Origin: Candidatus Sulfopaludibacter sp.
GTDB lineage: Bacteria > Acidobacteriota > Terriglobia > Bryobacterales > Bryobacteraceae
Assembly (NCBI GenBank): GCA_031292755.1
Contig: JARLGM010000005.1
Coordinates: forward strand, 1-64,000
Reading direction: 5' to 3'
Length of the DNA: 64,000 bases
The first letter of the stretch is position 1. Every line of letters begins with the position of its first letter. Shown one piece after another: positions 1 through 64,000 of the stretch. A program made the translations under genes and the position numbers. The notes below the pieces were generated by a model. That model saw only the letters and a program-made list of their open reading frames with translations. It had not been told where the DNA came from and ran no database searches.

Positions 1-1018
1 CCGCCCCGCCGGCGCGACCCCCGCCCGCCACGCCTCCTCCGGAACCACCCGCACCGCTGCCGGCACTCCCGCCCCCAGTTGCTCCGCCGCCGCCGCCGCC
101 GCCGGCGCCTCCGCGCTGCGGATCGGGCAGAAAGGAAGCCGTCTGAATCATTCCGCGCCCGCCCATCGGCGAGAGCATATTCAGCAGATGGAAACCGCCG
201 CCGCGCCGTCCTCCCGGCATACCCATACCCCCGCCCGGGGTGGAATTGAACCCCGGCCCGACATCCAGACCGCCCACATCAATCGGATAGATCGCCACAT
301 TGGCTTTGTTGCACGCCGCCAGCACGGGTTGCAGCTCCGACTGAATCTCCGCCGTCAACGGGAAGCCCCGCGAAAAGAAAATCAGAATCTTCCGGCCCGA
401 AATTTCTTCGAGGCCCTTGGCCATTGTGCCCAGCGCCAGCAATACGGTCCGCGCTCCGTAAGCGCCTTCGATATTTCCCAGCCCGCGCATACCGCCGCCG
501 CCCATCCCCACCGGGCCGCCCGCGTTAGGATTCACGTAGGACGTCTTGATTCCCGAAACCACCTCCCGCAAGCGGTCGGCGTCGGATGTAAAATTCTGCG
601 CCACCTGCAGACTGCCGGTGAAATTGACCACCGCCATGAAGTGATTCGGCCCTGCATTCTTGTCAATGAACTTCGTCGCGGCGTCCCGGGCGCGCGTCTG
701 GTCCGCGAACGCCATCGTGGAATTGTCGAAAAACAGCACCAGGTAGCGCTTCTGGTCGGCGTCCGACGCCGGGTCGGCTTCAAACGAGAAGCTGTTGATG
801 CTTTGCGCCTTGTCGTCTTCCCAGACCTTGAAATCCTTACGTTCCAGGTCGTGGATATAGTTGTTCTTCTTGTCGGTCACCACCGCGTCCACCAGCACCA
901 CGCGCGTCTCGGTACGAATGACCGTCGTCGGTGGCAGCGACTGCTGATCCTGAGCCGGCGCCGCGGCGGCAAACCAGAGGACAAGTCCGGCGAAACCCAA
1001 TCTGGCATGAATCTGCAT
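1..1018 (-). CDS. VWFA-related acidobacterial secreted protein (3' end outside window)
   Basis: The reading frame starts at the ATG at 1018 and stays open to the window edge, so the C-terminus is missing. A strong Shine-Dalgarno (GGAGGTT, 1024-1030) fixes the start. The N-terminus is a signal peptide (MQIHARLGFAGLVLWFAAAA). After it come TRVVLVDAVVTDKKNN and DLERKDFKVWEDDK, which mark the acidobacterial VWFA-related family (TIGR03436). A von Willebrand A-type domain follows, with a MIDAS-like start (LVLFFDNSTMAF), so a metal-dependent adhesion role outside the cytoplasm is likely. From about position 190 to 1 the frame becomes a very glycine-rich low-complexity tail. It is divergent from the hydrolase gene at 1120. 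The family is clear; its cellular role is not established. Confidence 0.85.
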   Translation of the reverse strand, partial: MQIHARLGFAGLVLWFAAAAPAQDQQSLPPTTVIRTETRVVLVDAVVTDKKNNYIHDLERKDFKVWEDDKAQSINSFSFEADPASDADQKRYLVLFFDNSTMAFADQTRARDAATKFIDKNAGPNHFMAVVNFTGSLQVAQNFTSDADRLREVVSGIKTSYVNPNAGGPVGMGGGGMRGLGNIEGAYGARTVLLALGTMAKGLEEISGRKILIFFSRGFPLTAEIQSELQPVLAACNKANVAIYPIDVGGLDVGPGFNSTPGGGMGMPGGRRGGGFHLLNMLSPMGGRGMIQTASFLPDPQRGGAGGGGGGGATGGGSAGSGAGGSGGGVAGGGRAGGA

Positions 1019-1119
1019 TAAATAACCTCCATTACGGCACGTCGAGGGCGAGTAGGCCTTATAGGTAACTATACTCCGGTTCCTGCTCCTCCTCTACGGT
1101 CATATACTCGGAGAGAACC

Positions 1120-3444
1120 ATGCCAGCTCATCGCAAACTCCTGGCCGTCCTGCTGACCACCCTCACCGCCCAGGCCCTCGACCTTCGCCACGCCGCCATC
1201 GTCGCCCCCGCCGGACTCACCGGCCCGGAACAGAAGGCCGCCGTTCTGCTCTCTGACGAGATTGCCAGACGCACCCGCATCCGCTTGCCCGTTACCACCG
1301 AATGGCCGTCCGGCCCCGCCATCTTCACGGGCCGCGATGTCCCCGCGCGCTTCGCCGCCCGCCTCATGGCACCCGCCGCGGGCCCGGAAGGCTACCGCGT
1401 GCAGACCGTGGACGGCAATATTCTGGTCGTCGGCAACGATGCCCGCGGCACGCTCTATGGCGCCGGCGCGCTGCTGCGCCACCTGCGCATGGATCGCGAC
1501 ACCCTGGAAGCGCCCGACGATCTGCGCCTCGCCTCCGCGCCCAAATATTCCCTCCGCGGCCATCAGTTGGGCTATCGCCCCAAAACCAACTCGTACGATG
1601 GCTGGACCGTCGCCATGTGGGAACAGTATATGCGCGACCTCATCGTCTTCGGCGCCAACGCCGTCGAGCTGATCCCTCCGCGCTCCGACGATGCCGCCGA
1701 CAGCCCCCACTTCTCTCTGCCTCCCATGCAGATGATGATCGAGATGTCCCGCCTCGCCGATTCCTACGGTCTGGACGTGTGGATCTGGTATCCCGCCATG
1801 GACCCGGACTATTCCGACCCCAAGACCGTGGACTTCGCCCTCAAGGAATGGGCCGAGGTGTTTCGCCAGTTGCCGCGCATCGACGCCGTCTTCGTGCCCG
1901 GCGGCGATCCCGGCCATACCCAGCCGAAATACCTCATGGCGCTCCTCGAAAAGCAGACCGAATCGCTGCACCGCTACCATCCGCGGGCGCAGATGTGGAT
2001 GTCGCCGCAGAGCTTCGATAAAGCCTGGGAAGACGAGTTCCTGGCCACCCTCAGGGACCGGCAGCCCGCGTGGCTGAGCGGCGTCGTATTCGGCCCGCAG
2101 GTGCGCATGAACCTGCCGGAACTGCGCCAGGCCGTGCCCGCGCGTTACCCTATCCGCCACTACCCCGATATCACCCACAGCCGCGCGGCGCAGTTTCCGG
2201 TGCCCGATTGGGACGTAGCTTATGCCGTCACCGAAGCGCGCGAGACCATCAATCCGCGCCCCGTCGATGAGGCTGCCATCTTCCGCGCCACCGCGCCTTA
2301 CACCATCGGCTTCCTCACCTATTCGGAAGGCTGCAACGACGACCTCAACAAGGCCGTCTGGAGCGCGCTCGGCTGGAACCCCGGCGCCAGCGTGGAGGAG
2401 ATCGTCCGGGAATACGCGCGCTATTTCATCGGCGGCCGTTCCGCGGATACCTTCGCCGAAGGCCTGATGGCCCTGGAGCGCGACTGGCGAGGCCCTCTGG
2501 CCGATAACGCCGGGGTGGATGCCACGCTCGGCCTGTTCCAATCGCTGGAGCGCAGCGCCACGCCCGCCGAGCGCCTGAACTGGCGGTTTCAGCAGGCCCT
2601 CTACCGCGCTTACTACGATGCCTACACGCGCAAACGCCTGATCTACGAAACGGGCCTCGAAGATGCGGCCATGGCGGCCCTGCGCGATTCGGACATGCCG
2701 CGCGCCGAGGCGATTCTGGATCGCGCCGTGACCGAACGCACCGCGCCGGAATTGCGCGCGCGCATCTTCGAGCTCGCCGAAGCGCTATTCCAGAGCATCC
2801 ACATGCAACTCAGCGTGCCGCGGTATCAGGCCATCAGCGTCGATCGCGGCGCCAATCTCGATACCGTCGATGCGCCCCTCAACAATCGCGTGTGGCTCAA
2901 GGCGCGCTTCGCCGCCATCCGCGAAGCGCCCGACGAAAAGGCTCGTACGGCCGGCATCCAGCAGATCCTGCATTGGACCGATCCCGGCCCCGGCGGCTTC
3001 TATGACGATCTGGGAAACCTCAAAGCCCAGCCCCACCTGGTGCGCGGCGCTCCTTACGAAAAAGATCCGGCCTTCCGCGAGTCGCCGCTGGTTGGCTTCG
3101 CGGGCAATGCTAGCTGGCGCAGTTCCTGGTGGACCCACGCCGAATCTCTGTACGATGCGCCCCTCAAGCTGCACTACGAAGGCATGGATCCCAAAGCCGC
3201 CTACCGCGTGCGCGTCGTTTACGGCGGGGACAGCCCGCGCGTGCGCATCCGCCTGGATGCCGGCGAAGGGCTGATGGTGCATCCGCTCATGGCCAAGCCC
3301 ACGCCCATCCGGCCGGTGGAATTTCCGATTCCCCGCCAGGCCTATGAGAAAGGGACGCTCGATTTGACCTGGCGCCGCGAAGAGGGTTTGGGCGGCAGCG
3401 GGCGCGGCTGCCAGGTCTCCGAAGTCTGGCTGCTCCAACAGTGA
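1120..3444 (+). CDS. Secreted alpha-glucuronidase/hexosaminidase-like glycoside hydrolase
   Basis: 774 residues with a short signal peptide (MPAHRKLLAVLLTTLTAQAL). Residues about 20-125 form the alpha/beta domain found in front of GH67 and GH20 barrels (EGYRVQTVDGNILVVGND, then ARGTLYGAGALLRHL). A TIM-barrel-like region follows (SLRGHQLGYRPKTNSYDGW, then ANAVELIPPRSDD and LDVWIWYPAMDPDYS). The usual catalytic signature of neither GH20 nor GH67 is obvious, so substrate and mechanism are open. The start has GGAGAG just upstream. The last four bases overlap the start of the MFS transporter, so the two are translationally coupled. The likely job is releasing an acidic or amino sugar outside the cytoplasm for that transporter. 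Confidence 0.65.
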   Translation: MPAHRKLLAVLLTTLTAQALDLRHAAIVAPAGLTGPEQKAAVLLSDEIARRTRIRLPVTTEWPSGPAIFTGRDVPARFAARLMAPAAGPEGYRVQTVDGNILVVGNDARGTLYGAGALLRHLRMDRDTLEAPDDLRLASAPKYSLRGHQLGYRPKTNSYDGWTVAMWEQYMRDLIVFGANAVELIPPRSDDAADSPHFSLPPMQMMIEMSRLADSYGLDVWIWYPAMDPDYSDPKTVDFALKEWAEVFRQLPRIDAVFVPGGDPGHTQPKYLMALLEKQTESLHRYHPRAQMWMSPQSFDKAWEDEFLATLRDRQPAWLSGVVFGPQVRMNLPELRQAVPARYPIRHYPDITHSRAAQFPVPDWDVAYAVTEARETINPRPVDEAAIFRATAPYTIGFLTYSEGCNDDLNKAVWSALGWNPGASVEEIVREYARYFIGGRSADTFAEGLMALERDWRGPLADNAGVDATLGLFQSLERSATPAERLNWRFQQALYRAYYDAYTRKRLIYETGLEDAAMAALRDSDMPRAEAILDRAVTERTAPELRARIFELAEALFQSIHMQLSVPRYQAISVDRGANLDTVDAPLNNRVWLKARFAAIREAPDEKARTAGIQQILHWTDPGPGGFYDDLGNLKAQPHLVRGAPYEKDPAFRESPLVGFAGNASWRSSWWTHAESLYDAPLKLHYEGMDPKAAYRVRVVYGGDSPRVRIRLDAGEGLMVHPLMAKPTPIRPVEFPIPRQAYEKGTLDLTWRREEGLGGSGRGCQVSEVWLLQQ

Positions 3445-4649
3445 CGGCCCGCTACAAGTGGTGGGTGGTCGCCATGTTGTGGTGGATCGCCTTCTTCAAT
3501 TACGCCGACCGGCAGGCCATCTTCTCGGTCTTCCCGCTACTCGAAAAAGAGCTGCATCTTACCACCGTGCAACTCGGGCTGCTCGGGTCGGCCTTCGCGT
3601 GGGTCTACGGACTTTGCTCGCCCGCCGCCGGCATGATCGTGGATCGCGTGCGGCGCAAGTCCGCCATCCTGGCGGGACTCGAAGGCTGGAGCCTGATCTG
3701 CATGGCCACGGCACTGGCGCGCAGTTTCCCGGTGCTGGTCTTCTTTCGCGGCGCCGAAGGGTTGGGCGAGACGTTCTACTTCCCGGCGTCGGTATCGCTG
3801 GTTAGCGATTATCACGGCGCCGATACTCGCTCGCGCGCCCTCGGCCTGCACCAGACCAGCGTGTACATCGGCACTATCGCGGGCGGATTCTTCGCCGGAG
3901 CCATCGGCCAGCACTACGGGTGGCGATGGTCGTTCCTGATCTTCGGCGGACTCGGCGTGCTGCTAGGCGTTGTACTCAGCCGCTTCCTGCACGAACCTCC
4001 CCGGCGCGCCGATGCGGTCAAGATGCCGCTGGCCGGCTTCCTGCGCCTGCTCTGGCGCACGCCGGCGGCCATGCTGCTGATGGGCGCATTTGTGTGCGCC
4101 AACTTTGTGGCCGTGGTGCTGCTCTCGTGGATGCCCAAGTTCCTTTACGACAAGTTCCACCTGAGCCTGGCCGCCGCCGGACTCACCGCCACCATTTTCG
4201 TTCAGCTCGCCTCCATGGCCGGGTCGCCGCTGGGCGGATGGATGGCCGATGTGCTGCGCCGTCGCTGGGCCGGCGGCCGCATCGCGGTGCAGGCCGTGGG
4301 AGTGCTGTGCGGCGCGCCCTTCGTGGCCTTGTGCGGCCTTACCGATTCCAGCGTGTGGCTGGTGGTGGCACTCGCTGCATGGGGTTTTTTCAAGGGCCTC
4401 TACGATGCTAATATTTTCGCTTCATTGTTCGATGTGGTGCCGCCTGAAGCGCGCGGCACGGCTGCCGGTTTCATCAACATGGCGGGCTGGCTCGGCGGCG
4501 GAGGCACCGCCCCCCTGGCGATTGGCCTAGTGGCGCGCGATCGCGGCCTGGGACCCGCCATCGCCATGGCTGCCGCGGTCTACGTACTTGCCGGAGCCCT
4601 GCTGCTGGCCGCGATTGCGAGTCAGACCCGGCGCCTTTTTCCAAATTGA
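3441..4649 (+). CDS. MFS transporter, hexuronate/galactonate (ACS) type
   Basis: 402 residues with about twelve hydrophobic segments, the normal length for the family. The start is a GTG that shares GTGA with the stop codon of the hydrolase upstream. The N-terminal stretch WWIAFFNYADRQAIFSVFPL and the loop-2 signature GMIVDRVRRKSAIL match anion:cation symporters such as ExuT and DgoT. The pairing with a glucuronidase-like enzyme suggests uptake of a uronic or other sugar acid by proton symport at the inner membrane. The family is secure and the substrate is inferred from context. Confidence 0.8.
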   Translation: MTARYKWWVVAMLWWIAFFNYADRQAIFSVFPLLEKELHLTTVQLGLLGSAFAWVYGLCSPAAGMIVDRVRRKSAILAGLEGWSLICMATALARSFPVLVFFRGAEGLGETFYFPASVSLVSDYHGADTRSRALGLHQTSVYIGTIAGGFFAGAIGQHYGWRWSFLIFGGLGVLLGVVLSRFLHEPPRRADAVKMPLAGFLRLLWRTPAAMLLMGAFVCANFVAVVLLSWMPKFLYDKFHLSLAAAGLTATIFVQLASMAGSPLGGWMADVLRRRWAGGRIAVQAVGVLCGAPFVALCGLTDSSVWLVVALAAWGFFKGLYDANIFASLFDVVPPEARGTAAGFINMAGWLGGGGTAPLAIGLVARDRGLGPAIAMAAAVYVLAGALLLAAIASQTRRLFPN

Positions 4650-4709
4650 TTCCGTACTGTCATCTCCGTGTAATTGCGCTTTTGCGATCCTCTCTCGCAG
4701 AGGAGAAAG

Positions 4710-6323
4710 ATGCGTCCATTCGTTGCTGCTCTGATGGCACAGTTTCTGACATTCAGCCTGATCGCTCCGGCCGCGCACGCGCAATCCGCCGGGCCCGCGC
4801 CCGTCACGCCGATCCGGCACCTGGTTGTGATCTTCCAGGAGAACGTTTCCTTCGACCATTACTTCGGAACCTATCCGAATGCCATGAACCCCGAGGGCGA
4901 ACCCGCCTTCACAGCGAAGCCGGGAACGCCCACCGTAAACGGGCTGACCGCCGCGACCTTGACTAAGAATCCCAATGCCATGAACGCGAAGAACGGCGCC
5001 GGCGCGGTGAATCCTTTCCGGCTTAGCCGCTCCCAGGCAGCCACCAGCGACCAGAACCACAACTACGGACCCGAGCAGGCCGCCGTTCACGCCGGCTTGA
5101 TGGACCTTTTCCCGGCGTCGGTGGGCGTCGCCGGACCGCCTCCGGCGGCCAGCAGTCCGTTCGGCAACGTGTTCGCCACAACCGGCATCAACATGGGCTA
5201 CTTCGACGGCAACACCGTCACCGCCCTCTGGAATTACGCCCAGCATTTCGCCATGAGCGACAACTCGTTCGACACCACTTTCGGCCCCTCCACGCCTGGC
5301 GCGCTGAACCTGGTCTCCGGCCAGACCAATGGCGTCACCGGCAATATTAACGGCACCGGCGCAGTCATCGACGGCGGCAACGGCACCGTCACCGATATCG
5401 GCGACGCCGATCCGCTGGGCGATGTCTGCTCCTCCACCACCGGCGAACAGTTCAGCATGTCCGGCACCAACATCGGCGATCTGCTGAACGCCGCCAACGT
5501 CACCTGGGGCTTCTTCACCCAGGGCTTCGACCTCACCGTCACCAAGGCCAACGGCACCACCGGCTGTGCGCGCAGCACCACCAGCACCGTCACCAACACC
5601 AAGAAGACCGACTACATTCCGCACCACGAACCGTTCCAATACTACAAGAGCACCGCCAACCTGACCCACGCGCGGCCCAAAAGCGTCAGCACCATCGGCT
5701 ACTCCGGCGACGCCGCCAATCACCAGTACGACCTGCACGATTTCTACGACGCCATCAACGCCGGCAACTTCCCCGCCGTCAGCTTCCTGAAGGCGCCGGG
5801 CTATCAGGACGGGCACGCGGGATATTCCGATCCGCTCGATGAGCAGGCCTTCCTGGTGCAGGTCATCAACTTCCTGCAAAGCCCCGCCGCCGATTGGCAG
5901 CACACCGCCGTCGTGATCGCTTATGACGATTCCGACGGCTGGTACGACCATCAAATGGGCCCCATCGTGAACCAATCCACCAGCGCCGCCGATGCCCTCA
6001 CCGGAGCCGGCTCCTGCGGCGATGGCTCCACCGCCATGGTGGGACCGGCGGGCACCATGCCCGCGCAGGGCCGCTGCGGCTACGGTCCGCGCCAGCCCAT
6101 GATGGTGATTTCTCCGTGGTCCAAGCCGAATTATGTGGACAACACGGTTACGGACCTCACCTCGATCATCCGCTTTGTAGAGGACAACTGGCTGGGCGGG
6201 CAGCGCATCGGCAACGGTTCCTTCGACGCGCTCGCGAATTCCATTGCCGGCATGATGGACTTCACCAAGGAAAACAGAAAGAGGCTGATCCTGGATCCGA
6301 ACAGCGGCCAGCCGGCGAAATAG
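4710..6323 (+). CDS. Secreted phosphoesterase, phospholipase C/acid phosphatase family
   Basis: The ATG at 4710 is chosen because AGGAGAAAG lies directly before it and it opens a signal peptide (MRPFVAALMAQFLTFSLIAP, cleaved near AHAQS). The product has 537 residues. The motif ENVSFDHYFGTYPNA near residue 45 is the metal and nucleophile signature of the PF04185 phosphoesterases (phospholipase C, AcpA-type acid phosphatase). Further conserved parts are the AYDDSDGWYDHQ and RQPMMVISPWSKPNYVD blocks in the C-terminal half. It probably hydrolyses phosphate esters or phospholipids outside the cytoplasm. The next gene, an exported multicopper oxidase, starts six bases after the stop, so the two are probably cotranscribed. 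Confidence 0.85.
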   Translation: MRPFVAALMAQFLTFSLIAPAAHAQSAGPAPVTPIRHLVVIFQENVSFDHYFGTYPNAMNPEGEPAFTAKPGTPTVNGLTAATLTKNPNAMNAKNGAGAVNPFRLSRSQAATSDQNHNYGPEQAAVHAGLMDLFPASVGVAGPPPAASSPFGNVFATTGINMGYFDGNTVTALWNYAQHFAMSDNSFDTTFGPSTPGALNLVSGQTNGVTGNINGTGAVIDGGNGTVTDIGDADPLGDVCSSTTGEQFSMSGTNIGDLLNAANVTWGFFTQGFDLTVTKANGTTGCARSTTSTVTNTKKTDYIPHHEPFQYYKSTANLTHARPKSVSTIGYSGDAANHQYDLHDFYDAINAGNFPAVSFLKAPGYQDGHAGYSDPLDEQAFLVQVINFLQSPAADWQHTAVVIAYDDSDGWYDHQMGPIVNQSTSAADALTGAGSCGDGSTAMVGPAGTMPAQGRCGYGPRQPMMVISPWSKPNYVDNTVTDLTSIIRFVEDNWLGGQRIGNGSFDALANSIAGMMDFTKENRKRLILDPNSGQPAK

Positions 6324-6328
6324 AGAGA

Positions 6329-7813
6329 GTGCGCACCTCCAGAAGGCTGTTCCTGCAATCCGCCGCCGCGTTCGCCGCGTCGGCGGGTTCGCCATCTTTG
6401 GACCCGAATTCGCTGCCGCGCTTCGTGGACCCGCTGCCGCGCCTGCCGGTGGCGAAACCGAATGCAGGCAAATATCGCCTGGTCATGCGCGAGGCTGAAT
6501 TGCGCCTGCACCGGGACCTGCCGCCCACGCGCCTGTGGACCTTCGACGGCTGCTTTCCCGGGCCGACGCTGGAAGTGCGCAGCGGGCAGGCGGCGCTGGT
6601 GGAATGGGTCAACCAGCTTCCCGAGCGCCACTTCCTGCCCATCGACCGCACCCTGCACGGCGCGGAGGCCGATAAGCCGGAGGTGCGTACGGTGGTCCAC
6701 GTGCACGGCGCCAAAACTCCGCCGGAGAGCGACGGCTATCCCGAGGATTGGTACACCCGCGGCAAGAGCGCGACCTATCGCTATCCGAATCGCCAGGAGC
6801 CTGCGATGCTCTGGTATCACGACCATGCCATGGGCATCAATCGCCTGAATATCTACGCGGGCTTGCTGGGCCTCTACCTCGTGCGCGACGGCGTGGAAGA
6901 CGGCCTCGGGTTGCTGCGTGGCAGGTACGAGGTCCCGCTGGTGATCTGCGACCGGCTCCTCCGGAAGGATGGCAGCCTCGAATATCCGGTCTCCGGCCGG
7001 CCGGATGCGCCGTGGGTTCCCGAGGTGTTCGGCAACGCCCTGCTGGTGAATGGCAAACTGTTTCCGTATCTGGAAGTGGAGCCGCGGCCGTATCGCCTGC
7101 GGCTGCTGAACGCGTCCAATGGGCGCTTCTATCACTTGTCGTTAAGCAATGGGCGGGAGTTCCACCTGATCGGCACGGACCAGGGACTGCTGCCCGCGCC
7201 GCTGCGGATTCCCAGCTTCGTGCTCGCGCCCGGAGAGCGCGCCGATGTCATCGTGGATTTCCAGGGGCGCTCCGGCGAGCGCGTGGAACTACGCAGCGAT
7301 GCCTTCGAGTTGATGCAGTTCCGCGTGGGCCGCGCCACGGGCGGGCGCGTGCCGCCAGTGCCCACGGTGTTGCGCCCGGTGCCGCGCATTCCGGAAGCGG
7401 CGGCGGTGCGCACGCGCGTCTTGACTCTCAACGAGGACATGAACGGCGCGGGCGAATCCATGCGGATGCTGCTGAACGGCGCCCATTGGGACATGCCCGT
7501 CACCGAAAAGCCGCTGCTCGACACGGTGGAGATCTGGAGTATCGCCAACCTGACGGAAGACTCGCACCCCATTCATCTGCACCTGGTGCGGTTCCAGGTG
7601 CTGGACCGGCGTCCACTGCTCTATCGCGGTCCGCCGCAACCGCCCGAGCCCACCGAGAGCGGCTGGAAAGACACCGTGCGCGCCCATGCCGGCATGGTGA
7701 CGCGCATCATCGCGCGCTTCGAAGGCTACCCCGGCCGCTACGTCTGGCACTGCCACGTGCTGGAGCACGAAGACAACGAGATGATGCGCCCGTATGAGGT
7801 GGTCGCGGTGTAG
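6329..7813 (+). CDS. Tat-exported multicopper oxidase, CotA/bilirubin-oxidase type
   Basis: The frame is open further upstream, but the GTG at 6329 is preferred because it creates a twin-arginine leader (VRTSRRLFLQSAAAFAASAG), as expected for an enzyme folded with copper before export. The product has 494 residues. Copper-binding motifs are complete: HVHGAK and WYHDHAMG in domain 1, HPIHLHLVRF and WHCHVLEHEDNEMM near the C-terminus. This gives a type 1 site plus the trinuclear centre. The spacing and length fit three-domain CotA-like laccases. The start lies six bases after the phosphoesterase stop. The substrate could be phenolics, metals or pigments. Confidence 0.88.
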   Translation: MRTSRRLFLQSAAAFAASAGSPSLDPNSLPRFVDPLPRLPVAKPNAGKYRLVMREAELRLHRDLPPTRLWTFDGCFPGPTLEVRSGQAALVEWVNQLPERHFLPIDRTLHGAEADKPEVRTVVHVHGAKTPPESDGYPEDWYTRGKSATYRYPNRQEPAMLWYHDHAMGINRLNIYAGLLGLYLVRDGVEDGLGLLRGRYEVPLVICDRLLRKDGSLEYPVSGRPDAPWVPEVFGNALLVNGKLFPYLEVEPRPYRLRLLNASNGRFYHLSLSNGREFHLIGTDQGLLPAPLRIPSFVLAPGERADVIVDFQGRSGERVELRSDAFELMQFRVGRATGGRVPPVPTVLRPVPRIPEAAAVRTRVLTLNEDMNGAGESMRMLLNGAHWDMPVTEKPLLDTVEIWSIANLTEDSHPIHLHLVRFQVLDRRPLLYRGPPQPPEPTESGWKDTVRAHAGMVTRIIARFEGYPGRYVWHCHVLEHEDNEMMRPYEVVAV

Positions 7814-7819
7814 ACGCGG

Positions 7820-8167
7820 CTATGCGGGTTTCCAGAGCCCCACGGTGTTGCCGTCGGGATCGCTCAGCCAGGCGAAACTGCCGTACCCCGGGATGTCCTG
7901 GCGCGGCACCACGATCTTGCCGCCCAGCGCTTCGCACTTGGCAACGTAGGCGTCGATATCGTCCACGTTCACGTAGAACATGGTGTAACGGAAAGGTTCG
8001 TGTCCCAGGGCGGTGAAGTGCCCCTGGATGCCTTCGGACGCGCCGGTATTGATCATCGCGGCGGGGCCCATCTGGGTGGTGCTCCATCCGAACAGCGAGG
8101 AGTAGAACTGCGCTGCCTGAGCCGTGTCACGGCAGCCGATTTCGAAATGCATGACGGGAGTTGGCAT
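7820..8167 (-). CDS. VOC-family (glyoxalase-like) protein
   Basis: 115 residues, a single vicinal-oxygen-chelate module. The start MPTPVMHFEIGCRDTAQAAQ and the end GSFAWLSDPDGNTVGLWKP are typical of the family, including the DPDGN turn before the last strand. Such small proteins are usually metal-dependent lyases, dioxygenases or resistance proteins; nothing here defines the substrate. It converges with the multicopper oxidase with only six bases between stops. A TATTCT hexamer lies nine bases before its ATG on its own strand. Confidence 0.8.
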   Translation of the reverse strand: MPTPVMHFEIGCRDTAQAAQFYSSLFGWSTTQMGPAAMINTGASEGIQGHFTALGHEPFRYTMFYVNVDDIDAYVAKCEALGGKIVVPRQDIPGYGSFAWLSDPDGNTVGLWKPA

Positions 8168-8215
8168 AATCGCAGCAGAATACCACGGCTGGTTTGTGGC
8201 GCGGTAAAAACTGTA

Positions 8216-8244
8216 TTGACAGCCGCGGAAAGTTTCTCCAGTAT
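8216..8244 (+). promoter_or_regulatory. Candidate sigma70-type promoter
   Basis: TTGACA (8216-8221), 17 bases, then CAGTAT (8239-8244). The -35 box is perfect and the -10 box is a partial match. It would give a leader of about 30 bases ending at the strong AAGGAGGT (8262-8269) in front of the gene at 8281. Confidence 0.45.
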
Positions 8245-8280
8245 GTAGAAACCTCGCGAGGAAGGAGGTCCGTTAGGCGC

Positions 8281-9018
8281 ATGCATGGCGATTTGAAGAA
8301 ACTGCAAGGAACCTGGTGGATGCTCACGCTGGAGATGGAAGGGCAGCAGTATCCGGCCGGCGGCTCGAAGATCGTTATCCGCGGCGATCGCTTCGTGAGC
8401 CTGAATATGGGCGCCGAATACGAAGGCAGCGTGCGCATCGACGAGAGTCAGTCGCCCAAGACGTTCGATCTGCTGTTCGAGAAAGGGCCGGAGAAGGGGA
8501 ACAAATCGCTGGGCATTTACGAACTGGATGGCGACCGGTGGAGGCTCTGCCTGGGGCTCACGGGCAAGCGGCGTCCCACGAAGTTCGCGGCGGAGAAGGG
8601 CACCGGGCATGCCCTGGAAACGCTGGAGCGGGAAAGCGCAGCGGAGACACCGGCGCCAATCGACGAGAAGGCGGCGCCGGTTCCGGAACTGGAAGGCGAA
8701 TGGCAGATGGTCTCCTGCATGCAGGACGGCCAACCGATCGATGCCGGCTTCCGGAAATCCGCGCGGCGCGTATTTCGGGGCAACGGAACTACGCTGTTTG
8801 CAGGCAAGGCGGTATTCATGAAGAGCCGCTTTACGGTGGACGCTTCGCAATCGCCGCACGCGATCGATTATCACGACCTTCGCCAGCACGGAATCTACCG
8901 CGTGGAAAACGGGACGCTGCACACCGCCATGGCGGGAGTGGGCGCGCCGCGGCCGGCCGATTTCACGGCCACTCCGGGCGATGGGCGGACGGTCTCGCAG
9001 TGGAGCCGTAAGAGCTAG
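8281..9018 (+). CDS. Tandem TIGR03067-domain protein
   Basis: 245 residues. The ATG at 8281 is chosen because AAGGAGGT lies 11 bases before it; an earlier in-frame start has no such site. It contains two copies of the roughly 110-residue domain first noted in planctomycetes (TIGR03067). Copy 1 opens with DLKKLQGTWWMLTLEMEGQQ and copy 2 (from about residue 140) with LEGEWQMVSCMQDGQP. Each copy has the lipocalin-like strand pattern ending in a YxL/YRVxxGxL turn. There is no signal peptide. The function of the family is unknown. Confidence 0.7.
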   Translation: MHGDLKKLQGTWWMLTLEMEGQQYPAGGSKIVIRGDRFVSLNMGAEYEGSVRIDESQSPKTFDLLFEKGPEKGNKSLGIYELDGDRWRLCLGLTGKRRPTKFAAEKGTGHALETLERESAAETPAPIDEKAAPVPELEGEWQMVSCMQDGQPIDAGFRKSARRVFRGNGTTLFAGKAVFMKSRFTVDASQSPHAIDYHDLRQHGIYRVENGTLHTAMAGVGAPRPADFTATPGDGRTVSQWSRKS

Positions 9019-9075
9019 CAAGTCACACGCTGCCGCGTGTTACCCTCAAATGTAAAACCCACTTTGAGGCCTCTT

Positions 9076-10248
9076 ATGTCCTATCTTTCTATACGCGATC
9101 TCGACCTGAATGGAAAACGCGTGTTCATCCGCGTGGATTTCAATGTGCCGCTGCAGAAGAATGAAAAGGGCGACATGGAAATCACCAGCGACAAGCGCAT
9201 CAAGGCGTCGCTGCCCACGATTCAATACGCGCTGGAGCATGGAGCCGGCATCATTCTGGCTTCGCACCTGGGGCGTCCCAAGGGCAAACCGAATGCGGAG
9301 ATGAGCTTGAAACCGGCGGCCGTGCGACTGGCGGAATTGCTGGGCCGACCGGTGAAGATGGCGCCGGATTGCGTGGGGCCCGAAGTGGAGGCCATGAAGC
9401 CCGCGCCCGGCGAGGTGCTGCTGCTGGAGAATCTGCGCTTTCATCCCGAGGAAGAGAAGAACGATCCCGAATTCGCCCGCAAACTGGCCGCGCTGTGCGA
9501 CCTTTATGTGAACGATGCGTTCGGCTCCGCGCATCGCGCCCATGCCTCTACCGAGGGCATGATCCAGTTTGTCCCCAAAGCCGCGGCCGGTCTGCTGATG
9601 GAAGCCGAGTTGAAGTACCTGGGCATGGCCACCACCAATCCGGCGCGCCCGTGCGTGGCGATCCTGGGCGGGGCCAAGGTGTCCGATAAGATCGAAGTCA
9701 TCCAAAACCTGGGTAAGGTGGTGGACAAGCTGTTGATCGGCGGCGCCATGGCGTACACGTTCTTCCGGGCGCAGGGTCTGCCCACCGGCAAATCGCTGGT
9801 GGAGGAAGATAAGGTGGAACTCGCCAAAAAGCTGCTGGCGGAGTTAGGCGGCAAGCTGATGCTGCCGGTGGATCACGTGGTGGTATCGGAGATCGCGGCG
9901 GGCGCGGCCCACGAAGAGGTGGAGACGATACCGGAGGGAAAGATCGCGGTCGATATCGGGCCCAAGACCATCGCGGCGTACGCGGCGGTGATCGCGGCGG
10001 CAAAGACGGTGATCTGGAACGGGCCGATGGGAATCTTCGAAAAGCCTCCCTTCGATACCGGCACGGTGGCGCTGGCCAAGGCGGTAGCGAATTCCGGAGC
10101 CACCAGCGTAGTGGGCGGCGGCGATTCGGAAAAGGCCATCAAGGCGGCCGGCGTGACCAGCAAGATCACGCACGTTTCCACGGGCGGCGGCGCGTCGCTG
10201 GAGTTTCTGGCGGGGATCGAACTGCCGGGCGTCAAAGCGCTGGGGTAG
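9076..10248 (+). CDS. pgk: Phosphoglycerate kinase
   Basis: 390 residues, the normal length. The start at [20 protein letters not shown] is chosen because the family begins at this point; the open frame extends 13 codons further upstream. Substrate-binding [16 protein letters not shown] and the C-terminal nucleotide loop [15 protein letters not shown] are intact. The enzyme interconverts 1,3-bisphosphoglycerate and ADP with 3-phosphoglycerate and ATP in glycolysis and gluconeogenesis. The gap candidate (gapA) usually found beside pgk is not here. The gene is followed 17 bases later by a 33-residue membrane peptide and a sugar transporter. Confidence 0.95.
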
Positions 10249-10265
10249 GCTGCTACACTCACCTC

Positions 10266-10367
10266 ATGACGCGCTCCACGTGGCAAGCAGTCGTAGGTGA
10301 TATTCACTTTTGGGTGCCGGTGATCGTGCTGGTATTGGGGGTCGGCCTGCTGGCCGCGGTCCGATAA
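10266..10367 (+). CDS. 33-residue single-span membrane peptide
   Basis: ATG at 10266, stop TAA at 10365-10367. The peptide starts MTRSTWQAVVGDIHFWVPV and continues as one hydrophobic helix ending in AAVR. It has a short polar N-terminus, then about 20 apolar residues. One base separates its stop from the ATG of the transporter at 10369, so translation is coupled. A TACACT hexamer ends six bases before the ATG, suggesting a leaderless start. I do not recognise a named family. The most likely role is as a small partner or regulator of the adjacent permease, or as a translated leader for it. Confidence 0.6.
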   Translation: MTRSTWQAVVGDIHFWVPVIVLVLGVGLLAAVR

Positions 10368-10368
10368 C

Positions 10369-11652
10369 ATGACGGCGGATCACCGGAGCACTCTTTCGCT
10401 GCACAGGCTGGGCGTGATCTGCGGCCTGGCGGCGGGCGCCTGGCTGGGGGCGGCGGAAGCGCCCACCAAACTGGTCACGGTAGGCTTTTCGCCCTTCATC
10501 ATCTCGCTCGGCATGGTGGCCGGAGTTTTTGTGGCTCGTTGGACGGTGCCCATGGCGCTGAAGGGCACCAGCTATATTCTTCGCGACCTGCGCGAGAACA
10601 AGCACCTGATGGTCTGGGCCATCCTGGCCGGCATGTTGTGGGCGGTGGCCAACACGCTCACGGTCTTCGCCATTCGCAATGTGGGCCTGTCCATCGCGTT
10701 CCCGCTGTGGAATACCAACAGCCTGGTGGGCCTGTTCTGGGGCTGGCTGCTGTTCAACGAGTTGCGCGGCGCGGGGGCGCGGCAATGGGCGAAAGTGTTG
10801 GGCGGGGCGACGGCGATTGTGGCAGGCGCCTGCCTGCTGGCGCTGGCCACCACGCACCAGTCGTCTCCCGAGGCCAGCCATTCCGCCATGTTGGGGATTC
10901 TGGCGGCGCTGGGCGCTGGCCTGATGTGGGGCACCATGTACATCCCGTACCGCAAGGCATACATCAGCGGGATGAATCCACTTTCCTTCGTGACGGTATT
11001 CACGTTTGGTGAATTGAGCACGGTGTTCGCCCTGGCGCTGGTCTTCGGCGGCGGATACGAGCACGTGATGGCGGATCTTTCGCTGGCGCGGCCGGCCTTC
11101 TTCTGGCTGTTTCTGGGCGGCTTCTGCTGGGTGTTGGGCGACCTGTTCCAGCAGTATGCCGCCAAGTATATCGGGATCAGCCGCGGGATTCCGCTCTCGA
11201 ATACCAATCAGCTGTGGGGACTGGCCTGGGGCGCGCTGGTGTTCGGCGAACTCTCCGGCATCGGCCTGACGGCGCAGGTGCTGGTGATCGCCGGGTCGCT
11301 GATCATGATCGTAGGGGCGACCTCGATCAGTTTTGCCGAGGCGCCGGCCAGCGAACAGGTTTCGTGGCGAAAAGCGATGGATCGTGAGTGCGACCGGTAC
11401 GGATTGAAGCACGAGCGCGTGGCGGCCATTTTGCAGGGGGATGACGAGGACTCCCGAGGACGATCGGAACGCCGCTGGTGGGAATACCTGGTGATGGGTG
11501 TGGCAGTCGCCATTTTCGTGAGGCTGGGAGTAGGCGCGGAGCGGCAGGCGATATCGGTAAATCTGTTCTGGATGGCGCCGCTGATTGTGGCGACTCTTGC
11601 GTTTCTGCTGATTTGCGGATACCTGCTCTGGCGGCGGACGCGGTTTTCGTAG
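10369..11652 (+). CDS. GRP-family sugar transporter (GlcU/RhaT-like)
   Basis: 427 residues with about ten transmembrane segments in an EamA/DMT-like duplicated fold. Signatures include LAAGAWLGAAEAPTKLV, AFPLWNTNSLVGLFWGW and the repeat-2 counterpart GIPLSNTNQLWGLAWG, which mark the glucose/rhamnose uptake (GRP) family. After the core there is a charged segment of about 50 residues and one further hydrophobic helix at the C-terminus, an extension compared with classic GlcU. It starts one base after the 33-residue peptide. Likely proton- or sodium-coupled sugar uptake at the inner membrane; the sugar is unknown. Confidence 0.75.
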   Translation: MTADHRSTLSLHRLGVICGLAAGAWLGAAEAPTKLVTVGFSPFIISLGMVAGVFVARWTVPMALKGTSYILRDLRENKHLMVWAILAGMLWAVANTLTVFAIRNVGLSIAFPLWNTNSLVGLFWGWLLFNELRGAGARQWAKVLGGATAIVAGACLLALATTHQSSPEASHSAMLGILAALGAGLMWGTMYIPYRKAYISGMNPLSFVTVFTFGELSTVFALALVFGGGYEHVMADLSLARPAFFWLFLGGFCWVLGDLFQQYAAKYIGISRGIPLSNTNQLWGLAWGALVFGELSGIGLTAQVLVIAGSLIMIVGATSISFAEAPASEQVSWRKAMDRECDRYGLKHERVAAILQGDDEDSRGRSERRWWEYLVMGVAVAIFVRLGVGAERQAISVNLFWMAPLIVATLAFLLICGYLLWRRTRFS

Positions 11653-11700
11653 CCGGGAACATTGCGCGCGGGCGCGGCGTCATATCGAGGTGGAGGGTAT

Positions 11701-12588
11701 ATGTCCGGCGACTACCGGTCAGAACCACCCGTGGTTTGCCGCTGGCTGGTCCGCCTGGCAAGCCTGATGGTCCCGCTGGAGGAGCGCGCCGCCTGGCGTG
11801 GCTCGCGGGATGCCAGTCTGCACGGCCTTTGGGTTCTTGCCCTGCGCGGGGAATTGCCCGGCCGCGATTTCGCTTTCCTGGCATGGTGGTGCGGAGACGC
11901 GCTGGCTGACGCGTTCCGGACGCAGTGCCGGGGATTCGACGTGCGGCGCTGGGTCCGCGCTCCTTCCTTCCTGCTGGCCGGCGCCGCCACGGCGCTGGTG
12001 CTGATGGCCGCATCCACGCATGGCTTCGCGGTCACCCGGTCGCTGCTGCATTCGCTGGGGCGCGCCGCCAGCATCGCGGAGCAGGACCGGCTGGTAGCGA
12101 ATCTCTTCCCGGTCGCGTTCGCCCTTGTTGTGAGCATAATTGCGGCCGTGGGCCGGGTTTCGCCGGGCGGTCATAGCTGGCGGTATCGTTCGTTCCTCCT
12201 GCTGAAGACCCTGTTGCTGGTGACGATCGTGCCGCTGCTGTGGATCGAGGGCGGCGCGGCTTTCCGCAAATCGATTCCGAATGAGACGGTGCGGATTCTG
12301 GCCGGTGGACTGGTGCTGGTGGTGGTGTTCATCGCGACTTTCGAATGGGCGGTGCTATGGAGTCTGGCCGACCAGCGGCACCGGTGCCCGGTCTGTCTGC
12401 GAAGGCTGGTGATGCCGGTACGGATTGGCACGTGGGCCAGCGTTTTCGAGCCGGTCACGACGGAATGGATTTGCGAAGCAGGCCACGGCTCGCTGTGCGT
12501 GTGCGAGGTGGAGGCGGGCGAGCCTGACCACTGGATGGAACTAGCCGCGGCGGCGGAATACTGCCACGAGCAGGCCGAGGCCGAGTAA
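11701..12588 (+). CDS. Membrane protein with C-terminal zinc-ribbon-like cysteines, unknown function
   Basis: 295 residues. The ATG at 11701 follows GGAGGG. I do not recognise a named family. A soluble N-terminal part (about 85 residues, with RAAWRGSRDASLHGLWVLAL) is followed by roughly four hydrophobic helices. The cytosolic-looking tail has CPVC near residue 230 and two more cysteines in ICEAGHGSLCVCE, a plausible zinc ribbon. The last 48 bases overlap, in antisense, the 3' end of the PEP-CTERM gene. Nothing in the context assigns a role. Confidence 0.6.
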   Translation: MSGDYRSEPPVVCRWLVRLASLMVPLEERAAWRGSRDASLHGLWVLALRGELPGRDFAFLAWWCGDALADAFRTQCRGFDVRRWVRAPSFLLAGAATALVLMAASTHGFAVTRSLLHSLGRAASIAEQDRLVANLFPVAFALVVSIIAAVGRVSPGGHSWRYRSFLLLKTLLLVTIVPLLWIEGGAAFRKSIPNETVRILAGGLVLVVVFIATFEWAVLWSLADQRHRCPVCLRRLVMPVRIGTWASVFEPVTTEWICEAGHGSLCVCEVEAGEPDHWMELAAAAEYCHEQAEAE

Positions 12589-13386
12589 GGCCGCAGTGGA
12601 TGGCTCGGGTATGGCAGCGGCCGGGGCGGCGGTGAACGTGCCATCGGTGCGCACATCGAAGCCAAGTTGCGGAGCGAAGTCCCCGCCGGAGAAGCCGGTG
12701 GTCAAAATGTCCCGGTCGGAATAGTCCAACTCGTAAGAAAACAGGTCGCCGGGTTTCAGGGTTCCGCCGGGAACGGATGCGCTGGTGGCCGTCGCGGGGA
12801 GGAAACCCGCGTTGTAAACGGACTTTCCCAAGGTGACGTCGAAAATCGTGAAGAAGATAAATGCATCAGTGGCAGTTGACCCGGGTACGAACGGACTGAA
12901 GGTGAAGTTGAAGGGCAGGGACGAGTTCATTCCCTGTAGGTCCGTATAATTGGTGCCCGTGAGGTATGGAAGCGAGGCGGTGTAGTCGGCAGCCGTATAA
13001 TTGTAACTTGCGGCGTCTCCATTATTTGCGGTGAAGGTGTAAGTCCCGGTCGGGAAGTCCGTGTTCATCGCTGCCAGAGTGCTATAGAGGCCGGTCTGGT
13101 AATGATAGTCGGTGGATGAGAGCTGGGAGAAACTGCTGATGGGCGACAGGGCTCCGGGGAAAGTCATAGAGACCGAGGTGTATGGGTTCGGGACCGAGGT
13201 GTTGACGTCGGCGGAATAGAAGGCCCCATTCAATGTCAGCGTATTGCCGTTGCCAGTCTGCTCATAAGCAATATTCCCAAAGGAGTCGAGAAATGAGATA
13301 TCGCTGGCTTGGGCTGCTGGGGCGGAAAGAAATACCAGGCTCGCAATAACTGGGACCAAAAACGGACTACGTGACATAACTGACAT
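12541..13386 (-). CDS. PEP-CTERM sorting-domain protein
   Basis: 281 residues from the ATG at 13386, which has an AAGG-containing ribosome site just before it. An N-terminal signal peptide (SPFLVPVIASLVFLSAPAAQ) is followed by a Ser/Thr/Tyr/Asn-rich beta-type ectodomain. The last 25 residues are the PEP-CTERM tripartite tail: IPEPSTAALLGLGLLVAVF, then RRRG. Such proteins are sorted by exosortase and released to the cell surface or exopolysaccharide matrix. No exosortase is in the window. The C-terminal codons overlap the convergent gene ending at 12588. Confidence 0.85.
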   Translation of the reverse strand: MSVMSRSPFLVPVIASLVFLSAPAAQASDISFLDSFGNIAYEQTGNGNTLTLNGAFYSADVNTSVPNPYTSVSMTFPGALSPISSFSQLSSTDYHYQTGLYSTLAAMNTDFPTGTYTFTANNGDAASYNYTAADYTASLPYLTGTNYTDLQGMNSSLPFNFTFSPFVPGSTATDAFIFFTIFDVTLGKSVYNAGFLPATATSASVPGGTLKPGDLFSYELDYSDRDILTTGFSGGDFAPQLGFDVRTDGTFTAAPAAAIPEPSTAALLGLGLLVAVFRRRG

Positions 13387-13510
13387 AACATACCTTCTGG
13401 ATTCGAATCTTGGACTAGCATATTCCGGGTGGACCTGGCAGAGCAATGTCTATTTTGAGGGTTTAGTACTTTCGCGCGCGATCCGTACAGGTTGTTCTGG
13501 CGAGTCTGTT

Positions 13511-13654
13511 CTAGAACCAGCCGCTGCGATAGGCAAACCACCAACTAAAGAGGAAGATAGGAATCGTCGCGCCCAATGCCCACCAGAGCGGAAGAACTAA
13601 ATCGGCCATCAGACCCAACGCGGTGAAGGTGGCCCAGAAGATCTTCCGTTCCAT
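13511..13654 (-). CDS. 47-residue membrane peptide, last gene of the HpnB operon
   Basis: ATG at 13654, stop TAG at 13513-13511. It begins MERKIFWATFTALGLMADLV and has two hydrophobic stretches joined at LPLWWALGATIPIFLFSWW, ending AYRSGWF. The composition (many Trp and Phe, a clean stop, a dense apolar core) is that of a true small membrane protein and not of chance sequence. It starts 32 bases after the stop of the glycosyltransferase on the same strand. I do not recognise a named family. Confidence 0.55.
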   Translation of the reverse strand: MERKIFWATFTALGLMADLVLPLWWALGATIPIFLFSWWFAYRSGWF

Positions 13655-13686
13655 GCATCCAGTCTACAGCCATTGCCGATGTGGGG

Positions 13687-14826
13687 TCACGGGCGCGGCG
13701 CCGCATCCTGCACGCGGCCCTTCCACATGCCTCCGGAACCGCGCCACCAGGCAAGAGCCGAGTGGAGCGTGGCGCCCATATAGAACAGGGCGACCGCGGG
13801 GAGGAAGGGCGCCCACAAGGGCGAGCGGCGGTAGAAGCGCAGGGCGGGGAAGTACGCGCAGCACATCAGCAGCCATGCGAGTGACCCGAGCCCCGCGGCG
13901 CGGGTGGAACCAGTGACCGATAGTACGGGCGGGACGAGATAGGTTACGGTCAACGCGAGCACGGTACCGAGCAGCAGCCATCCGGAGTGCCGCAGTTGCG
14001 TGAACGCGGTGCGGGAAATCATGCGGCCGACCTCGCCGAACGATCGGTAGGAGCGGATGCTGCGCGTTCCGGCGTCGAGCGACAGCCACACTCGAGCGCC
14101 TTGCCGCTGGACGGCCTGCGCCAGCGCGCAATCGTCGATCAGGGCGCCGCGAATGGCCTGGATGCCACCGATGCTTTCGAGCACGCTCCGGCGGATCAAC
14201 ATGCATCCACCGGCCGCGCCGGCTGTGCGGTGGGCGTTGCCGCGAACCCAAGCAGGCGGGTACAGCATGAAAAAGAAGAAGACGAAGGCCGGCACGAGTG
14301 CGTGCTCGGCGAGCGTCCGGCATTCGAGCGTGGCCATGTAGGAGACCAGGCCGTAGCCCGATTCGGCGCGCGCGGCAAGGCCGGCGAGCGCATCGGGCGG
14401 GTGGACGATATCGGCGTCGGTGAGCAGAAGCAGATCGGGGGAATGTGCGGCGGCGCACCGTACGCCTTCCGCCACGGCCCACAGCTTCCCGCTCCAACCG
14501 GCGGGTAGAGGCGGCGCCTTCACCACGGTCAACAGGCCGGCGGGCGCGGCGGCGCGCGCGGCGCCGGCGGTGCCATCGTCACTGCCATCGTCCACCAGAA
14601 CGATGTGGAACGGGCCTGGGTAATTCTGACTGCACAGCGAGCCGATGGCGAGCGCTACCGAAGGGGCTTCATTGCGGGCCGGAATGACCGCGACGATGGA
14701 AGGGGCGCGGCCGGGCCGGGGGGGAGCCGTCGGGGTACGAAGGAATTCGAGCCAGAAGCCGCCGCGCGCGGTCAGCAGATAGACCCAGATGGCCAGCGCC
14801 GCCGCTGCGGCGAGTTCGGCGATCAT
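13687..14826 (-). CDS. hpnB: Hopene-associated glycosyltransferase HpnB-like
   Basis: 379 residues from MIAELAAAAALAIWVYLLTA; the ATG at 14826 overlaps the stop of the gene upstream as ATGA. An N-terminal membrane helix precedes a GT-2 domain: VVAVIPARNEAPSVALAIGS-like start, VLVDDGSDDGT, LLLTDADI, and DDCALAQAVQRQG. Three to four C-terminal membrane segments follow. The organisation and motifs match HpnB, a glycosyltransferase found in hopanoid loci. It would act on the inner membrane. No squalene-hopene cyclase is in the window, so the hopanoid link rests on family resemblance. Confidence 0.7.
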   Translation of the reverse strand: MIAELAAAAALAIWVYLLTARGGFWLEFLRTPTAPPRPGRAPSIVAVIPARNEAPSVALAIGSLCSQNYPGPFHIVLVDDGSDDGTAGAARAAAPAGLLTVVKAPPLPAGWSGKLWAVAEGVRCAAAHSPDLLLLTDADIVHPPDALAGLAARAESGYGLVSYMATLECRTLAEHALVPAFVFFFFMLYPPAWVRGNAHRTAGAAGGCMLIRRSVLESIGGIQAIRGALIDDCALAQAVQRQGARVWLSLDAGTRSIRSYRSFGEVGRMISRTAFTQLRHSGWLLLGTVLALTVTYLVPPVLSVTGSTRAAGLGSLAWLLMCCAYFPALRFYRRSPLWAPFLPAVALFYMGATLHSALAWWRGSGGMWKGRVQDAAPRP

Positions 14827-15221
14827 GCCGCGAGCGTTCCGAATACCAGCATCATGTCGCGATGAGCCAGCACGGCGACCGGGTCGCGCTGCATCAGCTC
14901 GTAATACTTGCCTCCAAAACCGCTGGAGCCTTCCGCCGGCGAAAGCAGGGTGCGCGCCTGGGCGATCAGGCGGTCGGCATCGGTTGGCGTGGGCGGCTCG
15001 TCGAGATCCAAAGTCTCGTCGATCATCACGATGAACTGCGATAACTCGCGCAGCCAGGCGAACCACGGATCGTTCATCACCAGCCCCAGGTACTGGCCGG
15101 TGCTGGTAATGCGCTGGACGTCCCGCTCGTAGAGGGCGCGCTCGGAATCCATCAGCGATTTGTGGAGTTTCAGGAGGCCGTTGCGCAGTCCGGTGAGGCG
15201 CTCGCGGGTGGGATCGGGCAT
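14823..15221 (-). CDS. Conserved-looking 132-residue protein, unknown function
   Basis: Starts MPDPTRERLTGLRNGLLKLH. It is rich in helix-forming residues and has no signal peptide or membrane helix. A run with LVMNDPWFAWLRELSQFIVM reads like a buried helical core, and the rest is acidic. The stop overlaps the HpnB start (ATGA), so the two are cotranslated. I do not recognise the family. The gene is divergent from the gene at 15262, 40 bases away. Confidence 0.55.
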   Translation of the reverse strand: MPDPTRERLTGLRNGLLKLHKSLMDSERALYERDVQRITSTGQYLGLVMNDPWFAWLRELSQFIVMIDETLDLDEPPTPTDADRLIAQARTLLSPAEGSSGFGGKYYELMQRDPVAVLAHRDMMLVFGTLAA

Positions 15222-15261
15222 GCGCCCATCGTATCGTGAACTTGCGGCAAACTGGAAGGGC

Positions 15262-15660
15262 ATGAGTTTCCTAGACGACCTCGAAAACAACCTGAAGAGC
15301 CTCGAAACACAGGAAGAGGGGAAAGAGTCCGCCGAGCGCCAGCACCGGGAGCGGGAAAATCAACGGGCACACGCGAAGGCGGCGGCGCCATTCGCCGAGC
15401 AGTTGAAGGACGGCCCGTATACCGCGGAGTTGCTGCGGCAGACCGCGCGCGTGGGGCATTCGATGCGCACCATGATTCGCGCCGCGTGGCTGGACACGAC
15501 ACTCCGGCTGGAGGCGCGCGACCGCAAACTGGAACTGCGGCCCACTGCCGGCGGCATCGTGGCGGTGTATGTGGAGAACAAGCAGGAAGTGCGCACGGAG
15601 CCGCTGGATTTGAACGGCAGCCCCGAACAGCTTTTGCGCGGTTGGCTGGAGGCGGTGTGA
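15262..15660 (+). CDS. 132-residue protein, unknown function
   Basis: The ATG at 15262 follows GGAAGGG. It starts MSFLDDLENNLKSLETQEEG, has a charged coiled-coil-like segment (residues 10-45, rich in E, K, R and Q), then a compact alpha/beta part with RDRKLELRPTAGGIVAVYVE. No membrane segment or signal peptide is visible. It ends one base before the potassium channel gene and should be cotranscribed with it. I do not recognise the family. Confidence 0.55.
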   Translation: MSFLDDLENNLKSLETQEEGKESAERQHRERENQRAHAKAAAPFAEQLKDGPYTAELLRQTARVGHSMRTMIRAAWLDTTLRLEARDRKLELRPTAGGIVAVYVENKQEVRTEPLDLNGSPEQLLRGWLEAV

Positions 15661-15661
15661 G

Positions 15662-16573
15662 ATGCAGAAAGTTACTTTCGATCCGGGCCTGACGCAGCAA
15701 TTCACTTCGCCGTTCCGGCGGGTGATCAACCAAGACGGCAGCTTCAACGTGCATCGCCGGGGCACGACGTGGCGCGACATTCATCCTTACATGTATTTGA
15801 TCAACATGGGATGGGTCAAATTTTTCGCCACGCTGGTGCTAGGGTATTTCCTCGCCAATCTGGTCTTCGCCGGCATCTATTTCGCGCTGGGTCCGGACCA
15901 ACTCTCCGGCGCCGACTCACCGACCGCGTTCGGGAGGCTGTTGAACGACTTTTTCTTCAGCTCGCACACGCTCAGCACGGTGGGGTATGGGAATATCTCG
16001 CCCAAGGGGATCGCGGCCAACTCGGTGGCGGCGTTCGAGGCGCTGGTGGGTGTGCTGGCCTTTGCGGTGGCGACGGGGCTGCTGTTCGGGCGCGTTTCGC
16101 GGCCCTCGGCGCGCATCGGATTCAGCGACCAGATCCTGATGGCGCCGTATCAGGACGGCACCAGCCTGCAGTTCCGGGTGGTCAACCGGCGGACCAACGA
16201 CCTGATGGATCTGGACGTGCGCATGATGCTGATGACCGTGGAGACGAAGAGCGGCAAGCCCTCGCGCGAGTACAACCGGCTGAAGCTGGAACGGGACCAA
16301 CTGGTGTTCATCCCGCTCACCTGGACCATTGTGCACCCTATCGACAGCGAAAGCCCGCTCTTCGGCAAGACCGAAGCCGACCTGAAGCAGCAGCAGGCCG
16401 AGTTGCTGATCGTGATCAAGGCGTACGACGACACCTTCAGTCAAATGGTGGTGGCGCGCCACTCCTACCGGTACGACGAGATTGTGTGGGGGCGCCGATT
16501 CTCGCCGGCCTTCTTCGTGGACGAGCAGGGCGATATGGTGCTGGAACTGCCGAAATTGGGCGAGTTGGCGTGA
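15662..16573 (+). CDS. Inward-rectifier potassium channel, KirBac type
   Basis: 303 residues. An amphipathic slide-helix region (WRDIHPYMYLINMGWVKFF) leads into TM1, a pore helix with the selectivity filter TVGYG at residues 106-110, TM2 (AFEALVGVLAFAVATGLLFG) and a C-terminal immunoglobulin-like cytoplasmic domain beginning RPSARIGFSDQILMAPYQDG. This order and length match KirBac channels. It would conduct potassium across the inner membrane as a tetramer, gated by the cytoplasmic domain. Confidence 0.9.
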   Translation: MQKVTFDPGLTQQFTSPFRRVINQDGSFNVHRRGTTWRDIHPYMYLINMGWVKFFATLVLGYFLANLVFAGIYFALGPDQLSGADSPTAFGRLLNDFFFSSHTLSTVGYGNISPKGIAANSVAAFEALVGVLAFAVATGLLFGRVSRPSARIGFSDQILMAPYQDGTSLQFRVVNRRTNDLMDLDVRMMLMTVETKSGKPSREYNRLKLERDQLVFIPLTWTIVHPIDSESPLFGKTEADLKQQQAELLIVIKAYDDTFSQMVVARHSYRYDEIVWGRRFSPAFFVDEQGDMVLELPKLGELA

Positions 16574-16583
16574 TGTGTAGAAT
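16556..16583 (+). promoter_or_regulatory. Candidate promoter placing the transcript start at the start codon
   Basis: TTGGGC (16556-16561), 16 bases, TAGAAT (16578-16583). The -10 box ends six bases before the ATG at 16590, as expected for a leaderless mRNA. It overlaps the end of the channel gene. Confidence 0.4.
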
Positions 16584-16589
16584 GAACTG

Positions 16590-18355
16590 ATGCGAACAGT
16601 GGCCATCGGATTGGCGTTGGCGGCATTATGCTCCGGCCAGGAAGGGAGCCAGGTTTTTATCTCGCGCTGCATTCAGTGCCACGATCCAAACAGCGAGTCG
16701 CACGCGCCCATGCCCGAAGCTCTGGCCAATCTGTCCTGGCAGGATATCGTGAAGACACTTGAGACGGGGTCGATGAGGGCTATTGGCGCGCAGTTGAACG
16801 CCGCCGACAAGATGGCTGTGGCGCGCTACCTGGGCAAAGCCGGGCCGCCGGTGCTTCCGGAGATGAAAGGATTTTGCCCGGCTGGCGCGAAGCCCGCAGG
16901 CGGCGGCTCATCCTGGAATGGTTGGGGCGTGGATGACAGGAACACCCGCTTTCAGCCGGCGAAGGCGGCGGGGCTCACAGCCGGGCAGGTTCCAAAGCTG
17001 CAATTGAAGTGGGCGTTCGGATTTCCCAACGCAGTTACGGCTTACAGTCAGCCGACCGTGGCCGGCGGGCGCGTGTACACCGGCAGCAACGACGGCACGG
17101 TCTATGCGCTGGACGCCCAAAGCGGCTGCCTTTACTGGATGTACCAGGCGAAGGCGATGGTGCGGGACGCGGTGGTCATCGGCCCCGGACCGCGCGCGTA
17201 CTTTGGCGACCTCGAGTCGAATTTCTATGCGCTGGATGCCAACACAGGAAATGTGGTGTGGCAGAAGAAGTTGGACAACCAGCCCTTCACGCGCGTTACC
17301 GGCACAGCCAAGCTGCACGACGGACGGCTCTATGTGCCGATCGCTTCGCAGGAAGAGAATGCGGGCGCCAATCCGCAGTACTCCTGCTGCACCTTCCGCG
17401 GCAATCTGGTTGTGGTGAGGCCAGCGATGGCAGCATTGTCTGGCGGACCTACACCACACCGGAGCCGAAGCCCACCGGGAAGAGCGGCAAAGGCGTGCAG
17501 TATTTCGGCCCATCCGGGGCGACGATCTGGTCCTCGCCCACGCTCGATCTGAAGCGGAAACTGGTATACGTGGCGGCCGGCAATGGCTATTCCGGGCCGG
17601 ACATCAAAACGGCCGATGCCGTCATCGCGATGGAGATGGGGACGGGCAAGATCAAGTGGAGCCGGCAGACGGCGCCGGATATGTTCAATTGGGGATGCGC
17701 GGGACGGAACGGAGATACGGGCAATTGTCCGGAGAATGCAGGTACCGATGTGGATCTGGGCGGTTCGCCGATCCTGTTGGACATTGCCGGCGGCAGGCAG
17801 GTGCTGGTGCAAGGACAGAAGTCGGCCGAAGTGCATGGGCTGGATCCCGACCAGGACGGCAAGATCCTGTGGTCCACGCGGATTGGCATCGGCGGCGCGG
17901 GCGGCGGCATTCAGTGGGGTATCGCGGCTGGAGATGGATTGGTGTTCGCCGGATTGGGTGAATCGCCGCGCGGCGCACAGGCGGCCGCTGCCAGGACGGG
18001 GTTGTTCGCGATCGATCCGGCGACCGGCAAGATCGTCTGGAATGAACCGGCGCCTATGCCGGACTGCGCGGGCCGGCGCGGTTGCTCTGTGGCCCTGAAG
18101 TCGCCGCCAAGCGCGATTCCGGGCGTGGTCTTCTCGCCTTCGATGGACGGACATGTGCGGGCGCACGATACCAAGACGGGAAAGATCATCTGGGATTTCG
18201 AAACCGCGCGGGAGTTTCCCACGGTGAATGGAATCCCGGCGAAGGGTGGATCCATGGCGGCCACCGGCGCGACCGTCGCGGATGGATTCGTGTACGTGAA
18301 CTCCGGCTATTCCGGCATGCCGGGGAATGTGCTGCTGGCTTTCAGTGTGAAATGA
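16590..18355 (+). pseudogene. Cytochrome c / PQQ quinoprotein dehydrogenase (polyvinyl-alcohol-dehydrogenase-like), frameshifted
   Basis: The coding sequence is in two frames. Frame 1 from 16590 gives a signal peptide, a heme c motif CIQCH (residues 27-31), SSWNGWGVDDRNTRFQPAKA and beta-propeller blades with GRVYTGSNDGTVYALDAQSG. Around 17418-17423 (GTGGTGAGGCCAGCGATGG) the homology moves to another frame, which continues with ASDGSIVWRTYTT-like sequence and runs intact to 18355, ending in YVNSGYSGMPGNVLLAF. One missing base or two extra bases explain it. Without the shift the product would be about 588 residues, normal for PVADH-type periplasmic alcohol dehydrogenases. Either a recent pseudogene or a sequencing error; both halves are otherwise undecayed. 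Confidence 0.8.
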
Positions 18356-19389
18356 TGCTCAAACTTCTGTTGCTCACATCCTTGGTCGTTATGGGCGCTT
18401 CGGCGAAGACACTCACCTTCTACACGATCGATGTCGAAGGGGGTAAGTCGGTGCTGGTCGTCTCCCCTTCCGGGGAGTCGATGCTGTTTGACGCGGGCTG
18501 GCCAGGCTCCGGCAACCGGGAAGCGTCAAACGAGCGGATCGTCGCGGCGTTGAGAGGCGCCGGATTGAAACAGCTCGATTACCTGGTGATCTCACACTTC
18601 GATATCGATCACCTGGGCGACGTTCCCGCGCTGGCGGCGCGATTTCCCATCCGTCACATCATGGATCATGGCCCGGCGCAGTCTCCTTCCACCGACCGCG
18701 GCCGTTTCAACGCCTACGACGAATTGCGAAAGAAAATTGGCCACACAGTGCTGAAGCCCGGCGATAAGATCCCTCTCAAGGGGGTCGATATCGAAGTGGT
18801 CACATCGGCCGGGCGGCTTCTGAGCAAGCCCTTGAAGGGCGGCGGGGCGGCAAACCCCTTGTGCGCCACCAACCCGCAGGCGGCGGCGGTTGCGCGCGAC
18901 GTGGAAGACGATCAGTCCATTGGCGTGTTGTTCACGTTTGGCAAATTTCGCATGCTGGATCTGGCGGACCTGGAGGCGCATCTCAGCCATGAACTGGTAT
19001 GCCCGGTGAACCTGGTCGGAACCGTGGACGTGTACCACGTAAACGTTCACGGGCAGTTCAAGGGTATGGCGGCGGAATTGGCCGGCGCGATCCGGCCAAC
19101 CGTAGCCATCGTGGGCAACGGAGCGCGCAAGGGCGCCGATCCACAGACTTGGCCCATCCTGCGCGCAACGGCGGGGCTGGAAGACATCTGGCAGGTCCAC
19201 TACTCCGCCGCAGGCACTCAGGACACCAACCCGCCGCCGGACTTTATCGCCAACCTGGAGCAGCCTGCCGATCAGTTCAACATGATCAGGCTCACGGTGC
19301 AGTCCAACGGCACTTATACCGTGACCAATACGCGGAACGGGTTTACCAGGACCTATCACGCGGGGATGGCCGCAGGGAAGAAGAAGTAG
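18352..19389 (+). CDS. Exported MBL-fold hydrolase, ComEC/Rec2-like
   Basis: 345 residues from the ATG at 18352, which overlaps the dehydrogenase stop (ATGA); a second ATG follows directly. A signal peptide (MMLKLLLLTSLVVMGASA) precedes a metallo-beta-lactamase fold: DVEGGKSVLVVSPSGESMLF, DAGW, and the metal motif SHFDIDHLGD (HxDxDH). The DVGQG-like opening resembles the nuclease/hydrolase domain of ComEC-type proteins more than lactamases. The substrate is unknown. Coupling to the quinoprotein gene suggests a shared function outside the cytoplasm. Confidence 0.75.
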   Translation: MMLKLLLLTSLVVMGASAKTLTFYTIDVEGGKSVLVVSPSGESMLFDAGWPGSGNREASNERIVAALRGAGLKQLDYLVISHFDIDHLGDVPALAARFPIRHIMDHGPAQSPSTDRGRFNAYDELRKKIGHTVLKPGDKIPLKGVDIEVVTSAGRLLSKPLKGGGAANPLCATNPQAAAVARDVEDDQSIGVLFTFGKFRMLDLADLEAHLSHELVCPVNLVGTVDVYHVNVHGQFKGMAAELAGAIRPTVAIVGNGARKGADPQTWPILRATAGLEDIWQVHYSAAGTQDTNPPPDFIANLEQPADQFNMIRLTVQSNGTYTVTNTRNGFTRTYHAGMAAGKKK

Positions 19390-19527
19390 TATACCGGAGC
19401 GTGGACCGGCTCCATCCAGTCGAAGAGCTGCCAAGGGAATTTCGCGAGTGGTGGCGGTCCACCACAGATACGAAGCCGGATATGGAGCGATTCACCCTTG
19501 CTATCCTAGTCTTACCGCTCACCTGTA

Positions 19528-22500
19528 ATGAAGAAACTTCTAGCTCTGAACCGCAGCGAAATCGCCATTCGCATTCTGCGCGCGGCCAATGAACTGGGCC
19601 TGCGCACCGTGGCCATTTATTCGCAGGAAGATCGCCTGGCCCTGCATCGTTTCAAGGCCGACGAGGCCTATCTCATCGGCGCAGGCAAGGGTCCGGTGGA
19701 AGCCTACCTGGATGTGGAGGGCATCGTTTCGCTGGCCGCCGAAAAAGAGGTCGATGCCATCCATCCCGGCTACGGCTTCCTATCTGAAAATCCCGCGCTG
19801 CCCCGCGCCTGCGAGCGCGCCGGCATCACCTTCATCGGCCCCAGCGCGGAACTGCTGGACCTGCTGGGCGATAAGACCGCCGCCCGGCGCCTGGCGCAGA
19901 AGGCCGGCGTCCGCGTGGTCCCCGGCACCGAGCAACCTGTCAGCAATCCCAAACAGGCGGCGAAGGTGGCGGCGGAGATCGGGTTCCCGCTGATCGTCAA
20001 AGCCGCGTTCGGCGGCGGCGGGCGCGGCATGCGCGTGGTCGATACGCCCGCCGATTTCGAGGGCCGTCTGGAAGAGGCCCGCCGCGAAGCCGGAGCGGCT
20101 TTCGGCAACGATGCCGTGTTCATCGAGCGCTTCGTGCGCCGTGCCAAGCACATTGAGGTCCAGATCCTGGGAGACCGGCACGGCAACATCCTGCACCTCT
20201 ACGAGCGCGATTGCTCCGTACAGCGCCGCCATCAGAAGGTGGTCGAAGTGGCGCCCGCCGTTTCGCTCGACCCCAGAATTCGCCGAGAACTGCACGATGC
20301 GGCCGTTGCCCTCGCCCGGTCGGCCGGTTATTACAACGCCGGTACGGTGGAGTTCCTGGTGGATGCCGATTCCGGCGAGTGGTACTTCATCGAAGTCAAT
20401 CCGCGCATTCAGGTGGAACATACGGTCACCGAAATGGTCAGCGGCATCGACCTGGTCCGCTGCCAGATCCAGGTGGCGCAAGGCCTGGAACTGCACGGTC
20501 CGGAAATGAATCTGCCGGCGCAGGAGGCTATTCCGCTCTACGGCTACGCCCTGCAATGCCGCATTACCACCGAAGACCCGGCCAACAATTTCGTGCCCGA
20601 TTACGGCCGCCTTTCCACCTATCGCTCGCCGGCCGGATTCGGCATCCGGCTGGACGGCGGCTCGGCATACGGCGGCGCGGTCATCACGCCCTACTACGAT
20701 TCGCTCCTGGTGAAGACCACGGCGTGGGGCCGTGAGTTCCGGCACGCCTGCCAGCGCATGGACCGCAGCCTGCGGGAATTCCGCGTGCGCGGCGTCAAGA
20801 CCAACATCCCGTTCCTGGAAAACGTGGTCAACCATCCCGATTTTCAGGCCGGCAACGTCACCACCCGCTGGCTGGAAGAGACGCCCGCGCTCTTCAAATT
20901 CCAGGCACGCCGCGACCGCGCCACCAAGCTGCTGGCCTATCTGGCCGATACCATCGTGAACGGCAACCCCACGGTCGCGGGCAAGCCCAGACCGAAACAA
21001 TTTCTCGCGCCGCCGGTGCCGAAGCACGACGCCGCCGCGCCACCCCCCGGCACGCGACAGTTGCTGCAACAACTCGGGCCGGCCGGCCTCGCCGAATGGG
21101 CCGGCAAGCAGAAGCGGCTGCTGCTGACCGACACCACTTTCCGCGACGCCCACCAATCCTTGCTGGCCACGCGCGTCCGCACCTACGACATGATGGCCAT
21201 CGCCAACTTCGTGTCGCATCGCCTGCACCATCTGTTCAGCCTGGAAATGTGGGGCGGCGCCACCTTCGATGTGACCATGCGGTTTCTGCACGAGGACCCC
21301 TTCGTGCGCCTGCGCCGCCTGCGGCAGGCCATTCCGAATATCTGCTTCCAGATGCTGCTGCGCGCCTCCAACGCCGTGGGCTATACGGCTTACCCGGATA
21401 ACGTGGTGGCCGAATTCATTTACGAAGCCTCCGCGCAGGGCATGGACATCTTCCGCATTTTCGATTCGCTGAACTGGCTGCCCAACATGAAGGCTTCGAT
21501 GGAAGCCGTGCGCCGTACCCACAGCGTGTGCGAGGCGGCCATCTGCTATACGGGCGATATCCTGGACCCCCGGCGCGACAAATACTCCCTGGACTACTAC
21601 GTCCGCATGGCCAAGGAGCTGGAGAAGATGGGCGCGCACATGCTGGCCATCAAGGATATGGCGGGCCTCTGCAAACCGTATGCCGCGGAGAAGCTGGTGA
21701 AGACGCTGCGGCGGGAAGTGGGCATCCCCATCCATTTCCATACGCACGATACCAGCGGCATCAATGCGGCGAGCGTGCTGAAAGCGGCCGATGCCGGTGT
21801 GCACATCGCCGATGGCGCCATCGCTTCCATGAGCGGCGGCACCAGCCAGCCCAATCTGAATTCGATCGTGGCCGCGCTGGCCCACACCAAACGCGATTCC
21901 GCGATCGACCTGGATGCGCTTAACCAGTGCGCCGATTATTGGGAGACGGTGCGCGACCATTACGCGCCGTTCGATACCGGCCCCAAGAGCGGCACCGCCG
22001 AAGTCTACATCCACGAGATGCCCGGCGGCCAGTACACCAACCTCAAGGAACAGACCGAATCCATGGGGCTGGGCGCTCGCTGGCACGAACTGGCGCGCAC
22101 GTATGCCGACGTCAACATGGCGTTCGGCGATATCGTGAAGGTCACGCCCTCCAGCAAAGTGGTGGGCGATATGGCCATTTTCCTGGTCAATCACAACATG
22201 ACCATGGACCAGTTCGCCGCCCTCACGCCCGACCACAATCTCACCCTGCCCACCAGCGTCATCGAAATGTTCATGGGCTCGCTGGGCGAACCCGATGGCG
22301 GCTGGCCCAAAAAGCTGCAGAAGATCATCCTGCGCGGCGCCAAAGCGCAGCGCGGGCGTCCCGGCGCGCACCTGCCCAAAATCGATCTGGAAGAGACTGC
22401 CGCCGCGCTGGAAAAGAAGATCGCCCGCAAGCCCCTTCGCGACGAAGTGCTCAGCTACCTGATGTATCCCGACGTCTTCGTCAAATTCGCGCGCAATCGC

Positions 22501-22965
22501 CAGAACTGGGGCGACGTGGATGTGCTGCCCACGCCGCAGTTCTATTACGGCATGGAGCGCGGGTCGGACGTGGCGGTGGAACTCGAACCCGGCAAGGCGC
22601 TGGTAATCAAGTTTCTCACCGTCGGCGAGCCGCATCCCGATGGCACCCGCACGGTGTTCTTCGAACTGAACGGGCAGCCGCGCGAAGTTACGGTGCGCGA
22701 CCGGAGCCTGGAGGTGAAGGAACCGACGCGGGCCAAAGCGGATCCGGCCCAGCCCGGCCAGATCGGCGCGCCCATTCCCGGTGTCGTGTCCACGGTGGCC
22801 GTGCAGTTGAACCAGCAGATCAAAAAGGGCGAGCGTTTGCTGGTGCTCGAAGCCATGAAGATGCAGAGCACGGTGTACGCGCCGGTGGGCGGAACGGTGA
22901 CGCAACTGCTGGTGCAACCCGGCCAGCACATCGAAGCCAAAGACCTGCTCCTGGTGATCCAGTAG
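19528..22965 (+). CDS. pyc: Pyruvate carboxylase, single-chain
   Basis: 1145 residues, the full length of alpha4-type pyruvate carboxylase. Domains in order: biotin carboxylase (1-450; FGGGGRGMRVV ATP loop, EVNPRIQVEHTVTEMV), carboxyltransferase (about 530-800; LLTDTTFRDAHQSLLATRVR metal-site motif), and a biotin carrier domain with EAMKMQS, where the biotinyl lysine is K1111. It carboxylates pyruvate to oxaloacetate for anaplerosis and gluconeogenesis. The start MKKLLALNRSEIAIRI matches the family; no clear ribosome site precedes it. A palindromic hairpin lies directly after the stop. Confidence 0.95.
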   Translation: MKKLLALNRSEIAIRILRAANELGLRTVAIYSQEDRLALHRFKADEAYLIGAGKGPVEAYLDVEGIVSLAAEKEVDAIHPGYGFLSENPALPRACERAGITFIGPSAELLDLLGDKTAARRLAQKAGVRVVPGTEQPVSNPKQAAKVAAEIGFPLIVKAAFGGGGRGMRVVDTPADFEGRLEEARREAGAAFGNDAVFIERFVRRAKHIEVQILGDRHGNILHLYERDCSVQRRHQKVVEVAPAVSLDPRIRRELHDAAVALARSAGYYNAGTVEFLVDADSGEWYFIEVNPRIQVEHTVTEMVSGIDLVRCQIQVAQGLELHGPEMNLPAQEAIPLYGYALQCRITTEDPANNFVPDYGRLSTYRSPAGFGIRLDGGSAYGGAVITPYYDSLLVKTTAWGREFRHACQRMDRSLREFRVRGVKTNIPFLENVVNHPDFQAGNVTTRWLEETPALFKFQARRDRATKLLAYLADTIVNGNPTVAGKPRPKQFLAPPVPKHDAAAPPPGTRQLLQQLGPAGLAEWAGKQKRLLLTDTTFRDAHQSLLATRVRTYDMMAIANFVSHRLHHLFSLEMWGGATFDVTMRFLHEDPFVRLRRLRQAIPNICFQMLLRASNAVGYTAYPDNVVAEFIYEASAQGMDIFRIFDSLNWLPNMKASMEAVRRTHSVCEAAICYTGDILDPRRDKYSLDYYVRMAKELEKMGAHMLAIKDMAGLCKPYAAEKLVKTLRREVGIPIHFHTHDTSGINAASVLKAADAGVHIADGAIASMSGGTSQPNLNSIVAALAHTKRDSAIDLDALNQCADYWETVRDHYAPFDTGPKSGTAEVYIHEMPGGQYTNLKEQTESMGLGARWHELARTYADVNMAFGDIVKVTPSSKVVGDMAIFLVNHNMTMDQFAALTPDHNLTLPTSVIEMFMGSLGEPDGGWPKKLQKIILRGAKAQRGRPGAHLPKIDLEETAAALEKKIARKPLRDEVLSYLMYPDVFVKFARNRQNWGDVDVLPTPQFYYGMERGSDVAVELEPGKALVIKFLTVGEPHPDGTRTVFFELNGQPREVTVRDRSLEVKEPTRAKADPAQPGQIGAPIPGVVSTVAVQLNQQIKKGERLLVLEAMKMQSTVYAPVGGTVTQLLVQPGQHIEAKDLLLVIQ

Positions 22966-22966
22966 C

Positions 22967-22992
22967 ACAGACGATCGGTTTCCGGCGTCTGT
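22967..22992. repeat. Dispersed palindrome copy 1, hairpin after pyc
   Basis: ACAGACG (22967-22973) pairs with CGTCTGT (22986-22992), with an inner CGG/CCG pair around a TTT loop. It could act as a pyc terminator. The core ACAGACGATCGGTT recurs in the inverted orientation at 62761-62786, so this is a repeated element and not only a local hairpin. Confidence 0.6.
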
Positions 22993-23009
22993 CCCACTAA
23001 AATATAGCT

Positions 23010-24293
23010 ATGCGCAACGCAGGCTTCGTATTGTTTGCATTCCTGGCCCCGCTTCATGCGGAAGTTCATACCTTCACCCTCCGCCAGACTGTGGAACTCG
23101 CGGAAAAGCAGAATCCCGACGTCGCCCTCGCCCGCCTCGATGAGGAAAAGGCGCGCGCGGGAGTGCGTGTGGCGCGCGATCCGTTCCTGCCGCGCCTGGT
23201 GGTGGGTAGCGGCCTGGCCTACAGCAACGGGTTCCCCATGAGTATCGAAGGCTCCGCGCCAAGCATAGTCCAGGCGAATGCCATTCAGGATTTATTCAAT
23301 CGCCCGCAGAGTATGGCGGTGGCCCAGGCCAAGGAGGAGGCGCGCGGCGCCAACGTCGCGGTCGGAGCCAAGCAGGACGAGGTGGCATACCGCGTGGCTT
23401 CGATGTATCTGGATGCCGAGCGCGCCATGCGCGTCGGCGACCTGGCGCGCAAGGCCATCGCAAGCCAGCAACAGGTGCTGGACGCGGTCCGCGTGCAGGT
23501 GCAGGAGGGCCGCGCGCTGCCACTGGCGTTGAAGCAGGCCGAGTTGGGCCTGGCACGCGCCCGCCAGTTGGCCGCCAACCTGGACGATGACGCGGCCACC
23601 GCGCAGACTCAACTGGCCGTCGCGCTCGGGTTTTCGGCCGACGATCGCATTCGCCCGGCGGCCGAAGAGCGCCCCGCGCCGGTTCTGCCCTCCTCCGAAT
23701 CGCAAGCCATCGAATCCGCGCTGGAATCCAGCAAGGAACTGCGGCAGATCGAGTCGCAAATGATTTCCAAGGGCTTCGAAATACGCGGCGAAAGAGCCGC
23801 CCGTCTGCCCAAGGTGGACCTGGTCGCCCAGTACGGCATGTTGGCCAAGTTCAACAACTATGCCGAATTCTTTCAGAAGTTCCAGCGCAATAACGGCCAG
23901 CTCGGCGTCTCGTTTCAGTGGTCGATTTTCAGCCCCGGCGTGGGCTCGCAGTCGGCCCAGACCCGCGCGGAGATCAATCATCTGAAGCTGGAACTGGCCA
24001 ACGCGCGCAATCGCATTTCCGCGGATCTGCAACAGGCTTTTCGCGACGTGAAAAGGAGCGAGAACGCGTCCGACGTCGCGCGGCTGGACCTGGAAGTGGC
24101 GCGCGGCCAGCTTGACGTGGACCTCGCCATGATGCAGGAAGGCCGCCTCACCATGCGCCAGGTGGAAGAGGCGCGCCTGCTCGAAAGCGATAAGTGGATC
24201 GCCTTCTACGACGCGCAGTACGCCCTGGAAAAATCCCGGTGGAGCGTGCTGCGGCTGGGCGGCACACTGCACGCGTGGATCGCCGGCCAGTGA
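23010..24293 (+). CDS. TolC-family outer-membrane efflux protein
   Basis: 427 residues with a short signal peptide (MRNAGFVLFAFLAPLHAEVH). Long amphipathic helices show the duplicated outer-membrane factor pattern: TLRQTVELAEKQNPDVALA opens repeat 1, and ESALESSKELRQIESQMISK opens repeat 2. The product would form the trimeric channel of a tripartite efflux or secretion system. No membrane-fusion protein or inner-membrane pump lies nearby, so its partner is elsewhere. A TAAAAT hexamer ends six bases before the ATG. The downstream addB gene begins immediately after the stop. Confidence 0.85.
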   Translation: MRNAGFVLFAFLAPLHAEVHTFTLRQTVELAEKQNPDVALARLDEEKARAGVRVARDPFLPRLVVGSGLAYSNGFPMSIEGSAPSIVQANAIQDLFNRPQSMAVAQAKEEARGANVAVGAKQDEVAYRVASMYLDAERAMRVGDLARKAIASQQQVLDAVRVQVQEGRALPLALKQAELGLARARQLAANLDDDAATAQTQLAVALGFSADDRIRPAAEERPAPVLPSSESQAIESALESSKELRQIESQMISKGFEIRGERAARLPKVDLVAQYGMLAKFNNYAEFFQKFQRNNGQLGVSFQWSIFSPGVGSQSAQTRAEINHLKLELANARNRISADLQQAFRDVKRSENASDVARLDLEVARGQLDVDLAMMQEGRLTMRQVEEARLLESDKWIAFYDAQYALEKSRWSVLRLGGTLHAWIAGQ

Positions 24294-24298
24294 CCGGC

Positions 24299-26899
24299 AT
24301 GAACGATATTCTCGACGATGTACGGCACGCGTTATGGGCCGGCAGGGACGCGGTGCGTTTGCTGGTGCCGACGGCCACCATGGCGCAGCACCTGCAAAAC
24401 CGGCTGGCGCGCGAAGGTTTTGTCTTTCAGCCCGGCCTGATCCAAACCTTCTCCCGCTTCATGGAGAACTGGGCCGGCGATGTCCCGCAGGTGCCCGATG
24501 CGGCGCTCTACCTGATTGTGGAAGAGGCTGCGCGCCGCGTGAACCGGCCCGAGTTCGCGCGCGTCGTTCACATGCGCGGCTTCTGCGCTTCGCTGGCACA
24601 TACCATCGGCGAATTCTCCTCGGCCGGATGCGACAGCCGGCGCCTGGCGGCGAACCTGCCCGCCTCTCCACTCGCCGCCGCGTTTCTGGCGGTCTACCGC
24701 GAGGTCGACCGCGAACTGCTCGATCGCGGCATGGCCCTCCGCGCGCGACGCCTGGAACTCGCGGCGGAACGGATCGCCCGCGAAGGACTGGGCGGCATTA
24801 CTCAGATCTGGCTGGATGGTTTTCACGCTTTGCCCGACCCCGAATTGAGCGTCATTGGCGCCATGCGGCAACACGCCGCGGTCGTGCTGAAGCGCACCGA
24901 AGAGCCGGGCTCGCGCCCCCGGCCTGCGCTGATCGTCACCAAGGCCCCGGGCCTGGAACGGGAGGCCGAAGAGATCGCCCGCCGCATCCTGGAACAGTCC
25001 GCCGCCGGCCGGCCCTTTCGCGAGATGGGCATCATCGTGCGCACTCCCGAAACCTACGTCCCCCTGCTCCAGGCCACGCTGGGGCGCTTTGGCATTCCGG
25101 CGCGTTTCTATTTCGATGAGCACCTGGAAGAGCACGCCGCCGTGCGCTTCCTCTGCGGCGCCGTGCAGGCGATGTTGGGCGGTTGGGATCATGCCGCCAC
25201 ACTCGCCGTGCTGCGGCTGGCTCCGCGCTTCGCCGAATCCAGCGCCATGGACCGCTTCGATTTCGATGTGCGCGAACAAATCCCCAATTCCGGTCTGGGC
25301 GCGCTCAAAATGCTGCTGGTGGGAGAGGATGCCAAGCCCCATACCATCGGCGCCGAGCGCCTGCTGCATAAACTGGAGGGCCTGGGCGCGTTGGAGGAAT
25401 GGCGCTCGTTCGCCCTCACTCCCAAGGAGTGGGCGGCGCGCTTTCGGACCCTGCGCAATTTGTTCCGCGTGGGGCAACCGGCCGACCACATCTCTCACGA
25501 GATGGCGCTGCTGCATCGCGGCCAGGCCGCCGCGCTGGACCATTTCGAAATGGCGCTGGATGAAACCGCCGGGGCGCTGGAAGAGCGGCGCGCCATCGAA
25601 ATTGCCGAGTTTTTCCGGCCCCTGGAATCGGTTTTGCGGATCACGCCCCTGCGCCTGACCGACGAGCGGCGCAACGTGGTCCACGTACTGAGCGCTCCGG
25701 AAGCGCGCCAGTGGGTGCTGCCCGTGGTTTTCATTTGCGGCATGGTGGAGAAGGAATTCCCGCGCTTCCACAAGCAAGACCCGTTCTTTCCGGATAGCGC
25801 GCGCTGCGCCTTGAACGATGCTGGCATCCGCGTGCGCACGGCCGCGGAGTTCGAGCGCGAAGAGCGCGCTCTGTTCGACGCCGCCATCACCCGCGCCACC
25901 ATCAGCGTGACCCTCTCCTACCCGGAGTTCGATGCGCGCGGCGAGCGCAACCTGCCATCGCTGTATTTGGAAGATCTGCTCGCGCCGCCGGAGCAGGCGC
26001 GCCCCGTGAGGCCGCGGCCGCGTCATTCGCCCGCACCGCGCCCTCCGGCGGAATTGCACGCCCCGGCGCTCCTCGCCGAGCTGAGCCGGAAGACCGCGCG
26101 CGTCTCGCCCACCGGCCTGGAAACCTACCTGCAATGCCCTTATCAGTTTTTCGCGGGTAAGATGCTGCGCCTCAAGACTGCTCCCGCGCGTCCCGCCGAG
26201 CGATTGGATTTCATGACCCAGGGCTCGATCGTGCATGAAGTGCTGGCGGAGTGGTGGGCCCGGCCGCAGCCCATCGAGCCGCTTTTCGAACGCATCTTCG
26301 CCGCCGCACTGGAAGAGAAGCGCATCCCCTGCGTCTATCACACCGAGCGGCTGCGCAACGCCATGCTGGACGATCTGCGTGCCTTTGCCGGCGGCGATAC
26401 GTGGCCGCGTGAAGCCCATCGTTCGCGCATGGAAGAACCGTTCGAGTTTTCCCTCGGCGGGCTGGTGACCATCGGCGGCAAGATCGACCGTCTGGACGAA
26501 ACGCCGGACGGGAGCGCCTACGTCATCGACTACAAGTACAGCAATTCGCAAAACACCAGGGCCAAGTTGACCAACGAAGCCCTGGTGCAGGCGCCCGTGT
26601 ACCTGATGGCGGCCGAGCGCTGCTTCGGCCTCAAGCCCGCGGGCATGTTCTACGTGGGTCTGAAACGAGGTCCCATATATGTGGGCTGGAGCGAGAGTGG
26701 CCTCATGCAAAGCGAAGCGCCGCCCCAGGACTGGCTGCCGCGCACGGAGGCCCGCGTCCTCGAGATTGTGAAAGAGATCCGCGGCGGCCGGATCGCGGTA
26801 TCGCCCAGCGACCCGGACAAGTGCCGCTTCTGCGATTATTGCGACGTGTGCCGGGTGCAGGCGCGGCGGGCTGCGGCGGAGACGGAGGAGGGCGCATGA
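24299..26899 (+). CDS. addB: AddB-like PD-(D/E)XK nuclease subunit
   Basis: 866 residues from the ATG at 24299; a GTG at 24290 overlapping the TolC stop is an alternative. The N-terminal half is an inactivated helicase-like domain typical of AddB. The C-terminal nuclease domain has CPYQFFAGKMLRL, QGSIVHEVLAEWW, GGKIDRLDETPDGSAYVIDY followed by KYS (the D-x-K core), and a terminal cluster CRFCDYCDVC. Together with the earlier cysteine these would hold the Fe-S cluster known from AddB and RecB-type nucleases. It works with AddA in resecting double-strand breaks for recombination. The stop overlaps the addA start (ATGA). Confidence 0.8.
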   Translation: MNDILDDVRHALWAGRDAVRLLVPTATMAQHLQNRLAREGFVFQPGLIQTFSRFMENWAGDVPQVPDAALYLIVEEAARRVNRPEFARVVHMRGFCASLAHTIGEFSSAGCDSRRLAANLPASPLAAAFLAVYREVDRELLDRGMALRARRLELAAERIAREGLGGITQIWLDGFHALPDPELSVIGAMRQHAAVVLKRTEEPGSRPRPALIVTKAPGLEREAEEIARRILEQSAAGRPFREMGIIVRTPETYVPLLQATLGRFGIPARFYFDEHLEEHAAVRFLCGAVQAMLGGWDHAATLAVLRLAPRFAESSAMDRFDFDVREQIPNSGLGALKMLLVGEDAKPHTIGAERLLHKLEGLGALEEWRSFALTPKEWAARFRTLRNLFRVGQPADHISHEMALLHRGQAAALDHFEMALDETAGALEERRAIEIAEFFRPLESVLRITPLRLTDERRNVVHVLSAPEARQWVLPVVFICGMVEKEFPRFHKQDPFFPDSARCALNDAGIRVRTAAEFEREERALFDAAITRATISVTLSYPEFDARGERNLPSLYLEDLLAPPEQARPVRPRPRHSPAPRPPAELHAPALLAELSRKTARVSPTGLETYLQCPYQFFAGKMLRLKTAPARPAERLDFMTQGSIVHEVLAEWWARPQPIEPLFERIFAAALEEKRIPCVYHTERLRNAMLDDLRAFAGGDTWPREAHRSRMEEPFEFSLGGLVTIGGKIDRLDETPDGSAYVIDYKYSNSQNTRAKLTNEALVQAPVYLMAAERCFGLKPAGMFYVGLKRGPIYVGWSESGLMQSEAPPQDWLPRTEARVLEIVKEIRGGRIAVSPSDPDKCRFCDYCDVCRVQARRAAAETEEGA

Positions 26900-29800
26900 C
26901 CGAGACATTCACCGCCGATCAGTTGGACGCCGTCGACGTATCCCGCCGCAATGAAGACGCATGTGTGGTGGCCGGGCCGGGCTCCGGAAAGACTACCGTG
27001 CTGGTGGAGTATTTCCGCCGCCTGGTGGAAGCGGGCGTGGATCCGCTGCGCATTCTCGCCATTACGTTCACCGAAAAAGCCGCCGGCAATATGCGCAAGA
27101 AGCTGGCGCAGGCGTTCCAGGCGTCGCCGGTGACACGCGCGCGGATGGAGCGCGCCTGGGTCTCCACGGTGCACGGCTTCTGCGCTCGCCTGCTGCGCGA
27201 AAACGCCGTGTTTGCGGGCGTCGATCCCGAATTCTACGTCGCGGACGAGCGCGAATCGTGGCGGCTCCAGCAGCAATCCATGGCGGATGCGATGGACGCG
27301 CTGTTTCAGGAACACCCGGCCGAACTGCGCGCCCTGATTCGCGGCCTCTCTTCGCTGGAGTTCGAAGAGGCCGTCCTGAGCGCCTATGACGCCATGCGCG
27401 GCGCGGGAGAAACGGTAGACAAACTGGCGGCATTTCCGGTGCCGCCCGGTCCCACGGTGGAGGAAATCGCGCACACTCTCCGCGCGCTGCGCGCCGAACG
27501 GCTGACCGCCTGGACTTACGCCCAGAAGGAACACCTGGAGTGCGCGATGGGATCTGCGCAGCGCATTGTAGAGGCCGCCACGCCGCTGGAAGCGTTGCAC
27601 GCCGTGCGGGACTTTTCCTGCAGCCTGAACAAATGCCGGCGAGGCAACAACGCCTACACGCTGGTGAAACAGATGCGCGATCAGATCGGCGACGCGAAAT
27701 ACGGCCTGATCACGCGCTTCTATGCCGGCGAGCGAAAACTGCTGCTGGAAATTCTACACCGCTTCGACGCCCGCTATCGCGAGCTGAAGCAGCAGGCCGG
27801 CGCTCTGGATTTTGCCGACCTGGAGGAGTTTTCCGTCCGCCTGCTGGAGCAGAACGAAGCGGCCCTCACGCGATTGCGCGCACAATTCGACCACGTCCTG
27901 ATGGATGAGTTCCAGGACACCAACGGCCAGCAGGCGCGGCTGCTGGAACTGGTCCGGATCCCCGGCCGTTTCTACGCCGTTGGCGATATCAATCAATCCA
28001 TCTTCGGCTTCCGGCACGCCGAGCCGGAAGGGTTTGCCGGCTATCGCGACCGGATCGAAAACAGCGGCGCCCACCTGGTCAACCTGGTGGACAACTTCCG
28101 CAGCCGCGCCGATATTCTGAGCGCCGTGGAGACCGTGGCCGAAGGACGCAACGGCATCGTCAAGCGGCCCCTGGTGGCCGGGCGCCGGTTCGAGACCCCA
28201 CGCGCCTGCTCGGTGGAACTGCTGGCCGCGCCCGATGCGCCCGCGGAGGCGCAGTGGGTAGCACGGCGCATTCTGGAACTATGCCCCGCGGAGTTCGCGT
28301 TTCAGAATGTGGCGGTGCTGGTGCGCAACACCGAGGTGATCGGCGAATTCACCGCCGCCCTCGACCAGGCCGGCGTGCCGTACCTGGTGAATCGGGGCCG
28401 CGGGTTTTACGAATCGCGCGAGGTAAACGACCTGGTCCACCTGCTGCGCGCGATCGCCAATCCGCGCGACGAAGTGAGCATCGCGACCCTGCTGCGTTCG
28501 CCGCTGGTGGAGGCCAGCGACGAAGCCCTGCTGCGCCTGCGCCTGCGCGATCGCGAGAACATCGGGACTGCGTTGATGCGGCTCACCGCCGATGCCGCGG
28601 ACGAATTCGGCGCTGAAGATTATGCCAAACTGGCGCGCATTCGCGACCGTCTGCGCGGCTGGCGGGAGCGCCGCGAGTATGTCGCCTTCGATCGCCTGCT
28701 ACTGGAGGCGATGGACGATTGCGGTTACCGCGTCCCCAGCGGCTCGCGCGCCGCCGCCAATATCGATAAGCTGCTGGCACAGGCCCGTGCCGCCGCGCCG
28801 CGCATGTCTTTGGACGCATTCGTCGACGAACTGTCGCTGGTGCGCGCTTCCAATCCACGGGAGCCCGACGCGCCGCCGGAGGATTCGGCGGATGCCGTGC
28901 AGGTGATGACCGTCCATTCGGCCAAGGGGCTGGAGTATCCCGCCGTCTTCGTGGCGGCCATGCAGAAAGGCGTGGAGAGCAACCCGCCGGTGGTGGCGTT
29001 TTCGCGACGTTCCGGACTGGGCGCGCGCTGGCGCAATCCGGCCGCCCGCGAAGATAAGGACGATCTTTTCATGCACGCGTTGCGCGCGGAGTGGAAGCAG
29101 CGCGAGGAACACGAAAGCGATCGCCTGCTCTACGTCGCGATGACGCGGGCCGAAGAGCACCTGGTGCTCAGCTATTCGGGCAAGCCGGCGAACTGGGCCA
29201 AGACTGTGGCCGAGAGCCTGCACCCGGACGTGCCGGGGTTGCAGGAGCGTACCGCACCCGATGGCCGCGAGTGGACCTTGCGCGTGCTGCTTCCCGAAGG
29301 TCCGCCCGAGCCTGCTCCGCGGCCCGCCGGGCTGGCGGTGGAAGAGATCGATGCCGCGGAGTTGTTGGATCCGCCGGAGATCGCCGGACAGGAGGACGGC
29401 AACACTACGGTAACGGCGCTGGCGCGGTTCGTCAAATGTCCGCGCGAGTATTACCTGAGCCAATATCTGAAGTTCGGAGTCCGCCGGAAGAAGTGGGACG
29501 AGGACGGCGAACAAGAGCTTTCCGCCACCGAACTCGGCACTCAGGTCCATGCGCTGCTGGCGGGCACTCCGGTCCCGGAGCCGGATGAAGAAGCCGTCCG
29601 TCTGGCCCAGGTGTTTCGCAGAGGGCCCATCGCCCGGCGCCTGCTGCAAGCGACGCGCATCGAGCGCGAATTCGATTTTCTACTGGCGGTGGAAGATCTG
29701 GTGATCCGCGGACAGGTGGACCTGTGGTTCGAACAGGGCGGAGAAATCTGCATCGTCGATTACAAGACCGACAACGTCACCGCCGCCGAAGCGGCGCAGC

Positions 29801-30072
29801 GCTCCCAGGATTACGCCCTCCAGTTACGCCTCTACGGTATGGCCATCGAGCAGGTGGCAGGACGCCCGCCGGCGCGCGCCTGGCTGCATTTTCTGCGCCC
29901 GGACACGGTGGTGGAAGTGGACCTCCGTCCCAGCTTGATCGACGCGCCGGAGCAAGTGGTCCGGGATTTCCAGGAGGCGCAGTCCACACTGCATTTCCCT
30001 CTCGTGGAAGGTCCGCATTGCCGCCGCTGCCAGTTTTACAAGACCTTGTGTCCGGCGCGCGACGTGGCGTAG
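26896..30072 (+). CDS. addA: AddA-like UvrD-family helicase/nuclease
   Basis: 1058 residues from the ATG at 26896, overlapping the addB stop. Walker A is GPGSGKT (27-33). Other UvrD motifs are ITFTEKAAGNMRKKL (Ia), VLMDEFQDTNGQQ (II), VGDINQSIFGFR (III) and VMTVHSAKGLEYPAVFV (V), followed by LLYVAMTRAEEHLVLSYSG (VI). The C-terminal nuclease has IRGQVDLWFEQGG and CIVDYKTDN. Unusually for AddA, a cysteine in VKCPREYYLS and the terminal set CRRCQFYKTLC look like an Fe-S cluster site as well. ATP-driven DNA unwinding with exonuclease action, partner of AddB. Confidence 0.88.
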   Translation: MTETFTADQLDAVDVSRRNEDACVVAGPGSGKTTVLVEYFRRLVEAGVDPLRILAITFTEKAAGNMRKKLAQAFQASPVTRARMERAWVSTVHGFCARLLRENAVFAGVDPEFYVADERESWRLQQQSMADAMDALFQEHPAELRALIRGLSSLEFEEAVLSAYDAMRGAGETVDKLAAFPVPPGPTVEEIAHTLRALRAERLTAWTYAQKEHLECAMGSAQRIVEAATPLEALHAVRDFSCSLNKCRRGNNAYTLVKQMRDQIGDAKYGLITRFYAGERKLLLEILHRFDARYRELKQQAGALDFADLEEFSVRLLEQNEAALTRLRAQFDHVLMDEFQDTNGQQARLLELVRIPGRFYAVGDINQSIFGFRHAEPEGFAGYRDRIENSGAHLVNLVDNFRSRADILSAVETVAEGRNGIVKRPLVAGRRFETPRACSVELLAAPDAPAEAQWVARRILELCPAEFAFQNVAVLVRNTEVIGEFTAALDQAGVPYLVNRGRGFYESREVNDLVHLLRAIANPRDEVSIATLLRSPLVEASDEALLRLRLRDRENIGTALMRLTADAADEFGAEDYAKLARIRDRLRGWRERREYVAFDRLLLEAMDDCGYRVPSGSRAAANIDKLLAQARAAAPRMSLDAFVDELSLVRASNPREPDAPPEDSADAVQVMTVHSAKGLEYPAVFVAAMQKGVESNPPVVAFSRRSGLGARWRNPAAREDKDDLFMHALRAEWKQREEHESDRLLYVAMTRAEEHLVLSYSGKPANWAKTVAESLHPDVPGLQERTAPDGREWTLRVLLPEGPPEPAPRPAGLAVEEIDAAELLDPPEIAGQEDGNTTVTALARFVKCPREYYLSQYLKFGVRRKKWDEDGEQELSATELGTQVHALLAGTPVPEPDEEAVRLAQVFRRGPIARRLLQATRIEREFDFLLAVEDLVIRGQVDLWFEQGGEICIVDYKTDNVTAAEAAQRSQDYALQLRLYGMAIEQVAGRPPARAWLHFLRPDTVVEVDLRPSLIDAPEQVVRDFQEAQSTLHFPLVEGPHCRRCQFYKTLCPARDVA

Positions 30073-30074
30073 GC

Positions 30075-30698
30075 CTACAGATGAATAATGCCGCGTTGGA
30101 TGGCCGCCGTGGCCGCTTGCGTCCGATCCTGCACGCCGAGTTTGCTCAGGATATTCTTCACGTGGTTCTTCACCGTATGCTCGGCGATGCTCAGGGCATA
30201 AGCAATCTGCTTATTCGCCAGGCCGCGCACAATCAGCTCCAGCACCTGGACTTCCCGGGCGCTTAAATCCGGACGCGGCAACTGCGCCGCCAAGGCTGCC
30301 GCCACCGCGGAGGGCAGATAAGTCTGCCCCGCGTGCACGGCGCGAATCGCCTTCAGCAGTTCATCATGCAGCACGTCCTTAGTCAGATACGCCTGCACTC
30401 CCGCATTCAACGCGCGGCGGATATCTTCGTCGCCGCCGTAGGTGGTCAGCGCGATCATGCGGGCATTGGGAAACTCGGCGCGAATGGCCTGTGCGGCCTC
30501 CACGCCGCCCATCCCCGGCATGCGCAAATCCAGCAGCGTCACGTCCGGCAAATGCTTGCGATACAGTTCCACGGCCTGCTGCCCGTTGGACGCTTCCGCC
30601 ACGATCATCATGTCGGGCTGCATATTCACAATCGTACTGACGCCCACGCGGGCTACCAGGTGGTCTTCGGCAACGAGAATTCGAATCGGTTCGCTCAC
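30075..30698 (-). CDS. NarL/FixJ-family response regulator
   Basis: 207 residues. The receiver domain has the acidic pair E11-D12 and the phospho-acceptor D57 in DVTLLDLRMPGMGG. The C-terminal LuxR-type helix-turn-helix reads LSAREVQVLELIVRGLANKQ and continues to the KNHVKNILSKLGVQDR recognition region. The start codon overlaps the stop of the sensor kinase gene by four bases, so the two form a cognate pair. The target genes are unknown. It converges on addA with only two bases between stops. Confidence 0.92.
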   Translation of the reverse strand: MSEPIRILVAEDHLVARVGVSTIVNMQPDMMIVAEASNGQQAVELYRKHLPDVTLLDLRMPGMGGVEAAQAIRAEFPNARMIALTTYGGDEDIRRALNAGVQAYLTKDVLHDELLKAIRAVHAGQTYLPSAVAAALAAQLPRPDLSAREVQVLELIVRGLANKQIAYALSIAEHTVKNHVKNILSKLGVQDRTQAATAAIQRGIIHL

Positions 30699-33655
30699 GG
30701 TAATGGCACCATTACTTCCACTTCTGTCCCTTCGCCCGGATGACTGGCCAGGCGCAGTTCGCCGCCCAGCCGCTCGGCGCGCTCCCGCATGCCGATCAGC
30801 CCGAAATGGCCATCCATGGAAGAAAACGCATCCTTCTGTTCGAAACCGCGCCCGTTATCCACGATCCGCAGCAGCAGCTTGCGCGCTTCCATGTGCAGCT
30901 TGATCGCGATTTGCGTGGCGCCGGCGTGCTTCATGGCATTGGTCACAGCCTCCTGGGCGATGCGCAGCAGATGCTGCTCCACTTCCTGCGGCAACTCGCG
31001 CGGCGGCCCGTCGGAATCCACTTCCACTTCGACTCCCGACCCCACCGTCCACATGCGCGCGCCCGATTCCAGCGCCGCGCCCAACGCCTGCCCTTCCAAA
31101 ACGCTGGCGCGCAGATCCATCACGCTACGCCGCGCTTCGGTAAGGCTGTGGCGCGCCATGCGCCGCGCCATATCCAGGAACTTGCGCGCCGGCGAGGTCT
31201 CATCGGGCATGCACATGGCCACCGCGTCGAGCTGCGAGGAAATCCCCACAAAGCCCTGCGCCAGAGTGTCGTGGATCTCTCGTGCCAGCCGCGCGCGCTC
31301 TTCCAGCACCAGCGCAAAACGATAGCGGATCTGCCGCAGGCGCAACTGGTACACCGCCCATGCCACCGCCACCAGAGCCAGCACGCACAGCGAGCGGAAC
31401 CAGGCCGTCTCGTAGAACCAGGGCAGCAGCACGAAACTCAGGCTCTGCTCCGCGGCCACGCCGCCGGGTAATTCCGCCCGCACCCAAAAGCGCTGATTCC
31501 CGTGCCGCAGGTTGTAATTGATCACCCGGCGCGTACCGGCGTGCACCCACTCCGGGTCTACCCCGTCCAGCTTGTAGGAATACCGCACCTGCTCGGGAGC
31601 GCTCAGGTGGACCGCCGAATACCGGATCTGCACACGCTGGCCGCCGGGCTCGAGCCGGATCGGGCCAGAGAGATTCACCGGCTCCCCGTTCGAGGTCATC
31701 TCCAGAATGTGAACAAGCGGCGCCAGGCGAGCCTGTTTGCGGACATGCGGGTCATACACCGCCAGGCCCCTGCTGGTACTGAACCAGATACGGCCATCCG
31801 CCATGCGCTCGCCGCCGCGGCCGATGGGGTAACTGGGCGCGCACTGAGCGCTGCGCAGGCCATCCTCCACCCCGTAATTGACGGGATTCAGACGCTTGCG
31901 TTTCCCCGCGGCGAACTCGCGAAGCTGCTCCTTGGGGATCCGGCAAATGCCCCGCGTGGTGCTCAGCCAAAGCGATTCGCCATCGTCCGCCACCTTCGCC
32001 ACGTTGTCGCTCAACAGGCCGTCATTGGCGGTAAAGTGCTGGAACTTTCCGTTACGCAGCGAATTCAGCCCGCCGCCGAAAGTCGCAATCCACAGGGTGC
32101 CGTCGACGTCCTGATGCACCGAGCGTACCTGGTCGCCCGAAAGCCCGTCCCGGGAGGTGTACAACCTTTTGGCGTCTCCTTGAATGAACCAGAGTCCCTT
32201 GCCGTAGGTGCCGGCCCACAGCGCGCCGTCCTGGCCTTCGCACAACGTGACGACGGCGCTGCTCAGAATAGCGCCGCTATCCACCACCTTGACGAAATCG
32301 CGGCCGCGCAGTTGCAGCAGGCCGCCGGACGTGGCCAGCCAGATTTTCCCGGTCCAATCCTCCATGGCGTCGAAAACGTTGAGCCGCGAAAGAGGGTCGG
32401 GTGGAATGTACGTGGTGAAGGCGCCGTTGTGCATGCGCACCATGCCGCCGCGCGCCGAAATCAAAAGGTCGCCATTGCCCATCTCGCGAATGGCATAAAC
32501 TTCGTTGTTGGGCAGGCCGTCGCGCGTGGTATACACTCGCGATTTGTCACCGGCGAACAGCATCAGCCCGGCATCGTGAAACCCGATCCAGATACGCCCG
32601 CTGCTGTCCTGAAACACCGTGTTGGGCTCGTCGCTGGGCAGGCCCTCGGGTTTCCCGTATACGGTGAATACGTCATCGCGCAAGCGGCTCAACCCGTCGT
32701 TGGAACCCACCCACATGTCGCCTTCCCGGTCTTCGTACATGCAGCGCACCTGTTCGCGATCCGGCTCGGCGCCGGTGCGCAGGGAAACAAAACGATCACC
32801 CGTCAGACGCGCCAGCCCTCCGTTGGTGCCGGCCCACACTCCCCCGTCGCGGTCGATCCACACCATGCGGACGAACGGATCGGGTAGTCCGTCGGCGACG
32901 CCGAACCGGCTCAAGCGTCCGTTGGGCGCGCGCAAAACCACGCCATCGTTCCCGGAGACCCACAAGTTGCCGCGATCGTCGGGCAGCAGCGCGGTAATCA
33001 GTTCACCCCGCAGGTCCGCCGCGCTCAGCACGGGCGTATATTTGCCGCCGATGAACTCGCCGACACCGGTGAAACCGGCGACCCAGAGCTGATGCTGGGA
33101 GTCTTCCGCCACGGTGCGCATGAACGTGACAGGAAGATCGGCACCCGGCGAAAAGGTCTGGAACTTCCCGCCCTGGAAACGGCACAGATTCACGCCGGCG
33201 ACCATCCAGAGCGTGTCCGCATGATCGGTATACAGCATCGAAATGTTGTTGTCCGGAAGGCCCTGCCGGGTTGAGTAGGTATGAAATTCGTGGCCTTGAT
33301 AATGCGCCAGGCCGTTCGAGGTGCCAATCCACAAAGACCCGTCCGTATCGGCGGCCAGCGATGTGACGGAGTTGGATGGCAGATCGCCGTTGGCCTTGGT
33401 GAACACCACAAATTCGTAACCGTCGAACCGCGCCAGTCCTTCGTCGGTGCCCAGCCACAGGTAGCCGTCCCTGGTCTGCACGATCGCGCGGATGGTGTCT
33501 TGCGGCAATCCGTCCTGCTGGGTCCAGAAGGTGCGTGAATATTGTGTCAGGCTCTTGTGCGGATCCAGGGCCAGAAGCGTGCGCACGGGCAGTACACAAA
33601 TCATCGCCGCAGCCCAAATAAGTGGCCGGCGATGGCGCGCGAAAGTGATGATCAC
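30695..33655 (-). CDS. Sensor histidine kinase with two-component regulator propeller
   Basis: 986 residues with a GTG start at 33655. A signal anchor is followed by a periplasmic sensor made of about 12-14 Reg_prop repeats (for example TRDGYLWLGTDEGLARFDG, repeated with variations) forming a double propeller, a Y_Y_Y domain (YSYKLDGVDPEWVHAGTRR), one membrane helix, the dimerisation/phosphoacceptor box ARLAREIHDTLAQGFVGIS and an ATPase domain (N box EAVTNAMKHAG, G boxes DNGRGF and GLIGMRERAERLGG). This HPK7/HisKA_3 type feeds NarL regulators. The sensor class often detects polysaccharide fragments. A TATACT hexamer ends nine bases before the GTG. Confidence 0.9.
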   Translation of the reverse strand: MIITFARHRRPLIWAAAMICVLPVRTLLALDPHKSLTQYSRTFWTQQDGLPQDTIRAIVQTRDGYLWLGTDEGLARFDGYEFVVFTKANGDLPSNSVTSLAADTDGSLWIGTSNGLAHYQGHEFHTYSTRQGLPDNNISMLYTDHADTLWMVAGVNLCRFQGGKFQTFSPGADLPVTFMRTVAEDSQHQLWVAGFTGVGEFIGGKYTPVLSAADLRGELITALLPDDRGNLWVSGNDGVVLRAPNGRLSRFGVADGLPDPFVRMVWIDRDGGVWAGTNGGLARLTGDRFVSLRTGAEPDREQVRCMYEDREGDMWVGSNDGLSRLRDDVFTVYGKPEGLPSDEPNTVFQDSSGRIWIGFHDAGLMLFAGDKSRVYTTRDGLPNNEVYAIREMGNGDLLISARGGMVRMHNGAFTTYIPPDPLSRLNVFDAMEDWTGKIWLATSGGLLQLRGRDFVKVVDSGAILSSAVVTLCEGQDGALWAGTYGKGLWFIQGDAKRLYTSRDGLSGDQVRSVHQDVDGTLWIATFGGGLNSLRNGKFQHFTANDGLLSDNVAKVADDGESLWLSTTRGICRIPKEQLREFAAGKRKRLNPVNYGVEDGLRSAQCAPSYPIGRGGERMADGRIWFSTSRGLAVYDPHVRKQARLAPLVHILEMTSNGEPVNLSGPIRLEPGGQRVQIRYSAVHLSAPEQVRYSYKLDGVDPEWVHAGTRRVINYNLRHGNQRFWVRAELPGGVAAEQSLSFVLLPWFYETAWFRSLCVLALVAVAWAVYQLRLRQIRYRFALVLEERARLAREIHDTLAQGFVGISSQLDAVAMCMPDETSPARKFLDMARRMARHSLTEARRSVMDLRASVLEGQALGAALESGARMWTVGSGVEVEVDSDGPPRELPQEVEQHLLRIAQEAVTNAMKHAGATQIAIKLHMEARKLLLRIVDNGRGFEQKDAFSSMDGHFGLIGMRERAERLGGELRLASHPGEGTEVEVMVPLP

Positions 33656-33811
33656 CCTGCTTCAAGTATAATCCGGCCGGCAAACTTCCAGGCTCAGACA
33701 TTCCCTGTACATTACCCGGCACTGGCTGCCCGCGGTTCCCCGTCTGCGCCCTTAAAACTTATTGATTCCATTAGCAGTCCATATCGGTCCTTCGACTGCT
33801 TCCCTCACCGC

Positions 33812-34897
33812 ATGAAACAAGAAGAAACTCTAAAGCTTCTCGAGTTTGTGGAAGCCGCCAAATCCAAAGGGGCCTCGGATGAATTCCTGGCTTCGTTTCT
33901 CGCGCGTCAGGGCTGGCCGCGGGACGATATTCATGCGGCTCTTTGCAAATATTGGGAGGTCGAAACCGGTCTTGCCGTTCCGCAATGCAGCGGCGGTGGC
34001 GAATCCTCTCGCGATGCGTTCCTTTATCTGCTGTCGTTCTCGACGCTGGCCACCTGGACGAGCGCCCTGGGGTCCATGCTGTTTCAGTTCATCGATCGCT
34101 GGATCCCGGACCCGGTCACCACAGACCAGATCTACAGTGTCCGGACCGCGGTAACCTGGCAGATGGCCAGCATTGCCGTAGCATTCCCCATTTTTCTGTT
34201 GGTCATGCGGACCATTCTGCGTGAAGCCCGGGAGCGTCCCGAGCGGCTCCAGTCGGGCGTCCGCAAATGGCTCACCTACATTGCGCTGCTGCTCACCGCC
34301 GGCGCCATGATTTGCGATCTGATCTGGTTTCTCGACTATTTCCTGACCGGCGAACTGACCTCGCGCTTCGTGCTGAAAGCTCTCACCGTGATGCTGCTCT
34401 GCGGCGCCGTCTTCGTCTACTACCTGGGCTCGCTGCATTGGGACCGCGACACCAACATTACGGACGCCACCAAACGCAGTGCCACATTCGGGATGGGCGC
34501 CGCAGCCGTGGTGGTGGCCGCGTTCTCGATCGGTCTGGGAGTTGCCGGCACTCCGGCCGTACAGCGCGGCATGCAAGCGGATCATCGCAGGATTCAGGAT
34601 CTGCGAGCGATTACCTGGGGCGTCCATGCCTGGTACCAACGCGCCGGCAGGTCGGCCGAACCCTTGCCGGCCTCGCTACCCGAGCTGGTAGCCAAGGGAA
34701 TTTCGCAATCCCAGACGGCCGATCCGCAAACCGGCCGGCAATACGAATATCGCGTCAAGACCGGCACAGGGTACGAGCTCTGCGCGGCCTTCTCCGGCAG
34801 GCAGGAAGAGGACCAGGTCCGCCAAACCCAGTTCTGGTATCACGCGAAGGGCCGCACCTGCTTCACCCTGGACGCTTCCACCCAGCCAGTCTGGTAA
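33812..34897 (+). CDS. Polytopic membrane protein, DUF5671-like, with soluble tail
   Basis: 361 residues from MKQEETLKLLEFVEAAKSKG. Residues 1-50 form a small helical domain (ASDEFLASFLARQGWPRDDI) that looks like a UBA/SHOCT-type or DUF-type helix bundle. Five to six membrane helices follow (ATWTSALGSMLFQF, VTWQMASIAVAFPIFLLVM, LTYIALLLTAGAMICDL and others). The last 110 residues are soluble and contain YEYRVKTGTGYELCAAFSG. The layout fits DUF5671-containing membrane proteins. Function unknown. It is divergent from the sensor kinase. Confidence 0.6.
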   Translation: MKQEETLKLLEFVEAAKSKGASDEFLASFLARQGWPRDDIHAALCKYWEVETGLAVPQCSGGGESSRDAFLYLLSFSTLATWTSALGSMLFQFIDRWIPDPVTTDQIYSVRTAVTWQMASIAVAFPIFLLVMRTILREARERPERLQSGVRKWLTYIALLLTAGAMICDLIWFLDYFLTGELTSRFVLKALTVMLLCGAVFVYYLGSLHWDRDTNITDATKRSATFGMGAAAVVVAAFSIGLGVAGTPAVQRGMQADHRRIQDLRAITWGVHAWYQRAGRSAEPLPASLPELVAKGISQSQTADPQTGRQYEYRVKTGTGYELCAAFSGRQEEDQVRQTQFWYHAKGRTCFTLDASTQPVW

Positions 34898-34954
34898 GCG
34901 CGTTCGGCCAGGGTTCCCCGCGCGATTGCATTGCGGTAAAACAGGGGTACGGCA

Positions 34955-37900
34955 ATGCACACGCGCATCCAAACGAATCTACTGCTCGTCATTCTGTTGC
35001 ACGGTATCGTCTCTGCTGCGTTCGCGGCATCGGCGATCGGCACGCGCCTGGATGACCCCAAAGCGGTTTATCTGACTGCTCCCGAATTCGGCGTTCGCGC
35101 CGACGGGAACAGCGACGACAGCGCTGCACTCCAGGCTGCCATTGACAAGGCTGAAAACAACGTTCGCGAGGGAATTGTTTTCGTACCGTCAGGCCAATAC
35201 CGGGTGACGCGGACTGTCTATGTATGGCCGGGGGTCCGCGTCATCGGCTACGGTGCCACGCGGCCCGTGTTCCTGCTGGCCGCCAATACGCCAGGCTTTC
35301 AGAAAGGCGTGGCCGTGATGGTAATGTTCACGGGAGCGCGTGCCGGCCGTGCATTCGCAGCAGGCTTCCGCGTGCCGTTTCCTCCACCCGGCAGCGTGCC
35401 GCCGAACAACCAGATCGCCGACGCCAATTCCGGCACGTTCTATTCGGCCATGAGCAACATCGATTTCGAGATCGGCGACGGCAACCCAGCGGCAGTCGCG
35501 ATCCGCTTCCACGCCGCTCAACATGCGTATCTCAGCCACATGGACTTCCATATCGGTTCCGGTCTCGCCGCGTTGAACCAGGTTGGCAATGAGGCCGAGG
35601 ATCTGCACTTCTATGGTGGACGTTACGGCATTCTGGCCGAAAAGACCTCGCCCGCCTGGCAGTTCACGTTGATCGATTCCGTGTTTCAGGGTCAGCGCGA
35701 GGCCGCGGTCCGCGAGCACGAGGCAGGACTGACTCTCATTCGCGATACCTTCCGCGATGTCCCCGAGGCTATCGAGATCGATCCGGGGTATTACGACCAG
35801 TTGTGGGTCAAGGACAGCCGCTTCGAGAATATTTCCGGCGCCGTTGTAGTCATTGGTAATGAGAACAGTCTGCTGAACGAGATCGGGTTCGAGAACGCGG
35901 TATTGAAGAATACGCCGGTTTTTGCGCTTTTCCGCGAGAGCGGGAAGAAGGTTGCCGGAAAGGGCCCGGTGTACCGGATCGGTAGTTTCAACTACGGAGT
36001 GATTTTGCCGGGCGAAGGGATGACCGGCGTCCTTGGCATGGTGTATGACGCCACAAGTCTGACTACGCTTCCCGAGCCCTTGCCTCCCGCGATCGCGCCC
36101 CTGCCGCCCGCCGCGGACTGGGTCAACGTTCACTCGCTGGGTGTCACCGGAGACGGCAAGACCGACGACACTGCTGCGATCCGGAAAGCCATCGACTCGC
36201 ATCGGGTGCTCTATTTTCCGAGCGGGCACTACATCGTCAGCGACACCCTCCTGTTGAAACCGGATACGGTGCTTGTCGGGCTGCACCCGACGCTGACGCA
36301 GTTGGACCTTCCGGATGGCACGCCCGCCTATCGGGGTGTGGGTGCGCCGCGGGCGGTGATTTCCGCGCCACCGGGCGGCTCCAACATCCTGAGCGGCTTC
36401 GGCGTCCTGACGGGCGGAATCAATCCCCGCGCCGTGGGCGTGCTGTGGTGCGCCGGGGCCGCTTCGCTGATTGACGATGTGCGCTTCCTGGGCGGTCACG
36501 GCAGCGGCACGAATCCCTATAACAACGACCACACCGCCGATCCCGACCTGCGCAAGCGCTGGGACGGGCAATATCCCAGTCTGTGGGTTACGGACGGCGG
36601 CGGTGGAACCTTCGCCGGCATCTGGACTCCCAACACCTTCGCACAGGCGGGACTCTATGTCTCCGGCACCAGGACCCCAGGCCATGTCTACGAGCTTTCC
36701 GCCGAACACCATGTGCGCACCGAGATCAAGTTCGACCACGTGGAAAACTGGGATATCGACGCGCCTCAGACCGAAGAAGAGGCGGGCGAGAGTCCCGAAG
36801 CCTTATCGCTGGAATTAGACTGGTCGAAGAACATCACCATCGCGAACTATCACGCGTATCGCGTCACCCGTTCCCGCGCGCCGTTTGCGGCCGCGGTTCG
36901 TCTGTATCATTCCTCGGACATTCACTTCCGCAACGTGCATGTGAATGCCGAAAGCGGATATGCCACGTGCGATCAGAACGGCTGCGGCACGTTTCTGCGT
37001 GCCAGCAAATTCCCCTACGAGAATTCCATTGAGGATGTGACGCATCGTCTGGACACGCGCGAGCGGGAGTTTGCCGTGCTCGATGTTCGCGCCGATCCGC
37101 CGTCGCCCGCGCCCGCCGGTGCTTCTGCGGTGCTGGAGCCGGGTTCGAAAGTCCAGAAGCTGAAAGACGGATTCTATTCCATTTCCGGCGCCGCGGTGGA
37201 TGGGACCAGCAAGCTCTATTTCGTCGATCGCCATGAGCAGCGCATCTATGGCTGGTCGGCGGCCGAAGGACTCAGCATCGAACGCGATACCCCGCTCGAT
37301 CCCGTCAACCTGGCGTTCGACGGAGCGGGCAACGTGTTAGTGCTCTCATCATCCGGACCGGAGGGGACGGTCTATTCGTTCCATCCCGGATCGCCGCAGG
37401 GTCAGATCACGGTGTTGTCTCCCCAGCAAACGAAGCCTCATCCGGGGTCCCGGGCCCTTCTGCCGGTTAATTACTGGAACAATGGCGAATTCAAGGACCA
37501 ACTGGACTCCAACACGTTCGCTTATGTGACGCTGGCGCAGATGTTCCAGCAGGATGTGTCCACTCCGAAAGCCAGGGAATATGTCTCGCCGGACGGCAGT
37601 GTGTTCCTGCCTGCGGGGCGCGTCTTCCAGCAGGGACCGGCAGACTCCACCGCGGGCTGGCGTTTCTCCGACAACCTGGACGCCCATGGTTTGCTCAGCG
37701 TCAAGCCGGGGGAACGCATCTATGTCAGCAACGAGTCGGAGGACGTCACTTACAGTGCTTTAGTGGCCGCTGACGGCACGCTGAGTCATTTGGAGCGCTT
37801 TGCCCCGCGCGGCGGTGAAAGCGTTGCCGTCGACCGGAAGGGCAACGTGTACGTTGCGAACGGCCAAATCTTCGTTTATGACAATGGGGGCAAGCAGATC

Positions 37901-38014
37901 GGCCGGATCGACGTGCCGGAACGTCCGATCGACCTTGTTTTCGGCGGCGCCGGGGGACGCACCCTGTTCATCCTGGCCCACCATGCGCTCTTCGCCGTGA
38001 CGGTACGCAACTGA
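34955..38014 (+). CDS. Secreted pectate-lyase-superfamily beta-helix protein
   Basis: 1019 residues with a signal peptide (LLLVILLHGIVSAAFAASA). There are two Pectate_lyase_3/GH55-type beta-helix modules, each opening with the same signature: EFGVRADGNSDDSAALQAAI near residue 45 and SLGVTGDGKTDDTAAIRKAI near residue 395. The C-terminal 300 residues read like a beta-propeller (SGAAVDGTSKLYFVDRHEQR, GKQIGRIDVPERPIDLVFG). It probably binds or cleaves plant or fungal cell-wall polysaccharide outside the cell; lyase versus hydrolase activity cannot be told here. The neighbouring propeller sensor kinase would suit a polysaccharide-responsive role. Confidence 0.8.
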   Translation: MHTRIQTNLLLVILLHGIVSAAFAASAIGTRLDDPKAVYLTAPEFGVRADGNSDDSAALQAAIDKAENNVREGIVFVPSGQYRVTRTVYVWPGVRVIGYGATRPVFLLAANTPGFQKGVAVMVMFTGARAGRAFAAGFRVPFPPPGSVPPNNQIADANSGTFYSAMSNIDFEIGDGNPAAVAIRFHAAQHAYLSHMDFHIGSGLAALNQVGNEAEDLHFYGGRYGILAEKTSPAWQFTLIDSVFQGQREAAVREHEAGLTLIRDTFRDVPEAIEIDPGYYDQLWVKDSRFENISGAVVVIGNENSLLNEIGFENAVLKNTPVFALFRESGKKVAGKGPVYRIGSFNYGVILPGEGMTGVLGMVYDATSLTTLPEPLPPAIAPLPPAADWVNVHSLGVTGDGKTDDTAAIRKAIDSHRVLYFPSGHYIVSDTLLLKPDTVLVGLHPTLTQLDLPDGTPAYRGVGAPRAVISAPPGGSNILSGFGVLTGGINPRAVGVLWCAGAASLIDDVRFLGGHGSGTNPYNNDHTADPDLRKRWDGQYPSLWVTDGGGGTFAGIWTPNTFAQAGLYVSGTRTPGHVYELSAEHHVRTEIKFDHVENWDIDAPQTEEEAGESPEALSLELDWSKNITIANYHAYRVTRSRAPFAAAVRLYHSSDIHFRNVHVNAESGYATCDQNGCGTFLRASKFPYENSIEDVTHRLDTREREFAVLDVRADPPSPAPAGASAVLEPGSKVQKLKDGFYSISGAAVDGTSKLYFVDRHEQRIYGWSAAEGLSIERDTPLDPVNLAFDGAGNVLVLSSSGPEGTVYSFHPGSPQGQITVLSPQQTKPHPGSRALLPVNYWNNGEFKDQLDSNTFAYVTLAQMFQQDVSTPKAREYVSPDGSVFLPAGRVFQQGPADSTAGWRFSDNLDAHGLLSVKPGERIYVSNESEDVTYSALVAADGTLSHLERFAPRGGESVAVDRKGNVYVANGQIFVYDNGGKQIGRIDVPERPIDLVFGGAGGRTLFILAHHALFAVTVRN

Positions 38015-38067
38015 GCCAATTCCTGATTTCCCGCATGGGCGTGCGCGTTCGGTTACACTTGGCGATC

Positions 38068-39267
38068 ATGCGTTTTCTTCCGATGCTCCTATGCGCCGCC
38101 GCACTTATCGCACAGCCAAGCAGGCCGCCGAACCGGCCGCTCCTGGCGTATGTCGGAACCTATAGCTCTCCGGAGGGCCCCGAGGGCAGCCGGGGAAATG
38201 GACAGGGAATCTATCTGTTTCAGATCGATCCCGTGACCGGAGATCTGTCGCGCCGCGAAGTGACGGCCAACGGTGCGAATCCCTCATGCCTGGCTTTGGA
38301 TCCGTCCCATACTCACCTGTACTCGGCCAATGAGACTGCGACTTTCCAGGGCGCGAACTCCGGCTCGGTGAGCGCTTATTCGATCGATCGCTCCAGCGGC
38401 CATCTCACGTTACTGAATGCCGTCAGCTCGCAAGGCGCCGGCCCCGCTCACTTGAGTGTCCACCCCTCCGGCAGGTATGTGCTGGTGGCCAACTATGCCG
38501 GCGGAACGGTGGCGGTGCTCCCCATCCGGCCGGACGGCTCGCTCGGTCCCGCAACCGATGTGAAGACAGACAAAGGCGAAGTCTCGCGGACGCCCTCCGG
38601 CACCGCGCCTCCCGGCAGTTTTGCGTTCAGCGGCCATGACCGTCCCCATGCGCACATGATCCAGGCTGATCCCTCGGGCAGGTTTGTACTGGCCAGCGAC
38701 CTGGGCTTGGATCGCATTTTCATCTGGAAGTTCGACAGCGCAAAAGGCACCCTGACGGCGAACAATCCCGCATCGGTTTCGCTGCCTCCCGGCGATGGCC
38801 CCCGGCATTTCGTTTTTCATCCCAACGCGCACTGGCTTTATTCGCTCCAGGAGGAGTCCTCCACCCTGGTCAAGTTCGATTACGGCGCCGCGAACGGAAC
38901 CCTGACGCCCCGGCAGACCCTTTCCAGTCTGCCCAGCGGCTTCCAAGGCACGGATTACACTTCCGAAGCGATGGTCTCGGCCGATGGCAGATTCGTCTAT
39001 GCGGCCAACCGCCTGCACGACAGCATCTCCGTTTTCTCTGTCGGCTCCTCGGGCGAGTTGAGCTATATAGCCGAGGAATGGACCCGCGGCGATTACCCAC
39101 GCAGCTTCAATATCGACCCCACGGGCAAATTTCTCTACTCGTGCAACCAGAGAAGCGATGCGATCGCCACTTTCCGCGTCGATCCGCGCACCGGCCACCT
39201 GTCCTTCACCGGCAGATATACGGCAGTCGGCACGCCATCGAGCATCGTCTTCCTCGACCTGCGGTAG
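38068..39267 (+). CDS. Exported lactonase, 6-phosphogluconolactonase (YbhE/Pgl) family
   Basis: 399 residues from the ATG at 38068. A signal peptide (MRFLPMLLCAAALIAQ) precedes a seven-bladed propeller: LLAYVGTYSS, GPAHLSVHPSGRYVLVANY, HAHMIQADPSGRFVLASDLG, GDGPRHFVFHPNAHWLYSLQ and YPRSFNIDPTGKFLYSCNQ. These are the blade motifs of the lactonase_7/Pgl family. The cytoplasmic enzyme opens 6-phosphogluconolactone; this copy appears to be exported, so a different lactone is likely. A TACACT hexamer ends eight bases before the ATG. Confidence 0.85.
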   Translation: MRFLPMLLCAAALIAQPSRPPNRPLLAYVGTYSSPEGPEGSRGNGQGIYLFQIDPVTGDLSRREVTANGANPSCLALDPSHTHLYSANETATFQGANSGSVSAYSIDRSSGHLTLLNAVSSQGAGPAHLSVHPSGRYVLVANYAGGTVAVLPIRPDGSLGPATDVKTDKGEVSRTPSGTAPPGSFAFSGHDRPHAHMIQADPSGRFVLASDLGLDRIFIWKFDSAKGTLTANNPASVSLPPGDGPRHFVFHPNAHWLYSLQEESSTLVKFDYGAANGTLTPRQTLSSLPSGFQGTDYTSEAMVSADGRFVYAANRLHDSISVFSVGSSGELSYIAEEWTRGDYPRSFNIDPTGKFLYSCNQRSDAIATFRVDPRTGHLSFTGRYTAVGTPSSIVFLDLR

Positions 39268-39336
39268 CGCAAGACTTGTGAATCGGCAGCCCCCAAGCCG
39301 TTCAACGAAGGGCTCGCAACGATTCAGACGGCGTAA

Positions 39337-40449
39337 CTAGCCGACTTCGGCGAGCTCACGCCACTGGCGGCCCTGCGACTCGGCCACTCCGCTATGGGTG
39401 ACGTAGCCGTTATAGGTGTTCACGCCATCGCGAATGGATTGATGCCGCTCGCAGGCGCCCTCCAGCCCGTGATTCGCCAATTCCAGCAGATAGGGGAAGG
39501 TGGCGTTGGTCAGGGCGAAGGTGGAGGTATGGGGCACGGCCGCCGGCATGTTCGAGACGCAATAGTGCAGCACGCCGTCGACGAAGTAGACCGGCTCGGT
39601 GTGGGTGGTGGCGTGCGAGGTTTCGAAACAGCCGCCCTGATCGATGGCAACATCCACGACCACCGCGCCGCGTTTCATATTGGCGATCATTTCGCGACGC
39701 ACCAGCTTGGGAGCGGACGCGCCGGGGATGAGGACGGCGCCCACTACCAGGTCCGCGGTTTTCAGATTCTCGCCGATGGTCCAGGCGTTGGAGGCGAGCG
39801 TGACCAGTTGACCGTTAAAGATATCGTCGAGCTCGCGCAGCCGGTTCAGGCTGCGATCGATGATGGTGACATGCGCGCCGAGGCCGAGCGCCATCTTGGC
39901 CGCGTTGGTGCCGACGATGCCGCCGCCCAGGATCACCACGTTGGCCGGGGCCACACCCGGGACGCCGCCGAGCAGAATGCCGCGGCCGCCGCTGGGCTTT
40001 TCCAGGTATTGCGCGCCCACCTGCACGGACATGCGTCCGGCCACTTCACTCATGGGAGTGAGCAGGGGAAGGGAACCATCGGCTTCCCGAATGGTTTCGT
40101 AGGCCACGCCGTTGACGCGCGAGTCGAGCAGACGATCGGTGAGTTCCGGCAGGGGCGCCAGGTGGAGATAGGTGAACAGAATCAGGCCGGGCCGGAAGAA
40201 GGCGTACTCGGAGGGCTGCGGCTCTTTCACCTTGACCACGAGGTCGGCTTTGTTCCAAACTTCGGCGGCACTGTTCAGAATATGCGCGCCGGCCTGCATG
40301 TACTCGCGGTCGGTCAGGGAGCTGCCTTCGCCGGCATGCGTTTCCACCAACACTTCGTGGCCCGCCTCGCGGAGGGCAGTGACGACGGCGGGGACCAGCC
40401 CGACGCGCGTCTCGTGATCTTTGACTTCTTTCGGAACACCGATGACCAT
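39337..40449 (-). CDS. ald: Alanine dehydrogenase
   Basis: 370 residues, normal length. Start [20 protein letters not shown] with AGAGGA before it. Pyruvate-site residues lie in [10 protein letters not shown] and [14 protein letters not shown]; the Rossmann loop is [21 protein letters not shown]. It catalyses reversible NAD-dependent deamination of L-alanine to pyruvate and ammonia. It lies 60 bases downstream of the kgd gene on the same strand and may be cotranscribed, linking amino-acid nitrogen with the 2-oxoglutarate node. Confidence 0.95.
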
Positions 40450-40509
40450 GGGAATCCTCTGCCGAATAGATTAACACCACGCACGGGTGGGTTGACAGGC
40501 CGCCAGGTC

Positions 40510-43500
40510 TTACTTCGTTCTTCGGGCGACCAGGCGCACCCGTTTGGTTTGCGAGATGGCTCCGGGGGTGAGGGCGTCGTTCAAGATCTCCGCCGCTTCC
40601 TGCTGATGGCGCTTGGCAGAGCCGGTGGCGGGGCTGGCGCTTTCGGGGCGGCCGACGTAGCGGACTTCGCGTTGGGTTTCGTCGAGCAGCGGCTGGATGA
40701 GTTCGCGAAGCACGCGCCACGAGCCCATATTGCGGGGCTCTTCCTGGGCCCACACCACTTCGGCGGAGGCCGGGTAGCGCCGCAGGATTTCGAGCGCCTG
40801 GCTGGAGGCGAACGGATAAAGCTGTTCCACGCGCACCAGGGCGACGTGCCCGGCTTTGCGTTCTTCGCGAGCGGCCAGCAGATCGTAGTAGATCTTGCCG
40901 GAGCAGAAGATCACGCGGGAAATGGCGGCGGAATCGGCAACCAATGAGTCATCCAGAATTTCGGCGAAGCCGCCGGCGGTGAAATCGTGCAGGGCGGAAA
41001 CCGCGCGCGGATGGCGCAGCAGGCTCTTGGGCGTGAAGATCACCAGGGGCTTGCGCGTGCCGCGGCGGTCGGGCCCACCATACATCTGGCGGCGCAGGAG
41101 GTGAAAATATTGCGCCGGCGTGGTGCAGTTGGCCACGTACATATTATTTTCCGCGCACAGGGTGAGGAAGCGTTCGATGCGCGCGCTGGAATGCTCCGGC
41201 CCCTGCCCTTCGTAGCCGTGCGGCAGCAGCATGACCAGTCCGCTGGGCTGGCCCCACTTCTGTTCGGAACAGGTGATGAACTGATCGATCATGATCTGCG
41301 CGCCGTTGGCGAAATCGCCGAACTGCGCTTCCCAGATGACCAGCGAGAGCGGATCGGCCAGGCTGTAGCCGAATTCGAAGCCGAGGACGGCGTACTCGCT
41401 GAGCGAACTGTCGAGCGCGTCGAACTTCGCCTGATCGGGCGAGATGTGTTGCATGGGCACGTAGCGGCGGCCGTTTTCGGAATCGTAGAACGCCAGGTGG
41501 CGCTGGCTGAAGGTGCCGCGGCCGGAATCCTGCCCGCTGAGCCGTACAGGGGTGCCTTCCAGCACGAGCGTGCCGAATGCCAGCGCTTCGCCGAAGGCCC
41601 AATCGAAGGGAGTTTGCTTTTCGATGGCCTCGCGCCGCTTCTCGACGAAGCCGCGCAGCTTGGGATGCAGATGGAAATTTTCAGGGAACTGCGTGGTGCC
41701 GCGGATGACGCGCTCGATCACCTGCTGGTTGACGGCGGTGCGCGGGCAGAAGCCGCCGAAATCGTCCATGGTGACGGCGCTCAGCTCCTGTAGTTCATAC
41801 CGCTCGGAGCGTTGTTTGACGGCGTCGTGGGCTTCGCCGAGGCGCTGGGCCACGGTCTTGCGCATCCCGGCCACTTCCTCGCCTTTGATGACGCCTTCAC
41901 GCACCAGGCGCTCGGAGTAAAGGACGCTGACCGGCGGGTGGTCCTTGATCTTGCGGTACATCAGGGGCTGGGTGTAGCTGGGATCGTCGCCTTCGTTGTG
42001 GCCGTGGCGGCGATAGCAGATCATGTCGATCACCACGTCCTTCTTAAACTGCTGGCGATAATCGAAAGCGATCTGGACGACGCGAATGGCGGCATCGGGA
42101 TCGTCGCCATTCACGTGGAAAATGGGCGCCTGGACGCCGCGCGCCACGTCCGTGGAATACGGGGTGGAGCGGGATTCATCGGGATTGGTGGTGAAGCCGA
42201 TCTGGTTGTTGATGATGACGTGGATGGTGCCGCCGGTGGAGTAGCCGTCGAGTTGCGAAAGGTTAAGCGTTTCGGCCACCACGCCCTGTCCGGCGAAGGC
42301 CGCGTCGCCGTGGACCAGGACGGGGATGACGCGCTCCCGGGCGGTGTCGCCGAGGCGGTCCTGCTTGGGCCGGACGATGCCCTCCACTACGGGATCGACC
42401 GCTTCCAGGTGGCTGGGGTTGGGCGAAAGGGAGACGATGATTGCCTTACCGGTGTCGGTGGTGCGATGGCTGGAGGCGCCCAGGTGATACTTCACATCGC
42501 CGGAGCCCTGGGTGCTGGCGGGGTCGATCTCGCCTTCGAATTCGCTGAAGATCTGCTTGACGTCCTTGCCAATCACGTTGGCGAGGATGTTGAGGCGGCC
42601 GCGGTGGGCCATGCCCATGACCACTTCGTGGACTTCATCCGCCGCGGCGCGCTCCACGATCTCTTCCAGGATGGCCATGGCGGTTTCGCCGCCCTCCAGG
42701 GCGAAGCGCTTCTGGCCCACGAAGCGGGAATGCAGGAAATGCTCGAACTCTTCGGCGCGCACGATGTGCGTCAGAATACGCAGGCGGGTGGCGCGGTCGA
42801 GCGGCCACTGGTTGGCTTCCGGCTCCATGCGGCGCTGGAGCCATTGCTTCTGCTCCGGTACCTGAATGTTCATGTACTCGCAGCCGATTTTGCCGCAATA
42901 GGTCTGGCGCAGGGTTTCCAGGATTTCGCGCAGGGTGGCGACGGGCTTGGGGGCGCCTTCGCCGATAGCTTCCCCGAGACTGCCGGTGAGGAATTCGCGG
43001 TCCAGGTCCCAGATGGTGAGCCCGTAGGTTTCCGGGTCGAGCTCGGGATGGTAGCTGGGTTCATGGCCGAGCGGGTCGAGATCGGCAATCAGGTGGCCGC
43101 GCACGCGGTAGGCGTTGATCATCTGCATGATCCCCGCTTCCTTGGCGATTTCGGCGGTGCGGGCGGAGGTCATGCCGGGGAGCAGAGGCTTGCGGTCGGT
43201 CTCCCAATGCACCGGCTGGTGCGGCATGTGCAGGTGGTCGAACACCTCTTCGTAGAAGCCGTCTTTGCCGTCGAGCAGGGACTGTACGCGTCCCAGGAAC
43301 GCACCCGATTCGGCGCCCTGAATGATGCGGTGATCGTAGGTGCAACTCAGGGTCATCACTTTGCTGATGCCCAGGGTGGCGCGGGTTTCGGCGGCGGTGC
43401 CGTGATACTCGGCGGGAAAGTCGATGGCGCCGGCGGCGATGATGGCGCCTTGCCCGGGCATGAGGCGCGGGTTGGAAGACATTGTGCCGACGGTGCCGGG

Positions 43501-44175
43501 GTTGGTGAGGGAAATGGTGGTGCCCTGGAAATCGGCGGTGGTGAGTTTGGCGGTGCGGGCGCGTGCCACGAGGTCGTCAAAGGCCGTCAGGTATTCCTGG
43601 AAGTTAATGGCGCCGGTGTTCCTGATATTGGGCACCATGAGGACGCGGGCGCCATCCTTACCGGCGGTATCGACGGCGATTCCCAGATTGACCTGGGGGT
43701 GCACCACGCGGTACGGCTGGCCGTCTTTTTCGGCGTAGGCATAGTTGATGCCGGGAATCTCTTCGAGGGCCTTCACTACGGCCCAGCCGATAAGGTGGGT
43801 GTAGGAGACCTTGCTTTTGCCTACCAGGGTGCGGTGTTGATTGATGATGCGGCGGTTCTCATCCATCACCTTGACGGCGATGGTGCGCTGGGAGGTGGCC
43901 AGCGGCACAGTCACGCTGGCGGCCATATTCTCGGCGATCTTACCGGCCACGCCGCGGAGGGGCTGAAGCTGTTCGCCCGCGAGAGGGTCCGGGGCGGGGG
44001 CTGCATCCTTTTTGGGAGGAGCGGGGGCCGGGACCGCGGGCGTGAGGCCGTTGGTCTTCTCAAAGATGTGCTTCCAGCTTTCGTCCACGGTGGAGCGGTC
44101 GTGCAGATATTGTTGATATAGCTCGTCTTGGAGCCAGCTATTGATTCCCATGTCAGGTTCGGAGTGCAAAGGCAT
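40510..44175 (-). CDS. kgd: Multifunctional 2-oxoglutarate decarboxylase/dehydrogenase E1 with fused E2 catalytic domain (Kgd type)
   Basis: 1221 residues, close to the mycobacterial Kgd length. The N-terminal tail MGINSWLQDELYQQYLHDRS is followed by a linker and an E2 acyltransferase domain (about 90-330) ending in YDHRIIQGAESGAFL, with no lipoyl domain. The ThDP-dependent E1 part has HRGRLNILANVIGKDVKQIF, VHGDAAFAGQGVV, GDDPDAAIRVVQIAFDYR and the transketolase-like end. The fusion is the actinobacterial arrangement for the oxidative or decarboxylating step at 2-oxoglutarate in the TCA cycle. An alternative start is the ATG at 44151. The upstream region of 37 bases is shared with a divergent GNAT gene. 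Confidence 0.92.
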   Translation of the reverse strand: MPLHSEPDMGINSWLQDELYQQYLHDRSTVDESWKHIFEKTNGLTPAVPAPAPPKKDAAPAPDPLAGEQLQPLRGVAGKIAENMAASVTVPLATSQRTIAVKVMDENRRIINQHRTLVGKSKVSYTHLIGWAVVKALEEIPGINYAYAEKDGQPYRVVHPQVNLGIAVDTAGKDGARVLMVPNIRNTGAINFQEYLTAFDDLVARARTAKLTTADFQGTTISLTNPGTVGTMSSNPRLMPGQGAIIAAGAIDFPAEYHGTAAETRATLGISKVMTLSCTYDHRIIQGAESGAFLGRVQSLLDGKDGFYEEVFDHLHMPHQPVHWETDRKPLLPGMTSARTAEIAKEAGIMQMINAYRVRGHLIADLDPLGHEPSYHPELDPETYGLTIWDLDREFLTGSLGEAIGEGAPKPVATLREILETLRQTYCGKIGCEYMNIQVPEQKQWLQRRMEPEANQWPLDRATRLRILTHIVRAEEFEHFLHSRFVGQKRFALEGGETAMAILEEIVERAAADEVHEVVMGMAHRGRLNILANVIGKDVKQIFSEFEGEIDPASTQGSGDVKYHLGASSHRTTDTGKAIIVSLSPNPSHLEAVDPVVEGIVRPKQDRLGDTARERVIPVLVHGDAAFAGQGVVAETLNLSQLDGYSTGGTIHVIINNQIGFTTNPDESRSTPYSTDVARGVQAPIFHVNGDDPDAAIRVVQIAFDYRQQFKKDVVIDMICYRRHGHNEGDDPSYTQPLMYRKIKDHPPVSVLYSERLVREGVIKGEEVAGMRKTVAQRLGEAHDAVKQRSERYELQELSAVTMDDFGGFCPRTAVNQQVIERVIRGTTQFPENFHLHPKLRGFVEKRREAIEKQTPFDWAFGEALAFGTLVLEGTPVRLSGQDSGRGTFSQRHLAFYDSENGRRYVPMQHISPDQAKFDALDSSLSEYAVLGFEFGYSLADPLSLVIWEAQFGDFANGAQIMIDQFITCSEQKWGQPSGLVMLLPHGYEGQGPEHSSARIERFLTLCAENNMYVANCTTPAQYFHLLRRQMYGGPDRRGTRKPLVIFTPKSLLRHPRAVSALHDFTAGGFAEILDDSLVADSAAISRVIFCSGKIYYDLLAAREERKAGHVALVRVEQLYPFASSQALEILRRYPASAEVVWAQEEPRNMGSWRVLRELIQPLLDETQREVRYVGRPESASPATGSAKRHQQEAAEILNDALTPGAISQTKRVRLVARRTK

Positions 44176-44205
44176 TTGCGAGGGGGCGCTTTCCCTATCT
44201 ATGAT
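44176..44205 (+). promoter_or_regulatory. Candidate promoter of the GNAT gene, leaderless
   Basis: TTGCGA (44176-44181), 18 bases, TATGAT (44200-44205). The -10 box ends seven bases before the GTG start at 44213. It occupies the whole 37-base gap between the divergent kgd and GNAT genes. Confidence 0.4.
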
Positions 44206-44212
44206 ACCGTGA

Positions 44213-44806
44213 GTGATCCAGACCGAGCGGTTGCTGCTGCGCGCGTGGCGCGAATCCGATCGCGACCCCTTTTATAGGATGAACGCCGACCCGGAAGTGA
44301 TGCGTTACTTTCCCGCCGTGCTTTCGCGGCAGGAGAGCGACGCCCTGGTAGACCGCGTCGAGGGACAGTGGGCGCAACGCGGCTTCACGTTCTATGCGGC
44401 GGAGCTGCGGGAGGGCGGCGATTTCATCGGATTCATCGGGATTTCCGTGCCTTTGTTCGAAGCGCCGTTCACTCCGTGCGTGGAGACCGGCTGGCGGCTG
44501 GCGAAGGCGTACTGGGGGCGGGGGCTGGCGACGGAGGGGGCGCGGCAGGTGCTACACCATGCGTTCAGCGAGCTGGGGTTGACGGAAATTGTGGCGTTTA
44601 CGGTGCCCGCCAACCGGCCGTCCCGCCGGGTGATGGAGAAGATCGGAATGACGCACGATCCGGCGGACGATTTCGATCATCCGCGGCTGCCGGAGGGGCA
44701 TCCTTTGCGGCGGCACGTGCTGTACCGGGTGAGGAAGGTCGGCATGGCTTCGGGGCAGGCGGCCGGCGACTGGCCGCCGAATGCGCCAGGAAACCCACGG
44801 AACTGA
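44213..44806 (+). CDS. GNAT-family N-acetyltransferase, RimJ/RimL-like
   Basis: 197 residues with a GTG start. IQTERLLLRAWRESDRDPFY opens the domain; the acetyl-CoA loop is ETGWRLAKAYWGRGLATEGA, followed by the conserved VPANRPSRRVMEKIGM. The pattern is that of RimJ/RimL-type acetyltransferases that modify protein N-termini or small amines. The last 20 residues (VRKVGMASGQAAGDWPPNAP) look unlike the family and overlap a reading frame with an ankyrin-like remnant, so the natural C-terminus may have been altered here. Confidence 0.85.
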   Translation: MIQTERLLLRAWRESDRDPFYRMNADPEVMRYFPAVLSRQESDALVDRVEGQWAQRGFTFYAAELREGGDFIGFIGISVPLFEAPFTPCVETGWRLAKAYWGRGLATEGARQVLHHAFSELGLTEIVAFTVPANRPSRRVMEKIGMTHDPADDFDHPRLPEGHPLRRHVLYRVRKVGMASGQAAGDWPPNAPGNPRN

Positions 44807-44934
44807 TCGCTGCCGATCCGCAGGTGGTGCGCGCGCGGTCGGCGGATGGTCGCACGCCGCTGCATTTCGCCGCGGCAGGCGGCAAGCCGGAGATGGTGGC
44901 TTTTCTGAGATCGAAGGGAGCGCGAGGAGAGTGA
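44770..44934 (+). pseudogene. Ankyrin-repeat remnant
   Basis: In the frame ending at the TGA at 44932-44934 the sequence reads LAAECARKPTELIAADPQ, then VVRARSADGRTPLHFAAAGG and KPEMVAFLRSKGARGE. DGRTPLHFAAAGGKPEMVAFLRSKGA is one clear ankyrin unit with half of another before it. No start codon with a ribosome site belongs to it, and it overlaps the end of the GNAT gene in another frame. It looks like the leftover of a longer ankyrin protein, or of a GNAT-ankyrin fusion broken by a frameshift. Confidence 0.45.
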
Positions 44935-45168
44935 CCTTTCTCCGGTTGGCGCGTGATGCGGCCGGAGCGGCGAGCGTCAGCTTCCCAGAGCGGGGAGCGC
45001 CGGGATGTGCCGCAAATTTCGAATGGCGCGATCCAGACGGAATCGGCTGCCGCAAGCCGACTTGAACGGGAGTAATGCGAAGGCTGAGGTAGGCGCGACA
45101 CTGAGGTTGGCTGCGAACTCCTCCGCTGGAGATTGAACTGGCCCAAAAACATTTGAAGGAGCTTCTCG
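44935..45168. other. Non-coding gap after the ankyrin remnant
   Basis: I see no supported gene in these 234 bases. They end in a GAAGGAGC ribosome site for the gene at 45169. No tRNA-like fold or terminator is apparent. Confidence 0.5.
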
Positions 45169-45477
45169 ATGCCTAAAGTGAAACCGATTGTCGCGGCGAC
45201 TCCGGAGGACTTAGCTGGAGCGCTAGGCCTCTCCACGACGGAAGCTAAGGAGTGGCAGGTCCAGCATTCATTGCTCAAACATCTCAAGGATATTACCCGC
45301 AAACCTAGGATCACGCATGCTGAGATCGCGAAGCGGTCCGGGACCTCGCGCACCAGGGTGACCGCGACTCTGAATGACGATCTCGAACATGTGTCGACTG
45401 ACCTTTTGATCCGCATACTGGTCTCGCTCGGGTACCGCGTGAAGGTTTCGGTTGTCAGATCCAGGACCGCCGCATAG
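45169..45477 (+). CDS. XRE/HigA-like helix-turn-helix protein, orphan antitoxin type
   Basis: 102 residues, ATG preceded by GAAGGAGC. N-terminal half: ATPEDLAGALGLSTTEAKEW; C-terminal half: ITHAEIAKRSGTSRTRVTAT followed by LNDDLEHVSTDLLIRILVSL. This is the HTH_37/XRE arrangement of HigA- or MqsA-type antitoxins and small repressors. No toxin-like gene is visible directly before or after it, so it is either an orphan or a regulator of the DUF4256 gene downstream. The base composition around it is less GC-rich than its neighbours. Confidence 0.7.
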   Translation: MPKVKPIVAATPEDLAGALGLSTTEAKEWQVQHSLLKHLKDITRKPRITHAEIAKRSGTSRTRVTATLNDDLEHVSTDLLIRILVSLGYRVKVSVVRSRTAA

Positions 45478-45512
45478 GGCGCATGACGTCGAAGGTTGCG
45501 AGCCGACTTTCG

Positions 45513-45527
45513 ATTATTATTATTATT
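45513..45527 (+). repeat. ATT trinucleotide repeat (five units)
   Basis: Five tandem ATT units in the leader region between the XRE gene and the DUF4256 gene. It stands out in an otherwise GC-rich sequence. Confidence 0.7.
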
Positions 45528-45588
45528 CAAGATGAGGCGCCAGAACTGCTCATCCACGATCGAGCGCCTTTTGCGGAGCAAAAGATTT

Positions 45589-46155
45589 ATGTCCCCTGCG
45601 ACTCTCTCGAAAAAACAACGTGAAGAGCTTCTCAAAATATTGAACGAACGCTTTGAGAACAATATGACGCGTCATGAGGGCCTCGAGTGGGCCGACCTGC
45701 GAGCCAGGCTTGTGCGGAAGGACGGAGCGCTTTGGTCGCTGAATGAAATGGAACGGACGGGCGGCGAACCGGATGTGATTGGCAGGGACAAAGAAACGGG
45801 TGAATACGTCTTCTGTGATTGTTCGGCGGACAGTCCCCAAGGCCGCCGAAACGTTTGCTACGACGGTGAAGGGCAGGAGAAAAGGGAGAAGGAAGGCCTG
45901 CGTCCTGCCGGCAACGTCCTGGATATGGCGGCGGCGATGGGGATTGAGCCGCTAACAGAAGAGCAATACCGAGAGCTACAGAAGCTGGGAAGTTTCGATA
46001 CGAAGACGCAGAGCTGGTTGAAGACACCCGCTGAAATTACCAAACTAGGCGGAGCTATCTTCGGGGACCGCCGTTTCGGTCGTGTTTTTGTGTATCACAA
46101 CACCGCCCCCTGTTTTTACCGCGGAAGAGGGTTCCGCGGCGTGCTGACGATCTAG
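45589..46155 (+). CDS. DUF4256-domain protein
   Basis: 188 residues from MSPATLSKKQREELLKILNE. Conserved blocks of the family are visible: ERFENNMTRHEGLEWADLRA, MERTGGEPDVIG, YVFCDCSADSPQGRRNVCYD and the ending FYRGRGFRGVLTI. The function of DUF4256 is not known. The C-terminal codons form a GC-rich hairpin (46119-46139), which appears incidental. Like the preceding XRE gene it sits in a lower-GC stretch bounded by non-coding DNA and may have been acquired. Confidence 0.8.
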   Translation: MSPATLSKKQREELLKILNERFENNMTRHEGLEWADLRARLVRKDGALWSLNEMERTGGEPDVIGRDKETGEYVFCDCSADSPQGRRNVCYDGEGQEKREKEGLRPAGNVLDMAAAMGIEPLTEEQYRELQKLGSFDTKTQSWLKTPAEITKLGGAIFGDRRFGRVFVYHNTAPCFYRGRGFRGVLTI

Positions 46156-46396
46156 AGTCCAGAGTTGGAATATCAGCACTGCGTCGGCTCCCCTCTCGTG
46201 CTTCATCGAACACGCTTCCGACCGGTTTGGTACTGGGAAACGCTTTTCAATCTGGTAATCCCATGAATGGGAAGTCGCCGACTCGCCGATCTGGCCCCAC
46301 ACGGCATCGTGAGAACCTGCCGACTCCGCCTCGGGCCAAGCGTCCCCGACTCGGAAATTGGTGCCACTCTGGAGGATACGGGAAGTTCCGCCTATC
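46156..46396. other. Non-coding gap between DUF4256 and GNAT genes
   Basis: 241 bases between convergent genes. I find no supported gene, tRNA or clear terminator. A weak antisense frame exists here but has no ribosome site or recognisable family. Confidence 0.5.
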
Positions 46397-47053
46397 TTAA
46401 CTGAACAGTAGTGTCGGGCTGTTGGACAGCCTGACCTTTTGGCGGCCGGCGGCGTCGAAGTTTTCGGGCGATAGCCAGCGCTCGAAACTGGCTTTGCGCG
46501 ACGGCCATTCCGAATCCAGCATGGCGAACCAGGCGGTGTCGCGATTGCGTCCTTTGACGATCATGTGCTGCCGGAAGATGCCTTCGAAAGTGAATCCGAA
46601 GCGCAGGGCGGCGCGGCGCGAGGGCGCATTGAGCGCGTTGCATTTCCACTCGTAGCGGCGATAGCCGAGATCTTCGAATACGTAGCGCGCCATCAGGTAC
46701 ATGGCTTCGGTGGCGCCGGTGGTGCGCTGCAAACGCGGCGTGTACACGATGTTGCCCACCTCGATGCAGCGGTGCGCCGGTTCGATGCGCAGGTATGACG
46801 CATAGCCCATGGCGGCGCCGCCGGCATTGTCCAGAATGGCGTAGAACAAAGGATCTTCGGAGGCCGCTTTGCGCCGCAGGCTTTCGTCGAAGGCGGCGCG
46901 ATCGGGAAACGGACCATCGCCCATGTACTGCCAGAGCTGTTCGTTCCCGGGCCCGTGCGTTTTGGTGAAGAGCGATTCGGCGTGCGCTTCGGGATCGAGA
47001 GGGACCAGCGTGACCGTGCGCCCAGCCATGGCGGTGCGTTGCGGGAGCTTCAT
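46397..47053 (-). CDS. GNAT-family N-acetyltransferase, second gene of the lactamase operon
   Basis: 218 residues. Starts MKLPQRTAMAGRTVTLVPLD; the CoA-binding region is IVYTPRLQRTTGATEAMYLM, and WKCNALNAPSRRAALRFGFT is the RimJ/RimL-type core that precedes the last strands. The start codon overlaps the stop of the metallo-beta-lactamase gene (ATGA), so the two are cotranslated. The substrate is unknown; pairing with a lactamase could mean joint detoxification or chance clustering. Confidence 0.88.
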   Translation of the reverse strand: MKLPQRTAMAGRTVTLVPLDPEAHAESLFTKTHGPGNEQLWQYMGDGPFPDRAAFDESLRRKAASEDPLFYAILDNAGGAAMGYASYLRIEPAHRCIEVGNIVYTPRLQRTTGATEAMYLMARYVFEDLGYRRYEWKCNALNAPSRRAALRFGFTFEGIFRQHMIVKGRNRDTAWFAMLDSEWPSRKASFERWLSPENFDAAGRQKVRLSNSPTLLFS

Positions 47054-47889
47054 TGCGCGGCCTTCTCTTTGGCCAGCGCTTCCTGGAAGGTTCTATCGGC
47101 GCGATCGATGAAGGCGCGATAGCCCGCGGGGTCGATGAAGGGATTCCCGGCCGCGCCGTCGGTCATCTTCCGGCACTTTTCCTTCATGCCGTAGTAACCG
47201 CCGTGCGCGCCCAGGAAGACGTCGCAGTGCAGCGCGCGCAGCGTCCGGAAGGTGCGGGCATAATCTTCGGCGATTCCGGGATAGGTGGGCTTGCGGACGA
47301 ACTCGACTCCCGGGTTGATGGTGGTGCCACCCACTATGACCACGTCGTACGTCTTGCCGTCCTGCGTGACGCGCGTGGTCCAGGTGGTGCATCCGATGCT
47401 ATGTCCGGGGGTCATGTGGGCCACCAGGGTCACGCCCCCGAGCGTGACTTCTTCCAGGTCGCGAACCACGCGATCGACCTTCACCGGCGGGTAGGTTTGC
47501 TCGCGGCCCCAGCGCGGGTCGGCCTTGCCGCCGGTTTCGAGCACGGCGACTTCGGGCTGGCTGGAGTAGATCTTCGCGCCGGTGAGGCGCTGCATTTCGG
47601 CCTGTCCGGCGACGTGGTCGCCATGGGCCTGGCTGTTCAGCAGGATCTTCACATCGCGCGGGTTGAAGCCGAGTTTGACGATGCTGTCGCGAATGAGCGG
47701 CGGCGTGTTTTCGTAGCCGCTGTTGATGAGGATATGACCGGCGGGCGTGGTGACCAGGTAGGCCGTGATATCGGCGGCGCCCACGTAGTAGACGTTGCCG
47801 ATGATGCGGTAGGCGGGAAAGGGTTGGTTGTCGGGGCCGTTTTGGGCGGCGGCGACGGCGGCCATCAGGAGCAGGGAAAAGCGCAGCAT
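47050..47889 (-). CDS. Subclass B3 metallo-beta-lactamase with GOB-type Gln116
   Basis: 279 residues from the ATG at 47889, which begins a signal peptide (MLRFSLLLMAAVAAAQ). B3 landmarks: NSQAHGDHVAG (metal site), HMTPGHSIGCTTWTT (His196 region) and FLGAHGGYYG (His263 region). The first metal ligand is Gln, not His (HxHxDH becomes QAHGDH), as in GOB enzymes. It should hydrolyse beta-lactams in the periplasm. TATTGT ends six bases before the ATG. The divergent ArsR operator at 47913-47928 would cover its -35 region. The GNAT gene follows with a four-base overlap. Confidence 0.88.
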   Translation of the reverse strand: MLRFSLLLMAAVAAAQNGPDNQPFPAYRIIGNVYYVGAADITAYLVTTPAGHILINSGYENTPPLIRDSIVKLGFNPRDVKILLNSQAHGDHVAGQAEMQRLTGAKIYSSQPEVAVLETGGKADPRWGREQTYPPVKVDRVVRDLEEVTLGGVTLVAHMTPGHSIGCTTWTTRVTQDGKTYDVVIVGGTTINPGVEFVRKPTYPGIAEDYARTFRTLRALHCDVFLGAHGGYYGMKEKCRKMTDGAAGNPFIDPAGYRAFIDRADRTFQEALAKEKAAQ

Positions 47890-47905
47890 CTTTTCACAAT
47901 ACCGC

Positions 47906-47933
47906 TTGACACATTCCCATATAGGAATATAAT
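47906..47933 (+). promoter_or_regulatory. Consensus promoter of the ArsR operon, leaderless
   Basis: TTGACA (47906-47911), 16 bases, TATAAT (47928-47933), both boxes perfect. The -10 ends seven bases before the GTG start at 47941, so transcription should begin at or next to the start codon. No Shine-Dalgarno is present. Confidence 0.75.
47913..47928. promoter_or_regulatory. Palindromic operator in the promoter spacer
   Basis: ATTCC-N6-GGAAT (47913-47917 and 47924-47928), with an inner ATAT. It fills the space between the -35 and -10 boxes of the ArsR gene and overlaps the expected -35 region of the divergent lactamase promoter. ArsR-family proteins bind such sites. Joint autoregulation is inferred. 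Confidence 0.6.
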
Positions 47934-47940
47934 TCAATCA

Positions 47941-48267
47941 GTGCCACGGGCAGCCACTACATCCGACGCATTCAACGCAGTTGCCGAACCGCGACGGCGG
48001 GAGATTCTGAACTACCTGGTGCCGCAGGAGCGGGCGGTCGGAGACATTGTGGGGAGTTTGGGGCTGGGGCAGCCCTCGGTCTCCAAACATCTCCGCGTGC
48101 TTTTGGACGTGGGGCTGGTGCAGGTGCGGCGCGATGGCCGGAGGATGCTGTACAAGACGAACGCGGAGGGCATCCGGCCGCTGCACGAATGGACCGGGAC
48201 GTTCGAAAGATACTGGCGCGATCAGTTGACCCGGATCAAAGAGCGCGCCGAACAGGAGAAAAAATGA
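47941..48267 (+). CDS. ArsR-family transcriptional regulator
   Basis: 108 residues with a GTG start. The winged helix is AFNAVAEPRRREILNYLV, then ERAVGDIVGSLGLGQPSVSK, HLRVLLDVGLVQVRRDGRRM. It has no cysteine-rich metal site, so it is of the type paired with SRPBCC proteins and not a classic metal sensor. Its stop overlaps the SRPBCC start (ATGA). Its promoter carries a palindrome, which suggests autoregulation and control of the divergent lactamase-GNAT operon. Confidence 0.88.
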   Translation: MPRAATTSDAFNAVAEPRRREILNYLVPQERAVGDIVGSLGLGQPSVSKHLRVLLDVGLVQVRRDGRRMLYKTNAEGIRPLHEWTGTFERYWRDQLTRIKERAEQEKK

Positions 48268-48728
48268 ATCTGACCGTACAGACCATCGAAGATTTAACGC
48301 TCACCGTCACGCAGGAGATTCACGTGCGCGCGCCGCTGGAGGCCACATTCGCGGCGGTGCTGGAAGAGTTGGGTCCGGCCAACGAGGCCAACGGGCAGCC
48401 GATGCCGATGAAGCTGGAGGCGTGGCCGGGCGGAAGGTGGTATCGCGACCTGGGCAACGGCGACGGCCATTTCTGGGGACAGGTGCAGGCCATCAAGCGT
48501 TCCACCTTGATCGAGATCGCGGGACCGTTATTCATGTCGTATCCGGTAGTTTCTAATGTGCAGTACCGGCTGAGCGAAGTGGAAGGAGGGACGCTCATCA
48601 GCTTCCGCCAGTCGGCGCTTGGGTTGATTGAAGAGAGTCACCGGCAGGGCGTTACGGGAGGCTGGAGCCGGATCCACGAGCGCGTGAAGGCGCGCGCGGA
48701 GTTCGATCGGACTGCTGAGGAGAAATGA
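48264..48728 (+). CDS. SRPBCC (START-like) domain protein
   Basis: 154 residues from MNLTVQTIEDLTLTVTQEIH. One SRPBCC/AHSA1-type ligand-binding domain: HVRAPLEATFAAVLEELGPA, KLEAWPGGRWYRDLGNGDGH and YRLSEVEGGTLISFRQSALG. It is translationally coupled to the ArsR gene and followed three bases later by a DinB gene, a common ArsR-SRPBCC-DinB grouping. The ligand is unknown. Confidence 0.82.
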   Translation: MNLTVQTIEDLTLTVTQEIHVRAPLEATFAAVLEELGPANEANGQPMPMKLEAWPGGRWYRDLGNGDGHFWGQVQAIKRSTLIEIAGPLFMSYPVVSNVQYRLSEVEGGTLISFRQSALGLIEESHRQGVTGGWSRIHERVKARAEFDRTAEEK

Positions 48729-48731
48729 ACG

Positions 48732-49265
48732 ATGATCAAACAAATTGAACCGATGATGGCCGAATTCCAACAGGAAGCGGCTACTACCAAACGAGTGCTG
48801 CAGCGCATTCCGGCGGATAAGCTGGAGTGGCGGCCGCATCCTCACTCCATGTCGATCGGCCAACTGTCCATTCACATCGCGTCCATTCCGGGAGATCTGG
48901 CCAGGCTGGCGCAAGTCGACGCGTTCGATGTCTCAACCGTCAACTTCAATCCTCCGCAACCAGGCAACATGGAAGCGATTCTGACCACGCTTGACGAAAG
49001 CGTCGCGGCAGCCGAAGCATACATGGACAGGATGAGCGAATCGGAGGCGATGGCCAACTGGAGTTTGAATGCGGGAGCGAAGAACATCTTCACGATGCCG
49101 CGCGTGGTGTTGCTCCGCACCATCATGCTGAACCACTGGTATCATCATCGCGGTCAGTTGTCGGTCTACCTGCGCCTGCTGGAGGTGCCGGTGCCCTCGA
49201 TCTATGGACCCAGTTACGACGAAAACCCGTTTCTTTCCGGCGTAGAGATTGGGGCGCCCGCCTGA
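48732..49265 (+). CDS. DinB-family putative metal-dependent hydrolase/thiol transferase
   Basis: 177 residues, GAGGAG before the ATG. Four-helix DinB fold with the three metal histidines expected near HPHSMSIGQLSIHIASI and MLNHWYHHRGQLSVYLRLL. Members include bacillithiol and mycothiol transferases and damage-inducible proteins of unknown function. It is last in the ArsR operon. A stem-loop after the stop can terminate it. Confidence 0.85.
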   Translation: MIKQIEPMMAEFQQEAATTKRVLQRIPADKLEWRPHPHSMSIGQLSIHIASIPGDLARLAQVDAFDVSTVNFNPPQPGNMEAILTTLDESVAAAEAYMDRMSESEAMANWSLNAGAKNIFTMPRVVLLRTIMLNHWYHHRGQLSVYLRLLEVPVPSIYGPSYDENPFLSGVEIGAPA

Positions 49266-49321
49266 GAGCGGCGCGGGTGCGGGTGCGGGTGTAACGTTTC
49301 GAGGTATCGTCCGGAGAGTCG

Positions 49322-49346
49322 CCAGCGCCGGTTAATTCGGCGCTGG
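49322..49346. terminator. Stem-loop between convergent DinB and M56 genes
   Basis: CCAGCGCCG (49322-49330) pairs perfectly with CGGCGCTGG (49338-49346) around a seven-base loop. The M56 stop codon lies in the loop. There is no long T run on either side, so termination is inferred from the stem strength and the convergent position. Confidence 0.5.
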
Positions 49347-51128
49347 TCTTGCCGCGCGATCGATCACGAAGTATTCGACCGGCCCTTTGGTCCGTTCCAA
49401 TTTAAGGCCAGCCTCCTGCAGAAACCGCAGGAAAGAATCTGACTGGTCGCCTGAATACGTGGGCTCCAAGTCCGGCTGGCGCTGCCGGTAATCGAACGGT
49501 CCGCTCAACTTCGTGCGGTCCAGAACGGGAACGTGGAGAACGAAATCAGAAGCGAACTTTGCCAGTTGCGGCATGGAGGTATTGAAGACGCCCCATCGTG
49601 CTCCGGCGTATCCAACGGTTCCAATTGAGCCATCATCGGATGTGAGGCCTGCCACCGCCTGAGGGATCTCCGTTGGACGAAGAGCCAGCGGCCGGGCGCT
49701 CCGTGCCATCACGTACACATCGCCGGTCCTGGTTTCGCGATGAAACTTCAACTGAAATCGATCGATTAACAGCGCTTGCAGCATCTGGCGCAGATGTTCG
49801 TCTTCGATCCCATACCAGGTATACCTCAGAGTTTTGATGCTGGATCGCAATGCCTCTGGCGGCTTGGCCTCAATATCGTACTCGTCCTGTTCGGTCCAGG
49901 CGTCGCCGCCGGAAACCTGGAAAGACGACAAGCGAAAAGCGGCGGTCACCAGGGTCTTCAGCGAAAGGGCATGAATATCCACTCTGGCGCCCGGATGAAT
50001 CGTGATGCAGCACAATCTTCGGGAGTTTCGATCGGCGGGCTTAATGCTGGCAACCTCGAATGCAGGCAACTGCGCCGCGGCACCCTGTTCCTGGCGCGGC
50101 GACTGGGCCGCAACAGTCCGAACCGGCTCCGGTGGGGCCGGAGCGGGTGAAGCAGATTGTGGATGGGCCGCGGCCGCCAGATACACGAGCGGCGCCGCCA
50201 GCGTCAGAATTCCCGCCATGCTCCAGGGGGTGAGCTGGCGCGGAATCGCGGTAGCGTTAAGGACGCGGCGGATCCGCTTATCCGGCCGGTCATAGCGCGC
50301 CATCGGGACTCCCGGCCAATTGGTTTGGGCCACGCTGCGCTGGACGAATTCGAGTAGGATTTCGGCATAGGAGACGCGATCGCGGGTCACTGCGACGGCG
50401 TCGTCGTCACTGATTTGTTCCGCCGTGCGGACGATGCTGCGGTCGAGGAGCCAACTTAACGGGTTGGCCCAAAGCAGAGCGCGATGAATCGCCGAAATAA
50501 GCTGCACTGCCGGATCGTGACGGCGGATGTGCGAGCGTTCATGTGCTATCACGGCACCGAGTTTCGCCGAATTCCATTCGCGCCAGTCGGAGGGCAGCAA
50601 CACCGCGGGGCGAAGGACTCCGAGCGTCACCGGAGATGCGACGCCATCCGACTCACGAACGTCGAACCCTGCGGCGCGAATTCCGAGGGGGCGACTCCGG
50701 CGGCGGAGGCCGAGGCTGACGCAGAGGCCGATGGCGATCCGCAGCAGCAGCGTGCCCACCACGAGCACGTATAAGATGGCGGCGAGTCGTGCCCAGTCGA
50801 ACCGCCTTGCGTTCCCCGGCCGGGGCGGCGTGGGAACAGCAGTCAAAGCCGCTGCTACGGCCGGCGGGAGGATCGCCACCGGCTCGCGGATGGCCGCTCC
50901 TGGAACCGCTGCCGGCTTCCCCGCGGCCCTGCGAGGGATGGATACACGCACGTCCGGCAGGGTCCTGGCAAGAACCGGAATCATCAGGGAGCCGGCGAGT
51001 ATCGCCGTCCACGCCGTGAGGCGGAAGGAAGGGCTCCTTATGCGCAAGAGCCAGAGCAGCCAGGCCCCGGAAAGGATCAGGAGAGAGGAGCGCACCACCC
51101 ATTCGCCCAGAAACCAAATCAGCATCAT
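49332..51128 (-). CDS. M56 (BlaR1/MecR1-like) peptidase with TIGR03435 domain
   Basis: 598 residues. Four N-terminal membrane helices surround a zinc peptidase site, VIAHERSHIRRHDPAVQ (HExxH-like, HERSH). After a fifth helix and a proline/alanine linker, the C-terminal 260 residues are the soil-associated TIGR03435 domain: FEVASIKPADRN, LLIDRFQLKFHRETRTGDVY and LDRTKLSGPFDYRQR. It lacks the penicillin-binding sensor of BlaR1; the TIGR03435 domain replaces it. The start codon overlaps the BlaI-like gene stop. Probably a membrane protease that senses an extracytoplasmic signal and relieves BlaI repression. Confidence 0.88.
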   Translation of the reverse strand: MMLIWFLGEWVVRSSLLILSGAWLLWLLRIRSPSFRLTAWTAILAGSLMIPVLARTLPDVRVSIPRRAAGKPAAVPGAAIREPVAILPPAVAAALTAVPTPPRPGNARRFDWARLAAILYVLVVGTLLLRIAIGLCVSLGLRRRSRPLGIRAAGFDVRESDGVASPVTLGVLRPAVLLPSDWREWNSAKLGAVIAHERSHIRRHDPAVQLISAIHRALLWANPLSWLLDRSIVRTAEQISDDDAVAVTRDRVSYAEILLEFVQRSVAQTNWPGVPMARYDRPDKRIRRVLNATAIPRQLTPWSMAGILTLAAPLVYLAAAAHPQSASPAPAPPEPVRTVAAQSPRQEQGAAAQLPAFEVASIKPADRNSRRLCCITIHPGARVDIHALSLKTLVTAAFRLSSFQVSGGDAWTEQDEYDIEAKPPEALRSSIKTLRYTWYGIEDEHLRQMLQALLIDRFQLKFHRETRTGDVYVMARSARPLALRPTEIPQAVAGLTSDDGSIGTVGYAGARWGVFNTSMPQLAKFASDFVLHVPVLDRTKLSGPFDYRQRQPDLEPTYSGDQSDSFLRFLQEAGLKLERTKGPVEYFVIDRAARPAPN

Positions 51129-51514
51129 GGTTTCTTCTCCTTGCGCGATGCTATCTCCTGCGCTAATTTCCGCAGTTCGTCCGGTTTGATCATCTGGTTA
51201 TCCACGAGGCCTACCAGCAGTTCCTTAACGGAACCGCCGCAAAACCGGTCGATCACCTGGCGGGCGGCTTCGAACGTGACGCTGCGTTTGGTATCGACGG
51301 CCCGATAAAAGAAGGTTCGCCCGCGGACATCATGAGTGACGTAGCCCTTCTTCTCGAGATTCTTCAGGACTGTCCGGATGGTGGACTCCTTAAAGACGCG
51401 ACGGTTCGCCAGGCCTTCGCGGCACATCCCGGCGGTGCAGTCAGGATGAGTCCAGACGTAGTCCATAAAGCTCTGCTCCAGGGGACTCAGACTCTTTCGA
51501 GCAATGCTATGCAT
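51125..51514 (-). CDS. BlaI/MecI/CopY-family repressor
   Basis: 129 residues from MHSIARKSLSPLEQSFMDYV. The winged-helix part carries FKESTIRTVLKNLEKKGYVT and HDVRGRTFFYRAVDTKRSV, the latter being the usual proteolysis region. The C-terminal helices support dimerisation. It is coupled by ATGA to the M56 peptidase, the normal repressor-sensor pair. The palindrome at 51518-51538 overlaps its -10 box and start region, as expected for autorepression. Confidence 0.9.
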   Translation of the reverse strand: MHSIARKSLSPLEQSFMDYVWTHPDCTAGMCREGLANRRVFKESTIRTVLKNLEKKGYVTHDVRGRTFFYRAVDTKRSVTFEAARQVIDRFCGGSVKELLVGLVDNQMIKPDELRKLAQEIASRKEKKP

Positions 51515-51538
51515 CGTAATGCTATGGATAATAGCATT
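51503..51538. promoter_or_regulatory. BlaI-type operator with three half-sites
   Basis: AATGCTAT (51518-51525) and ATAGCATT (51531-51538) form a perfect palindrome with a five-base spacer. A third half-site AATGCTAT lies at 51503-51510, inside the first codons. The palindrome covers the -10 box, so bound repressor would block the operon. Confidence 0.7.
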
Positions 51539-51556
51539 TGGAAGGCCCCCGGTCAA
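51528..51556 (-). promoter_or_regulatory. Promoter of the BlaI-M56 operon
   Basis: Read on the minus strand: TTGACC (51556-51551), 17 bases, TATTAT (51533-51528). It would start transcription about seven bases before the ATG at 51514, leaving almost no leader. Confidence 0.65.
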
Positions 51557-51606
51557 GACGGGTTCGGCGCCGTGACTTTTCCGGCGGGACAAACGAAGAT
51601 TGAGGT

Positions 51607-52098
51607 ATGCAAACGACGCGCTGGTCCGTGGGGGCGGGGATACTGGGTCTTTGCCTGATGTTCGCCTGCGCGTCGGCGCGGAGCGTGAAACCCGAACTGG
51701 ACCTGAATGCCATGGGGGAACCGCTGAAGGACGTGCAGGCGGGGGACAGCGAGGTAGTGGATGAAACCATCCGGCTGATTCAACAGAAGGAGCACGCCGC
51801 GGCGCTGGTAAATCTGACCAGGCTGACCGCGAACAATCCGCATAACGCGGCGCTGCGTGTTCTGCGGGGCTACGTCCTGCTGGAATTGGGAAACGTGACA
51901 GGGTCCCTGGAGGAGGCGCGGATTGCGGAGGAGTCCGGTTCGCACACGGGCTACAAGTGCTGGTTTCTGGCGCAGGTGGCATACGTGGCCGGAGACAAGG
52001 CGCTGTGCCGTCGCGAGATTGGACATGTCGCGGGCAGCCCGGTATATGGGCCAAAGGCCAGCCGGTTGAGTGCGGCACTGGAACGAGAGACCAACTGA
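51607..52098 (+). CDS. Exported TPR-like protein, unknown function
   Basis: 163 residues, GAGG before the ATG. A signal peptide (WSVGAGILGLCLMFACASA) precedes helical repeats: DETIRLIQQKEHAAALVNLT, NPHNAALRVLRGYVLLELGN and EARIAEESGSHTGYKCWFLA, which have the spacing of tetratricopeptide units. The cysteine at the end of the signal is not in a good lipobox. It would act as a protein-binding scaffold outside the cytoplasm. It is divergent from the BlaI operon, with the operator only 69 bases away. Confidence 0.65.
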   Translation: MQTTRWSVGAGILGLCLMFACASARSVKPELDLNAMGEPLKDVQAGDSEVVDETIRLIQQKEHAAALVNLTRLTANNPHNAALRVLRGYVLLELGNVTGSLEEARIAEESGSHTGYKCWFLAQVAYVAGDKALCRREIGHVAGSPVYGPKASRLSAALERETN

Positions 52099-52099
52099 G

Positions 52100-52321
52100 C
52101 TAATCAGGCAAGACTACGGCTTCGTCCTCGCGCCGCGACCGAATATCCGAGAAGGTGAGTTTGCCCTCTGCCAGTTCGTGGAGTTCTCTCCCCGCATCTA
52201 CATCGACGGCTTCATCGCTGTCGTGAAGCCAGACTCTGACCCTGCCTGTGTGGACGTCGGGTGTGCCCACGGCGAAGCCTTGGGCGCGCAGGATGTCCAA
52301 TGCTTCCGTATGCTTCATCAT
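52100..52321 (-). CDS. 73-residue acidic protein, unknown function
   Basis: AGGAG six bases before the ATG gives a convincing start. Begins MMKHTEALDILRAQGFAVGT and is acidic in the second half (DSDEAVDVDAGRELHELAEG). The composition and strong ribosome site point to a real gene. I do not recognise the family. It converges with the TPR-like gene with one base between stops. Confidence 0.6.
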   Translation of the reverse strand: MMKHTEALDILRAQGFAVGTPDVHTGRVRVWLHDSDEAVDVDAGRELHELAEGKLTFSDIRSRREDEAVVLPD

Positions 52322-52451
52322 TGGCTTCTCCTACCACGATTGTGCGCCTTTTTCGGCGCGCTGGATACAGGCGGATGCGGAGATCCGAAATTGTCCCGCG
52401 GGAGCAAATAGCACGGCGGCTCCGGCGTGGAATTCCGTCTATGCTGGTGTT

Positions 52452-53393
52452 GTGGTGCTTGAAAACTTTCGTCTCAGAGTTTTCCGGGCGGTGGCCGAGC
52501 ACTTGAGTTTTCGCAAGGCGGGCGAGGCGCTCTACCTGACCCAACCGGCGGTTACTCTGCAGATCAAGGCGCTGGAAGAAGAGCTGGGAACAAAGGTATT
52601 TGAGCGCAGCGCCTCCGGTGTGCATCTCACCGAAGCGGGCAAGGTGCTTCTGGAGTGCGCCGGGCAGATGCACCAACTGGCCGAAGAAGCGGAGGGCCGC
52701 ATGGCGTCTCTGAAGGGAGAGGCGGCTGGCGACCTGGTTCTGGGAGCGTCCACAACCATTGCGCAGTACGTGCTGCCGGCGCTGCTGGCGGATTTCTCGC
52801 GGGCTTACCCGGGTATCCGGCTGCGCGTGTTCAGCGGAAATACGGAGCACGTGGCGGAAGGCGTGGCCACCGCGCGGTTCGGATTGGGGTTGATTGAAGG
52901 TCCCGCGAAGAGGCGCGATCTGCGGGTGCAGCCGTGGTTTGACGACGAGTTGCTACTGGTTGTGCCCGCAGACCATGAGTGGGCGGGCTTGGGGACGGTT
53001 GCTCCGGAAGCGCTGGCGGGGGCGCCGCTGGTGATTCGGGAGCTGGGATCCGGCTCCCGGCACATCCTGGAGAGCGGATTGCAGAAGGCGGGGATCCGGC
53101 TGGGATCGCTTCGGATTGTCATGGAACTCGATTCCACCGAAGCGATCCTGTCCTGTATTGAAGCCGGTCTGGGCGTGGGTTTCGTCTCCGAATGGGCGCT
53201 GGTCCGCAGATCCGATACCGGCCGCCTGGCCACTTTGCGGCTGAGTGGAGGAAAGATGTGCCGCACCTTCGGGCTGGTGTCCGGGCAGGGGCCTGAGCTT
53301 CAGCCATCCGCGACCATCCTGCTGCGATTTCTGCTGGATCGTGTGCCGCCTAGGCCGCGGCGGACGAAGATGAAATTGGCCGCCGACGGATAA
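52452..53393 (+). CDS. LysR-family transcriptional regulator
   Basis: 313 residues from a GTG at 52452; TATGCT ends six bases before it, supporting a leaderless start here. The DNA-binding domain reads LENFRLRVFRAVAEHLSFRK followed by AGEALYLTQPAVTLQIKALE. The effector domain begins GDLVLGASTTIAQYVLPALL, similar to CysB/CbbR-type regulators. The target may be the secreted-protein gene downstream on the other strand or an unlinked operon. Confidence 0.9.
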   Translation: MVLENFRLRVFRAVAEHLSFRKAGEALYLTQPAVTLQIKALEEELGTKVFERSASGVHLTEAGKVLLECAGQMHQLAEEAEGRMASLKGEAAGDLVLGASTTIAQYVLPALLADFSRAYPGIRLRVFSGNTEHVAEGVATARFGLGLIEGPAKRRDLRVQPWFDDELLLVVPADHEWAGLGTVAPEALAGAPLVIRELGSGSRHILESGLQKAGIRLGSLRIVMELDSTEAILSCIEAGLGVGFVSEWALVRRSDTGRLATLRLSGGKMCRTFGLVSGQGPELQPSATILLRFLLDRVPPRPRRTKMKLAADG

Positions 53394-53404
53394 GGGATGG
53401 GGCC

Positions 53405-54067
53405 TTACCGCGTGCTGTCCCGGACGGGCAGGCGTGGCGGCACCGGGTCCACGCGGACGGTCATGTAGTCCGAGGGCTTGGTTACGGTCTTGAATACTAC
53501 CCGGTCCTGGCAGGCGGGGTTGTTGTGGGTCCAGTTGGAATCGATGTAGTGACCGGCGCAAAAGGTGGAGTTTGCCTGGTCGATTGCGGCGGTCCGGGTG
53601 GGAGGGCGAGAGGTGGTTACCTGGAAATAAGTGGCGAGCTCGGCGCGGTTCTCTTTGTGTGCGGAGAGAGCTTGACGCAAGGCCGGCGGCAACTCCTCCG
53701 GTCGAAAGTAGACCCGAAAGGTGAAATCGCCATTACCGTATTCATCGGACGCCATAGGTTGGTCCTTGAAAGAGTAAGTGACCTCGTAAGCCGGCTTGGG
53801 CGAGTCATACCGGGTATAGGGGCAATACATAGAACCGCCGGGATCGCGGAACTGCTGGTCCTTACAGTAGTCCGGGTCCATGGTGGAGCTTACCGTGGTG
53901 AAGACTCTGGTAGCTTTCACCTTTCGGAAGGTGATTGTCGCCGATTCCGCGGTTACCGGGATGGAGGCCTGGTGCGTGAATGGGTGGAGTGCTTCGGCCG
54001 CGAAGAACGGCCGCGGCATGAGTGCGGCGCCGACCAAGGAGAGAATTTTCCAGTTTTGGGTTGTCAT
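53405..54067 (-). CDS. Secreted protein, unknown function
   Basis: 220 residues from MTTQNWKILSLVGAALMPRP, with an export signal ending near FAAEA. The mature part is rich in aromatic residues and has a cysteine-containing loop (MDPDYCKDQQFRDPGGSMYC). A later pair lies in STFCAGHYIDSNWTHNNPAC. Four well-spaced cysteines suggest two disulfide bonds. I do not recognise the family. It converges with the LysR gene, 11 bases between stops. Confidence 0.6.
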   Translation of the reverse strand: MTTQNWKILSLVGAALMPRPFFAAEALHPFTHQASIPVTAESATITFRKVKATRVFTTVSSTMDPDYCKDQQFRDPGGSMYCPYTRYDSPKPAYEVTYSFKDQPMASDEYGNGDFTFRVYFRPEELPPALRQALSAHKENRAELATYFQVTTSRPPTRTAAIDQANSTFCAGHYIDSNWTHNNPACQDRVVFKTVTKPSDYMTVRVDPVPPRLPVRDSTR

Positions 54068-54167
54068 GATTCGTGTCCCTTCATTTGCAGTATGCGGAGT
54101 GGGCATGGCCTGGGTCCAACGAGTAATCCTGATGGCCGATTGGATCTTCTTATGCCGGCGTGAAAAT

Positions 54168-54187
54168 ACTTGGCTATTTGGCCAAGT
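54168..54187. promoter_or_regulatory. ArsR operator palindrome
   Basis: ACTTGGC (54168-54174), six bases, GCCAAGT (54181-54187), a perfect inverted repeat. It starts at the -35 box and extends into the spacer of the promoter at 54170-54198. It is the natural binding site for the ArsR protein encoded next to it. Confidence 0.7.
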
Positions 54188-54198
54188 AGTGCTAGGAT
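54170..54198 (+). promoter_or_regulatory. Promoter of the lipoyl/DGC operon, leaderless
   Basis: TTGGCT (54170-54175), 17 bases, TAGGAT (54193-54198). The -10 ends six bases before the ATG at 54205, with no Shine-Dalgarno. The operator palindrome overlaps it. Confidence 0.55.
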
Positions 54199-54204
54199 GA
54201 AATC

Positions 54205-54531
54205 ATGATGGACCCCAGGACGCAGGCCAGGCTTGCAATCCGAGCTAATGTTTTCAAAGCATTAGCCCATCCTTCACGGCTCTTTATGGTGGAGCAGCTT
54301 GCCCGGAAATCCTGCTGCGTCTGCGAGTTGACGGAGATGATTGGAGCCGATATGTCCACTGTCTCCAAGCACCTGTCGGTGCTGAAGGGCGCCGGGATCG
54401 TCGCGGACGAAAAGCGGGGGCTTCAAGTGCACTACCGGCTGAAAATGCCCTGCGTCCTGAGGTTTTTCGACTGCGTCGGCGAAGTGGTCGAAACCAACGC
54501 GAAGGAAGAGTGGGAACTGGTCAAACGTTGA
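54205..54531 (+). CDS. ArsR-family regulator with cysteine metal/thiol site, first gene of the lipoyl/DGC operon
   Basis: 108 residues. Winged helix FKALAHPSRLFMVEQLARKS, CCVCELTEMIGADMSTVSKH and LSVLKGAGIVADEKRGLQVH. The CCVC triplet at the start of the recognition helix is the position of the ELCVC metal site of ArsR, so it can sense a thiophilic metal(loid) or a reactive sulfur species. Sixteen bases separate it from the mini-thioredoxin gene. All genes to 59866 follow on the same strand with gaps of at most 16 bases, so it heads and probably controls the whole operon. Confidence 0.9.
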   Translation: MMDPRTQARLAIRANVFKALAHPSRLFMVEQLARKSCCVCELTEMIGADMSTVSKHLSVLKGAGIVADEKRGLQVHYRLKMPCVLRFFDCVGEVVETNAKEEWELVKR

Positions 54532-54547
54532 ACGAAAGGGAATACGG

Positions 54548-54796
54548 ATGTCTAAAATTAAGATATTAGGAACCGGATGTACGAAATGCCGCAACCTGAC
54601 AGCGAATGCGGAAAGGGCGGTTCAGGAACTCGGGATTGAGGCAGAGATCGAGAAGGTCACCGAGGTCCAGGACATCATCAAGTTTCAGATCCTCATGACG
54701 CCGGGCCTGGTCATCGACGGGCAGGTGAAGTCGGCGGGCCGCGTCCCGTCCGTGGAGGAGATCCAACAGATGCTTCAGGCGGCGGGAGGCAACTGA
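54548..54796 (+). CDS. TM0996/MTH895-type mini-thioredoxin
   Basis: 82 residues: MSKIKILGTGCTKCRNLTAN, with the redox pair C11 and C14 in a CxxC at the end of strand 1. The rest follows the thioredoxin fold (ILMTPGLVIDGQVKSAGRVP, with the cis-proline TP). Such small proteins are often found next to ArsR genes in metal(loid) operons. Here it is the likely dithiol exchange partner of the DGC or lipoyl proteins. One base separates it from the next gene. Confidence 0.88.
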   Translation: MSKIKILGTGCTKCRNLTANAERAVQELGIEAEIEKVTEVQDIIKFQILMTPGLVIDGQVKSAGRVPSVEEIQQMLQAAGGN

Positions 54797-54797
54797 A

Positions 54798-55175
54798 ATG
54801 GCGCAAGCACGCCCCGGGCTCCTGATGTGCGTGTGCACCGGGAAGTGCCCGGGTTTCGAAAAGATGGACATCTGGGACTTCATCAACCGCGCCCGGGTGG
54901 AATTGCCGGTGGAATACGGCGCGATTCATCCGCAACTCTGCGAGGTGGACGGCGACCGGTTTCTGGCCGATTTCCTGGAAGCGAAGCGGCCCGTGGTGAT
55001 CGCAGCCTGCGCGCCCAACATGCAATACAAGATGTTCCGCGACGCCTTTGCGGAGAAGGGGCTGGATGTGAAGCGTGACATGACCCCGCTGGACATTCGG
55101 GACATGACCACTGACGACGCGATCCAGAAAGTCGCCTCGGCGCTGCACGCGATGGGGGTGGAAGACGATGGCTGA
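54798..55175 (+). CDS. Stand-alone HdrA N-terminal-like Fe-S domain
   Basis: 125 residues. LLMCVCTGKCPGFEKMDIWD, IHPQLCEVDGDRFLADFLEA, RPVVIAACAPNMQYKMFRDA and DMTPLDIRDMTTDDAIQKVA follow, in order, the sequence landmarks of the N-terminal domain of heterodisulfide reductase HdrA, which binds a [4Fe-4S] cluster. The flavin domain and the rest of HdrA are absent. Five cysteines are available. It would pass electrons between the ferredoxin gene product (overlapping by eight bases) and a thiol partner. The assignment rests on motif order only. Confidence 0.65.
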   Translation: MAQARPGLLMCVCTGKCPGFEKMDIWDFINRARVELPVEYGAIHPQLCEVDGDRFLADFLEAKRPVVIAACAPNMQYKMFRDAFAEKGLDVKRDMTPLDIRDMTTDDAIQKVASALHAMGVEDDG

Positions 55176-55455
55176 GACAACGTTCATGGGAGTCCCCCGG
55201 GATCAGATTCCCTGGTTCCCCACCATCGACTACGATAAGTGCACCTTCTGCATGGAGTGCGATACGTTCTGCCCGCATCATGTTTTCGAGCGGCGCGAGG
55301 GCGACCGTCCCCTGGCGATTGCGAACCCGGCCAACTGCGTGGTGTTCTGCCGGGCGTGCGCGAAGACGTGCGGTCCGGATGCGCTCTCGTTCCCTGGCAA
55401 GCCGGAAACCATTGCCCGGATCAAACAGATCCGGGAGGGAGCAAGCAGCAAATGA
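55168..55455 (+). CDS. Ferredoxin, two-cluster type
   Basis: 95 residues. CTFCMECDTFCPHHVF gives one complete CxxCxxCxxxCP-like ligand set, and CVVFCRACAKTCGPDALSFP a second, so it can hold two [4Fe-4S] clusters. It overlaps the HdrA-like gene by eight bases and the DGC-GcvH gene by four. It is the likely electron donor or acceptor of the operon. Confidence 0.85.
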   Translation: MAETTFMGVPRDQIPWFPTIDYDKCTFCMECDTFCPHHVFERREGDRPLAIANPANCVVFCRACAKTCGPDALSFPGKPETIARIKQIREGASSK

Positions 55456-56297
55456 AACGAGCGATTCTGTCGTGCAATGGGCTGGACAAGCCGGAGGGGT
55501 CGGTGGCGCGGGAGGTGGCGATCCGCGGCGCGGAGGCGACTGGGGCTGAAATCATCTGCCCCGTCCTGCTGAATCGAGCGCCGGCGCGTTACCGCAAGGC
55601 GCTCGCCGATAGTGCGGTAACGGTGGTGGACGGATGTTCGACGCGGTGCGCAACCAGGCTCGCCAGCCAACTGAAGGCGAACGTGGAGCGGAAGGTCCTG
55701 GTATCGGATGCCGTGAAAGGTTCGGGACAGGCGCTGGAATCGACGCTGGCGCTGGGGCCAAATGGTGTGGCTTTGGCCCGGAGGATCGTCGAGGAACTGG
55801 TCCGCAACCTGAGCGCGCCGGCGGTTGCCGGGGAGCCGGCGGCAGAATTTGAGACGCCGGTGGAATATCTGGCGGTGACGCACGACAAGTTCGAATTCCG
55901 CATTCCCGTAGTGGATTACCTGTTCAATGAGAACGACGTTTGGGTACGCGCGTCGGATGGCGTGGCGCGAGTAGGTATCTCCGACTACATGCAGCAGAAG
56001 CTGACCGATGTCAGTTACTTCGACCCCCCGAAGGTGGACTCGGGCGTGGAGCAGTTCGGCGAGTTGGGTAGTCTGGAATCGGCCAAGGCGGTGTTTGAGA
56101 TCATTTCGCCGGTTGGCGGGAATGTGACGGCGGTGAATCGCGCCGCGATCGACAACCCCGCGCTCGTCAATGAAGATCCTTACGGCGCGGGGTGGCTGGT
56201 GGAAGTGAAGTTGACGCATTGGCCGGAAGACCAGGAATTGCTGGTGGATGCGGCGGCGTATGCCGGGATCGTCCAGCGGAAAGCGGCAGAGGAATAA
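55452..56297 (+). CDS. DGC zinc-binding-like domain fused to a GcvH-type lipoyl carrier
   Basis: 281 residues from the ATG at 55452, overlapping the ferredoxin stop. Residues 1-120 are a DGC-domain protein (PF08859-like): C8 in AILSCNGLDKPEGS and D60-G61-C62 with C66 in VVDGCSTRCATRL. Residues about 138-275 match glycine cleavage H protein: DGVARVGISDYMQQKLTDVS, then GSLESAKAVFEIISPVGG, where K212 is the expected lipoyl lysine, and NEDPYGAGWLVEVKLT. No glycine cleavage P or T protein is nearby, so this is more like LbpA-type lipoate-binding proteins of sulfur metabolism. I know of no described protein with this fusion. Confidence 0.82.
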   Translation: MKRAILSCNGLDKPEGSVAREVAIRGAEATGAEIICPVLLNRAPARYRKALADSAVTVVDGCSTRCATRLASQLKANVERKVLVSDAVKGSGQALESTLALGPNGVALARRIVEELVRNLSAPAVAGEPAAEFETPVEYLAVTHDKFEFRIPVVDYLFNENDVWVRASDGVARVGISDYMQQKLTDVSYFDPPKVDSGVEQFGELGSLESAKAVFEIISPVGGNVTAVNRAAIDNPALVNEDPYGAGWLVEVKLTHWPEDQELLVDAAAYAGIVQRKAAEE

Positions 56298-56312
56298 GAG
56301 AGGAACAGTCGG

Positions 56313-56741
56313 ATGGGAAATACATCTACCCAGAGTCCCGTGCTGGTCATCCCGTGTAGCGGGATCGGCAAAGTTCACGGTTTGATGAGTCGCGAAGCCA
56401 CCTACCTGGTGACCGACGAGTGTGCCGCCGGCCGGACCGATACGCTGTGTCTGGCGTTGTTGGTGAAGGGCGACCCGGACGCGGTGGCGGCGGTGCGAAG
56501 CCATGCCTGCATTACCATTGACGGGTGCGCCAAGGCCTGTGCGGAAAAGAACGTGGCCATGGCCGGCGGGCGGGTGGCCAGGGCGGTGCAGGTGGCGGAG
56601 GCTTTCAAGAATCACCGCGGCGCAAAGCCCGGCAATGCGACCGCGTTGACCGATGACGGGTGGGTCATCGCACGTGAGATAGCCGCGTCGGTCGCCTGCG
56701 AAGCGGCAAGCCTGAGTGACGCCGGGGAGGTGATTCGATGA
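56313..56741 (+). CDS. DGC-motif protein, second copy
   Basis: 142 residues, GAGGAAC before the ATG. C15 in VIPCSGIGKVHG, C46, C66 in SHACITIDGCAKAC, with D70-G71-C72 and C76. The layout is the same as in the fusion protein and in the next gene. DGC proteins (PF08859) are called putative zinc-binding; the cysteines could equally carry sulfur or another soft metal. There is no signal peptide or membrane segment. Confidence 0.78.
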   Translation: MGNTSTQSPVLVIPCSGIGKVHGLMSREATYLVTDECAAGRTDTLCLALLVKGDPDAVAAVRSHACITIDGCAKACAEKNVAMAGGRVARAVQVAEAFKNHRGAKPGNATALTDDGWVIAREIAASVACEAASLSDAGEVIR

Positions 56742-57439
56742 GCGCGGGAATCTCCAAGGTCGGCATCATTTCGTGCAGCGGCGAAGCGATTCCCGAAGGG
56801 ACGATTTCGCGCCTGGCGACGCGCCGGGTTCTGGAACTGCTGCGGCCCGAGGCGACCGTCACGCTTTGCCTGCCGCTGTTCCTTGCCGGAAATGAAGCCG
56901 AACGGAATTTCGCCAAGACGCATCCTACAATCACGATCGACGGGTGCGACAAGCTGTGCGCCAAGTGGGGCACCGAAGAGCACAGCGGCCCGGTCCATTC
57001 CTCGCTGGTGGTAGCCGACATCCTCGGCACAAAGGCTGCGGGCTGTCAGCGTTCGTCGGGGAACGCTTCCCGGCCGGACCAGGAAGCGGTGTGGGCGGTT
57101 GCGGAGCGGATTGCCGCCGAAGTCGACACCATACTTTCGGAGACGGAATCGCCGGATGGCGCGGCGGCCGTGGCGAGCGGGGCGCAGTGTTCGTGCGCCG
57201 GCCCGGTGCCGGGCGGAACACTCACCATCGAGGGAGCTACCGTGCGGATCCCCGGCCTGGCGCTCATTTTTGGGCAATGCGCCGAACGCAGCATTCCCGC
57301 GGACGCCGGCGGCTGTGGCGCTCTGCTCGACGCCGTGAGAATCTATCACCGCATCGCGCCGGAGGAAGAAGCCGGCTACCGGGGTGCTCTGCTTGCGGCG
57401 TACCAGGACTTCAGGATCGGAGTCCAGCCGGCGAAATGA
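56738..57439 (+). CDS. DGC-motif protein, third copy, with extra C-terminal domain
   Basis: 233 residues, start overlapping the previous stop (ATGA). The DGC part has C13 (IISCSGEAIPEGTIS), C44 and TITIDGCDKLCAKWG with D68-G69-C70 and C74. Residues about 150-233 are an extra domain: AQCSCAGPVPGGTLTIEGAT, VRIPGLALIFGQCAERSIPA and EEEAGYRGALLAAYQDFR. I do not recognise this domain; its four cysteines (CSC, GQC, GGC) suggest a metal or thiol function. The lipoate ligase gene overlaps its stop. Confidence 0.75.
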   Translation: MSAGISKVGIISCSGEAIPEGTISRLATRRVLELLRPEATVTLCLPLFLAGNEAERNFAKTHPTITIDGCDKLCAKWGTEEHSGPVHSSLVVADILGTKAAGCQRSSGNASRPDQEAVWAVAERIAAEVDTILSETESPDGAAAVASGAQCSCAGPVPGGTLTIEGATVRIPGLALIFGQCAERSIPADAGGCGALLDAVRIYHRIAPEEEAGYRGALLAAYQDFRIGVQPAK

Positions 57440-58182
57440 TGGAACTGGTATTCTGGTCGGCGCCGACCGTCGCCGGGAACCTCGCCATGGACGATACAGC
57501 CGCGCGCCGGGCGTGGGCGACGGCACTTCAGCGCCTGCGGTTCTGGTGGGGCGGTCCGCCGGCGGTGGTGATGGGTTCCAGCGAGCGGCTGGAACAAGTG
57601 GTGGACGCCGGGGCGTGCGCCAGACTCGGCGTAGACGTGCTCCAACGATCCACGGGCGGAGGCAGCGTTCTCCAGACGGGCGATGTGCTGAACTACTCGC
57701 TGGTGACGCCGGCGCCCGCGAGCCTGGACCCAAAGGCCTGCTTCCGTCCGGGCATAGAACTGATTTGCGCGATCCTGGCGGGCTTCGGCGTGGCGGGAAG
57801 ACCGGAAGGGACGTCGGATGTCGCGGTGGAGGGCCGAAAAATTTCCGGAAACGCGCAAGCCCGGCGGTGGAAGGCGGTGCTGGTCCACGGGACGTTGCTG
57901 GTTGACTTCGATTATGACCTTGCCGGCGCGGTGCTGAAACATCCGCCGCGAGAGCCGGCGTACCGGCGAGAACGCAATCATCGGGAGTTCCTGGTGACCT
58001 TGCGTTCGCTGGGGGTGAAAGCGGACCGTGTGGCCATAGAACAAATAGCGATGCACGCCGCGCGACAGGTATTCGGAGCGGTCAAGGAGGGCAATTATGA
58101 AACGTTACGCATGGATGTTGACTCTTGCAGTTGTGGCGCTGGGGCAAGTGGCCCATCAGCACCACCCTCCCTCATCGGGTGA
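57436..58182 (+). CDS. Lipoate-protein ligase family protein
   Basis: 248 residues from the ATG at 57436, overlapping the previous stop. Ligase motifs are RSTGGGSVLQTGDVLNYSLV (70-90), the lipoate-loop and catalytic lysine K135 in SDVAVEGRKISGNAQARR, and HGTLLVDFD. It attaches lipoate or octanoate to an acceptor lysine; the acceptor here is almost certainly K212 of the DGC-GcvH fusion in the same operon. The C-terminal accessory domain is short. Its last 86 bases overlap the start of the methyltransferase gene. Confidence 0.85.
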   Translation: MMELVFWSAPTVAGNLAMDDTAARRAWATALQRLRFWWGGPPAVVMGSSERLEQVVDAGACARLGVDVLQRSTGGGSVLQTGDVLNYSLVTPAPASLDPKACFRPGIELICAILAGFGVAGRPEGTSDVAVEGRKISGNAQARRWKAVLVHGTLLVDFDYDLAGAVLKHPPREPAYRRERNHREFLVTLRSLGVKADRVAIEQIAMHAARQVFGAVKEGNYETLRMDVDSCSCGAGASGPSAPPSLIG

Positions 58183-58714
58183 GTACGCGAAGGTATTGGA
58201 GGATCCTTCGCGCGATGAATGGCAGAAACCTCACGATGTGGTCATGGCTCTGGATCTGAAACCGTCCGATGCGGTAGCGGATATCGGGGCGGGGACCGGA
58301 TATTTCGCTCGTCGCTTTGCTTTTCACGCGGGGAAAGTCTATGCGGTCGATATAGATGACAAGCTGCTTGCGATCGTGCGCGAGAAGGCGCCCCCGAATC
58401 TGGTGACGGTTCTCTCCGCACCGGATGACCCTCGCCTGCCGGAGCAGTCAATCGATATGATCTTCTTCTGTGACGTGCTCCACCACATAGCGAACCGGCC
58501 GGCGTACTTTGCCAGACTCGCCAAGGTTTTGAAACCAGGCGGGCGTATTGTGGTCATTGATTTCTATGAGCGACCTCTCCCGATCGGCCCTCCGCCATCG
58601 ATGAAACTCTCGGACCGGCAAGTCATCGGAGAGCTTCAGAAGGCCGGCTTCGCCCTGGCAAAACGCATGAGCACGCTGCCGTATCAATACTTCCTGTTCT
58701 TCGAGAGACGGTAA
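58097..58714 (+). CDS. Exported class I SAM-dependent methyltransferase
   Basis: 205 residues, GGAGG before the ATG. An export-like N-terminus (MKRYAWMLTLAVVALGQVAH) precedes an intact Rossmann-type fold: AVADIGAGTGYFARRFAFHA (motif I), VYAVDID, IDMIFFCDVLHHIANRPAYF and RLAKVLKPGGRIVVIDFYER. SAM is a cytosolic cofactor, so either the leader is a membrane anchor facing inward or the enzyme acts without being exported. Methylation of a metal(loid) or thiol would suit the operon. The start is 86 bases inside the ligase gene. Confidence 0.8.
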   Translation: MKRYAWMLTLAVVALGQVAHQHHPPSSGEYAKVLEDPSRDEWQKPHDVVMALDLKPSDAVADIGAGTGYFARRFAFHAGKVYAVDIDDKLLAIVREKAPPNLVTVLSAPDDPRLPEQSIDMIFFCDVLHHIANRPAYFARLAKVLKPGGRIVVIDFYERPLPIGPPPSMKLSDRQVIGELQKAGFALAKRMSTLPYQYFLFFERR

Positions 58715-58720
58715 CGGGCG

Positions 58721-59866
58721 ATGAGTTCCATGCCGCGCGAAGATTCGATTTCTCTCGAACGCCTGCTGCTGGCGTTTCTGAAGATCGGCAGCGTCGGCTT
58801 TGGCGGAGGAATGGCCGTAATCGCACTGATGGAACAGGAGTTCGCGCACAAACGCCGGCTCCTCAGCGTGGACGAATTCGTTCATGGAGTGGCTCTGGGG
58901 CAAATTCTTGGACCGTTTGCGGCAAACGCGGCGATCTTCATCGGTTACCGGCTTTATGGGCCGCAGGGAGGCCTGCTTTGCGCCGTCGCATTCCTGGCGC
59001 CATCGGTGGCGCTGGTCATCGGGCTCTCTTACCTGTACTTCGAGTATCACTCGATCCCGGCTCTGCAGGGGATAGTCGCGGGGCTGGGGCCCGTTGTGAT
59101 CGCACTGATCTGCAGTGCCGGATGGAGCATTGCCCGCAAAGTGGTGCGGACACCGCCGGCGTGGATCATTGCGGTGGCGGCGGCAGCGGCGGGCATTGCC
59201 AGGCTGAATTCGATCTGGGTCCTGCTGGCGGCCGGGGCAGCGGGGTTGTTGCTTCGCGGGGGCGGCGAGGCTGCCGCTACCGACCCGGTGAGGCCCCCAT
59301 CCGGATCGGCCTTTGCTATCGCACAAATGAGCCTTCCGGCCGTGGCGTCATTGTTCGGTATCGCGGCCACGTTTCTGAAGATTGGTCTGGTGTTCTTCGG
59401 AGGAGGGTTTGTGCTGGTGCCGGTGCTCCACCATCACCTGGTCACAGAGCTTCACTGGTTGACTCCGCGGGAATTCCTGGACGGCGTGGCCATCAGCAAT
59501 CTGACGCCCGGACCCATTGCGGTGCTTGCCACCTTCGCCGGATATCGCGTCGGAAGCGTTGCCGGGGCTTTGGTCGCGACCGTTGCACTGTTCGCTCCCG
59601 GCGTCGCACTGATGCTCTTCATCAGCCGCCAATACGCGCGCTTCCGCGGCGATCCTCGCGCCAGCCGCTTCCTGAATGGGATCAACCCGGCGGTGACGGG
59701 CTTGATCTTCGCCGCTGCCGTGTTGCTCGGTCCCGCCGGACTGGCATCCTGGCGCGGTCTCATCTTGTCGGGCGTGTCATTCGTCCTGCTGACGCGCCTT
59801 CGGTGGCACCCGGCCTTTGTCCTCGGGATAGGCGCGGTAGCAGGCTACCTGGGAGTTTGCCCGTGA
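58721..59866 (+). CDS. chrA: ChrA-type (CHR family) transporter, long form
   Basis: 381 residues, two homologous halves as in long-chain CHR proteins. Half 1: LAFLKIGSVGFGGGMAVIAL and GVALGQILGPFAANAAIFIG. Half 2: ATFLKIGLVFFGGGFVLVPV and GVAISNLTPGPIAVLATFAG. CHR proteins export chromate and can move sulfate-like anions. As the last gene of a thiol-redox operon, it may export an oxyanion such as sulfite, sulfate or chromate. Six bases separate it from the methyltransferase. Confidence 0.88.
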   Translation: MSSMPREDSISLERLLLAFLKIGSVGFGGGMAVIALMEQEFAHKRRLLSVDEFVHGVALGQILGPFAANAAIFIGYRLYGPQGGLLCAVAFLAPSVALVIGLSYLYFEYHSIPALQGIVAGLGPVVIALICSAGWSIARKVVRTPPAWIIAVAAAAAGIARLNSIWVLLAAGAAGLLLRGGGEAAATDPVRPPSGSAFAIAQMSLPAVASLFGIAATFLKIGLVFFGGGFVLVPVLHHHLVTELHWLTPREFLDGVAISNLTPGPIAVLATFAGYRVGSVAGALVATVALFAPGVALMLFISRQYARFRGDPRASRFLNGINPAVTGLIFAAAVLLGPAGLASWRGLILSGVSFVLLTRLRWHPAFVLGIGAVAGYLGVCP

Positions 59867-59900
59867 TGATTCTTCGTGCACGACGGCGCGCGACGGGCGC

Positions 59901-59914
59901 GTGACGGGAGTCAC
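59901..59914. promoter_or_regulatory. Crp/Fnr-type binding palindrome upstream of ric
   Basis: GTGAC-N4-GTCAC (59901-59905 and 59910-59914), a perfect inverted repeat with the geometry of Fnr/Dnr boxes. It is centred about 62 bases before the ATG at 59970. The nearest Crp/Fnr gene lies directly downstream at 60697-61374. Confidence 0.55.
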
Positions 59915-59969
59915 TGACCGGGGCCGGCCAAAGCGTCAACATCAGTCAGAAGGCAAATAAGGAGACCCG

Positions 59970-60680
59970 ATGACAACTACCATGACTTTGGCCGACTTGG
60001 CCGCCACCTCGTTGAGCGCCACCGGCATTCTGGAACAGCACGGCCTGGACTACTGCTGCGGCGGGAAGCAGCCGTTGGAGCAGGCTTGCCTCGCGAGGGG
60101 GATCAAGCCGGGGACCATCCTGCGAGAAATCGAGGAGGCCAAGGTCGCCAGCGCGGCTGCCAGGGACTGGCGGACGGCGCCGCTCGATGAACTGGTGAAG
60201 CACATCGTGGCAACTCACCACGCGTACCTGAAACTGGACCTGCCTGTGTTGGGCCACCGCCTGGATAAGGTGGTATCGGTCCACGGCGCTCGCGATCCGG
60301 AGGTGCTTCCGCGCATGGCGGAGGTGTTCGCTGCGTTGCGCGCCGAACTGGAAATGCACCTGCATAAAGAGGAAGCGATCCTGTTTCCGTTTATCGAGCA
60401 GTACGGGCGCGCCGAGGTCCAGGGCCGGCCGATGCCCCCGGTTCCTTTCGGATCGATCGCCAACCCGATCGCGATGATGGAGCGTGAGCACGTGAAAGCG
60501 GGCGATGGCCTGAGCGAGATCCGCACCTTGACCAATGATTTCAACCTGCCTTCGTACGCGTGCAGCACGGTTCGAGCGCTTTATGAGGGGCTGCAAGTGC
60601 TGGAAGCGGACTTACACGTGCATATCCATCTGGAGAACAATATTCTGTTTCCACGCGCCATCGCGCTGGAAAAGCGATAG
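59970..60680 (+). CDS. ric: RIC/YtfE-ScdA di-iron Fe-S cluster repair protein
   Basis: 236 residues, AAGGAG before the ATG. The N-terminal ScdA-type domain has SLSATGILEQHGLDYCCGGK with the CC pair. The hemerythrin-like domain has the iron ligands in VATHHAYLKLDLP, ELEMHLHKEEAILFPFIEQY and MMEREHVKAGDGLSEI, then DLHVHIHLENNILFPRA. It repairs iron-sulfur clusters damaged by nitric oxide or peroxide. A Crp/Fnr-type palindrome lies upstream and a Crp/Fnr gene downstream. The preceding operon contains several Fe-S proteins it could protect. Confidence 0.93.
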   Translation: MTTTMTLADLAATSLSATGILEQHGLDYCCGGKQPLEQACLARGIKPGTILREIEEAKVASAAARDWRTAPLDELVKHIVATHHAYLKLDLPVLGHRLDKVVSVHGARDPEVLPRMAEVFAALRAELEMHLHKEEAILFPFIEQYGRAEVQGRPMPPVPFGSIANPIAMMEREHVKAGDGLSEIRTLTNDFNLPSYACSTVRALYEGLQVLEADLHVHIHLENNILFPRAIALEKR

Positions 60681-60696
60681 CCCTGGGCGTAGCGGC

Positions 60697-61374
60697 TCAA
60701 GCGTGGGCCTCCGCCTCCTGCTCGAGTCCCGCCCGGTTCACGATTTCAACCTGCCGGTCCTGGATCCGGATCAGACCCTGTGCCCGAAAGCGGGCCAGAT
60801 TCCGCGAGACTACCTCGCGAACGGTCCCCAGGCGCGACGCCAGTTCCTGATGGGTCAGGGGGAGATCGAAGGTCGCGGCGCCCGCGCCTTTCGAGGCGTC
60901 GAGCAGCAGACGCGCGAGGCGCTGTGTGACGCTGCCGAAGGTCATGGCTTCCACCAGGCCCACGAGGTGCCTCAGCCGGCGACCTACCACGGCAAGAACT
61001 TTCAAGGCGACCTCGGGGTACTGGCGGCAGACCTGTTGGAAGTCGTTCTTGTTGATAAACAGAGAGACCACCGGTTCCACTACTCGAACCGATGCCGGGT
61101 ACGGTCCGCCGTCGAACAGCGGCAGTTCGGCCACGGATGCGGGCGCGGATTCAATCGACAGCATCACCTCGCGCCCGCCCGGAGATGTCCGAAAGATCTT
61201 GACGCTCCCCTGAACGATGAGGAACATGCCGGCGCACTCCTCTCCTTCCCAAAAGAGCATTTCGTCCGGAGCGTACCGCTTCTCGACAGCGCGTTGGGCA
61301 AGTCCTTGCAGTTCGCTTTCGCTGAGGGCCGCGAACAGGGCAATTTCCGAGAGCGCTGTAGTTTTGGCTGCCAA
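60697..61374 (-). CDS. Crp/Fnr-family regulator without Fe-S cysteines (Dnr-like)
   Basis: 225 residues with a TTG start at 61374; TACCAT ends six bases before it on the minus strand. The sensor domain (IALFAALSESELQGLAQRAV and FWEGEECAGMFLIVQGSVKI) lacks the N-terminal cysteine cluster of Fnr. The DNA-binding helix is LTHQELASRLGTVREVVSRN, with the E..SR recognition residues typical for TTGAC/GTGAC-type boxes. It converges with ric, 16 bases between stops. A heme-based NO sensor of the Dnr kind would make sense here; no heme ligand can be proven from sequence. Confidence 0.85.
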   Translation of the reverse strand: MAAKTTALSEIALFAALSESELQGLAQRAVEKRYAPDEMLFWEGEECAGMFLIVQGSVKIFRTSPGGREVMLSIESAPASVAELPLFDGGPYPASVRVVEPVVSLFINKNDFQQVCRQYPEVALKVLAVVGRRLRHLVGLVEAMTFGSVTQRLARLLLDASKGAGAATFDLPLTHQELASRLGTVREVVSRNLARFRAQGLIRIQDRQVEIVNRAGLEQEAEAHA

Positions 61375-61423
61375 GCACCCATGGTATCCGAAAGACCGGC
61401 GGGCCTGCCTTGGTAGAATCGGG

Positions 61424-62716
61424 ATGAGCTTGATCTCTCCGCCGAGTTGCGACCTGCTCTACGGTAATGCCCGCTTGCCCGTTCGCGTGGCAGGCGACAG
61501 GCTTGTGCCCCGCGCCGGCGACCCGATCGGCGATGAGACGCGTGCTGTCATGGATGCACTCGAGCATCCCATCGGGAGCGCGCCGCTTCGCGAGATGGTG
61601 CGGCCGGGAGAACGGGTGGCGATCGTGGTCAACGACATCACCCGCCTGACGCGAACCGACCTGATGCTGCCGCCGATTGTCGAGACACTGAACGCGGCAG
61701 GGATTCCCGACAAGGACATTTTCATCGTGTTCGCGCTGGGCATCCACCGGCGGCAAACCGAGGAGGAGCGCCGGCTGATCGCGGGCGCGGAGATCCACGC
61801 GCGCATTCGATGCTTCGACCACAACGCCACCGACGACGCCGGCCTGGTGGAGATCGGCACGACCAGCTTCGGCAACCGGGTGGAGATCAATCGGGAGGTG
61901 TGGGATGCGGACCGCATCATTCTCACCGGCGAGATCATCTATCATTTGATCGCCGGCTATTCGGGCGGGCGCAAAAGCCTGGCGCCGGGGGTGGCGGGGT
62001 TTCGCACGACAACTTTCAATCACCGGATGATTTTCGATCCGCGCTGCCGGTCGGGACAACTGGACGGCAATCCCGCTCACGAGGATCTGCTGGAGGCCTG
62101 CCGCATGGCCGATCCCGATTTTCTGGTGAACGTGGTGTTGAGTCCCGATGGCAAGTTGATCCGCGTGGTGGCGGGCCACTACGATCTGGCGCACCGCGAA
62201 GGATGCCGCACCGTGGACCGCATGTTGCGCGTGGACGTTCCAGCGCCGTACGATCTGGCGATCGCGTCGGCGGGCGGCTTTCCCCTGGATATCGATCTGC
62301 GGCAAGCGCATAAAGGCCTGGAGAATGCCTGCCAGGCACTGCGTCCGGGCGGCGCCATTTTATTCTATGCGGAGTGCCCGAACGGAGCGGGCATCGGGTC
62401 TTTCGAAGAGTATGTGCACCGCTACCGCGACGATTTCGAGATGCGCGAAGCCCTCTCGCGCGAGTTTGTCGTGGGCGGACATAAGGCTTATTGGGTGGCG
62501 CGGCTGGGGCGCTTGTACAAGGTACATCTGGTCTCCAGCCTGGAGGCGGAATTCGTGCGGCGCTGCCATTTCACTCCGGTCTCACCGGCGGAACACGAGG
62601 CGGTTCTGGCCAGGCTTGTACGGCAGGCGGGGCCGGGGTCGCGGGTCGCGGTGATCCCTTATTCCGGCTTCACGCTGCCGGCTGCTGCTGTTCCACGGGA
62701 GGTCCTGTCTTCCTGA
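61424..62716 (+). CDS. larA: LarA-like nickel-pincer lactate racemase family protein
   Basis: 430 residues from MSLISPPSCDLLYGNARLPV. LarA signatures: VNDITRLTRTDLMLPPIVE (active-site D and R), ALGIHRRQTEEE, RCFDHNATDDAGLVEIG, ILTGEIIYHLIAGYSGGRKS (cofactor lysine region), and NPAHEDLLEACRMADPDFLV. The family racemises or epimerises alpha-hydroxy acids with a nickel-pincer nucleotide. The cofactor genes larB, larC and larE are not in the window. The physiological substrate may not be lactate. It is divergent from the Crp/Fnr gene. Confidence 0.88.
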   Translation: MSLISPPSCDLLYGNARLPVRVAGDRLVPRAGDPIGDETRAVMDALEHPIGSAPLREMVRPGERVAIVVNDITRLTRTDLMLPPIVETLNAAGIPDKDIFIVFALGIHRRQTEEERRLIAGAEIHARIRCFDHNATDDAGLVEIGTTSFGNRVEINREVWDADRIILTGEIIYHLIAGYSGGRKSLAPGVAGFRTTTFNHRMIFDPRCRSGQLDGNPAHEDLLEACRMADPDFLVNVVLSPDGKLIRVVAGHYDLAHREGCRTVDRMLRVDVPAPYDLAIASAGGFPLDIDLRQAHKGLENACQALRPGGAILFYAECPNGAGIGSFEEYVHRYRDDFEMREALSREFVVGGHKAYWVARLGRLYKVHLVSSLEAEFVRRCHFTPVSPAEHEAVLARLVRQAGPGSRVAVIPYSGFTLPAAAVPREVLSS

Positions 62717-62760
62717 CGAGGCTTGAGTGGCGGCTCGACGTGCAGTGAAGAAAGAGCAAG

Positions 62761-62786
62761 ACAGACGACATCAACCGATCGTCTGT
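62761..62786. repeat. Dispersed palindrome copy 2, hairpin between larA and ferredoxin genes
   Basis: ACAGACGA (62761-62768) pairs with TCGTCTGT (62779-62786) around a ten-base loop. In the reverse orientation it matches the element after pyc through ACAGACGATCGGTT and CGTCTGT. It lies between two convergent genes and may terminate either. Confidence 0.6.
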
Positions 62787-62794
62787 CCCACGGT

Positions 62795-63046
62795 TTAGTT
62801 GTAGTGATTCGCGTTGAGTTCGGCGAAGCTGGCGAACTCGGCCGGAAGTTCTTCCAGAGTGTAAATGGAGTTGGTCGGGCAGACCGGAATGCATGCCCCG
62901 CAATCGATGCAATCGTTCGGATTTACATAAAGCTGGGGCACATCTGCGAAGCCGCCTTCATCCTGCTTCGGATGGATGCAATCCACCGGGCAGGCTTGCA
63001 CGCACAGTTCATCTTTGGTACAGGTATCCGTAATTACGTATGCCAT
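62795..63046 (-). CDS. Ferredoxin, 7Fe/8Fe type
   Basis: 83 residues from MAYVITDTCTKDELCVQACP. Cluster 1 ligands CxxxxxCxxxCP (CTKDELCVQACPVDCIHP) and cluster 2 ligands CIDCGACIPVCPTNSIY are intact; the missing cysteine in cluster 1 suggests a [3Fe-4S]/[4Fe-4S] protein as in FdxA. It carries low-potential electrons in the cytoplasm. It converges with larA and is divergent from the trans-sulfuration gene. Confidence 0.92.
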   Translation of the reverse strand: MAYVITDTCTKDELCVQACPVDCIHPKQDEGGFADVPQLYVNPNDCIDCGACIPVCPTNSIYTLEELPAEFASFAELNANHYN

Positions 63047-63163
63047 ATACAACCGGGATTGCAATTCTCCTGCCAGCCCTAAGTAGCAGAAAACAAGAGG
63101 TGAAACTCAACAGTTAACAGGGTGTGGGTGGGGCATTTCACCCGACGGGATACACTGGCAGTG

Positions 63164-64000
63164 ATGAGAATCGAAACCCGGGCCATCCACGCCGGACGCC
63201 GGATCGACCCCGGCACCGGCGCCGTCACCCCTCCCATTCACCTTTCCACCACCTTCGAGCGCAGTCCCACCGGCGAATATCCGCTCGGCTACAGCTATTC
63301 GCGCGAGGACAATCCCAATCGTCACGCCCTGCAAGTCTGCCTGGCGGACCTGGAGGGCGGCAAAGAGGCGCTGTGTTTCGCTTCCGGCCTGGCGGTGGCC
63401 ACCGCCGTGGTGCAGGGATTGGAACCGGGCGACCACATCCTGGCGCCGGACGACGTCTATTGGGGCCTGCGGAACGTGATTGGCGTGGTGTTCGCCAAGG
63501 CGGGCATCCAGACCAGCTACGTGGACATGACCCGGCCGGACCTGGTGAAGGCGGCGTTGCGGCCCGAGACGCGGTTGATCTGGGTGGAGACGCCCTCGAA
63601 TCCGCTGATGAAGATTACGGACCTGGAAACGATCGCGGAGATTGCGCGCGCGGCCGGCCCGAACGTGATGACGGTATGCGACGGCACCTTCGCCACGCCG
63701 GTGCTCCAGAGGCCGCTCGAGTGCGGTATCGACATGGTGGCACACTCCACCACCAAGTACATCAGCGGGCACAGCGACGTGGTGGGTGGCGTCCTGATCA
63801 CGCGGCACGACAATTACCTGTTCGAGCGGGCCCGCAAGGCTCAGCATTACGGGGGCGGGGTGCCTTCGCCGTTCGATTGCTGGCTGACGCATCGCGGCAT
63901 CGATACGCTGGCCTACCGCGTGCGGGCCCATTCGGAAAACGCCATGCGGGTGGCGTGCTGGCTGTGCGCGCATCCGCAGGTGGAACGGGTGCATTATCCC
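63164..64000 (+). CDS. Cystathionine gamma-synthase/lyase family PLP enzyme (3' end outside window)
   Basis: 279 codons from the ATG at 63164, open at the window edge. MRIETRAIHAGRRIDPGTGA, PIHLSTTFERSPTGEYPLGY and SYSREDNPNRHALQ are the family start. CFASGLAVATAVVQGL, WVETPSNPLMKITDLE and AHSTTKYISGHSDVVGG (PLP lysine in TTK) follow. It catalyses gamma- or beta-replacement or elimination in methionine/cysteine metabolism; synthase versus lyase cannot be decided. TACACT ends seven bases before the ATG, suggesting a leaderless transcript. Confidence 0.92.
   Translation, partial: MRIETRAIHAGRRIDPGTGAVTPPIHLSTTFERSPTGEYPLGYSYSREDNPNRHALQVCLADLEGGKEALCFASGLAVATAVVQGLEPGDHILAPDDVYWGLRNVIGVVFAKAGIQTSYVDMTRPDLVKAALRPETRLIWVETPSNPLMKITDLETIAEIARAAGPNVMTVCDGTFATPVLQRPLECGIDMVAHSTTKYISGHSDVVGGVLITRHDNYLFERARKAQHYGGGVPSPFDCWLTHRGIDTLAYRVRAHSENAMRVACWLCAHPQVERVHYP

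Follow-up and report, generated by a model that had tools for sequence, protein, structure and literature searches.

The question raised by this locus is what a protein does that joins a cysteine-containing DGC domain to a lipoyl domain of the GcvH type. The protein is encoded in the window, the 64,000-nucleotide stretch of Candidatus Sulfopaludibacter sp. DNA analysed here, and has the following features:

55452..56297, + strand: DGC-GcvH fusion protein (core gene 3), one uninterrupted open reading frame of 281 amino acids
55461..55721, + strand: DGC domain, residues 4-90, Pfam PF08859 (E=4e-14, 53 bits versus a gathering score of 27)
55923..56276, + strand: GcvH-type lipoyl domain, residues 158-275, Pfam GCV_H PF01597 (E=3e-29, above the curated cut-off; TM 0.94 to 3klr)
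56085..56087, + strand: codon of Lys212, the predicted lipoylation site, in an ES-x-K-A context that is invariant in 26 of 26 sequences

Both Pfam domains lie in the single 281-residue frame, as stated in the initial annotation, which had described them as covalently joined and had also placed the DGCxxxC motif and the lipoyl lysine correctly: C62 and C66 lie within D60-G61-C62-S-T-R-C66 (DGCSTRC) and K212 within ELGSLES-A-K212-A (ESAKA). The two domains are present as described, although the limits assigned to them (1-120 and 138-275) are slightly wide compared with 4-90 and 158-275. C62 and C66 were rightly named and are invariant, but C8 and C36 in the DGC domain, also invariant, were overlooked; the four residues form a four-cysteine pattern. 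Membership in the DGC family (PF08859), which is usually described as zinc-binding, is supported by score, DGC motif and the four invariant cysteines. The earlier reading holds for the fused domains and the residues named in them; it missed the operon and its arsenic setting, where most of the meaning lies.

A scan of genome contigs revealed 19 loci encoding relatives along the whole fusion protein. Those of Acidobacteriota are 60-80% identical and those of Clostridia, among which is Fusibacter sp. 3D3, 39-46%; the others come from one Planctomycetaceae bacterium and one unclassified bacterium. Seven more fusion loci in Clostridia genomes bring the number beyond the window to 26, and locus counts of 27 refer to the window (W) plus these 26. 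The residues C8, D12, K13, C36, P37, D60, G61, C62, C66, A67, E209, S210 and K212 are invariant in all 26 intact fusions (the window and 25 relatives); L005, which shows no intact open reading frame over the first ~50 fusion residues, was left out. The host's own assembly repeats the frame (G000:C234:55452-56294). A frameshift or misassembly joining two genes, the objection raised at the outset, is ruled out by the uninterrupted reading frame, the 26 further loci and the conservation across several phyla. The distribution of the fusion is rare and patchy: whole-genome sampling found it in 2 of 396 Acidobacteriota genomes and, within the class to which Fusibacter belongs, in 7 of 391, one of which has two copies. 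In a plasmid search the best matches of the fusion were gcvT-gcvH at 27%, with none above 60%, and a DGC2 query gave zero matches. The open-access papers searched contain no description of the fusion, in line with the initial claim, or of the five-gene cassette in which it is found. The fusion is real, conserved and apparently undescribed.

The AlphaFold2 model of the fusion, computed from 19 sequences, has a mean pLDDT of 86 and a pTM of 0.64 and contains two domains. Residues 122-128 between them are unconserved and predicted to be disordered (pLDDT <50). The second domain matches the bovine H-protein 3klr with a TM of 0.94 and an rmsd of 1.4; for the DGC part (residues 1-120) no convincing match in the PDB was obtained by sequence or fold. 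Since the model consists of separate folds joined by a disordered linker, it is possible that K212 reaches C62 and C66. Direct transfer between the cysteines and the lipoyl arm, which the initial annotation took the covalent link to imply, would be one option; with two further DGC genes directly adjacent, transfer could equally occur between proteins.

The surrounding operon contains the following further features:

54167..54188, no strand: perfect 8-bp inverted repeat TACTTGGC-N6-GCCAAGTA, 16 bp upstream of arsR, a candidate ArsR operator
54205..54531, + strand: ArsR/SmtB-family repressor with CVCEL and, near the C-terminus, PCVxxFFxC (NCBIfam NF033788, E=1.7e-25)
54548..54796, + strand: small thioredoxin-like protein, MTH895/ArsE family (TIGR00412, E=7.8e-31)
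54798..55175, + strand: 125-aa HdrA-N-terminal-like protein (core gene 1); best Foldseek matches are the HdrA chains 7bkd_A, 7bkb_A and 5odh_A
55168..55455, + strand: ferredoxin with two [4Fe-4S] cysteine motifs (core gene 2), Pfam Fer4, conserved in position and overlapping both neighbours
56313..56741, + strand: stand-alone DGC-domain protein with the same four cysteines (core gene 4), PF08859 (E=2e-14)
56738..57439, + strand: DGC-domain protein with a C-terminal extension (core gene 5), PF08859 (E=1e-14)
57433..58182, + strand: lipoate-protein ligase, catalytic domain only, putative start codon, PF21948 (E=1e-32)
58097..58714, + strand: class I SAM methyltransferase with an N-terminal signal-like segment, accessory; also adjoins the cassette in L005 and L016
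58721..59866, + strand: ChrA-type chromate transporter family protein, accessory, PF02417 (E=3e-82); kept with the cassette in L005

Arms of at least 8 bp, as in the repeat upstream of arsR, arose in 20 of 1000 shuffles, and L011 has a similar repeat, ATTTGGC..GCCAAAT, ahead of its ArsR gene. An ArsR-family gene is present in nearly every homologous locus; CVCEL occurs in the repressors of the window, L001, L011 and L012 and is absent in the other loci. Repressors of this family can also sense sulfane sulfur or metals. The 125-aa core protein shows 76% mean column identity across phyla, with C11, C13, C17, C48 and C71 invariant. Its model (pLDDT 85) matches a 137-residue Hdr-complex subunit, presumably MvhD, more weakly than HdrA. 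It resembles the N-terminal domain of HdrA, or MvhD, in predicted fold and cysteine-rich start, but differs in being stand-alone, without FAD or ferredoxin domains and without HdrBC. The signal-bearing SAM methyltransferase travels with the Acidobacterial cassette (window 58097-59866, including the transporter; L005 10637-12613; L016 10665-11285), and is followed by the ChrA-type transporter in the window and L005. Just downstream of the operon are encoded a ScdA/Ric-type hemerythrin protein (DUF542 plus hemerythrin; 59970-60680) and, on the opposite strand, a CRP/FNR-family regulator (60697-61374); a lactate racemase LarA-like protein (Lar_N plus LarA_C) is found at 61217-62716.

The five core genes, encoding the HdrA-N-terminal-like protein, the 2[4Fe-4S] ferredoxin, the DGC-lipoyl fusion and two DGC proteins, form a cassette that is present in all loci with a long enough contig; in loci that are broken or lie at contig ends, among them L004, L005, L007 and L011, part of it is cut off. 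In the window the genes overlap or nearly touch, and in L012 their order differs. Core genes 4 and 5 carry the same four cysteines as the DGC domain of the fusion; a TGA flagged in L012 as possible selenocysteine in DGC proteins is a normal stop. The usual companions of the cassette are ArsR, the ArsE-type thioredoxin and an enzyme of lipoyl supply (lipoate ligase) or recycling (dihydrolipoyl dehydrogenase). The ligase occurs in both clades, the Clostridia version adding a C-terminal PF10437 domain, and one Clostridia clade has as its first gene a dihydrolipoyl dehydrogenase (TIGR01350, 526 bits; cut-off 409). Nearly all DGC domains of the 14 carrier genomes tested sit in the cassette, and the family occurs in one of 14 control genomes. 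A further stand-alone DGC-like reading frame, recognised by eye, lies in L016 (13586-13960), with ArsC and an ArsE-type thioredoxin upstream of it and ArsG downstream. In Clostridia ars islands, a cysteine-desulfurase-family gene and a putative Fe-S protein gene (PF04060 in L035) recur beside DGC genes (L035 6936-8623; L038 6820-8513; L036 11899-13592; L044 8986-10566). Upstream of the Acidobacterial cassette of L009 (6472-6738) an 88-aa fragment matches the beginning of dihydrolipoyl dehydrogenase at 64% identity and is perhaps the remnant of a lost gene of this kind. A divergent HdrA-N-like and ferredoxin gene pair at L060 (G946:C49, 1-2000) has a permease and a thioredoxin-like gene as neighbours, with DGC and lipoyl genes absent, and may belong to a related but different, simpler system.

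The fusion shares the lipoyl-domain fold and the ES-x-K-A lysine site with GcvH, and its GCV_H Pfam match and fold could be taken to indicate an H protein of glycine cleavage extended by one domain, or a chimera created during assembly. This reading is refuted and retains hardly any probability. The fusion is kept across phyla, and its lipoyl domain scores below the GcvH equivalog cut-offs (PRK01202, 110 versus 117 bits; NCBIfam TIGR00527, 94.6 versus 115.85). In a tree of the fusions and nine GcvH proteins from carrier genomes, rooted by midpoint only, all fusions fall on one side of a 100/100 branch that separates them from the host GcvHs. No gcv genes were seen near the examined cassettes; the full gcvT-gcvH-gcvPA-gcvPB operon of the host is located elsewhere (all genes except gcvH recognised by eye), and the host also has a separate dihydrolipoyl dehydrogenase gene. 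By score, context and phylogeny the fusion is not a GcvH, and the lipoyl-domain tree fits a single fusion event. The dihydrolipoyl dehydrogenase that stands first in several Clostridia cassettes recalls the lipoyl cycles of the 2-oxoacid dehydrogenases and the glycine cleavage system, which depend on this enzyme; however, the cassettes contain no E1/E2 or gcv enzymes.

At 18 of the 27 loci, at least one of ArsM, Acr3, ArsC, ArsA, ArsD, ArsP/SaoE and ArsG is encoded within the stretch examined, as counted by BLAST to representatives identified with curated models plus Pfam matches. These representatives are an ArsM-ArsE-type thioredoxin fusion (L001), Acr3 and ArsC (L002), a SaoE-like permease (L015) and ArsG (L003). 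ArsA and ArsD occur at L015, L036 and L039, a split ArsP_1 permease at L033, and in four Acidobacteria (L001, L002, L006, L016) the gene order starts with ArsM fused to the ArsE-type thioredoxin. The nine loci without a recognised ars gene besides ArsR are W, L005, L007, L009, L012, L017, L018, L019 and L037; the contigs of L007 and L017 are short. Of 18 carrier genomes searched for Acr3 as a control for chance, 6 have it no more than ~10 kb from the fusion, where 0.12 would be expected (Poisson p=5e-9); the 18 genomes were not chosen for Acr3, and closely related ones are not fully independent. The association of the cassette with ars genes is strong and goes beyond chance. In the window, the arsenic genes near the fusion are ArsR and the ArsE-type thioredoxin only, and the Acr3 of the host is on another contig; since the window itself is a weak arsenic case, the arsenic interpretation rests on its relatives.

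Stand-alone DGC genes of Clostridia genomes provide an independent hint of an arsenic link, three of four lying in ars surroundings: between an ArsP-like gene and ArsR, near Acr3 (L042); after ArsR-ArsC (L043); and in an ArsR-ArsD-ArsA-ArsP-thioredoxin island, where ArsA and ArsD were recognised by eye (L044). The fourth (L045) has no ars gene nearby and is near a YeeE-like transporter gene, recognised by eye. Being small, cysteine-rich and located in ars islands, with a possible hand-over of As(III), the DGC proteins are similar to the arsenic metallochaperone ArsD of ars operons; they differ in belonging to another Pfam family and in their four-cysteine pattern, and some cassettes also adjoin an ArsD gene.

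It is very probable that the cassette serves arsenic metabolism or resistance. There is about an even chance that the fusion serves as the carrier in a lipoyl-dithiol system dedicated to arsenicals; the narrower claim, binding or reduction of arsenicals by the lipoyl arm itself, falls just short of that. Arsenite binds dihydrolipoyl groups tightly, and lipoyl groups are its textbook target. From the observed architecture, invariant residues, conserved cassette and arsenic-gene context we infer lipoylation, arsenic binding, the direction of electron flow and the exact substrate. The site and the adjoining ligase suggest that Lys212 carries lipoate, which the lipoate ligase would load. Reduction of the lipoyl disulfide would fall to dihydrolipoyl dehydrogenase, operon-encoded in Clostridia and encoded at another place in the host genome of the window, or else to the ferredoxin together with the HdrA-like protein. 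Trivalent arsenic (arsenite or an organoarsenical) would then be bound by the dihydrolipoyl arm and by the DGC sites with their four cysteines, and be kept away from the housekeeping lipoyl enzymes. It would pass between the three DGC proteins before being methylated (ArsM-ArsE) or exported (Acr3, ArsP/SaoE, ArsG), and the oxidised dithiol would be re-reduced afterwards. It is proposed tentatively that the arm acts as both carrier and reductant, arsenic passing between the DGC sites and protein-bound dihydrolipoyl while the HdrA-like Fe-S protein and the ferredoxin supply electrons.

The nearest working analogue of the cassette is the sHdr-LbpA system of Hyphomicrobium and Thioalkalivibrio, in which a GcvH-like single lipoyl domain functions outside carbon metabolism (PMC6067878). 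The likeness extends to an operon-encoded lipoate ligase dedicated to the system, to Fe-S partners of the Hdr kind and to the ArsR-type repressors reported for Hyphomicrobium sHdr (PMC6067878, PMC12423496). An unlikely alternative built on this likeness is a sulfur-handling system, in which the lipoyl arm would carry sulfane sulfur or persulfide, the DGC cysteines pass sulfur, and the HdrA-like protein and ferredoxin handle the electrons; on this view the ars genes nearby would be due to thioarsenic chemistry or to regulation in common. The HdrA-like fold of the 125-aa protein, the cysteine-desulfurase-family genes near the Clostridia cassettes of L035, L036, L038 and perhaps L013, and the YeeE-like neighbour of the DGC gene in L045 fit sulfur chemistry. 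The desulfurase and YeeE-like genes are also counterpoints to the arsenic reading, as are the wider sensing range of ArsR-family repressors and the usual description of the DGC family as zinc-binding. LbpA, however, has two conserved cysteines near its N- and C-terminus (PMC6067878), while the lipoyl domain in the window has none and the 26 sequences show no conserved cysteine column there. The hdrC1B1A-hyp-C2B2 set was not found adjacent to the fusion, which only the HdrA N-terminal-like protein and ferredoxin adjoin, and no HdrB, HdrC, full HdrA, DsrE or TusA was recognised in the cassette. The neighbourhood consists of ars genes in place of the sulfur-oxidation genes (sox/shdr), and the cassette fuses DGC to the lipoyl domain and adds two DGC proteins. 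The fusion shares with LbpA the conserved lipoyl lysine (K212, 26 of 26) and the nearby dedicated lipoate ligase; with marker cysteines and Hdr genes absent, it is not an LbpA, but may work like one.

Two further readings keep arsenic as the subject. It is quite improbable that the cassette only reduces ArsM and ArsC. In that case a thiol relay reserved for these enzymes, running from ferredoxin/LPD via lipoyl to the ArsE-thioredoxin, would regenerate the disulfides of methyltransferase or arsenate reductase, and the DGC sites would have a structural role (zinc). Thiol reductants are a known requirement of ArsM, and the ArsM-ArsE-type thioredoxin fusion lies directly upstream of the cassette in the four Acidobacteria mentioned, but most cassettes, that of the window included, have no ArsM, and three DGC proteins with identical four-cysteine patterns exceed the needs of a relay. 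A reductase for pentavalent arsenicals (arsenate or methylarsonate), with electrons flowing from ferredoxin through the HdrA-like protein to the lipoyl dithiol and As(V) bound at the DGC cysteines, is distinctly unlikely. It would make use of the low-potential electron carriers among the core genes, and could take part in the arsenate-dependent growth without ArrAB of Fusibacter sp. 3D3 (PMC9751042), which carries the cassette (L018). The same paper gives ArsR-1 (WP_069871038) and the ferredoxin Fdx-3 (WP_069871041) for this strain, and the spacing of the accession numbers, taken by itself, would fit the operon's ArsR and ferredoxin; its main text does not contain the words 'lipo', 'heterodisulfide' or 'glycine cleavage'. 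Against a reductase, several loci already encode a thioredoxin-type ArsC, the cassette is also present in Acidobacteria, for which there is no evidence here of arsenate respiration, and no known reductase fold was identified in it.

If the proposed lipoyl-dithiol arsenic system is true, the known roles of lipoate in carbon metabolism and in sHdr sulfur oxidation would be joined by a third, and the DGC family (PF08859) would gain a probable function. The cassette would be a candidate for unexplained arsenic steps, such as the arsenate-dependent growth of Fusibacter sp. 3D3 without ArrAB, and annotations as 'GcvH' or 'dihydrolipoyl dehydrogenase' in ars islands need not mean carbon metabolism. 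The system would represent new metalloid biochemistry, in which the classic victim of arsenite, the lipoyl swinging arm, is turned into an arsenic-processing tool.
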